The notes under the pieces are model-generated. The model searched no databases and was not told the DNA's origin. It saw only the letters and a program-made list of their open reading frames with translations. DNA of 35,411 bases from an uncultured bacterium (GTDB taxonomy: Bacteria > Cyanobacteriota > Vampirovibrionia > Gastranaerophilales > Gastranaerophilaceae). Below, one piece after another: positions 1-35,411 of the stretch (position 1 is its first letter; each line of letters begins with the position of its first letter). Position numbers and translations under genes: made by a program. The stretch covers positions 1 through 35,411 of the forward strand of contig CASFGU010000006.1 in NCBI GenBank assembly GCA_949294395.1, given 5' to 3'.

Positions 1-1000
<1,000 letters not shown>

Positions 1001-1007
1001 ATAAAGC

Positions 1008-1292
1008 TTATTCAATAATTGCTAAAGCGTCTTTTATTGATAAAATTTTGTATTCAGTTCCGTCCATTTTAATATCTGTTCCCGCATATTTTGCGTAAAG
1101 AACAGTCTGACCTACTGTAACGTCCATAGGTTCTCTTTCGCCCTTGTCGTTCATTTTGCCGAGACCTACAGCAACGATTTCACCTTTTTGAGGTTTTTCT
1201 TTTGCGCTGTCAGGAATAAAGATTCCGCCTGAAGTCTGTTCGGTATCTTCAATAACTTTTACAACAATTCTGTCGCCTAATGGTTTTAACAT
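1008..1292 (-). CDS. groES: Co-chaperonin GroES
   Basis: 10-kDa co-chaperonin that caps the GroEL cavity. The 94-residue product has the family's usual length and pattern: [15 protein letters not shown] at the start, the mobile loop with [18 protein letters not shown] (residues about 20-37), and the closing [14 protein letters not shown] strong ribosome site, AAAGGAGA, lies about nine bases before ATG at 1292. It is the first gene of the groES-groEL operon reading left. No clear sigma-70 promoter or CIRCE element was recognised in the 90 bases upstream; an AT-rich hairpin sits at 1356-1384. Confidence 0.97.
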
Positions 1293-1355
1293 ATCTATTT
1301 CTCCTTTTCTCTGTATACCATTTACAATTCTATTTATATAACGGATTTTGAAAAT

Positions 1356-1384
1356 AATTAAAAACCTTAAGGTTTTTTTAATTA
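1356..1384. repeat. AT-rich inverted repeat upstream of groES
   Basis: A near-perfect palindrome centred on AACCTTAAGGTT, flanked by A-runs and T-runs, resembles a two-way intrinsic terminator. It lies at the junction between groES and the repeat-rich DNA to its right. No gene reading into it from the left was found, so it may instead be the edge of a repeat element. Confidence 0.5.
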
Positions 1385-1410
1385 TTTGTTGAAAAGAAAC
1401 GGAAGATTTG

Positions 1411-1575
1411 ATATAATAAAAAAGGGTATAGGAAAAGCCAAAGGGATGCTGTCACCTGGAGCCATTTTGCACGAAAACAAGTTTTCGGCAAAAGAAGGCA
1501 AACGAGTTCAGCATGACAAAATAAAACATCAAGTCATCCCTGAACTAAATTCAGGGCAGACTCTGAAGCAGTAAC
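1411..1575 (+). repeat. Dispersed repeat, copy 1 (same as 35250-35411)
   Basis: About 120 bases from GATATAATAAAAAAGGG onward match the sequence at the right end of the window with only a few differences, then similarity continues more loosely through inverted TCAGGG/CCCTGA-type arms. The core folds as a long hairpin: GCC-TTTTGC, then ACGAAAAC, loop AA, GTTTTCG, then GCAAAA-GGC. Outer ATGCTG/CAGCAT arms flank it. An open frame of 62 codons runs through the copy at 1386-1574, but the second copy ends it with an early stop and the match is at DNA level, so I treat it as a noncoding repeat. Confidence 0.75.
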
Positions 1576-1598
1576 GATGAAAATTAAATAAAAGTATA

Positions 1599-1626
1599 TG
1601 TCATCCTGAACTTGTTTCAGGATCTC
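1599..1626 (+). repeat. Short palindromic repeat (TCATCCTGAA type)
   Basis: Perfect 8-bp arms ATCCTGAA (1603-1610) and TTCAGGAT (1616-1623) form a hairpin. This TGTCATCCTGAA-type palindrome resembles short palindromes common in the intergenic DNA of many bacteria. Confidence 0.55.
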
Positions 1627-1663
1627 AAAAAAAGAAGAAGAAAAAAGCAAAGGAGATTAAACG

Positions 1664-1787
1664 ATGGAAAATGCAGGAATAGCAAGGATTTACGGGGGGG
1701 GGGGCAAGTAGTTTAAGCTCCTTAACCGGCACAGAGCAAGGAATACAGGCAACCGAAGAGGGTAAAGCCTTAAGCTGGCGTGCATTT
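1664..1787 (+). other. Probable true 5' end of the prepilin gene, interrupted at a G11 run
   Basis: ATG at 1664 is preceded by AGGAGA at 1651-1656, the best translation start in this region. Translation begins MENAGIARIYGGGG and meets TAG at 1709, directly after a run of eleven G (1694-1704). With ten or thirteen G the frame would stay open through SSLSSLTGTEQGIQATEEG and run without a stop into the prepilin frame beginning at 1788. The run therefore either switches the gene off in this molecule, varies between cells, or is a sequencing error. Confidence 0.6.
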
Positions 1788-2819
1788 TTGCGGAAACTGA
1801 TGGAAATAAAATCCCCCCTGCCCCCTTTTACAAAAGGGGGTATTACTCAGAACCTCCCTTGTAAGGGAGGTGGCACGATAGTGCCGGAGGGTTTACCCTC
1901 ACCAGAATTTGTAAATTCGCTAACGCTCATTAACAAATTCTGCCCTCTCACAAAGAGAGAGGGCGAAAGGCACAAGGCATACAGGGTCACCCCTCACCCT
2001 TCACCCCTCACCCGCCGAAAATCCGTCATCCGGATTATTCGGGATGTCGGAAAAGCGTGGTTTCCCGACACCTTACGGGCTGGGTTCGCTATCGCTCACA
2101 CGGCGCCCTACCGAAAATCCGGTTTTACTCTTGCAGAGGTGCTGATTACCCTCGGGATTATCGGTGTTGTGGCTGCAATGACCTTGCCGGCAGTAATAAA
2201 TAAGTATCAAAAAGTTGAAACAACCACAAAGTTAAAGCGAGTTTATTCGCTTCTGACAAACGCAACACAGCGTGCAATAAATGATTACGGCCCGTCAGAA
2301 TATTGGGATTATCCGATAAAAGAGGAAGATGAAAGTGCCTATCTGCCTTCAAGCATTACTCAGGATGAGTTTTTTAACCGGTATTATGCCCCGTACCTGA
2401 AAACTTCAAAACTTAATCAGAAAATTTTAGGTAAAAGTTATAAAGTTCATAATATAAATGGAGCTGACACCGGTTATGATAATAATGAAGTCGGACGAGG
2501 CACCCGTTTCAGATTAAATGACGGCATGTGTATTACAATGTGGTCAAATAATCAGTATTTTGTGTTTACAACGGATTTGAACTGTGAAAAACCGCCTAAT
2601 ATACTCGGAAAAGATGTTTTTGATATAGCAGAGTTGTACTGGGAAGGGAATAAAACACTTCAATCCCCGCCGAGGCTTGCGCGTATAAAAAATGAAGATG
2701 ACCGTAAAGAAGCAATTGAAAAATGCAAAAGTGATGATTATGTAAGCGGGGATGCAACCATCTGTTTTGCTATATTTGTATATGACGGCTGGCAGTTTAA
2801 GGCGGATTACCCGTGGTGA
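1788..2819 (+). CDS. Prepilin-like protein with a repeat-derived leader (5' end probably frameshifted)
   Basis: Type IV pilin/pseudopilin-like secreted protein. The recognisable part starts near residue 112 with SGFTLAEVLITLGIIG followed by VVAAMTLPAV: a prepilin peptidase site followed by the hydrophobic helix. About 220 residues of soluble domain follow, ending FKADYPW. The roughly 110 residues before the motif (SPLPPFTKGG, then CKGGGTIVPEG, then TPHPSPLTRRK) are translations of dispersed palindromic DNA repeats and are far longer than a normal leader. The TTG at 1788 has no ribosome site; the real start is probably ATG at 1664, one frame away because of the G11 run. No pilus assembly gene is nearby. 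Function beyond a pilin-like surface or secretion role is unknown. Confidence 0.75.
   Translation: MRKLMEIKSPLPPFTKGGITQNLPCKGGGTIVPEGLPSPEFVNSLTLINKFCPLTKREGERHKAYRVTPHPSPLTRRKSVIRIIRDVGKAWFPDTLRAGFAIAHTAPYRKSGFTLAEVLITLGIIGVVAAMTLPAVINKYQKVETTTKLKRVYSLLTNATQRAINDYGPSEYWDYPIKEEDESAYLPSSITQDEFFNRYYAPYLKTSKLNQKILGKSYKVHNINGADTGYDNNEVGRGTRFRLNDGMCITMWSNNQYFVFTTDLNCEKPPNILGKDVFDIAELYWEGNKTLQSPPRLARIKNEDDRKEAIEKCKSDDYVSGDATICFAIFVYDGWQFKADYPW
1806..1900 (+). repeat. Palindromic repeat family R, copy inside the prepilin leader
   Basis: Three stacked palindromes: CCCCC-TTTTACAAAA-GGGGG, then ACCTCCCTTGTAAGGGAGGT, then GGCAC-TATC-GTGCC followed by GGAGGGTTT. The reverse complement at 25443-25541 is nearly identical, and the third stem differs there by paired changes (GGCGC/GCGCC). 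The element is read in frame as part of the prepilin leader. Confidence 0.8.
1903..1963 (+). repeat. Second palindromic repeat pair inside the prepilin leader
   Basis: CAGAATTTGT (1903-1912) pairs with ACAAATTCTG (1933-1942), and CCCTCTC (1943-1949) pairs with GAGAGGG (1957-1963). It is followed at about 1986-2013 by a heptamer-like run (CACCCCTCACCCTTCACC) related to the GTGAAGG repeats at 12928-13199. All are translated in frame. Confidence 0.6.
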
Positions 2820-2887
2820 TACGATGTGCCCGCTTATAGTTTTATAAATTTTACTTCTGCCGGCTACATACTTTGTAACGTGTTTTG

Positions 2888-2915
2888 TTGAAATTAAACA
2901 TGTTTATGAGATAAT
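2888..2915 (+). promoter_or_regulatory. Probable fusA promoter
   Basis: TTGAAA (2888-2893), 16-base spacer, GATAAT (2910-2915), about 60 bases before the fusA start. Confidence 0.55.
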
Positions 2916-2975
2916 TTTAATGAGGCTAAATATAAAATAGCAGAAGTACACAAAATATAAAAAAGGAAAAACAAA

Positions 2976-5063
2976 ATGGCAAGAAAAACTCCATTAGAAA
3001 AAATCAGAAACATTGGTATTGCCGCTCATATTGACGCCGGCAAAACCACTACAACAGAGCGTATCTTGTTCTACACAGGAAAAACTCATAAAATCGGCGA
3101 GGTTCACGATGGTGCTGCTGTAACCGACTTTATGGAACAGGAACGTGAAAGAGGTATCACAATTCAGTCCGCAGCGGTTACTGCAGCCTGGAAAGGCCAC
3201 CAGATTAACGTTATCGACACCCCTGGCCACGTAGACTTTACAATTGAAGTTGAACGTTCTTTACGTGTATTAGACGGTGTTGTTGCGGTATTCTGTGCGG
3301 TAGGCGGTGTTCAGTCGCAATCAGAAACCGTTTGGCGTCAGGCTAACAGATACGAAGTTCCGCGTATGGTTTTCGTTAACAAAATGGACAGAACCGGCGC
3401 TAACTTCTACCGCGTAGTTGACCAGATCAGAAACAGACTGGGTGCCAACGCTCACCCTATCAGATTACCTATCGGTGCGGAAGACCAGTTCAAAGGTTTA
3501 ATCGACCTTTTTGAAATGAAAGCATATATTTATACAAACGACCTTGGTACAGATATTAAAGTTGAAGATATTCCGGCCGATATGCTTGAAGATGCTAAAA
3601 AATACAGAGAAGCACTCGTGGAAGCTATTGCTGAATGCGATGATGATGTTATGATGAAGTATCTTGAAGGCGAAGAAATTTCAATCGACGAATTGAAAAA
3701 AGGTTTGAGAAAAGGTGTTTGCGATAACAAGATTGTTCCTGTTACTTGCGGTACTGCTTTTAAAAACAAAGGTGTTCAGTTACTCCTCGATTCAATCGTT
3801 GAATTGATGCCTTCTCCTGTTGATGTTAAAGCTATTGAAGGCGAACTTGAAGACGGTACAAAAGTTGAAAGACATTCATCAGATGATGAACCGTTCTCGG
3901 CTCTTGCTTTCAAAGTTATGACTGACCCTTACGTAGGCCGCTTAACATTCTTGAGAATATATTCAGGTAAGTTGACTTCCGGTTCTTATGTTCTCAACGC
4001 TACTAACGGCAAAAAAGAACGTATCTCAAGACTTGTTCAAATGTATGCCGATCAGAGAATTGAAGAAGATGAAGTTTACGCAGGCGACATCTGTGCCGCT
4101 GTTGGTTTGAAAGACACTACTACAGGTGATACTCTGTGTGATGAAAAATCACCGATTATCTTAGAAAGAATGACTTTCCCTGAACCTGTAATTTCAGTTG
4201 CTATTGAACCGAAAACAAAAGCTGACCAGGATAAAATGGGTATCGCTCTTCAAAAACTTGCGGAAGAAGATCCTTCTTTCCGTGTTAAATCTGATACAGA
4301 AACAGGGCAGACAATCATATCCGGTATGGGTGAACTTCACCTCGATATTATCGTTGACCGTCTGCTCAGAGAATTCAAAGTAGACGCTAACGTTGGTAAA
4401 CCGCAGGTTGCTTACCGTGAAACTATCAGAGGTAACGCTGATCAGGATTCTAAATTCATTCGTCAGTCAGGCGGTAAAGGTCAATACGGTCATGTTAAGA
4501 TTAGAATTTCCCCTGCTGAGGAAAATGCCGGATTTGTATTTGAAAACAAAATCGTCGGCGGTGCTATTCCGAAAGAATACATTGAACCTGCAAGAAAAGG
4601 TATGGAAGAAGCACTTGAGGGCGGTATCTTAGCAGGCTTCCCTATGATTGACGTAAAAGTTGAACTTTATGACGGAAGCTACCACGAAGTCGACTCTTCT
4701 GAAATGGCGTTCAAAATTGCAGGCTCTATGGCTATCAAAGAAGGCTGCCGCAAAGCAAAACCTTGCATTCTTGAACCTATGATGAAAGTTGAAATTGAAG
4801 TTCCGGAAGAAAATACAGGTGATATTATCGGTGATATTTCATCCCGCCGCGGACGTGTTGAGGGTATGGAAATCATTGAAGGCACCGGTATTCAGAAGAT
4901 TAACGCTATCGTTCCGCTTGCCGAAATGTTCGGTTATGCAACCGATATTCGTTCAAAAACTCAGGGACGCGGTACTTTCTCTATGGAATTCAAATGCTAT
5001 GAACAGGTTCCTGCAAATATCGAAAAAGAAATTATCGAGAAATCAGGAGCAAGCAAAGAATAG
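2976..5063 (+). CDS. fusA: Translation elongation factor G
   Basis: GTPase that drives ribosomal translocation and, with RRF, ribosome recycling. At 695 residues it is full length. The G1 loop AHIDAGKT is at about residues 17-24, the G3 motif DTPGHVD near 81 and NKMD near 135. The later [12 protein letters not shown] stretch and the C-terminal domain V segment ([10 protein letters not shown]) are intact. ATG at 2976 follows AAAAAGGAAAAAC. The gene stands alone: rpsL, rpsG and tuf, the usual str-operon companions, are not next to it, and it has its own promoter and a strong terminator. Codon use is even and highly translated in style. Confidence 0.98.
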
Positions 5064-5069
5064 GTTTAA

Positions 5070-5109
5070 TTTTTCGCTCACCGGTTTTTCCGGAAACAGC
5101 AGCGAAAAA
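5070..5109 (+). other. Hairpin in the fusA 3' untranslated region
   Basis: TTTTTCGCT (5070-5078) pairs with AGCGAAAAA (5101-5109), with an inner CCGG-TTTTT-CCGG stem. It lies between the fusA stop and its terminator and could protect the 3' end of the mRNA. Confidence 0.4.
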
Positions 5110-5126
5110 CCTGTTGCGAATTTGAA

Positions 5127-5157
5127 AAAAGACCTCTTGCAAAAGAGGTCTTTTTTA
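5127..5157 (+). terminator. fusA intrinsic terminator
   Basis: GACCTCTT-GCAA-AAGAGGTC stem-loop (5131-5150) followed by six T. Confidence 0.93.
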
Positions 5158-5213
5158 TCCTTAGTAATTTTATATTAATAGTTCTGTATTATATGTTAAA
5201 CATTTAGAAATAA

Positions 5214-5244
5214 AAAAGAGGTTTTTAAAAACCTCTTTTTTTTT
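5214..5244 (-). terminator. Terminator of the 51-residue gene (works in both directions)
   Basis: AGAGGTTTTT/AAAAACCTCT palindrome (5218-5237) with T-runs on both sides; on the minus strand it directly follows the stop codon at 5243. Confidence 0.8.
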
Positions 5245-5398
5245 AGGCAAGTCCTAAAACTTTTTTGTACCAGCTGAATGTTTCCAATTCAATTCCGTTG
5301 AAGGTTGTTTTTAAGCATTGTTTTTTCAAATAATCTTCAAATTCGTCGTTGAATTTGGATTTAGGCTTTTTCATTGTTGTTTTAGTTAATGTTTTCAT
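5243..5398 (-). CDS. Small protein of unknown function, 51 residues
   Basis: A short gene supported by its signals rather than by homology. ATG at 5398 is preceded by AGGAGAAGGA, an excellent ribosome site, and the stop (5243-5245) abuts an intrinsic terminator. The product starts MKTLTKTTMKKPKSKFNDEF, continues with EDYLKKQCLKTTFNGIELE and ends TFSWYKKVLGLA: a lysine-rich, positively charged first half and an amphipathic, aromatic second half, with one cysteine and no signal peptide. Upstream are a TATAAT box (5453-5458) and a 13-bp palindrome (5439-5451) at the expected transcript start. It has its own promoter and terminator, so it is a single-gene unit. I do not recognise the family. Confidence 0.75.
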   Translation of the reverse strand: MKTLTKTTMKKPKSKFNDEFEDYLKKQCLKTTFNGIELETFSWYKKVLGLA

Positions 5399-5438
5399 AG
5401 AATCCTTCTCCTTTTTCTTACCATTAGACTTTACACCC

Positions 5439-5458
5439 CTAACATTGTTAGTATTATA
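5439..5458 (-). promoter_or_regulatory. Promoter and palindromic operator of the small gene
   Basis: On the minus strand TATAAT (5453-5458) is followed after one base by CTAACAATGTTAG (5439-5451), a perfect 6-bp inverted repeat around one base, placed over the predicted start point. The -35 region is an A-tract with no good hexamer. The arrangement suggests a repressor site. Confidence 0.55.
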
Positions 5459-5586
5459 ACTTTTTTTTTGAAATTTTACTACTACCTAAAAGAATTAGTT
5501 TTTGATTTTTTAAGCCCGGAGCGGATTTATAAGCGTAAATTTTTGTAAAATCATTTTAATTCACTTCAGAACTAATTATTTTGTGT

Positions 5587-5592
5587 TATACT
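5587..5592 (+). promoter_or_regulatory. -10 element for the methyltransferase gene (leaderless)
   Basis: TATACT ends six bases before ATG at 5599, so the mRNA would begin at or next to the start codon. Confidence 0.55.
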
Positions 5593-5598
5593 CACTTT

Positions 5599-6510
5599 AT
5601 GATTTTAATAGGTGAAAATATCCATGTAATTTCAAAATCCGTTCAGAGCGCTTTAATGGCACGCGATGAGAGTTTTATAAAAGATTTAATTAACCTGCAG
5701 GGAAAGATGGATTATATTGATTTGAATGTCGGGCCTGCAAAGGGTGGGATGGCTGGTGTTTTGCCGTGGCTTGCAGGGCTTGTTTGCGGCAAAAAACTTT
5801 CATTTGATACAACAAATTTTGAGGAGATGAAAGCAGGGCTTGCTGCCTGTACTAATCCGGAGGAAGCATTTATTAACAGTACCGGAAAGGATGAACCGAG
5901 GCTTTCAAATATGACAGATTTAGCCGTGCAGTACGGCGCAAATTTGATAGCGCTTACTCTCAGCAAAGAAACCGGTATTCCAAAAACGTCAGACGGGCGG
6001 CTCGAGATTGCTTTTGAAATTTATGAAAAGTGTCTGGAGAAAGGTATGGACAGCGAAAAACTATTTTTTGACCCGCTGATTTTGCCGGTAAGTGTTGACC
6101 AGTCGCAGGCTATGGAGGCTGTTAATACAATAAAAATGATTAAAGAAAGTTTTGACCCTCCGGTAAAAACGGTTATTGGCCTGTCGAATATTTCAAACGG
6201 TTCGCCAAAAGAATTACGTCCTTTGATAAACAGGGTGTTTGCTGTCCTTGCCGCCGGTGCCGGTCTTGATGCTGCAATTGTCGATGCCTGTGATGCTGAA
6301 TTAATCCGGATTGTCAGAATGCTTGAGAATAAATCCCCTGAAAATCCGGTGGATGAACTATACTTAAATCTTGCCTCAACGGTGGAAGATTTCGGCGATA
6401 TTAATGATATAAATTATGATAAAGATGATTCCTGTCAGGTTGAAATTATAAAGACAGCAGAGATTTTAACTGGTAAGAAAATTTATTCGCACAGCTTTAC
6501 ACAAATATAA
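5599..6510 (+). CDS. Pterin-binding methyltransferase (AcsE/MeTr-like)
   Basis: Homolog of methyltetrahydrofolate:corrinoid methyltransferases, cytoplasmic TIM-barrel enzymes that pass the methyl group of 5-methyl-THF to a corrinoid protein. Supporting features are the starting MILIGENIHVISKSV, the pterin-site DLNVGPAKGG (about residues 42-51) and the later VIGLSNISNGSP. At 303 residues it is slightly longer than MeTr proteins near 260, with an acidic C-terminal tail. ATG at 5599 is chosen over the TTG at 5581 because the -10 element TATACT lies between them; there is no ribosome site. No corrinoid protein, CO dehydrogenase or metH is adjacent, so its methyl acceptor is unknown. Family assignment is firm; the reaction is inferred. 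Confidence 0.82.
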   Translation: MILIGENIHVISKSVQSALMARDESFIKDLINLQGKMDYIDLNVGPAKGGMAGVLPWLAGLVCGKKLSFDTTNFEEMKAGLAACTNPEEAFINSTGKDEPRLSNMTDLAVQYGANLIALTLSKETGIPKTSDGRLEIAFEIYEKCLEKGMDSEKLFFDPLILPVSVDQSQAMEAVNTIKMIKESFDPPVKTVIGLSNISNGSPKELRPLINRVFAVLAAGAGLDAAIVDACDAELIRIVRMLENKSPENPVDELYLNLASTVEDFGDINDINYDKDDSCQVEIIKTAEILTGKKIYSHSFTQI

Positions 6511-6536
6511 TTTTTTGCTAAAATACTGGTGTATAT

Positions 6537-8693
6537 ATGAGGGCAGAAAAAATTAAAAGGCAAATTTTTTTATCAGCTGTAATATTATCAATGGCCGCTT
6601 TTGTACCTGCTGAGGCATATATGTCGCCGGAAGCTAATGCGCTTTACCAGCAGGCGTGCACACTTGAGTATCAGCATAACCTTCCGGAAGCGGCAAACAA
6701 ACTTAATCAGGCGATTAAACTAGCCGGTGATGAGGCTATGCTTTATACAAAACTTGCCGGAATTTACACTGATATGGATGAATTTGACAAAGCTGTTGCG
6801 GTTTATCAGAAAGTTATTCAGCTTAAGCCGAATGACGCTTTTGTTTATATAAGCCTCGGCAATATATATGAAACGCAAAGCAAATATAATGATGCGCTTG
6901 CTGCCTACAAAAAAGCTCTCGAAATTTTTCCGGAGTACAAATATAACTATCTGAATATTGCAAACATTGAATATCAGATGAAAGATTTCAAAAGCGCTAT
7001 AAACGATTACAATACATTTCTAGCAACTTATGCACAGCACAATGAGGCGCGTAAAAATCTTGCATCCTCTTATCTTGCAAACGGAAATTACGACAGAGCC
7101 GCCGTTGAATATGAGAAACTTTACTTAAAAGATTTTCAGAACTTTGACGCTTATGCAAATTACGGAACAGCGCTTTTTGAAATAAAAGATTACGGCAAAG
7201 CTGCGGAAATGCTTGAAAAAGAAATAGGAAGAAACCCTGATAATACTGCAGCACACGCAACGCTTGCTCTTTCTTATCAGGAGCTTGAGAAAAACGATTT
7301 AGCGCTTGAGCAGTATAAGGTTGTGTTTGCACAGAAGCCTAATCTTTATTCTTTGAAATTTGATTACGCAAACCTTCTTGCTGATATGGGGAAAAATACG
7401 GAGGCGCTTGCGGCTTATAATGATTATGTCGCGCATTATCCGGATGATGCGCGGGTTTATAAAAATCTCGGGCTTGTTTATAAGCGCCAGAAAAATTACA
7501 ACATGACGATTGTAAATTACGAAAAAGCGCTTAAGCTTTCTCCGGATGACACTGATTTGAAAAAAGATCTTGCAAGCTGCTATCATCTGCAGGAGGATTA
7601 CGAAAATGCACTTAAATACTATAATGATGTTCTTGCAGTAACTCCGGATGACTACGACGTGAAATTGAACAAGGCAATTGTTCTTCATGCAATGAAAAAA
7701 TACGAAGCTGCAATTGCGATGTATAATGATTTATTAACAGTGAAAAACAGCGACATTGTGCAGAATAATTTGACGGAAGCTTATGTTGCACAGGGTCATG
7801 AGGATTTGAAAATTCATAATTACTCAAAGGCAACAGATGAGTTTTTGAAAGCTATATCCAGAGGTACAAAAGACAGCATGGCGTATTACGGGCTTGCAAA
7901 GGCTTACCGCGCCTGCGGTGTGAACGATAAGGCAACTGAATATTACGAAAAAGCGATTGCAATGGAGCCGGAAAAAACATTATACAGCAGCGAACTTGCG
8001 GAGTTTATTGCTGAAATGAATTCTAAAACAGCAGCATCGGCTTCTCAGGAAACTCCGGCTCAAAATACTCAGGAAATAAAGGTTGAACCTGTAAAAACTC
8101 CTGCAGATTCATCTGAAACTGCTTCGGCCGCTGCAGCTTCTGCAGGTGGCGCGGATTCAATGGCAAAAGCTGCTGATGGCAGTCTGCCGGAAATTGTAGT
8201 TGCGGATAATCAGGTTAATAAAGAAGCTGATATGCAGAAAAATAAAGATTTGATTGCGCTTGCTGATGAAAATTACAAAAAGAAAAATTACGATACTTCG
8301 ATTTTAAATTACAAGGAAGCGCTGAAAATTAACCCTTCCGACGAGGTTACGCTTTTGAAAATCGGTAATGTTTATAAACTTAAAGATGATGAGAAAAACG
8401 CAATTGATTTTTATAAAAAAGCTATTTTTGTAAACCCTTCCTATGCAGACGGCTGGTTTAACCTCGGGCTGGTTTACGCGTCGCAGAAAAATGTTGCGGA
8501 AAGCAAAAAATGTTTTGAGCGTGTAATTAAGCTGGAAACAGATTACGCTTATGCTTATTATGCGCTTGCTCTGGCTTACGAAACAGAAAATAACAAAGAG
8601 GAAGCCGTGAAAAATTACGAACTGTTTCTTAAATACAACAAAGACCCTGAGCAGGTAAAAACGGTTGAAGATAAAATTAAAAGTTTGAAATAA
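6537..8693 (+). CDS. Secreted tetratricopeptide-repeat protein
   Basis: A 718-residue protein with a cleavable signal peptide (positive RAEKIKR, hydrophobic core, cut after PAEA near residue 27), so it acts outside the cytoplasmic membrane. About a dozen TPR units follow (for example AVAVYQKVIQLKPNDAFVY, DALAAYKKALEIFPEY). They are interrupted near residues 495-575 by an Ala/Ser/Thr/Pro/Glu-rich linker, after which a second block of three or four TPRs runs to the C-terminus. TPRs form helical scaffolds for protein binding; no catalytic domain is visible. A TAAAAT box lies 12 bases before ATG with no ribosome site. The lipoprotein gene begins directly at its stop codon, suggesting that the two work together in the envelope. 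Confidence 0.88.
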   Translation: MRAEKIKRQIFLSAVILSMAAFVPAEAYMSPEANALYQQACTLEYQHNLPEAANKLNQAIKLAGDEAMLYTKLAGIYTDMDEFDKAVAVYQKVIQLKPNDAFVYISLGNIYETQSKYNDALAAYKKALEIFPEYKYNYLNIANIEYQMKDFKSAINDYNTFLATYAQHNEARKNLASSYLANGNYDRAAVEYEKLYLKDFQNFDAYANYGTALFEIKDYGKAAEMLEKEIGRNPDNTAAHATLALSYQELEKNDLALEQYKVVFAQKPNLYSLKFDYANLLADMGKNTEALAAYNDYVAHYPDDARVYKNLGLVYKRQKNYNMTIVNYEKALKLSPDDTDLKKDLASCYHLQEDYENALKYYNDVLAVTPDDYDVKLNKAIVLHAMKKYEAAIAMYNDLLTVKNSDIVQNNLTEAYVAQGHEDLKIHNYSKATDEFLKAISRGTKDSMAYYGLAKAYRACGVNDKATEYYEKAIAMEPEKTLYSSELAEFIAEMNSKTAASASQETPAQNTQEIKVEPVKTPADSSETASAAAASAGGADSMAKAADGSLPEIVVADNQVNKEADMQKNKDLIALADENYKKKNYDTSILNYKEALKINPSDEVTLLKIGNVYKLKDDEKNAIDFYKKAIFVNPSYADGWFNLGLVYASQKNVAESKKCFERVIKLETDYAYAYYALALAYETENNKEEAVKNYELFLKYNKDPEQVKTVEDKIKSLK

Positions 8694-9101
8694 ATGAAAA
8701 AGAGTTTTTTAATAATAATCGCAATGTTTTTTGCGCTGGTGACAACCGGTTGTTCTGACAAGCCGGCTATTATGTTCAACAAAAATCCTATTACAAAAGA
8801 AAACGTGCTGGACTATTCTTCAGTTTTCAAGCCGAATGTGAGAATATACTATTTAATTCTTATGTCAAAGAAAAACCATTCAAGGTATCTTTATATTCAG
8901 CTTATCAAAAAAGACAATGCTGAAATGCGTCTGGGGTATAAGCTTTATTGGACAAAAACAGTCAGGCTGAAGGATGAGGAGGAAAGCTACTTTACGGATT
9001 ACGTTGTGGTAAGCAGTCCGGGCGCTTACGTAATGCAGGTTTATTCAAAAGACCGTCCGCATGAGCCTATGGCAAGAGCGCAGTTTTTTGTACAAGATTA
9101 G
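8694..9101 (+). CDS. Small predicted lipoprotein
   Basis: A 135-residue product with a lipoprotein signal: MKKSFLIIIAMFFALVTTGC, the cysteine at residue 20 in a TTGC lipobox. Position +2 is Ser. The mature part is soluble and basic and ends ARAQFFVQD; its pattern (RIYYLILMSKK, YIQLIKKDNAE, SPGAYVMQVYSKD) suggests a small all-beta fold. ATG follows the stop of the TPR gene without any spacing, so translation is probably coupled. I do not recognise the family; a partner of the secreted TPR protein is the simplest reading. Confidence 0.8.
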   Translation: MKKSFLIIIAMFFALVTTGCSDKPAIMFNKNPITKENVLDYSSVFKPNVRIYYLILMSKKNHSRYLYIQLIKKDNAEMRLGYKLYWTKTVRLKDEEESYFTDYVVVSSPGAYVMQVYSKDRPHEPMARAQFFVQD

Positions 9102-9136
9102 GAGCCTTATAAACAGAAACTGGTTTTGTTACGGGT

Positions 9137-9212
9137 TTTGTAACAAAATGTTAAGTTGTTCTTGAATCGTCTGAAATTCAATTGTACTCTGAGATAGGAT
9201 AAGATAAGATAG
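9137..9212 (+). promoter_or_regulatory. Promoter with HLR1-like box and GATAG pentamer repeat, copy 1
   Basis: The reverse complement of 9137-9154 reads TTAACATT-TT-GTTACAAA, one base from the cyanobacterial HLR1 consensus (two (G/T)TTACA(T/A)(T/A) units two bases apart). A -10-like TGTACT is at 9183-9188. It is followed by four pentamers, GATAG-GATAA-GATAA-GATAG (9193-9212), which would lie at the very start of the transcript. The same arrangement recurs at 29615-29696 with the same spacing to within one base. Confidence 0.6.
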
Positions 9213-9302
9213 GGGGCGTGTAGCAATCTTTTCGGGTAGAAATACTTTTTAAAAATATAAGTATTATTTATTTAAAGAGTATAAACACGAAAGGAGATTA
9301 AT

Positions 9303-10232
9303 ATGTTTGAACTGGGTAAAGTCGCTGGTTCCGGAATGGTTCAGCAGGACGGCAAAACGGGAAGTTCAAAGCGCAGGAGCTTTGGTGAAGAAGCGATTAA
9401 CTCTATTATGGATAATTACAAATCCGGCAAAACTAATAACAACAAGGGTTCTCATCAGGATGTAAAAGAGAAAAATAATTATGATGACTACAACAAGTTT
9501 AATAATCTGATGGAGAAATCTAAACTTTCCAACAGCCCGTTGAAAGAGGCTGATTTGCTGGCAAACGGTTTTAAAAAGAATGATTTGAGGGACAAGAACG
9601 GCGGTGTTTATTACACCAATCCTAAGACCGGTGAAGAAATAAGATTGTGTAACTGGGAAGGTTCAAACATATACGTAACAAGGGATGGTAAAAAATATAC
9701 ACAGTATTTTGATAAGTCAGGAAAGCCGGCAGGCGGTGAGGTTACCGTAACAAATAAAAACGGCTCTACTGTTACATATAAATACGAAAATGATATTGCC
9801 GGAAATAAATTTATTACAGACGTAAAACGAACAGACCCGCCTGAGGACAGAAGAGAGGAAATGGCGGCTGAAGGCATGAAGAAATTTCAGGATTTTATAA
9901 ATGATTTTGAAGAAGAACTTGGTATTCCGGATAAGTTTTTGCCGGTTTCTGGTATCGTTATTAAAGATGACGGTAGCGAAGAAGCAGTGCGTTATTCAGA
10001 GGACGGAAAGTATAAAATTACTATCCAGACCGATAAAGATGGCAGTCGCACACAAACTTATTCCAGAATATCTGCTTATTCCGGAAATACCCCTGTTTAT
10101 GAAGAAATAGGAACGTGGTCTGCCTATAAGCGTCAATATATTAATCCGGAGACAGGTGAAGGCGAAGGCCCATACGATTGGGGTTATAGACAGGATAACT
10201 ATATAACAGGTATAGATATGATGACAAAATAA
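9303..10232 (+). CDS. Unknown hydrophilic protein with YD-like beta stretches
   Basis: A 309-residue protein of no recognised family. Residues 1-60 are polar and low in structure (RRSFGEEAINSIMDNYKSG, then Asn/Lys-rich). Residues about 90-165 and 215-290 have Gly/Asn/Asp-rich beta-hairpin patterns (VYYTNPKTGEEIRL, GKKYTQYFDKSGKPAGGE, YKITIQTDKDGSRTQTYS) that resemble YD/RHS-type strands without being a clear match. There is no signal peptide or membrane helix. ATG at 9303 follows AAAGGAGA. Its promoter region matches that of the barrel-like gene at 29781, so the two are probably co-regulated. A shared terminator separates it from gyrA. Confidence 0.8.
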   Translation: MFELGKVAGSGMVQQDGKTGSSKRRSFGEEAINSIMDNYKSGKTNNNKGSHQDVKEKNNYDDYNKFNNLMEKSKLSNSPLKEADLLANGFKKNDLRDKNGGVYYTNPKTGEEIRLCNWEGSNIYVTRDGKKYTQYFDKSGKPAGGEVTVTNKNGSTVTYKYENDIAGNKFITDVKRTDPPEDRREEMAAEGMKKFQDFINDFEEELGIPDKFLPVSGIVIKDDGSEEAVRYSEDGKYKITIQTDKDGSRTQTYSRISAYSGNTPVYEEIGTWSAYKRQYINPETGEGEGPYDWGYRQDNYITGIDMMTK

Positions 10233-10238
10233 TAAACA

Positions 10239-10268
10239 AAACGGGATTTTTAAAAATCCCGTTTTTTG
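10239..10268. terminator. Two-way terminator between the unknown gene and gyrA
   Basis: AAAACGGGATTTTT/AAAAATCCCGTTTT palindrome with a T-run on the plus side and a shorter one on the minus side; both genes converge on it. Confidence 0.9.
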
Positions 10269-10291
10269 TTTCAAAGCCGTTTTACAATATC

Positions 10292-12844
10292 TTATTCATT
10301 GTTATCTAAAAGACTGGTCTGTGAAATGTTCTGCTTTGCCTCTGCAGCATCGGCTGCTGTATTGTCTTTTATAATTGTTTCATCGTTATCAGGGTTTACG
10401 ATTTTGTTAACCGACACAACAACATCGTTATCAACAAGGTTCTGAGCGCGAACGCCGGTTGCCGGTCTGCCCTGACAGCTTATCGAGCCTGCGTTCAGCC
10501 TTGAAACAACTCCGTTTGCAGTAACCATCATTATATCGTCGGAATCTTTTACGATAGTCAGTGCAACAAGTCTTGATGTATTTGATTTGAATTTTGTTGC
10601 AATTAACCCGATGCCGCCTCTATTCTGGGTTCTGAATTCGGAAAGCTTTGTACGTTTGCCGAAACCGTCTGATGTTACAACGAGCAAATCAGCGTCATAG
10701 TCGCGCGGAACAATGTCGCATCCGATAATTTCATCGCCCGTTCTGAGTTTCATTGAAGTAACCCCTCTTGCGCTTCTGCCCAGAGGTCTTAAATCTTCAA
10801 TCGGGAATCTTATTGCCATACCGCAGGAGGTTCCAATGATAATTTCATCGCGTGCGGTTGCAAGTTTAACCCATTTGAGTTCATCTCCTTCTTCCAGACC
10901 GATTGCGATAATACCGTTACGGCGGATGTTTACAAAGTTATCAAGTTCAATACGTTTGATGTAGCCTTTTTTGGTCAGCATAATAAGGTTCAAGTCGTGT
11001 GAGAAATTGCTTACAGGAACGACTGCCGTAATCATTTCATCCTGATCTATCGGCAGAACGTTAATGATAGGCAATCCCTTAGCCTGACGACCGCCTTCAG
11101 GGAAGTCGTAAACATTCAGGCTGTAAACAGTTCCCTTGGATGAGAAGAACAACACTTTATCGTGCATCATTGCGGTGAAGAAGTGCTGAATATCGTCATC
11201 TTCTTTGGTTTTAATGCCTGATTTTCCGCGGGTTGCACGGTTCTGGCGTTCAAATGTGTCAAGAGAAATACGTTTCAGGTAGCCCTGATGCGTAATAAAT
11301 ACAGCCATCGGAGTGTTCGGAGTTAAGTCCTCAATAGTTACTTCACCCTGCTCCGGCAAAATCTGAGTTTTTCTGTCGTCACCGTATTTTTCTTTATCTT
11401 CTAACAATTCTGTTTTGATAATATCAAGAATTTTCTGGCGGCTTGAGAGAATTTCTTCGTATTCTGCGATTTTCTTCAAGAGTTCATCATATTCAGCCTT
11501 AACCTTATCCTGCTCCAATCCTGTCAATCTTCTCAATTGCATTTCAAGGATTGCGTTCGCCTGATCAGCGTCAAGTCCGAAACGGGACATCAAGCCTTCT
11601 CTTGCCTCATCAGTGGTTTTGGATTTTTTGATAAGCTCAATAACTTCATCAATTGAACCGAGTGCAATTATTAAACCTGCCAAAATATGAGCGCGTACTT
11701 TAGCTTTTTTAAGGAAGAAGATTGTTCTTCTTGTAACAATTTCAACCCTGTGTTCAACGAATTCAGAAAGAACTTCATACAAATTCATTAATCTAGGCTG
11801 TTTCCCGCAGAGAGCAAGCATATTTACGCCGAAAGTCGTTGCAAGCTGGGTGTATTTAAATAAATTATTTTTAACAACATCAGGTTTTGCGTCACGCTTA
11901 AGTTCAATAACAATTCTCATTCCTTCGCGGTCGGATTCGTCGCGTATGTCGGAGATTCCGGTAATCCTCTGGTCTTTAACAAGTTCTGCAATTTTTTCAA
12001 TAAGCATGGACTTATTAACCTGATAAGGGATTTCTGTTACGACAATTGCAGTACGCGCCTGACGGCCTCCGCCGCCTGCGATTTCTTCAAACCCTGCAAC
12101 AGCCTGCATCTTTATAGAGCCGCGGCCGGTTTCGTATGCCTGTTTAATATCATTCAGCCCGATAATTGTAGCCGCAGTAGGAAAATCAGGCCCCTTAATA
12201 TATTCCATCAATTCAGAAACCGTAATATTCGGATTATCAATAAGGGCGATTGTGCCGTCAACGACTTCCGCAAGGTTATGCGGCGGAATGTTGGTCGCCA
12301 TGCCGACAGCAATACCGGAACATCCGTTCAACAAAAGCATCGGAAGTCTTACCGGAAGAACTGAAGGTTCCTGCAGCGAACCGTCAAAGTTCGGTTCAAA
12401 TTCAACTGTTTCACAGTCAATATCAGCAAGCATTGAGGTGGTAATCTTGTGCATACGGGCTTCTGTATAACGCATAGCAGCAGCGCCATCGCCGTCGACC
12501 GAGCCGAAGTTTCCATGCCCGTCAACAACAAGGTATCTGGTGTTAAAATCCTGAGCGAGACGAACCAGCGCTTCATAAACGGAACTGTCGCCGTGCGGGT
12601 GGTATTTACCGAGAACTTCACCAACGATACGGGCGCATTTTTTGAACGGTTTATCCGGTGTCATTCCGAGTTCGTTCATGGCGTAAAGAATACGTCTGTG
12701 GACAGGTTTCAGCCCGTCGCGGACATCAGGGAGCGCTCGACCTACGATTACTGACATTGCGTAATCAATGTAACAGCGCTTCATTTCTTCTCTAATATTA
12801 ACCGGAACAATCTTTCCGTCCTCAAAAATATTTTGCTGGCTCAA
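10292..12844 (-). CDS. gyrA: DNA gyrase subunit A
   Basis: Breakage-reunion subunit of gyrase, which with GyrB introduces negative supercoils. The active-site tyrosine is in [10 protein letters not shown] (residue 126). The quinolone-resistance region reads [19 protein letters not shown], with Ser87 and Glu91 at the positions of E. coli Ser83 and Asp87, a susceptible-type sequence. In the C-terminal pinwheel the GyrA box is [10 protein letters not shown] rather than the usual QRRGGKG. I start at TTG 12844 because AAGGAG (12851-12856) lies six bases before it; an in-frame TTG at 12865 lies upstream of that ribosome site and would make it coding. The product is 850 residues. gyrB is not in the window. 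An Asn/Asp/Ala/Gln-rich tail of about 40 residues closes the protein. Confidence 0.95.
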
Positions 12845-12870
12845 AATCTTCTCCTTATTATCCAAGTCAT

Positions 12871-12899
12871 TCTATATCAATAGTGTAGCACAAAAACAA
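12871..12899 (-). promoter_or_regulatory. Probable gyrA promoter
   Basis: On the minus strand TTGTTT (12894-12899), 17-base spacer, TATAGA (12871-12876), upstream of the AAGGAG and TTG start. Confidence 0.5.
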
Positions 12900-12927
12900 G
12901 AAAATTGGTATTTTTAAATTTTGTTAA

Positions 12928-13199
12928 GAGTAGAGGAGTGAAAAGTGAAGGGTGAGGAGTGAGGTGTCCATTATTTCCCTCCCCTGCGTGGGAGGGTGCC
13001 GCAGGCGGGAGCGGGGGCGATAATATTGAACGGGTGAAAAGTTGAATGGTTGAAAGGAAAGTAGGTCAGATTTACTAATCAGACAAACATATATATAGGT
13101 CCAGTAGTATTAATTTTTTCAACACGCTCCCGCTATAGTTTCGAAAACAAAGTCTTTATTGTTGAGCCCTTCACTCCTTACTTTTCACTCTTCACCTTT
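12928..13199. repeat. Repeat-filled spacer between gyrA and the HTH gene
   Basis: No gene was found here. Heptamer-like units (GTGAAAA-GTGAAGG-GTGAGGA) at about 12933-12964 are inverted at 13167-13199, so the two arms face each other across 200 bases. Between them are a G/C palindrome (CCCTCCC-CTGCGT-GGGAGGG, about 12981-13000) distantly like family R, and a half copy of the GTTGAANN octamer repeat at about 13027-13052. The right arm touches the stop codon of the HTH gene at 13200. Confidence 0.65.
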
Positions 13200-13427
13200 T
13201 CAAATATTCATATTCAAATTCAGCAAATCCTCCAGTTTTACCTCAAGAAATTCCGAGAGGTTTTTCATATAAAGTAAAGTGGGATTTGTGAGGCCCCGCT
13301 CTACTTTGCTGTAGTAACTTTTGTCTATATCAAGCTTATTTACAATATCATCCTGTGATATTCCCTTGAGAGACCGTATAACCTTGAGTTTAAGCCCTAC
13401 CTTTTTAAGAAATTCTTTATTGTCCAT
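13200..13427 (-). CDS. XRE-family HTH regulator A
   Basis: A 75-residue Cro/CI-type DNA-binding protein, essentially one helix-turn-helix domain: IRSLKGISQDDIVNKLDIDKSYYSKVERG (about residues 18-46) holds the two HTH helices, and NPTLLYMKNLSEFLEV completes the five-helix fold. No effector domain is present. The start at 13427 has no ribosome site. Instead TTGTAA-N17-TAAAAT ends seven bases before ATG, so the mRNA is probably leaderless. It is transcribed divergently from a prepilin gene, their promoters overlap around an inverted repeat, and it is the obvious candidate repressor of both. The stop codon abuts a repeat arm, so a longer ancestral C-terminus cannot be excluded. Confidence 0.88.
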   Translation of the reverse strand: MDNKEFLKKVGLKLKVIRSLKGISQDDIVNKLDIDKSYYSKVERGLTNPTLLYMKNLSEFLEVKLEDLLNLNMNI

Positions 13428-13434
13428 AATTTTA

Positions 13435-13500
13435 ATTTTATGGGGTTGACTTGAACGTTACAATAGTTTATAATAATAAAAAATAGGTTTATAAACTATT
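13435..13500. promoter_or_regulatory. Overlapping divergent promoters and operator, HTH A / prepilin A
   Basis: Plus strand: TTGACT (13446-13451), 17 bases, TATAAT (13469-13474), driving the prepilin. Minus strand: TTGTAA (13458-13463), 17 bases, TAAAAT (13435-13440), driving the HTH gene. A perfect 12-bp inverted repeat, AATAGTTTATAA (13462-13473) and TTATAAACTATT (13489-13500), covers the prepilin -10. GTTACAAT-AG-TTTATAAT (13457-13474) is also one base from the HLR1 consensus. Confidence 0.7.
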
Positions 13501-13539
13501 AAATATGGTTAATAAACAAAATTTCTTAGAGGATAAATA

Positions 13540-14232
13540 ATGAGTAAAACAGGATTTACGCATAGAGAATTTTTGCTCTTGAACACAGATTTTAAAAAAA
13601 TAGCATTCACACTTGCCGAAGTATTAATAACACTGGGAATTATCGGGATAGTTGCAGCGATGACGCTTCCTGTACTTACAGCAAAGTATCAGCAAAAAGT
13701 TCTGGCAACACAATTTAAAAAAGCCTATGCAAATCTTCAAACTGCCATAAATACCGTAAATTCAAACAACGGTATTCCTTATGAATGCTACACAATAAGA
13801 TTCGGGATAGATTACCACGTAACAGAGTGCAGGGCATTCTGGGAGAAAGTTCTGGAACAGTATCAGGTAGTTAATACCTGTAAACACTCTACCCCTGGTT
13901 GTCGTCCGCAATACAAAAGCAAAGCTCAGGTTCTTGCGGAAGGCGGAAAAGTCCGCAACAACGCCTGCTCCCATCCTATGAATGAACAAACCGGATATAA
14001 CTTAAAAGATGGCTCAATGATTTATATTTATAACTATCCTGATTATAATCATAACTCATTATTTTTCGGTCTGGATGTGAATGGATTAAAAGGGCCGAAC
14101 AGGTGGGGGTATGATTTGTTTTATCTTAATCTATACAGAGAAAATGCAAGAAAACCTGTCATCGGGTTAACATTCGTATGCGAACTTATTGAAAAAGGCG
14201 GTCAGTCCGCGGAAGATATTATGCTGAAATAA
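13540..14232 (+). CDS. Prepilin-like protein A
   Basis: A 230-residue type IV pilin/pseudopilin-like protein. A 21-residue leader precedes the cleavage/methylation region IAFTLAEVLITLGIIG and the hydrophobic helix (IVAAMTLPVL). It then has a conserved helix (TAKYQQKVLATQFKKAYANL), a variable middle with four cysteines (about residues 80-150) and a conserved C-terminal block from HNSLFFGLDVNGLKGPNRWG to SAEDIMLK. The ribosome site AGAGGAT lies seven bases before ATG. It is divergent from an HTH regulator. A close paralog lies inverted at 16658-17361, with nearly identical ends and a different middle. Assembly and secretion genes are absent from the window, so its machinery is elsewhere. Confidence 0.87.
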   Translation: MSKTGFTHREFLLLNTDFKKIAFTLAEVLITLGIIGIVAAMTLPVLTAKYQQKVLATQFKKAYANLQTAINTVNSNNGIPYECYTIRFGIDYHVTECRAFWEKVLEQYQVVNTCKHSTPGCRPQYKSKAQVLAEGGKVRNNACSHPMNEQTGYNLKDGSMIYIYNYPDYNHNSLFFGLDVNGLKGPNRWGYDLFYLNLYRENARKPVIGLTFVCELIEKGGQSAEDIMLK

Positions 14233-14247
14233 ATAACCTTACAAAAA

Positions 14248-14277
14248 TTAACCATAATACAGGTTTTATGCTATAAT
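14248..14277 (+). promoter_or_regulatory. rmlCBD promoter
   Basis: Extended -10 TGCTATAAT (TATAAT at 14272-14277) with TTAACC 18 bases upstream, 23 bases before the rmlC start. Confidence 0.6.
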
Positions 14278-14300
14278 GTTTTTAGAATTAAGGAGCCTGT

Positions 14301-14858
14301 ATGCCGTTTGAATTTGAAAGACAATCTATTCCGGATGTAATCCTTGTAAAGCCGAAAGTTTTCGGGGATAACCGCGGATTTTTTATGGAAACTTATAAAA
14401 AATCAGAGTTTGCGGCAAACGGGATTAACCTTGAGTTTACTCAGGATAACCACTCAAAATCCTCGGCTCACGTTCTAAGAGGGCTTCACTATCAGGCAAA
14501 ACCTTACGGACAGGCAAAGCTTGTCAGATGTGTCCGCGGGAAAATTTACGATGTCGCAGTTGACATCAGACCAAATTCCAAAACTTTCGGACAATACGTA
14601 AAAGTAGAACTTTCTGAAGATAATAAAAACATGCTTTATATCCCTGAAGGCTTTGCACACGGGTTTGTCGTTCTCTCAGGCGAAGCCGAACTCTGCTATA
14701 AAGCAGGCGGTGAATATAATAAAGAGGCAGATAGAGGTATTTTGTGGAATGACAGAGATGTTAATATCAACTGGGAAATAGATTTTGACCCTGTTCTCAG
14801 CGAAAAAGACAAAGTACAACCTACATTAAAGGAAATAAATAAAGAGGAGCTTTTATGA
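14301..14858 (+). CDS. rmlC: dTDP-4-dehydrorhamnose 3,5-epimerase
   Basis: Third enzyme of dTDP-L-rhamnose synthesis: it epimerises C3 and C5 of dTDP-4-keto-6-deoxyglucose. The 185-residue length matches the family. The cupin barrel motif RGLHYQ holds the catalytic His63, with Tyr133 in ELCYKAGG and the conserved FGDNRGFFMETY near residue 21-32. A strong ribosome site AAGGAG precedes ATG. The stop overlaps the rmlB start by four bases (ATGA), so the two are translationally coupled. The product feeds rhamnose into surface polysaccharide. Confidence 0.96.
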   Translation: MPFEFERQSIPDVILVKPKVFGDNRGFFMETYKKSEFAANGINLEFTQDNHSKSSAHVLRGLHYQAKPYGQAKLVRCVRGKIYDVAVDIRPNSKTFGQYVKVELSEDNKNMLYIPEGFAHGFVVLSGEAELCYKAGGEYNKEADRGILWNDRDVNINWEIDFDPVLSEKDKVQPTLKEINKEELL

Positions 14859-15841
14859 AAATATTAGTAACAGGCGGCGCTGGATTTATAGGAAGCTGTT
14901 TTATCAGACACATGCTTGAACACCACCGTGATTATAAAATTTTAAACTATGACGCGCTCACTTATGCCGGTAATATCGAAAACCTTTATGACGTAAAGGA
15001 CAACCCTAATTACGAATTTGTTCAGGGTGATATTTGTGATAAAGATTTAGTGTACGAAGTTGTCTCAGGTGTTGATACAATAGTGAACTTCGCTGCGGAA
15101 ACCCATGTTGACCGCTCTATTACAGGGCCGGAAATTTTTATTGAAACTAATGTAAAAGGGACACTGTCACTTTTGCAGGCTGCAAAAGAATTTAATATTG
15201 AAAAGTTTGTACAGATTTCAAGCGATGAGGTTTACGGGAGTCTCGGTACGGAAGGTTATTTTACCGAAGAATCTCCGCTTGCACCGAACAGCCCTTACTC
15301 TGCTTCAAAAGCAGGTGCTGATTTACTTGTGCGGGCGTATCACGAAACTTTTAAAGTTCCGGCAGTGATTACCCGCTGTTCTAACAACTACGGTCCGTAT
15401 CAGTATCCGGAAAAGTTAATTCCGAGCTTTATTGCCAAGCTTATGAGCGGGCAGAAGGTTCCTGTATACGGCGACGGAATGAATGTTCGTGACTGGCTGT
15501 ACGTTTTCGATCACTGCTCGGCGATTGATACTGTTCTTCATAAAGGCAGAGCCGGAGAAGTTTACAACATCGGCGGACATAACGAAAAAACTAATCTTGA
15601 AATTACAAAACTTATTCTGAATGCGCTGGGTAAGGATGAAAGTTCTATAGATTATGTTCAGGACAGACCGGGGCATGACAGACGCTATGCGATTTGCAAT
15701 GATAAAATTAAAAACGAACTCGGCTGGGAGCCGGCAACTACATTTGAGGAAGGTATTTTACTAACAATTGACTGGTATATGAATAACAGAAAATGGCTGA
15801 GTAAAGTAATTGACAGAAAAAATACGGGGCTGTTTCAATGA
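14855..15841 (+). CDS. rmlB: dTDP-glucose 4,6-dehydratase
   Basis: Second enzyme of the rhamnose pathway, an extended short-chain dehydrogenase that converts dTDP-glucose to dTDP-4-keto-6-deoxyglucose with bound NAD. In its 328 residues are the Rossmann loop GGAGFIGS (7-14), the SSDEVYG motif with the catalytic Asp/Glu (124-125), and the Tyr148-x3-Lys152 pair in YSASK. ATG overlaps the rmlC stop, and its own stop overlaps the rmlD start by four bases. Confidence 0.96.
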   Translation: MKILVTGGAGFIGSCFIRHMLEHHRDYKILNYDALTYAGNIENLYDVKDNPNYEFVQGDICDKDLVYEVVSGVDTIVNFAAETHVDRSITGPEIFIETNVKGTLSLLQAAKEFNIEKFVQISSDEVYGSLGTEGYFTEESPLAPNSPYSASKAGADLLVRAYHETFKVPAVITRCSNNYGPYQYPEKLIPSFIAKLMSGQKVPVYGDGMNVRDWLYVFDHCSAIDTVLHKGRAGEVYNIGGHNEKTNLEITKLILNALGKDESSIDYVQDRPGHDRRYAICNDKIKNELGWEPATTFEEGILLTIDWYMNNRKWLSKVIDRKNTGLFQ

Positions 15842-16656
15842 AGGTTCTGGTGACAGGTGCAAACGGAATGCTCGGGCAGGATTTGTGTCCTGTTTTTGAA
15901 GATACCGGCGCTTTTGTGATAGAAACCGACCGCGATAGTCTTGATATTACGGACGCAGAAACTGTGAAAAGCACAATTTCTGAAGTTCATCCAGATATGG
16001 TAATTCACTGCGCCGCATACACAGATGTAGATAAAGCTGAAGCAGAGCCGGAGCAGGCAGAACTTATAAATGTCAAAGGAACAGAAAATATCGCAAAGGT
16101 CTGCGGCAGTCTGGAAATTCCTGTTGTGTATATTTCAACGGATTACGTGTTTGATGGCAAAAAAGGTGAGCCTTATACTCCTGATGATACTCCTGCACCG
16201 CTTAATGTTTACGGAAGAACAAAGCTTGCAGGTGAAGAAGCAGTTAAAAAATTCTGTAAAAAATATTATATTGCACGTACAAGCTGGCTTTACGGACATT
16301 ACGGCAAGAATTTTGTTGAAACGATGCTTTCGCTTGCAAAGCTGGAAACTATCAGGGTTGTGGATGACCAGACAGGCTGCCCGACGTGGACGGTTGAACT
16401 TGCAAACGGAATTTTAAAGATTTTATCAAAACCCTACGGAATATACCATATTTGCGGAACCGGTGCTGTAAGCTGGTACGGTTTTGCAAAAGAAATTTTT
16501 GCACAAACAGGGCTTGATGTAAATTTGCACCCGTGTAAAACGACAGAATTTCCGCGTAGTGCAAAACGTCCTGAATACAGTGCAATGGATAACCAGAACC
16601 TCTGCCGCAGCTGGCAGGCAGCTCTGCAGGATTATTTGCAGCTGCGGAATTTTTAG
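15838..16656 (+). CDS. rmlD: dTDP-4-dehydrorhamnose reductase
   Basis: Final enzyme of the pathway, reducing dTDP-4-keto-L-rhamnose to dTDP-L-rhamnose with NAD(P)H. The 272-residue product has TGANGMLGQDL (6-16), the STDYVFDG motif (about 100-107) and the catalytic Tyr125-x3-Lys129 in VYGRTK. It is coupled to rmlB by an ATGA overlap. One base separates its stop from the inverted prepilin B gene that converges on it, leaving no room for a dedicated terminator, so transcripts may run antisense into prepilin B. Confidence 0.95.
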   Translation: MKVLVTGANGMLGQDLCPVFEDTGAFVIETDRDSLDITDAETVKSTISEVHPDMVIHCAAYTDVDKAEAEPEQAELINVKGTENIAKVCGSLEIPVVYISTDYVFDGKKGEPYTPDDTPAPLNVYGRTKLAGEEAVKKFCKKYYIARTSWLYGHYGKNFVETMLSLAKLETIRVVDDQTGCPTWTVELANGILKILSKPYGIYHICGTGAVSWYGFAKEIFAQTGLDVNLHPCKTTEFPRSAKRPEYSAMDNQNLCRSWQAALQDYLQLRNF

Positions 16657-16657
16657 T

Positions 16658-17361
16658 TTATTTCAGCATAATATCTTCCGCGGACTGACCGCCTTTTTCT
16701 ATAAGTTCGCATACAAATGTTAAGCCTATGACCGGTTTTCTTGCGTTTTCTCTGTATAGATTAAGATAAAACAAATCATAACCCCATCTGTTCGGCCCTT
16801 TTAATCCATTCACATCCAGACCGAAAAATAATGAGTTATGATTAGTATATCCGCTTTCCGGAGAATTAAAGAGATAAAGAATAGAACCATCATTCAAATT
16901 GTATGCGTAATGTGAATCTATCGGAAAAGAACACGCCGAATTATTTATAGTTCCGCCGTCTGCAAGAACTTCTGCTTTTGATTTGTATTTCGGGCGGCAA
17001 TTTGTATTTTTCCAGTTACCGCAATCTTTTATCGATTTGTACTGCCCGAGAACTTTAGGCCAAAATTCATGACACTGGTTGAAGTAATAACCGCTGTTTT
17101 TAAGCGTGTAGCATTCATAAGGGATACCGTTGTTTGAATTTACGGTATTTATGGCAGTTTGAAGATTTGCATAAGATTTTTTGAATTGAGTTGCAAGAAC
17201 TTTCTGCTGGTATTTGGCTGTAAGTACGGGAAGCGTCATTGCGGCAACTATCCCGATAATTCCTGGCGTTATTAATACCTCGGCTAGTGTGAATGCTATT
17301 TTACAAGAATCTGCTGTCGGGTGAGAAAATTTTCTGTAAGCTTAAACCATTTTATTTGCAT
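16658..17361 (-). pseudogene. Prepilin-like protein B, frameshifted near the 5' end
   Basis: Inverted paralog of the prepilin at 13540. ATG at 17361 has a good ribosome site (AGGAG at 17368-17372) and reads MQIKWFKLTENFLTRQQILVK before TAG. One base over, the sequence continues as IAFTLAEVLITPGIIG, then 215 residues like copy A. The break is at a four-A run (GTAAAATAG) where copy A has seven; one extra A would restore the frame. A Pro replaces the usual Leu in LITLGIIG. The last 60 residues are identical to copy A, differing at about eight silent bases, which argues for recent function or gene conversion. The middle, with its cysteines, is different. An uninterrupted stretch starts at 17239. 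Confidence 0.75.
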
Positions 17362-17391
17362 AAATATCTCCTGAATGTAAAGTTGAGTTAA

Positions 17392-17466
17392 AAATATTTA
17401 AGTGTACTTTAATATTATTTATTACAATTAAATATTTGTCAAGTGAAAAGGATAATTCGCTATAAT
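17392..17466. promoter_or_regulatory. Divergent promoter region, prepilin B / HTH B
   Basis: Minus strand: TTGACA (revcomp of 17437-17442) with an AT-rich AATAAT 17 bases on. Plus strand: TTGTCA (17436-17441), 19 bases, TATAAT (17461-17466) for the HTH gene. A 10-bp inverted repeat, AAATATTTAA (17392-17401) and TTAAATATTT (17428-17437), lies between them. It parallels the layout at 13435-13500, but the sequences differ. Confidence 0.55.
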
Positions 17467-17472
17467 AATCAA

Positions 17473-17676
17473 ATGATTACAATAAAGCTGTATAATTTAA
17501 TCTGGAAATATAAAGTTAAGGGGTATCAGCTGGCCGAAGCAACAGATTTGAGCACTGCTACAATATCAAAGCTTATGAAGGGTGAGAATATTGATGTAAA
17601 GCTCAGTACAATAAATAAGCTATGTAATTATTTTAAATGTGATTTAAAAGATTTACTGGAATATACACCGGATTAG
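17473..17676 (+). CDS. XRE-family HTH regulator B
   Basis: A 67-residue single-domain Cro/CI-like regulator. The HTH lies in YQLAEATDLSTATISKLMKG (about residues 17-36), followed by LSTINKLCNYFKCDLKDLLE, the pattern of small YozG-type repressors. I start at ATG 17473 rather than 17443: TATAAT lies at 17461-17466, six bases before it, so the longer reading would begin upstream of its own promoter, and the mRNA is probably leaderless. It is divergent from the disrupted prepilin B, mirroring the HTH A/prepilin A pair, but the two regulators belong to different subgroups. Confidence 0.82.
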   Translation: MITIKLYNLIWKYKVKGYQLAEATDLSTATISKLMKGENIDVKLSTINKLCNYFKCDLKDLLEYTPD

Positions 17677-17766
17677 AGCCTTATCCAGCTGTCAGGAACA
17701 ATATCTGTATCGCACATCTCGTTATTATGAAACCATATTTCAGTAGCTATTACACTTCATCCCCAT

Positions 17767-17795
17767 TTGAAAATATTTCAAGAAGCTGGTATAAT
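17767..17795 (+). promoter_or_regulatory. rmlA promoter with a palindrome over the -35
   Basis: TTGAAA (17767-17772), 17 bases, TATAAT (17790-17795). The -35 is half of a perfect palindrome, TTGAAA-ATA-TTTCAA (17767-17781), a possible operator. Confidence 0.65.
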
Positions 17796-17827
17796 AGAGC
17801 CGGAAACAGAATTAATGAGGAAGCAGG

Positions 17828-18703
17828 ATGAAAGGCATTATATTAGCGGGCGGAACAGGTTCAAGGCTTTATCCGGAAACGATTGCGGTATCAAAGCAGC
17901 TTCTGCCTGTTTTTGACAAGCCTATGATTTACCATCCGGTTTCCGTGCTTATGCTTGCCGGTATAAGAGAAATCCTTATAATCTCGACGCCTGCGGATTT
18001 GCCGGCGTTTGAGAGGCTTCTTGGGAGCGGTGAACAATTCGGGGTAAAATTTTCCTATAAAGTTCAGGAGAGGCCGGAAGGGCTGGCACAGGCTTTTATT
18101 ATCGGAGAAGATTTTATTGCAGGCGATGATGCAGCGCTTGTTCTCGGGGATAATATTTTTTACGGCCCCGGGTTTTCAGGAAATCTTAAAAAGGTTGTTA
18201 GACGTACCGGTCAACAAGGCGGGGCATCAATTTTTGCCTATCAGGTAAAAGATCCGCAGCGATTCGGGGTTGTTGAGTTTGATGAAAACAAAAAGGCTGT
18301 TTCTATTGAAGAAAAACCCGCTGTGCCAAAGTCGAATTATGCGGTTACAGGGCTTTACTTTTATGATAAAAATGTGGTTGAATATGCAAAATCTCTGAAG
18401 CCTTCTGCAAGGGGAGAGCTTGAAATAACCGATTTGAACAATATTTATCTTGCACAGGGAAAGTTGAATGTAGAAATTTTAGGGCGCGGGTTTGCATGGC
18501 TTGATACCGGAACTCCGAAATCGCTCCTGCAGGCTTCCCAGTATGTAAACACCATTGAAGAAAATCAGGGGATTAAAATAGCTTGTCTTGAAGAGGTCGC
18601 CTACAGAATGGGATTTGTTGACAAAAATGATTTGATTAAACGTGTTTCAAAATATAAAAATAATGACTATTATGATTATGTTCTTAAAATTTTAAATAAA
18701 TAA
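17828..18703 (+). CDS. rmlA: Glucose-1-phosphate thymidylyltransferase
   Basis: First and committed enzyme of dTDP-L-rhamnose synthesis: glucose-1-phosphate + dTTP gives dTDP-glucose. The 291 residues carry the nucleotide-binding [11 protein letters not shown] (about 6-16), [15 protein letters not shown], and the metal-site LGDNIFYG. Rhamnose feedback inhibition is usual in the family. It is separated from rmlCBD by the prepilin B/HTH B pair and has its own promoter, so that pair appears to split what is often a single rml cluster. proB begins 32 bases after its stop. Confidence 0.96.
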
Positions 18704-18723
18704 ACTGTTTTTTTATTTTTTGT

Positions 18724-18729
18724 TATAAT
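18724..18729 (+). promoter_or_regulatory. -10 element for proB (leaderless)
   Basis: TATAAT ends six bases before the proB ATG at 18736 and no ribosome site is present. Confidence 0.6.
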
Positions 18730-18735
18730 TTTTGT

Positions 18736-19878
18736 ATGGACAGAGAAAAATTTATTGAAGCAAAACGTATTGTTATAAAGTTCGGTACAAATATTCTGAG
18801 GGGGGATGACGGAACAGTATCGCTGCCGCGTGTATTTTCGTTTATAGAAGATATTTCGCATCTTGTGAAATCAGGCAAAGAAGTTATTGTCGTAACCTCG
18901 GGTGCTGTCGGGCTCGGCAGAAAACGTTTGCGGCTGGAGGGAACAGAAGGAACTGCGCTTAAGCAGGCATGTGCTGCTATCGGACAGGGCAAATTGATGT
19001 CGATTTATGAAAGCGGGTTTGATTCTTACGGGCTGATTGCGGCGCAGATTCTATTGACAGAGGATGATTTTGGCATAAGAACAAGGTATTTGAGTCTCAG
19101 AACAACCTTAAACAAGCTTCTGGAACTCGGAACCGTGCCTGTTATTAACCAGAATGATACAGTTTCTACAATAGAGGTGTCACCGTCGGCTGCACAGATG
19201 CAGGTTTGTTTTACTGATAACGACAAACTTTCTGCCCTTGTTGCAAGCGAACTTGATGCGGATTTGCTTATAATACTTTCTGACGTTGACGGACTTTATG
19301 ATTCCAATCCGAAAGAAAACCCTGACGCAAAAATTATTAAAGAAGTTGATGAAGTGACGGATGACATTTGTGCGCTCGGAACAGACGCATCTGACGGCGG
19401 ACGCGGCGGAATGCGCACCAAGCTTAAGGCTGCCCGTCTTGTAACCCGTTTCGGCGGAAAGGTTTTGATAGCTAACGGAAAAATTCCTTACGTAATCAAA
19501 AAAATCTTTAACGGTGAGGAGCTGGGCACAATGTTTCTTCCGCAGACCGAGGGGCTTTCTGATAAAAAGCGATGGATTGGTTACGCCACAAATATTATCG
19601 GTAAACTCGTCGTAAATAACGGCGCTAAAAAAGCACTTGTCGAAAAGACAAAAAGCCTTCTGCCAATTGGTGTTGTGGATGTAATTAATACTTTCAGCAA
19701 AGGAGATGTTGTATCAATTGTTGATGAAGAGGACAATGAATTTGCCCGCGGAATTGTAAATTATGACTCCGAATCCTGTAAAAAGGTTATGGGCTGTCAC
19801 TCCAAAGATATTATTAATATTTTGAACTTCAAAAACTACGATGCAATCATAACCCGTGATAATATAACTATTCTTTAA
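18736..19878 (+). CDS. proB: Glutamate 5-kinase
   Basis: First step of proline synthesis: phosphorylates L-glutamate to gamma-glutamyl phosphate. The 380-residue form contains the amino-acid-kinase domain (VIKFGTNIL near residue 11, VTSGAVGLGRKRL near 54, FTDNDKLSALVASELDADL near 159, GGRGGMRTKLKAA near 220) and a C-terminal PUA domain (about 280-370: PIGVVDVINTFSKGDVV). The mRNA is probably leaderless. It heads a proB-proA-tyrA run with gaps of nine and fourteen bases. ProB is normally feedback-inhibited by proline. Confidence 0.95.
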   Translation: MDREKFIEAKRIVIKFGTNILRGDDGTVSLPRVFSFIEDISHLVKSGKEVIVVTSGAVGLGRKRLRLEGTEGTALKQACAAIGQGKLMSIYESGFDSYGLIAAQILLTEDDFGIRTRYLSLRTTLNKLLELGTVPVINQNDTVSTIEVSPSAAQMQVCFTDNDKLSALVASELDADLLIILSDVDGLYDSNPKENPDAKIIKEVDEVTDDICALGTDASDGGRGGMRTKLKAARLVTRFGGKVLIANGKIPYVIKKIFNGEELGTMFLPQTEGLSDKKRWIGYATNIIGKLVVNNGAKKALVEKTKSLLPIGVVDVINTFSKGDVVSIVDEEDNEFARGIVNYDSESCKKVMGCHSKDIINILNFKNYDAIITRDNITIL

Positions 19879-19887
19879 GGAGAGATT

Positions 19888-21138
19888 ATGGATTTTGAAA
19901 GCATTGCAAAAAAAGCCAAAGATGCGTCTTTGAAAATTGCGGATTTGCCTGAACAGGTGAAAAATGAGGCGCTGTTAAAAATAGCTGACGCCATTGAGGC
20001 TGAAAAAGAGGGAATTTTCAGCGCAAATTCAAAGGATCTGGCTGAGGCAGAAAAACTTGTTGCCGCAGGTGAGATAACAAAATCTGTATTTAACCGCCTT
20101 AAACTTGATGAGAACAAAATGCGCGATATGATTAAAGGTATAAGAGATATTGCCGCATTACCGGATCCTGTAAACAGAAAGCTTCTGGTGCGGGAACTTG
20201 ATGAGGGGCTTACACTTTATAAAGTCTCGTGTCCTATCGGGGTTCTCGGGATAATTTTTGAGGCAAGGCCGGATGTTATTGCGCAAATTTCTTCTCTTGC
20301 TATAAAATCAGCGAATGCCGTAATCCTTAAGGGCGGAAAAGAATCAATCAATACAAATAAAAAGATTCTCGGGGTCATAAATTCTGCGCTGGCAGGGGTG
20401 AAAGGGTTCCCGGAAAATGTTATACAGCAGGTGTTTACCCGAGATGATGTTGCGGAAATGTTAAAGTGCGACAAATATATAAATCTTATTATCCCGCGCG
20501 GCGGCAATAAGCTTGTAAAATTTATCAAAGAAAATACAAAAATACCTGTTCTCGGACACGCTGACGGCATCTGTCATATTTTTGTTGATGAAAGTGCTGA
20601 TTTAAAAATGGCAGAAAAAATTATTGTTGATGCAAAAACACAGTATCCGAGCGCCTGCAATTCCGTTGAAACACTTTTAATCCATGAAAAATTCCATTAC
20701 AGGGATGAACTTCTGGCAGCCCTGCAGCTTTCGGAAATTAAACTTATAGATAAGCCGGAAAGCTGGTCGTTTGAGTACGGCGACAAAATCCTTGCTTTCA
20801 AAACAGTTAAAAGGCTTGACGAGGCTATAGAACACATAAACACTTACGGTTCGGGGCATACGGATTGCATAATTACAGGAAGTGATGAAAGTGCGGAAAA
20901 GTTTATGAATAAAGTAGATTCAGCAGGCGTTTACAGTAATGTGTCAACAAGATTTGCGGACGGCTTCAGGTATGGTTTCGGCGCAGAAGTTGGAATTTCT
21001 ACAAACAAAACACATGCAAGAGGGCCCGTAGGGCTTGATGGTTTGACCATTTACAAGTATAAGCTTACCGGAAACGGTCATATCGTAAGAGATTACGCTG
21101 ACGGCACAAAGCAGTTTCACCATAAAGATCTGGTATAG
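19888..21138 (+). CDS. proA: Gamma-glutamyl phosphate reductase
   Basis: Second step of proline synthesis: NADPH-dependent reduction of gamma-glutamyl phosphate to glutamate semialdehyde. The 416-residue aldehyde-dehydrogenase-fold protein has the catalytic cysteine at 257 in TQYPSACNSVE, the cofactor region CPIGVLGIIFEARPDV (about 115-130) and the closing EVGISTNKTHARGPVGL. The ribosome site AAGGAGA lies before ATG. It is nine bases after proB. proC, needed for the last step, is not in the window. Confidence 0.96.
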   Translation: MDFESIAKKAKDASLKIADLPEQVKNEALLKIADAIEAEKEGIFSANSKDLAEAEKLVAAGEITKSVFNRLKLDENKMRDMIKGIRDIAALPDPVNRKLLVRELDEGLTLYKVSCPIGVLGIIFEARPDVIAQISSLAIKSANAVILKGGKESINTNKKILGVINSALAGVKGFPENVIQQVFTRDDVAEMLKCDKYINLIIPRGGNKLVKFIKENTKIPVLGHADGICHIFVDESADLKMAEKIIVDAKTQYPSACNSVETLLIHEKFHYRDELLAALQLSEIKLIDKPESWSFEYGDKILAFKTVKRLDEAIEHINTYGSGHTDCIITGSDESAEKFMNKVDSAGVYSNVSTRFADGFRYGFGAEVGISTNKTHARGPVGLDGLTIYKYKLTGNGHIVRDYADGTKQFHHKDLV

Positions 21139-21152
21139 CGCAGGAGAAATGT

Positions 21153-21908
21153 ATGGTAAAAGTTGGAGTTATCGGACTAGGACTAATCGGCGGTTCAATT
21201 TTTAAGGACTTGAAAGCTCTGGGTTATGATGTTATTGCTGTTTCAAAGTCACAGGACGGAGAGAATATATTTAAAGACTACAGTGTTTTGAAAGACTGCG
21301 GAATTGTTTTTGTATGCACTGCTATGAATAAGACGCTTGCTGTGCTTGATGAACTGGAAGAGGTTTTAAGTCCGGAAACGGTTGTTACTGATGTGTGCAG
21401 TCTTAAAGAATTTGTATGTAAAAAGAAACGCCCATACCGGTTTGTACCGTCCCATCCTATGGCAGGAACGGAGCATAAAGGGTTTGAAAACTCTATGGAG
21501 GGGTTGTTTAAGGGGGCAAAGTGGGTTCTGACGCCATGTTTTGGAGAAAGTTCAGAACTTGGGGATATAATAAAAAAACTCGGTGCAAAGCCGGTTATAA
21601 CTACCCCTCAAAAACATGATGAGGCTGCTGCCATGATTTCGCACATGCCTATGCTTGTTGCGCAGGCACTTTTTCTTGCGGCAAGTGAAAATCCGCTTGC
21701 GCTTGAGATTGCCTCGAGCGGTTTTCGTGACATGACACGGCTGGCGCTTTCAAATGAAGAAATGGCCTGCGATATGGTTTCCATGAACCATAAGAATATT
21801 GAAAATTCTATTTTGAAATTATATAAAGCAGTCGGGGAATTAACATCCGACAACTATCCGGAGATGATTGCACGGATTAAGTCTCAGCGGGCCAAGATGT
21901 TTTTATAA
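21153..21908 (+). CDS. tyrA: Prephenate (or arogenate) dehydrogenase
   Basis: NAD(P)-dependent oxidative decarboxylation of prephenate or arogenate towards tyrosine. The 251-residue protein has the Rossmann loop GVIGLGLIGGS (5-15), the catalytic His101 in SHPMAGTEHKG, and the dimerisation helix with ASSGFRDMTRLALS near 190. No ACT domain and no chorismate mutase domain are fused. Substrate choice cannot be decided from sequence alone. It closes the proB-proA run; the ribosome site AGGAG is just after the proA stop. Confidence 0.9.
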   Translation: MVKVGVIGLGLIGGSIFKDLKALGYDVIAVSKSQDGENIFKDYSVLKDCGIVFVCTAMNKTLAVLDELEEVLSPETVVTDVCSLKEFVCKKKRPYRFVPSHPMAGTEHKGFENSMEGLFKGAKWVLTPCFGESSELGDIIKKLGAKPVITTPQKHDEAAAMISHMPMLVAQALFLAASENPLALEIASSGFRDMTRLALSNEEMACDMVSMNHKNIENSILKLYKAVGELTSDNYPEMIARIKSQRAKMFL

Positions 21909-21911
21909 AAA

Positions 21912-21957
21912 ATAAAAGAGTATTCCCTGGTGGGGTGGAATACTCCGGTTTTGAAAA
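21912..21957. terminator. Two-way terminator between tyrA and the small hydrophobic-ended gene
   Basis: GAGTATTCC (21918-21926) pairs with GGAATACTC (21937-21945). The minus side is followed by a long T-rich run, the plus side by CGGTTTTG, so it is stronger for the minus-strand gene ending at 21997. Confidence 0.75.
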
Positions 21958-21996
21958 AATAATATGATGCTTATTTTTTCTGACATTAAAACTCTG

Positions 21997-22524
21997 TTAT
22001 GCGTCGGTTCTGAGGATGTTATGAATAAGTCCTGCCGCAAAACCGGCTGCAGCGCCTGCCGCAATAAATGCGCCGGTATGACGTGTACGTTTTACCGCAC
22101 CCTCATAGGCTTTCGCGCAGCGCTGAAACATTTCGCCCGCCTTTTCATTAACATTGGAAATGATGCTTCTCAGCTGAATTTTGTCAGCCTCTGAAAGCTT
22201 CGCTTCTTGAAGAACTTTTTTCATTTTGCCTGCTCTGCCGGCTTTTGTCAGACCTTCGCTGTTTTCGACATCTACCATCTTTATAAAAGTATCCTGTGCA
22301 GGAGTTTTGTTGGCAATTTTTCTTATAGAATCAATTGATTTTGCTTTAGCTTTTTTTGATTCTATTTTAATAATATTCATTGCGCCTTTAAATTCATCGT
22401 CCATTTCGTCAGATGTCAAAGGAAGCATGTATTTTGCCGCGTAACCTGCAATACTGCCTACTGCTGTAGCTTTCACAATTGTTGGAAATGTCTGTTCATT
22501 TGAATGTATAGCGTGTGTCTTCAT
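21997..22524 (-). CDS. Unknown 175-residue protein with hydrophobic ends
   Basis: No recognised family. There is a short hydrophobic stretch near the N-terminus (VKATAVGSIAGYAAKYMLPL, about 17-36), then a charged, probably helical middle rich in Lys/Glu (about 40-150), then a Gly/Ala-rich hydrophobic segment near the C-terminus (TGAFIAAGAAAGFAAGLIHN, about 150-169). It could be membrane-attached at both ends with the helical middle on one side. The layout resembles the protein at 32200 only in having a Gly/Ala-rich helix next to a charged helical domain. ATG at 22524 follows TAAAGGTT at a loose spacing. A long structured leader or separate RNA lies upstream. Function unknown. Confidence 0.72.
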   Translation of the reverse strand: MKTHAIHSNEQTFPTIVKATAVGSIAGYAAKYMLPLTSDEMDDEFKGAMNIIKIESKKAKAKSIDSIRKIANKTPAQDTFIKMVDVENSEGLTKAGRAGKMKKVLQEAKLSEADKIQLRSIISNVNEKAGEMFQRCAKAYEGAVKRTRHTGAFIAAGAAAGFAAGLIHNILRTDA

Positions 22525-22621
22525 AGTTAATAAACCTTTACTTAACTAATACCCTTAACCTATTGCCATATACTACCTGCTCATTGAGATTTTTGTGAAC
22601 AATCCCAATCGAAGTGTATAT

Positions 22622-22790
22622 GAGTGGATTTGCACTTAAATATTTTAAATAATTCAGGTCACCCCGTAAAAGTCTATTGCTACAGGCAAGCCTTTTAAAT
22701 TCCGCTGTCCGGCAGCCACTGCCTGCTTGACCATTTTCTGTTTTGATGCCCCGTTCACTACTAATTAAAACTGAGTAATCAAATCCATCT
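22622..22790 (-). ncRNA. Candidate structured RNA, about 165-170 bases
   Basis: A strong minus-strand promoter (22794-22822) would start a transcript near 22787. Its first bases, TGGATTTG, pair perfectly with CAAATCCA at the other end (22625-22632 on the plus strand); GAG/CUC extends this around one bulged base. Inside are a GGUCA/UGACC stem, a GCAGGCA/UGCCUGU-GC stem and a GCUG-CAGC cap. Length and end-to-end pairing resemble 6S RNA, but I cannot match conserved 6S sequence, and no T-run terminator follows. It may instead be a long 5' leader of the gene at 22524. A 36-codon open frame within it lacks a ribosome site. Confidence 0.45.
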
Positions 22791-22793
22791 CGT

Positions 22794-22822
22794 ATAATAA
22801 CATAACTTTATTTTTTTGTCAA
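22794..22822 (-). promoter_or_regulatory. Strong promoter for the candidate RNA
   Basis: TTGACA (22817-22822), 17 bases, TATTAT (22794-22799) on the minus strand. The -35 overlaps the last codons of the transferase gene. Confidence 0.7.
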
Positions 22823-23839
22823 TACCTTGATGAAGTTTAGTAACAACATGATAATTACTGTTGCAAGAATAAAAATAAAATAATGTTTTATTGTATTTTC
22901 TCCCATTAGAAGCGATGCCAGAGCGCCGGCAATAATTGCAACCGAGGTAAGAATTACAACGGTTTTTTTCTGGGAAAATCCGGCATGCAGAAGCTTGTGG
23001 TGAATATGTTCCGCATCAGCTACAAAAGGAGATTTTCCTTTTGAGATTCTTCTCAGAGAAGAATAGGTAATATCCATAATCGGTACGGCTAAAACCACAA
23101 ACGGAAGTAAAATTGCAAAGGTTGCGGCTTTCATAATTCCTGTTATAGAAATTGTCGCAAGCAAAAAACCGGAGAAAAGTGCTCCGCTGTCGCCCATAAA
23201 GATTTTTGCAGGATTAAAGTTGTAGGTCAAGAATGCAAGCATTGCACCTGCAAGTATAAAGCCTACAAGTGCAATAATAGGGTTCGGGGGTGTCATTGCA
23301 ACCGCAATTACAGCAAGAGTAATCGCATTCACCGTAGTAACAGAACCCGCAAGCCCGTCTACACCGTCAATAAAATTCAGAGCATTGCTTATACCTACAA
23401 TCCACAAAATTGTGATAGGATACGACATAAGCCCCAGATTGCCTAAAAACGGAATGGAATCTATTCTTACGCCGAGCAAATATACAAGAGTTGCAATTGA
23501 AATCTGAATAAAAAGTTTGAATTTTGCATCAAGGTTGTAAATATCATCAACAAGCCCTAATAAAAACATTAAAGAACTGCCGAGAAGTATTCCGGATAGC
23601 AAACTCCCATAAGGATAGTAACTCAGAAACACAAGGCATAGAAACGTCAGCATTGTGCTTGTCCAGATGGCAACCCCGCCTATCCTTGATATTGGTGTTG
23701 TGTGAATTTTTCGTTCATTCGGAACATCTACGAGCCCTTCTTTCTTAGAAAAATTAATAACGAGAGGCACGAGAAATACCCCGAATATATATGCGATAAT
23801 TGTTCCTATTATGTGTGCGTGAGTAAGCTTAATAATCAT
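22808..23839 (-). CDS. Polyprenyl-phosphate sugar-1-phosphate transferase (WecA/TagO type)
   Basis: Integral membrane enzyme that starts a lipid-linked glycan by transferring a sugar-1-phosphate (commonly GlcNAc-1-P) from UDP-sugar to undecaprenyl phosphate. The 343-residue protein has about ten membrane helices and the family signature sites: DVPNERKIHTTPISRIGG after helix 1, LGLVDDIYNLDAKFKL with the Asp pair, NALNFIDGVDGLAG, FMGDSGALFSGF, and the HIHHKLLHAGFS loop that separates WecA/TagO from MraY. ATG at 23839 has a weak ribosome site. It lies 59 bases after glyA in the same direction but beyond the glyA terminator. With the rml genes nearby, a role in a rhamnose-containing surface glycan is plausible, though this is inference. 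Confidence 0.92.
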   Translation of the reverse strand: MIIKLTHAHIIGTIIAYIFGVFLVPLVINFSKKEGLVDVPNERKIHTTPISRIGGVAIWTSTMLTFLCLVFLSYYPYGSLLSGILLGSSLMFLLGLVDDIYNLDAKFKLFIQISIATLVYLLGVRIDSIPFLGNLGLMSYPITILWIVGISNALNFIDGVDGLAGSVTTVNAITLAVIAVAMTPPNPIIALVGFILAGAMLAFLTYNFNPAKIFMGDSGALFSGFLLATISITGIMKAATFAILLPFVVLAVPIMDITYSSLRRISKGKSPFVADAEHIHHKLLHAGFSQKKTVVILTSVAIIAGALASLLMGENTIKHYFIFILATVIIMLLLNFIKVLTKK

Positions 23840-23898
23840 CCCTGATTTGTCCTTTTATATTTGCAGCCTGTTCTTTTTATACAAGCCGTACGGGCGGA

Positions 23899-23921
23899 TT
23901 AAAAATCCGTATACAACGGAT
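23899..23921 (-). terminator. glyA terminator inside the end of its own coding region
   Basis: ATCCGT (23916-23921, minus strand) pairs with ACGGAT (23905-23910) over a five-base loop and runs into TTTTT; the stop codon TAA closes the T-run. The final codons P-L-Y-T-D-F form the hairpin. Confidence 0.65.
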
Positions 23922-25143
23922 ATTTTTTGCATAATTTCAGAGAGCGTTCTCTGAGATTTTTTAATCCGGTTTCATTATCTGATGCGTAAATTGCAGACGC
24001 TATAATTTTTGCAACTTCGGTCATGTCATCTTCTTTAAAACCTCTTGTTGTAACTGCAGGAGTGCCAAGCCTTATACCTGATGTGACAAACGGGCTCTGA
24101 GGATCATTCGGAACTGTATTTTTGTTTGCGGTGATACCGACTTTTTCTAAGACATTTGCCATATCTTTACCTGTTTTACCGGTTTTTCTCAAATCAAGTG
24201 TCATAAGGTGGTTTTCTGTCATGCCGCCTACAATGTCCATCCCTTCATCCATTAAGCCCTGTGCAAGAGCCTTTGCATTTTTAATAATCTGTTCTGCATA
24301 TTCTTTAAATTCAGGTGTTGACGCTTCCAGAAGTGCAACGGCTTTAGCGGCAATAATATGTTCAAGAGGGCCGCCCTGAATGCCGGGGAAGATTGCTTTA
24401 TCAATCCCTGCGGCGTGTTCAGCTTTGCACATTGTAATTCCGCCACGCGGGCCTCTTAAGGATTTGTGGGTTGTAGTTGTTACAAAATCTGCGTAAGGTG
24501 CCGGCGACGGGTGAAGCCCTGCAACAACAAGCCCTGCTATATGTGCAATATCGGCAAGCAAATATGCTCCGGCTTCATCTGCGATTTCGCGGAACTTTTT
24601 AAAGTCAATAATTTTAGAATAATTGCTTGCACCGCAGATTATGAGTTTTGGTTTATGGCTGAGAGCCATTTCTCTTACGTTGTCGTAATCTATATTTCCG
24701 TTTTCATCAACGCCGTAACTTTTTACGTCAAAATAAAGTCCTGAAAAATTGACAGGAGAACCATGAGAAAGGTGGCCGCCGTTTGATAAATCCATTCCGA
24801 GAACTCTGTCACCCGGTTTAAGGCAATACATAAATACTGCCATATTTGCCTGAGCGCCGCTGTGAGGCTGAACATTAGCATGATCCATTCTGAAAAGTTC
24901 GCATGCACGTTTTTGGGCGAGTTCTTCAATTACGTCAACATGTTCACAGCCGTTGTAGAATCTTTTGTGAGGTTTGCCTTCTGCGTATTTGTTGGTCAGA
25001 ACGCTGCCTGCAGCTTCCATAACTGCTTTTGATGTAATATTTTCACTTGCAATAAGTTCTATAGTTTCCTGTTGTCTTTTTAATTCCAGTTCAATTTGTT
25101 CTGCAACGGCTGGATCTGTCTTTTTAAGATTTTCCAAATTCAT
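23899..25143 (-). CDS. glyA: Serine hydroxymethyltransferase
   Basis: PLP enzyme that interconverts serine and glycine with tetrahydrofolate, the main source of one-carbon units. The product is 414 residues from ATG 25143. The PLP lysine is Lys227 in [33 protein letters not shown] (54-71), [12 protein letters not shown] (92-103) and [15 protein letters not shown] (195-209) are all intact. I prefer ATG 25143 to GTG 25149 because the GTG forms part of the ribosome site (GAGGTGAT). The promoter TTGTCA-N17-TATAAT lies at 25170-25198. It is transcribed away from alr. Confidence 0.97.
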
Positions 25144-25169
25144 AATCACCTCACACTTTCCCTGAAAGA

Positions 25170-25198
25170 ATTATAGTGGAAATATTTTTTTCTGACAA
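25170..25198 (-). promoter_or_regulatory. glyA promoter
   Basis: On the minus strand TTGTCA (25193-25198), 17-base spacer, TATAAT (25170-25175). Confidence 0.75.
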
Positions 25199-25217
25199 TA
25201 AGTTCATATTATTTTTA

Positions 25218-25775
25218 CATAATATATGTTATTGGAAGAAACAAGTTCACCAACTTCTTTTACGTTCATTTCTTTTCTTTTTTAGCCAGAAAAAAGAAAA
25301 GAAATGAACCAAAGAAAAGAAAAATCGGCAAAAGAAAAGAGCGTCGCTGCGCGCCGCGGAATCAAATGGAAGTAGTGAAAAAATTTAGTTCATGGATGAC
25401 AAAATTTTTTCACCTCTAATGCTCGCTATCGCGGCTACGCCGCACGCTCGCATAAAAACCCTCCGGCGCTTTGCGCCACCTCCCTTACAAGGGAGGTCTT
25501 TGATACTACCCACTTTGTAAAGGGGGCAGGGGGGATTTTAGACCGGTTGCCGAACGTGCACGGAGTGCAATAGTGAGGCTCAATGGTTAAATGCGCCAGC
25601 ATTTAACTACATCCATTCGGTCTTGCGCTGCAAAGCAGCGCTGTAATAATGCGTGTTTCTTTTTCTTGGCAGACATTCTTTTTCTTTTCATCGCCAGAAA
25701 GAAAAAGAATGTCTGTGCGGGGTTCGGGGCTGCACAAGCCCCGATTATAAACTCCTTCCGATAACATATATTATG
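25218..25775. mobile_element. 558-bp repeat element with 21-bp inverted ends, no transposase
   Basis: The left end (25218-25238, starting CATAATATATGTTAT) and the right end (25755-25775, ending ATAACATATATTATG) are inverted copies with one mismatch in 21. Inside are a perfect palindrome with 20-bp arms (25264-25283 and 25290-25309) around AGCCAG, another with 18-bp arms (25670-25687 and 25698-25715) around a loop also ending GCCAG, and a family R copy (25443-25541). There are several shorter G/C hairpins. No convincing gene and no clear target duplication were seen. It fills the glyA-alr spacer and ends four bases before the alr -35. It resembles a non-autonomous (MITE-like) element or a nest of repeats. 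Confidence 0.55.
25443..25541 (-). repeat. Palindromic repeat family R, copy 2
   Basis: Inverted relative to 1806-1900 and nearly identical to it: CCTCCGGCGC-TTT-GCGCC, ACCTCCCTTACAAGGGAGGT, then CTTTGTAAAGGGGG. The GGCGC/GCGCC stem replaces GGCAC/GTGCC of the first copy. Confidence 0.8.
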
Positions 25776-25779
25776 CAAT

Positions 25780-25808
25780 TTGCACATAACAAAAATACGT
25801 TATATAAT
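25780..25808 (+). promoter_or_regulatory. alr promoter
   Basis: TTGCAC (25780-25785), 17 bases, TATAAT (25803-25808), nine bases before ATG 25818; the leader would be only two or three bases long. Confidence 0.7.
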
Positions 25809-25817
25809 GAAAAAGCT

Positions 25818-26939
25818 ATGAAAAACATCAGACAAACTAACGTAAATATCCACAGAGATTCATGGGTTGAAATAAATGTCGGGAACCTTGCACATAATGC
25901 ACTTGAAATCAGAAAAAAGGTTCCGCCTGATACAAAGCTTCTTGCTGTTGTAAAAGCCGACGCTTACGGGCATGGCTCTGTAATGCTTGCTCCGACGCTT
26001 CTGGCATCAGGCTTTGATATGCTCGGGGTTGCCTCTATTGATGAGGGTGTTGACTTAAGAAAGGCAAAAATTACCTGTGACATTCTTGTTCTCGGGGCAG
26101 TTCCCGTCTGGGCAGTTGAGGGTGCTGTTGATGAGGATATTTCTTTTGCTGTTTTTAGGGAAGAACATCTTAACGCATGCCGTCAGGTCTTTGAAAGAAC
26201 CGGCAGAAAACCTAAAGTTCATATAAAACTCGATACCGGCATGAATAGAATCGGTGTCTGTGCTGATAAAGCTGTTGATTTTATTAAAAAAGCTCAGGCA
26301 GCTGAATATTTGAACCTTCAGGGTATTTTCACCCACTTTGCAAATGCAGAAAACCGTGAAAAAACACAGCTTCAAATTGATAAATGGGATAGTATTTTAT
26401 CTCAGATTGATACGACAGGGCTTTTGCTTCATATTCAAAATACAGTCGGAACAATGTGCTACGACATCCCGATGTCTAATATGAGGAGGGTTGGCATCGC
26501 TCTTTACGGTTTGTGGACAGATATGCCGGATGATAAGGGCTTTAGACCTGATTTGAAACCTGTTATGTCTGTCAAAGGCAGGATTGTTAATGTTCATACT
26601 GCAAAAGACGGAGAGGGTGTCAGTTACGGATACACCTTTGTTGCAAAAGGCGACAGAACCATTGCAACAATTCCGATAGGGTATGCTGATGGTGTTTCCA
26701 GGGGGCTTTCAAATAAGATTTTCGGGGTGCTTAACGGTAAAAAAGTGCCGCAGGTCGGCAATATTACTATGGATCAGATGATGTTTGATATAACAGGTGT
26801 TGAGGCTGAAATCGGAGACATTATCACCCTGATTGGCGGCGAAATCTCAATTGACGAATGGGCAAAGACCCTTGGAACTATAAACTATGAGCTTTGCTGC
26901 CGTCTTAAGGTCAGATTGCCGCGGGTTTATACTAGATAA
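25818..26939 (+). CDS. alr: Alanine racemase
   Basis: PLP enzyme that makes D-alanine for peptidoglycan. The product is 373 residues from ATG 25818: RDSWVEINVGNLAHNA (13-28), the PLP lysine at 46 in LLAVVKADAYGHGS, the KLDTGMNRIGV motif, and the second catalytic base in IPIGYADGVSRGLSNK. The frame is open upstream to 25653, but that part translates the repeat element and precedes the promoter, so I exclude it. No ribosome site is present and the leader is nearly absent. The lpd-like gene follows after twelve bases. Confidence 0.95.
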   Translation: MKNIRQTNVNIHRDSWVEINVGNLAHNALEIRKKVPPDTKLLAVVKADAYGHGSVMLAPTLLASGFDMLGVASIDEGVDLRKAKITCDILVLGAVPVWAVEGAVDEDISFAVFREEHLNACRQVFERTGRKPKVHIKLDTGMNRIGVCADKAVDFIKKAQAAEYLNLQGIFTHFANAENREKTQLQIDKWDSILSQIDTTGLLLHIQNTVGTMCYDIPMSNMRRVGIALYGLWTDMPDDKGFRPDLKPVMSVKGRIVNVHTAKDGEGVSYGYTFVAKGDRTIATIPIGYADGVSRGLSNKIFGVLNGKKVPQVGNITMDQMMFDITGVEAEIGDIITLIGGEISIDEWAKTLGTINYELCCRLKVRLPRVYTR

Positions 26940-26951
26940 GCAGAGGAAATT

Positions 26952-28190
26952 ATGGAGCAAATTTTCGATTTCGGAATAATTGGTGCAGGGCCTGCAGGAT
27001 ACACTGCTGCTTTGCATGCTGCGGCAAAGGGCATGAGCGTTGTTATATTTGAAAAAGACTGCACCGGCGGAGTATGCCTTAACCGCGGATGTATTCCGAC
27101 AAAAGCAATTTTACATTCCGCTGAACTTTTTGAAGAAATGCAAAATGCACAAGCCGTTGGTATACGCTGTGAAAATTTTTCTGTTGATTATAAAGCTGTT
27201 GTTGAGCATAAAAACAGTGTGGTAGAACGCTTGCGAAAATCTCTTGAGTTATCGTTAAAAAACAGCGGCGTTGTTCTTGTAAATGCGGAAGCAAAAATTA
27301 AATCACGAACAGAGATTGAGGCGCATGGTAAAATTTATCAATGCAAAAATATCGTTGCTGCGTGCGGAGCTTCCCCGAGGGTTTTGAAGGGGCTGGAGTT
27401 TGATGGTGAATTTATTTTGAGTTCGGATGATATTCTGAAACTGGAAACACGGCCTGAAAGTATTTTGATAGTCGGTTCGGGTGCTATAGGTACGGAATGG
27501 GCGCGTATTTTTGCTGCTTTTGGTGTTCAGGTAACTATTGTTGAGGCTGCGGAAAACTTGCTTCCGACCGCGGATATTGAGGTTTCAAAACGCATTGAGA
27601 GAATTTTTAAATTAAAGAAAATTAGGGCTTACAAATCAACGGTTGTGGAAAAGGTTCTTGACAGACAGGTTTATCTCTCAAACGGAGAAGTCCTTACTCC
27701 CGATGTTGTTCTGGTCGCGGCAGGACGGGTTCCGAATGTCTGTGAAAAAGTCGAAGGGGTAACTTATCTGGGTGATATGTGCGGCTCTATTCAGCTTGCG
27801 CATTTTGCGATAAAGCAGGCCGTGGAACTTGTTAACGGGATTCCTTTTGATAAAACTCTTGTGCCGTCTGTCGTTTACGGAAATCCTGAAATAGCATGGG
27901 TTGGCAAACGGGAGCAGGATTTGGAAAAAGGTAGCTATAAAAAGTCAATGCTTCTGGTGTCGGCTCTTGGAAAATCTCACTGTGACAATGCGTCTGAAGG
28001 TTTTATTAAAATACTATCAAAGGATGATAAAATTATCGGTGCGCATATTGTATCAAAAGAGGCTTCCGCGATGATTCAGGAAATACTTATAGCCATACAA
28101 AACAAAATCTCTGTCAGCAGGCTGAAAGAGATTTGTTTTGCGCATCCAACTTATTCGGAAGGAATATTTGAAAGTTTGTTTAAGCTTTAA
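26952..28190 (+). CDS. Dihydrolipoamide dehydrogenase-like flavoprotein (short)
   Basis: FAD-dependent pyridine nucleotide-disulfide oxidoreductase. FAD-binding IIGAGPAGYTAALHAA (9-24), the redox-active pair Cys42/Cys47 in GGVCLNRGCIPTK, the NAD loop VGSGAIGTEWARIFAAFG, and the C-terminal catalytic FAHPTYSEGIFE are all present, as in E3 (Lpd). At 412 residues it is about 50 shorter than typical E3. The loss lies between the VAAGRVPN motif and the second FAD contact (YLGDMCG), where the usual strand pair is missing. A ribosome site AGAGGAA precedes ATG. It is twelve bases after alr. lipA lies 530 bases downstream, but no E1, E2 or glycine-cleavage genes are here, so its partner complex is unknown. 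Confidence 0.87.
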   Translation: MEQIFDFGIIGAGPAGYTAALHAAAKGMSVVIFEKDCTGGVCLNRGCIPTKAILHSAELFEEMQNAQAVGIRCENFSVDYKAVVEHKNSVVERLRKSLELSLKNSGVVLVNAEAKIKSRTEIEAHGKIYQCKNIVAACGASPRVLKGLEFDGEFILSSDDILKLETRPESILIVGSGAIGTEWARIFAAFGVQVTIVEAAENLLPTADIEVSKRIERIFKLKKIRAYKSTVVEKVLDRQVYLSNGEVLTPDVVLVAAGRVPNVCEKVEGVTYLGDMCGSIQLAHFAIKQAVELVNGIPFDKTLVPSVVYGNPEIAWVGKREQDLEKGSYKKSMLLVSALGKSHCDNASEGFIKILSKDDKIIGAHIVSKEASAMIQEILIAIQNKISVSRLKEICFAHPTYSEGIFESLFKL

Positions 28191-28287
28191 CCGGTCAAGA
28201 AAATTCCGCAATAATGGTCACGGCGTTTGATAAAGTTAGCCGCTGTATGACTGAGTTGAATATTTCAAAAGCGGATACACCGGATAT

Positions 28288-28608
28288 CTACCATGTGCTC
28301 AAAGAGGAACCGTTTTTGAAAGCCCCGCCGGTGCCGAATTTTACACCGCCCATATTCCAGTAAGTATTTTTGTCCATAGGCGGTTTCTTACCGACATTGA
28401 TTTTTCTTTCGTAAGTTGTTGTCTGCGGTTCTGTCAGGCTTTCTTTTGTAACAGTTGTTGTTTCAAGTTTTTCTGTGAAATTTTTTTCTGTAAACAACCC
28501 GTCGCTTGTATTAGTTACTGAGTCCACATCATAGTTAGGTGCATCCATTGCGAAAACGCAGCAGGGTGTAAATGCCAGCAGACTTAAAATAATTGCTAAT
28601 TTTTTCAT
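28288..28608 (-). CDS. Small secreted protein, unknown
   Basis: A 106-residue product with a classical signal peptide (MKKLAIILSLLAFTPCCVFA, cut before MDAP near residue 21). The mature part of about 85 residues is Thr/Lys/Glu-rich with little hydrophobic content (LETTTVTKESLTEPQTTTYERK) and ends in a Gly-rich tail (MGGVKFGTGGAFKNG). AAAGGAGA lies eight bases before ATG at 28608. It faces away from lipA and converges on the lpd-like gene; no clear terminator was seen in the 97 bases between. No family recognised. Confidence 0.78.
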   Translation of the reverse strand: MKKLAIILSLLAFTPCCVFAMDAPNYDVDSVTNTSDGLFTEKNFTEKLETTTVTKESLTEPQTTTYERKINVGKKPPMDKNTYWNMGGVKFGTGGAFKNGSSLSTW

Positions 28609-28709
28609 ATAAAAATTCTCCTTTTTCCTTTATTATAACTGATTTTCACATCAAAAATCAACTTTTTAAAACCATTATTTAAAAATATTTAAATAAAAAT
28701 TTTTGAGTA

Positions 28710-28715
28710 TATAAT
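28710..28715 (+). promoter_or_regulatory. -10 element for lipA (leaderless)
   Basis: TATAAT ends seven bases before the lipA ATG at 28723; no ribosome site is present. Confidence 0.6.
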
Positions 28716-28722
28716 TGTAAAT

Positions 28723-29565
28723 ATGAGAGAACGGCTTCCTGAATATTTAAAACGTCCTATAATAGATACAGATACGACAAGAAACGTCAGAAAAATTTTA
28801 AAAAACAGATGTTTGAATACAGTTTGTGAGAATGCCAGATGTCCTAACAAAAATGAATGCTACAGTGCAAATACAGCAACTTTTTTGATAATGGGGAATG
28901 TCTGCACGCGCAACTGCCGTTACTGTAATATAAGCTGCGAGCGTCCTCTGCCGCTTGACGAGGAAGAGCCGCTGCATATTGCTGAAGCTGTGAGGGATTT
29001 AGGGCTAAAATATACAGTTATAACCTCTGTAACCCGTGATGATTTGCCGGATGGCGGTGCTTTTCATTTTGCAAGATGTATTCAGGAGATAAGGCGTCTT
29101 ACACCCGGGGTGAAAATCGAAATCTTAACACCTGATTTTAAAGGCGATACAAATGCACTTGATGTTATAATTAATGCAAAGCCTGATGTTTTTAACCATA
29201 ATATCGAAACTGTCCGGCAGGTGTTTAAAAAAGCAAGACCGCAAGGGGATTATGATTTGTCACTTTCGGTTTTAAAGTATATAAAAGATAACAGTTCTAT
29301 AGTCACCAAATCCGGTTTAATGGTAGGGCTTGGCGAAACAATGGAAGATATTAAGGAAACTTTTACAGACTTAAAAAATTGCGGCTGCAATATTGTAACT
29401 GCCGGACAGTATATTCAGCCTTCAAAAAAACATTTGGAGGTTTCGAAATACTATACTTTAGAGGAATTTGAAGATATAAAACATCTTGCGCGGGTGTGCG
29501 AAATAGAGGATTACGCTATAGCCCCTCTGGTAAGAAGTTCATACAAGGCTGTAGAACTTGTGTAA
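28723..29565 (+). CDS. lipA: Lipoyl synthase
   Basis: Radical-SAM enzyme that inserts two sulfurs into octanoyl groups on lipoyl domains. The 280-residue product has the auxiliary-cluster motif CENARCPNKNEC (Cys35, Cys40, Cys46), the radical-SAM motif CTRNCRYC (Cys61, Cys65, Cys68), and the C-terminal RSSY that ligates the auxiliary cluster. It is slightly short, lacking the N-terminal extension of longer forms. The mRNA is probably leaderless. With the lpd-like gene nearby it points to lipoylated complexes or glycine cleavage, but lipB and the complex subunits are absent here. Confidence 0.96.
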   Translation: MRERLPEYLKRPIIDTDTTRNVRKILKNRCLNTVCENARCPNKNECYSANTATFLIMGNVCTRNCRYCNISCERPLPLDEEEPLHIAEAVRDLGLKYTVITSVTRDDLPDGGAFHFARCIQEIRRLTPGVKIEILTPDFKGDTNALDVIINAKPDVFNHNIETVRQVFKKARPQGDYDLSLSVLKYIKDNSSIVTKSGLMVGLGETMEDIKETFTDLKNCGCNIVTAGQYIQPSKKHLEVSKYYTLEEFEDIKHLARVCEIEDYAIAPLVRSSYKAVELV

Positions 29566-29614
29566 CTTTAGATTAGAGGCGGATACTAATATAAAAACAT
29601 AATTTAAAAAATAA

Positions 29615-29696
29615 TATGTAACGAAATGTAAATATAAATTTAAAATGCCTGAAAGTTCAATTATACTCAGAGATAGGATAGGATAGGATAGGATAG
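29615..29696 (+). promoter_or_regulatory. Promoter with HLR1 box and GATAG pentamer repeat, copy 2
   Basis: The reverse complement of 29615-29632 reads TTTACATT-TC-GTTACATA, a full match to the HLR1 consensus. TATACT (29662-29667) is the likely -10; five GATAG pentamers follow at 29672-29696. Spacing from box to pentamers is 55 bases versus 54 in the copy at 9137. The segment CTGAAA-TTCAATT-TACTC-GAGATAGG is shared by both. Confidence 0.65.
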
Positions 29697-29780
29697 GCGG
29701 GGCAGTATGGCAATTTTTCTGAAGAAAATTTTTTTATAACTGTGTAAGGGATATTAAAAGAAAGGAAAGGAAAAATTATT

Positions 29781-30458
29781 ATGGGGAACACAGTTGAAAG
29801 AGTAAATGCAGCACACACAGCAGCAGTATCATCAAAAGAAAATGAAGCACCGAAGGCTAAGAAAACAAAACTCGAAATAGGTGCAGCATTAGTTCATCAG
29901 GACGGTTTTAAACCGGGTATTACAATTGGTCTTGATCAGACTTTGTTAGAAAAGAACGGTTCAAAATTGACAATCGGCGCAGAAGCCGGCGCCTATCTTA
30001 AAATGGGCAGAGTTGGAGCAGATTTGACTTATACAAAAGAACTTAATCCTAACCTGAAACTCGGCGGCGCTCTTGAAGGAAGCTATGATTTTAAAGAAAA
30101 AATTAAAAATTATACATATATGGATGGTTCACCTGCTATTCGTATAATACAGCAACAGGACAAAAGCAAGGGCTATGCTTTAGGTAAAGCGTTTGTTGAA
30201 TATTCACCATCTTCAAAATGGAATTTGAAGGCAGGAGTTAATGCAGGTGAAGTATTCAATGATAAGAATTACAGCTCAGAGATGACTATTATGGATAGAC
30301 ACTCAACAGAAACTACGCAGTCTGTACTGAAAAAAAATAAATTTAAAGCGGGTGCTTTTGCAGAAGCTTCTTATAACATCAACGATAATTTAAAAATCGG
30401 TGCATACGGAGATTCTCTTAAAAAAGAAGGCGGCATAAGTTTTAAATATACATTTTAA
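29781..30458 (+). CDS. Beta-barrel-like protein without a signal peptide
   Basis: A 225-residue protein. From about residue 29 it consists of alternating amphipathic strands (KLEIGAALVHQ, KLTIGAEAGAYLKMG, NLKLGGALEGSYDF, NLKAGVNAGEVF, KFKAGAFAEASYNI, NLKIGAYGDSL) and ends GGISFKYTF, a terminal aromatic as in outer-membrane barrels. No Sec signal is present; the first 28 residues are polar and Ala/Lys-rich. It may be a barrel exported by another route, or a soluble beta protein. The ribosome site GAAAGGAAAGG is before ATG. Its promoter matches that of the gene at 9303. No family recognised. Confidence 0.78.
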   Translation: MGNTVERVNAAHTAAVSSKENEAPKAKKTKLEIGAALVHQDGFKPGITIGLDQTLLEKNGSKLTIGAEAGAYLKMGRVGADLTYTKELNPNLKLGGALEGSYDFKEKIKNYTYMDGSPAIRIIQQQDKSKGYALGKAFVEYSPSSKWNLKAGVNAGEVFNDKNYSSEMTIMDRHSTETTQSVLKKNKFKAGAFAEASYNINDNLKIGAYGDSLKKEGGISFKYTF

Positions 30459-30489
30459 TAATAAGAAATGACCTGGTTGAAATAATGAA

Positions 30490-30524
30490 AAAACGGACTC
30501 TGAATTTTAAAGAGTCCGTTTTTG
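30490..30524 (+). terminator. Terminator of the barrel-like gene
   Basis: AACGGACTCT (30492-30501) pairs with AGAGTCCGTT (30511-30520), followed by TTT. Confidence 0.88.
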
Positions 30525-30587
30525 TTATTATTTGCAAAAAATGATTATATCTGGTAATATTATTTATTATAATAGAGGGTTAGGGTA

Positions 30588-32141
30588 ATGAAGAATATGA
30601 TGAAAAATTTTGTTGTTATGCTGTCGCTTGCGGTGTGTTTATCCTCTGCGGCATTTGCAGCACCGGTGCATATAAATGATTTGCGCAGCAAGTTCCTTAA
30701 TAATTCCGCGATAATTTATGCTATAAATATCAGAACGTTTAACGCGCAGGATACTAACGGAAACGGTATTATAGACTTTAACGAAGGGGAAGAAAGCGGT
30801 AACTTCCTCAATGCAATAGCAAACCTTGATGAACTTAAGCTAAAAGGAGTTAATGCAATTCATATTCTTCCGATTACTCCTGTCGGGAAGGTTAAGGCGC
30901 TAGGAACGGCCGGTTCTCTATATGCTGCGGCAGGTTTTAATTCGCTTAATCCGCAGTTGAAAAGCGAAAATACCATGCTTTCTATTGAAGAGCAGGCAAG
31001 AAAATTTATTCAGGAAGCCCACGACAGAGGTATTGCAGTAATCGTTGATGTGCCGGCATGCGGCTCTTATGATCTGTTTCTTCAAAGACCTGAACTTTTT
31101 GTAAAAGATAAATCCGGAAAAGCTGTTATCCCTGCTGATTGGACTGATGTAAGACTGCTTAATGCAGGTGATGAAAATCAGGTTAACAAAGATGTTTTGA
31201 AATTATATAAAGAATTTGTGGATTATATGCTTGATCTTGGTGTTGACGGAATTAGAGCTGATGTAGCACATTCTAAGCCGGCAAAGTTTTGGAAAGAATT
31301 AATTGACTATTCAAGAAAGAGAGATCCGCAGCTTCTATGGCTTGCGGAATCTTCAAATTCATGGAAAGATGCCGTGTCTGAATATGCCGTCTATACTCCC
31401 TATGACAAACTTCTTGAAGCGGGTTTTGACGGATACTACGGAAGCTACTTCAACATGAAGGACTGGAAAACCGCTAAAGAATTTATGAACCAGATAAAAC
31501 TTGACAGGTCTTTAACAAAAAAATTAGGTACGCCGAAAAGTGTTATCGGAAGTTTTACAACCCATGATGAGCTGAGTCCGCTTCTGATTAACGGCAGGAA
31601 CTACAGTGAGATGATTTTGTGGCTCAATTCAACACTGCCTCTCAATGCTTATTACGTGGACGGTTTTGATACAGGTGATAATTATATCTACTTCTGGGCT
31701 AATAAAAAAGCTTCGAAAACCTTTACCGATGATGAATACTACTTTGCCCACCGCGGGAAGATTGATATTTTTAACTTCTCAAGACGTCCCGGCGGCTCTG
31801 ATAAAGATTTAGCAGAGGATTTTAAGATTGCAAATACGTTTAAAAAAACATACACCGCGCCTTTGAATGCCAAGGGCAATTTTATTCCGCTTAAAACGAA
31901 TAACCCTTCGGTGTTTGCTTTTGCAGTGAGCGATACAAAAGAATCCTTTATTGTAATCGGAAATATGAATTTTAACTCAGATAATGAAGCTGATGTCCGT
32001 ATTCCTAAATTTAAAGGCAATGAGGATGTAATTATAATTAAAACAACTACTATTCCGACTGCCGGAAAAGGAAAAATGACTGTCCGGCTTGAACCGGGTG
32101 AGATTCAGGTTCTTGTTCTCAGCGGTTTCCCTATAAAATAA
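30588..32141 (+). CDS. Secreted GH13-like alpha-glucan hydrolase
   Basis: Alpha-amylase-fold protein of 517 residues. Signal peptide 1-24 (cut after AAFA). The TIM barrel holds the nucleophile Asp225 in DGIRADVAH, the acid/base Glu254 in LWLAESSN and His326-Asp327 in FTTHDELS, so all three GH13 acidic residues are present. Region I is atypical: VIVDVPACGS replaces the usual DxVxNH. An EF-hand-like calcium loop, DTNGNGIIDFNE (55-66), lies between the first strand and helix. The C-terminal 110 residues form a beta domain typical of the family. TATAAT at 30568-30573 and GAGGG before ATG give the start. Substrate cannot be told from sequence. The gene at 32200 follows in the same direction. Confidence 0.86.
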   Translation: MKNMMKNFVVMLSLAVCLSSAAFAAPVHINDLRSKFLNNSAIIYAINIRTFNAQDTNGNGIIDFNEGEESGNFLNAIANLDELKLKGVNAIHILPITPVGKVKALGTAGSLYAAAGFNSLNPQLKSENTMLSIEEQARKFIQEAHDRGIAVIVDVPACGSYDLFLQRPELFVKDKSGKAVIPADWTDVRLLNAGDENQVNKDVLKLYKEFVDYMLDLGVDGIRADVAHSKPAKFWKELIDYSRKRDPQLLWLAESSNSWKDAVSEYAVYTPYDKLLEAGFDGYYGSYFNMKDWKTAKEFMNQIKLDRSLTKKLGTPKSVIGSFTTHDELSPLLINGRNYSEMILWLNSTLPLNAYYVDGFDTGDNYIYFWANKKASKTFTDDEYYFAHRGKIDIFNFSRRPGGSDKDLAEDFKIANTFKKTYTAPLNAKGNFIPLKTNNPSVFAFAVSDTKESFIVIGNMNFNSDNEADVRIPKFKGNEDVIIIKTTTIPTAGKGKMTVRLEPGEIQVLVLSGFPIK

Positions 32142-32199
32142 TTCGCAAAAAATTTTTTTCAGGAGTTTTAAAAATTAAAGAGAATATAAATGAGGCGTC

Positions 32200-33264
32200 A
32201 TGACAAACACATTGCTTAACACAATCGGAACGGGAAGCAGAAATTTTTCAAATATGAATTACATGTTTCCCGCGCAGAAAGATTTTTCTATAACGCAGAA
32301 ACAATCAACTCTGCCGCAGCAGGCGGTTTCTCAGCCAGCCGTTGAAAATTCGGCTACCGCAGCAAAGAAAGAGAAGTTTATAAAGGATGATAAAACAAAA
32401 ATGCTTCTGGCGGGATTGGGCGGTCTTGCCGTAATTGGCGCCGGAGCGGTTCTGGTTTACAACAGGCTCAAAAAAGGGAAAGCCTCCGGTACTCAAAGTT
32501 CTCCTCTTGATGCGGCCAAAAACAAAGCAAGAGATGAGTTTAAAAAATTAAAAGAATCTATGCTTGAAGAATTTAACGAAAATCTTCCGGATGAGTTGAA
32601 GGTAAGAACGGGCGTAACCTTTAAATCGTCAAAAGAGCTTGAAGATTTTAAAGAGGCACTCAAAACTGGAGATGATTTCAGTGTGGAGAAATATGAAACA
32701 ATGCGCGCAGAAACTTCTGCAAAGGTTAAGGCGCAGCTTCAAAAACTTGAGGGTGACAGCGAGTGGCAGGAGCTTAGAAAAATGCGCAAAACTCTTATAA
32801 AATCCGCAGATGCAGAAGACGATGCAGGGAAAATTGCACGCGAAAAGATTTATATAATTAATGACCTGATGGCTTACAAGGTTGACCCTTCACGTGAACA
32901 GGTTTTCAAAAATCGCAATATGATAGACGTGAGTGACGGTTTTGCGCTTGTAAGACGTGATTTTAAATCGGCTGACGAATTTTATGCCGAAAAAGAAAAA
33001 GTTACAAAATACGATTTCGATTTTGATTTAGGCGAAGGATTCTTTGCCGGTCATAAACCGCTTACAATAAACGATTTGTTTGAAGATGAGCAGGATACCT
33101 ACAACTTTGCAAAAGATAACCTCAAGAAAATAGAAACTATATGTACGGAAGTTATTCCAAAAGCCAAAGAAACTCTTCATCAAAAATTAAGCGAACTTGC
33201 ACAGAGTTTCAGAACGTCTGAATTTATTGAAAAGCTGCACAGTTTTACCCGTAAATCAACATAA
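32200..33264 (+). CDS. Unknown protein with one membrane helix and a helical domain
   Basis: A 354-residue protein of no recognised family. Residues 1-65 are polar and Gln/Ser/Asn-rich. A single hydrophobic helix follows (MLLAGLGGLAVIGAGAVLVYN, about 68-88, flanked by Lys). The rest is charged and probably mostly alpha-helical (AKNKARDEFKKLKESMLEEF; KVKAQLQKLEGDSEWQELRK), with coiled-coil tendency. There is no cleavable signal. By the positive-inside rule the basic KKGKASG after the helix suggests the large domain stays in the cytoplasm. The ribosome site GAGG is four bases before ATG. It lies 58 bases after the GH13-like gene and is probably co-transcribed. Confidence 0.75.
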   Translation: MTNTLLNTIGTGSRNFSNMNYMFPAQKDFSITQKQSTLPQQAVSQPAVENSATAAKKEKFIKDDKTKMLLAGLGGLAVIGAGAVLVYNRLKKGKASGTQSSPLDAAKNKARDEFKKLKESMLEEFNENLPDELKVRTGVTFKSSKELEDFKEALKTGDDFSVEKYETMRAETSAKVKAQLQKLEGDSEWQELRKMRKTLIKSADAEDDAGKIAREKIYIINDLMAYKVDPSREQVFKNRNMIDVSDGFALVRRDFKSADEFYAEKEKVTKYDFDFDLGEGFFAGHKPLTINDLFEDEQDTYNFAKDNLKKIETICTEVIPKAKETLHQKLSELAQSFRTSEFIEKLHSFTRKST

Positions 33265-33282
33265 TCCATGACTTCCAAATTC

Positions 33283-33310
33283 TTGACAACCCCCTTTGAG
33301 CACGTACAAT
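33283..33310 (+). promoter_or_regulatory. Promoter of the NifU-like/GGGtGRT operon
   Basis: TTGACA (33283-33288), 16 bases, TACAAT (33305-33310), 33 bases before ATG. Confidence 0.72.
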
Positions 33311-33342
33311 TTACTTGTATATAACCGAAGGGAGTATAGAAA

Positions 33343-34047
33343 ATGTTGGATCGTATACAAATTACTAAAGAAGTAGAAGAAATGTGCTGCGTAAAACGCG
33401 GCGTTAAAGGTGAACCTGCTCCTATCCCGCAGGAAGGAGAATGGACAAAGTCTAAAGAAATTAAAGATATTTCAGGTTTAACACACGGCTGCGGCTGCTG
33501 TGCACCTCAACAGGGCACCTGTAAATTAACTCTTAACGTTAAAAACGGTATTATTCAGGAAGCGTTAGTTGAAACTCTCGGCTGCTCCGGTATGACCCAC
33601 TCGGCTGCTATGGCTGCTGAAATTCTTCCGGGTAAAACAATTCTTGAAGCTTTAAATACTGACCTTGTCTGCGACGCAATTAACGTTGCAATGAGAGAAC
33701 TGTTCCTGCAAATCGTTTACGGACGTACACAAACAGCGTTCTCAGAAGGCGGACTTCCGGTAGGCGCAGGGCTTGAAGATTTAGGAAAAGGTCTCCGTTC
33801 TCAGGTAGGTACTATTTTCTCAACAAAACAGAAAGGCCCTAGGTACCTTGAAGTTGCTGAAGGTTACGTACTCGAACTCGGACTTGACAAAAACGATGAA
33901 ATCATTGGTTACAAGTTCGTTCACTTAGGTAAATTCATGGAAGCCGTTAAAAAAGGCATGGATCCTAAAGAAGCTCTGGAAAAATTCACTGGTACTTACG
34001 GTAGATTTGCTGAAGCTGTGAAGAAAATCGACCCGAGAGTGGAATAA
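33343..34047 (+). CDS. NifU/IscU-like cysteine-rich protein
   Basis: A 234-residue protein related to iron-sulfur scaffold proteins (NifU N-terminal domain). It has a cysteine cluster, HGCGCCAPQQGTC (Cys50, 52, 53, 60), then the LVETLGCSGMTHSAAMAAE segment (Cys81) that matches the scaffold's conserved loop. The C-terminal 90 residues (YLEVAEGYVLELGLDKNDEI) are beyond the scaffold domain. Two further cysteines are at 15-16. AGGGAG precedes ATG and a consensus promoter drives it. It pairs with a GGGtGRT-family gene; as far as I know such pairs recur in other anaerobes and their joint role is not established. isc/suf genes are absent here. Confidence 0.83.
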   Translation: MLDRIQITKEVEEMCCVKRGVKGEPAPIPQEGEWTKSKEIKDISGLTHGCGCCAPQQGTCKLTLNVKNGIIQEALVETLGCSGMTHSAAMAAEILPGKTILEALNTDLVCDAINVAMRELFLQIVYGRTQTAFSEGGLPVGAGLEDLGKGLRSQVGTIFSTKQKGPRYLEVAEGYVLELGLDKNDEIIGYKFVHLGKFMEAVKKGMDPKEALEKFTGTYGRFAEAVKKIDPRVE

Positions 34048-34052
34048 AACTG

Positions 34053-34150
34053 TTGAAAAGTTGATAGGTTTAACGGTTGAAAAGTTATTACCTGATTTAA
34101 TTTATAATTTCCTAGCCGTTCAACTATTCACCCATTCAACCTTTAAACTA
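34053..34150. repeat. Octamer GTTGAANN repeat between the NifU-like and GGGtGRT genes
   Basis: Left side: GTTGAAAA-GTTGATAG, then GTTTAACG-GTTGAAAA. The right side (CCGTTCAACTATTCACCC) is the inverse of similar units. It fills the spacer between two co-directional genes and can fold as a long hairpin, like the element at 925-1000 in the groE operon. Confidence 0.7.
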
Positions 34151-34182
34151 ATAATAAAGTAAGAAATTAAGAGGAAAATAAA

Positions 34183-35187
34183 ATGACAGTAAAATTTGAA
34201 GGACAGGACAGACGTCAGGCTAAATTAAATAAAATTTTGCCTGAGTACGGTTTCAAATCTTTAGAAGACGCTAAAGCATTATGCGATTCTAAAGGCGTAA
34301 ACGTTGATGAAATCGTTAAAGGAATTCAGCCTATTGCATTTGAAAATGCTGTTTGGGCTTATACTCTAGGCGCTGCAATTGCAATCCAAAAAGGCGCAAA
34401 AGATGCTGCCGAAGCAGCAAGTTTAATCGGTGAGGGTTTGCAGGCATTTTGCGTACCGGGTTCAGTAGGCGACACAAGAAAAGTAGGCTTAGGTCACGGT
34501 AATCTTGCAGCAATGCTTTTAAGAGAAGAAACAAAATGCTTCTGCTTTTTAGCAGGTCACGAATCTTTCGCGGCAGCAGAAGGTGCTATTGGTATTGCAA
34601 GAAACGCTAATAAAGTAAGAAAAGAACCTTTAAGAGTAATCTTGAACGGTCTTGGTAAAGACGCTGCATATATCATCTCCAGAATCAACGGTTTTACATC
34701 TGTTGAAACTAAATATGATTACAAAACAGGCGAATTAAAAATCGTTAAAGAACAGCCGTTCTCAGATGGCGAAAGAGCAAAAGTTAAATGCTACGGTGCT
34801 GATGATGTATCAGAAGGTGTAGCTATTATGATTCACGAAGGTGTTGATGTTTCTATCACAGGTAACTCAACTAACCCTACACGCTTCCAGCACCCTGTTG
34901 CAGGTACTTACAAAAAATGGTGCTATGAAAACGGAAGAAAATATTTCTCAGTAGCATCAGGCGGCGGTACAGGAAGAACTCTTCACCCTGATAACGTTGC
35001 AGCCGGCCCTGCATCATACGGTATGACAGATACTATGGGCAGAATGCACGGCGATGCACAGTTTGCAGGATCATCATCAGTTCCGGCACACGTAGAAATG
35101 ATGGGTATCATCGGTATGGGTAACAACCCTATGGTTGGTGCAACTGTTGCAGTAGCTGTTGCTGTTGCTGGTGCTCTTAACAAATAG
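34183..35187 (+). CDS. GGGtGRT-family protein
   Basis: A 334-residue cytoplasmic protein carrying SGGGTGRTLHPDN, the signature (GGGTGRT at residues 260-266) that names Pfam's GGGtGRT family, whose biochemical function I do not know to be established. Other conserved-looking stretches: SLIGEGLQAFCVPGSVGDTRKVG, GLGHGNLAAMLL, CFLAGHESFAAAEGA, and the Gly/Met-rich end MMGIIGMGNNPMVGATVAVAV. There are six cysteines but no CxxC. The ribosome site AAGAGGA is before ATG. Codon use is regular and ribosomal-protein-like, suggesting high expression. It follows the NifU-like gene after a repeat-filled 135-base gap. Confidence 0.88.
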   Translation: MTVKFEGQDRRQAKLNKILPEYGFKSLEDAKALCDSKGVNVDEIVKGIQPIAFENAVWAYTLGAAIAIQKGAKDAAEAASLIGEGLQAFCVPGSVGDTRKVGLGHGNLAAMLLREETKCFCFLAGHESFAAAEGAIGIARNANKVRKEPLRVILNGLGKDAAYIISRINGFTSVETKYDYKTGELKIVKEQPFSDGERAKVKCYGADDVSEGVAIMIHEGVDVSITGNSTNPTRFQHPVAGTYKKWCYENGRKYFSVASGGGTGRTLHPDNVAAGPASYGMTDTMGRMHGDAQFAGSSSVPAHVEMMGIIGMGNNPMVGATVAVAVAVAGALNK

Positions 35188-35207
35188 TTTTAATAAAAAT
35201 AAAAAAC

Positions 35208-35240
35208 AAAAAGCCTTCTGTGAATCAGGGGGCTTTTTTT
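35208..35240 (+). terminator. Terminator after the GGGtGRT gene
   Basis: AAAAGCCTTCTG-TGAAT-CAGGGGGCTTTT stem-loop (with G-T pairs) and a seven-T run. Confidence 0.85.
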
Positions 35241-35249
35241 ATTTGAAAA

Positions 35250-35411
35250 AGTATGATATAATAAAAAAGGGCATAGGAAAATCCAAAGGGATGCTGTCAC
35301 CGGGAGCCATTTTGCACGAAAACAAGTTTTCGGCAAAAGAAGGCAAATAAATTCAGCATGACAAAAGTAAGGTACCAGACATCTTTGAAGTAAAATCAGA
35401 GCAGGCTCAGA
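35250..35411 (+). repeat. Dispersed repeat, copy 2 (cut by the right edge)
   Basis: Nearly identical to 1411-1530 over the first 120 bases, then looser similarity (TCAGAGCAGGCTCAGA against TCAGGGCAGACTCTGA) to the edge. The open frame of copy 1 ends early here with TAA at 35348-35350, supporting a noncoding repeat. In copy 1 a prepilin gene follows. Confidence 0.75.

Follow-up and report, generated by a model that had tools for sequence, protein, structure and literature searches.

A recurrent HLR1-type promoter module with pentamer arrays at the predicted start site, probably controlled by RpaB, in gut Gastranaerophilales

The window, i.e. the whole stretch of 35,411 nucleotides of DNA that was analysed, contains two intergenic boxes similar to HLR1, the element bound by the response regulator RpaB in photosynthetic cyanobacteria. 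Each box is followed by a promoter, a leader and an orphan gene:

9137-9154, minus strand: HLR1/RpaB-like box of promoter 1, TTAACATTTTGTTACAAA, one mismatch
9139-9154, plus strand: plus-strand core of the promoter 1 box, TGTAACAAAATGTTAA
9171-9176, plus strand: CTGAAA spacer element of promoter 1, between box and -10
9183-9188, plus strand: -10 element TGTACT of promoter 1, 28 bp past the box
9195-9214, plus strand: degenerate pentamer tract of promoter 1, TAGGA TAAGA TAAGA TAGGG, at the predicted start site
9215-9302, plus strand: conserved 5' leader of promoter 1, GGCGTGTAGCAATCTTTTCGGG..., ending in the ribosome site AAAGGAGA
9303-10232, plus strand: target gene 1, a 309-aa orphan without Pfam match, predicted beta-rich repeats (pLDDT 66)
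29615-29632, minus strand: HLR1/RpaB-like box of promoter 2, TTTACATTTCGTTACATA, no mismatch
29617-29632, plus strand: plus-strand core of the promoter 2 box, TGTAACGAAATGTAAA, perfect
29649-29654, plus strand: CTGAAA spacer element of promoter 2, between box and -10
29662-29667, plus strand: -10 element TATACT of promoter 2, 29 bp past the box
29674-29697, plus strand: pentamer array of promoter 2, TAGGA x4.8, at the predicted start site
29698-29780, plus strand: 5' leader of promoter 2
29781-30458, plus strand: target gene 2, encoding an orphan of 225 aa with no obvious signal peptide; barrel-like only as judged by eye

Both boxes satisfy the HLR1 direct repeat KTTACAWWNNKTTACAWW, the one at 29615-29632 with 0 mismatches and the one at 9137-9154 with 1. 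The window holds three sites with at most one mismatch, while 0.19 were expected from shuffled sequences. The third site at 13457 lacks the surrounding module and is probably due to chance. Alignment of the two upstream regions revealed a long common module that extends far beyond the box. It consists of the box, a spacer of 28-29 bp with CTGAAA, the -10 element, a GATAG-type repeat, a G-rich stretch and the leader, in this order, with the start codon about 110 nt downstream of the -10 element in both promoters. With base 8 past the -10 hexamer taken as the predicted start, promoter 1 has its box at -59 to -42 and promoter 2 at -60 to -43, both with a centre near -50. Promoter 1 is degenerate in the box, the -10 element and the repeats; its ortholog in another genome (G008, L068) has TATACT at 29 bp and about five clean TAGGA units. 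The ortholog of promoter 2 (L073) has a longer array with 33 nt versus 26 nt.

An initial annotation of the window, made from the sequence alone, had reported both boxes with these coordinates and mismatches about 50 bases before the predicted start points of two genes of unknown function, all of which held. Its barrel-like assignment of the second protein is supported by eye only, because the fold prediction was unusable with a pLDDT of 29. No PDB structure reliably matched the prediction for the protein encoded at 9303 (best E 1.3e-3, TM 0.16). The view of two isolated boxes was too narrow in that it overlooked the shared module, its recurrence in the genome and the family, and the pentamer array at the predicted start site.

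Genome-wide counts were obtained by pattern searches of the genome that contains the window (G000, 2.11 Mb, 99.9% complete). Searches for the array, the -10 region and the box converged on about 15 sites with the module consensus of TGTAACNAAATGTAAA, then 28-29 bp, then TATAMT. The exact box TGTAACNAAATGTAAA occurred 10 times compared to an expectation of 0.00 in a Markov-1 genome of equal length, and TATAMT was located 28-30 bp after the box in all 10. A reversed control pattern had no match in 13 genomes of the genus. The strict module was present in 82 of 241 genomes of the order, all of them in one family, with 0 control matches. In 62 family genomes, a relaxed pattern of HLR1 plus -10 yielded about 410 matches versus 42 control matches. 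For about 80 other genomes of the phylum the corresponding numbers were 89 versus 20, with the same orientation to the -10 element; both totals are hand sums from a table. These data show that the box recurs and lies at a fixed distance from the -10 element. That the boxes define a dedicated promoter class of gut Gastranaerophilales is likely, in the absence of data on binding, expression or start sites. The CTGAAA element was kept in the spacer between box and -10 of nearly all modules, across genera, and matches no known element. In four genomes (G083, G065, G051 and G062) relaxed HLR1 boxes were followed at a similar distance by an ATTAAASY-like sequence, not by TATAMT. These boxes of other genera may belong to a second type of RpaB promoter without pentamers.

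Tandem repeats with a period of 5 followed the -10 element in about 110 of 120 modules. The pentamers were present in 2 to 16 copies at the predicted start. TAGGA (45), TATGA (34), TATGG (18) and TATGT (7) were the prevalent units, TAGAA, TAGGT and TAGCA were rare, and differing units coexisted within one genome. While the unit sequence varied, the period of 5 and the phase relative to the -10 element were kept; the first T-A step was located 6 bp past the -10 element in 82 of 110 modules. The commonest tract had a length of 22 nt (31 of about 110), the longest of about 80 nt. Orthologs with otherwise near-identical flanks differed in copy number, with 6.4 units in L057 versus 4.4 in L067, 2.6 in L016 versus about 6 in L058, and 4.2 in L059 versus 2 in L060. 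Arrays with a fixed phase and with variable unit and copy number are thereby shown.

A search for the array only (TAKGD x4, nine genomes) yielded about 21 distinct arrays, all of which follow a clear box except for three with a half-site, a weak box and a position at a contig edge, respectively. No array was detected by this search in four genomes without strict modules. Because nearly all of these independently found arrays follow a box and a -10 element at the usual spacing, we concluded that the array belongs to the promoter class. Within each unit, a TANNNT sequence looks like a -10 element; in the first of them, the A falls at about +1 relative to the predicted start. We found no description of such an array at a start site in the literature searched; the start site is predicted and the role of the array inferred. 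L100 (G184:C1:163209) has an array of the telomere-like unit TAGGT in about 16 copies, also at the predicted start site.

RpaB is the master regulator of light and redox responses in cyanobacteria and has relatives in plastids. Exactly three OmpR-type regulators are encoded in G000. One of them (L053, G000:C25) matched the NCBIfam equivalog NF045944 for RpaB with 362.1 bits versus a cut-off of 330, the two others (L054 and L055) with 210 and 198 bits. L053 was 69% identical to a Synechococcus homolog and 99% identical to the RpaB of a Candidatus Gastranaerophilales genome. Because of the latter identity we consider the organism to be a non-photosynthetic relative of cyanobacteria, which the initial annotation had stated only as a condition. 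Its recognition helix, DTRVVDVHISRLRSKLE, is the same as in RpaB of a photosynthetic Synechococcus and was invariant in 22 of 22 members of the order checked, whereas the helices of L054 and L055 differ (DVRMLRVHVGGLRNKIE and DIETIRVHIRHLRSKLD). The presence of an RpaB ortholog is thus shown. The annotation had considered its proposal refuted if an OmpR-type regulator with an RpaB-like DNA-binding domain were missing or if HLR1 matches were no commoner upstream of genes than expected. Neither is the case, with an ortholog above the cut-off that carries the Synechococcus helix, and with boxes far above chance at a fixed distance before the -10 element.

It had also suggested looking for the kinase of RpaB. 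An NblS-like kinase was found, the best match among 13 in the genome being L085 (G000:C25:50736-52127) on the same contig as RpaB. It scored 332 bits with NF045911, far below the curated cut-off of 1000, which no control genome reached, Synechococcus elongatus included.

The only HLR1 site upstream of rpaB is weak with 2 mismatches and autoregulation was therefore rejected. RpaB was near-universal with 22 of 23 checked, so that its presence was rejected as a predictor of module-bearing genomes. Genera that have few strict modules or none also encode RpaB (g13, g14, g17, g20 and other families). Thus, the module cannot be the only use of RpaB. Because RpaB and the module do not co-vary, RpaB must use other sites in module-poor genera.

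The 115 proteins downstream of modules fell into 62 similarity clusters, 35 of which were singletons. A Pfam scan of 10 targets yielded at most weak matches below the cut-off, EF-hand-like at best. Thus, the module is common to unrelated genes. Most targets start without a Sec-type signal as judged by eye without a predictor, and no photosynthesis or high-light genes were among the targets examined. In G000, a fliE-fliF-fliH-flhA-like operon is immediately preceded by one module gene (C45:6868-7410). G005 has an equivalent module 6 kb before the same export gate on the same strand. This gate is a second FHIPEP type that scores about 730 bits, differs from the flagellar gate with its score of about 870 bits, and was near-universal in the order. 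In addition, a protein family with the common N-terminus MG..ASQAR.L..TARK occurs near the export-gate operon and under modules in other genera. Secretion of the targets by a flagellum-derived type III secretion system (T3SS) is conceivable, yet no more than a guess. Since all but 4 of the 241 order genomes have FHIPEP (237 of 241), the presence of a T3SS is uninformative as an explanation of the module distribution.

Some further observations concern these genes. The export gate at G000:C45:498-6668 (L365) has FliE, FliF and FliH as neighbours. The FHIPEP gate of about 730 bits was also detected in genomes without a flagellar-type FlhA (about 870 bits), and it appears to represent a conserved non-flagellar, flagellum-derived T3SS of Gastranaerophilales. 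A 491-aa protein (L364, G000:C59:9041-10516) combines a weak DUF4177-like start with a C-terminal FHIPEP-like domain (152 bits) and is encoded outside any secretion gene cluster. The reading frame of the module gene L025 (MSFLSIENFGG..., G000:C20 near 33300) is interrupted by a stop after 35 codons, beyond which coding-like sequence continues; a pseudogene or an assembly error may account for this.

The module shares with the HLR1/RpaB regulon (PMC13421787; PMC11633204) the 18-bp direct-repeat consensus, an orthologous regulator and an identical recognition helix. Activating HLR1 sites of photosynthetic cyanobacteria are located at -66 to -45 (PMC13421787). The boxes reported here belong to the same positional class at about -60 to -43, slightly past the limit of -45 when counted from the predicted start. 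This agrees with the activator position proposed by the initial annotation; activation itself is inferred. In contrast to the photosynthetic RpaB regulon, the targets examined include no genes for photosynthesis or light responses, the spacing between box and -10 element is a strict 28-29 bp, and the pentamer array is not described in the relevant sections of the RpaB papers (PMC13421787; PMC11633204). Homologs of RpaA, RpaB and NblS have been reported in Melainabacteria (Di Rienzi 2013, PMC3787301; PMC4040986; PMC5877343), where their function was stated as probably different (PMC3787301). The relevant sections of these papers deal with the regulators only, without a binding site or a target, whereas we report a box and targets. 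We found no paper on targets of RpaA, RpaB or NblS in the Melainabacteria lineage in the full-text literature searched.

The TAACTGA heptamers of Beggiatoaceae and some Cyanobacteria, whose function is unknown, are also short tandem repeats in few copies before many unrelated genes (PMC4679880). Yet they are located beside the start codon and have one fixed unit, while the pentamers are at the predicted transcription start behind an HLR1 box, and their unit varies although their phase to the -10 element is fixed. In Moraxella, expression of uspA2 is set by the number of tetranucleotide repeats in its 5' UTR. Unlike the pentamers at many loci, this concerns tetramers at one gene without a common activator box. 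In promoter-proximal pausing by sigma70 of E. coli a -10-like hexamer has its second base between -1 and +2 of a promoter with a normal -10 element (PMC7876045). The first TANNNT of the array sits where these pause promoters have their -10-like hexamer, which is no more than a resemblance, with pausing as a hypothesis. The E. coli study describes one such element per promoter, the arrays comprise up to 16 in steps of 5 bp.

Because the promoter carries an RpaB-type box, the old "light" regulator probably runs unknown, non-photosynthetic genes. We favor the view that the box is an activator site of the RpaB type heading a non-photosynthetic regulon of mostly orphan proteins, which is likely, although binding of RpaB, activation and the start site are inferred. 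The regulon without a light role that the initial annotation had proposed is supported as the best explanation to this extent. Phosphorylated RpaB, probably under the control of an NblS-like kinase, would bind at about -60 to -43, where the two direct half-sites TGTAAC/TGTAAA are located, and recruit RNA polymerase to the -10 element TATAMT, which has only a weak -35 element. Transcription would begin at the T-A step that opens the tandem pentamer array. The putative targets are a scattered set, mostly orphans without obvious Sec signals and unrelated to photosynthesis. The role of the array is likewise inferred. The leading idea is that its -10-like TANNNT elements act as a ladder within the initially transcribed region and would hold sigma-bound polymerase near the promoter such that copy number tunes the output. 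In a bolder reading, the array would cover the start site and the bases transcribed first, and a tunable ladder of pause or re-initiation elements, activation by RpaB and a non-Sec regulon would act jointly. This combination is possible, with pausing inferred, as is the further notion that the regulon consists of substrates of the flagellum-derived T3SS.

Alternatively, the array may be a slippage-prone contingency tract, in which drift of copy number switches or tunes the targets, i.e. phase variation over about 15 loci. Such a function is possible; it is compatible with activation by RpaB and competes only with the pause-ladder role. It is supported by copy numbers that differ between orthologs with otherwise near-identical flanks and by some arrays of 15-16 units. 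On the other hand, a length of exactly 22 nt is the most frequent (31 of about 110 tracts), and nearly every unit retains its T-A step, in phase with the -10 element. Moreover, most arrays have 4-5 units, which is short for rapid switching, and the differences in copy number are known between species only, without a comparison of strains within a species. An action of the array in RNA, as 5'-terminal protein sites, ribosome standby, R-loop or G-quadruplex former, is unlikely. The arrays are mostly purine-rich, and TAGGA units are Shine-Dalgarno-like and form GG tracts. Yet TATGA, TATGT and TAGAA have neither property and units are mixed within one genome, so that a G-quadruplex or Shine-Dalgarno repeat was rejected as the general role. 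No Rfam family matched anywhere in the window, which also excluded a known RNA element in the leader.

Binding of the box by one of the other OmpR-type regulators instead of RpaB (L054 or L055, one of which may be an RpaA ortholog) has to be considered because OmpR-type regulators bind similar direct repeats, G000 has exactly two others, and RpaA has promoters in common with RpaB in photosynthetic cyanobacteria (PMC13421787). We regard it as very unlikely since the recognition helices of L054 and L055 differ, that of RpaB is the Synechococcus one and the box equals the RpaB consensus letter for letter. The module might also be a mobile or gene-converted promoter cassette, conserved by recent copying and not by selection on its parts. 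Near-identical leaders over long stretches between different genes of one genome (e.g. L027 and L030) are in line with this. It appears improbable, however, as spacer and leader diverge across genera, while the box, the spacing, the -10 element, CTGAAA and the period of 5 persist, and the pentamer sequence changes while its period stays.

Reports of RpaB in non-photosynthetic relatives go back to 2013, with no role known for it. With a defined box, promoter and target list the non-photosynthetic role of RpaB becomes directly testable. The same data bear on whether the pairing of RpaB and HLR1 predates photosynthesis in the phylum. Because the arrays are conserved through changes of the unit, they provide a good natural experiment for studying the control of output by the first transcribed bases.

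Elsewhere in the window two pilin-like genes (13540-14232, plus strand, and 16658-17239, minus strand) have near-identical C-termini in inverted orientation and flank a dTDP-rhamnose gene set. Each is located near a small XRE-type regulator (13200-13427 and 17443-17676). The inverted pair could possibly allow inversion of the dTDP-rhamnose cassette.
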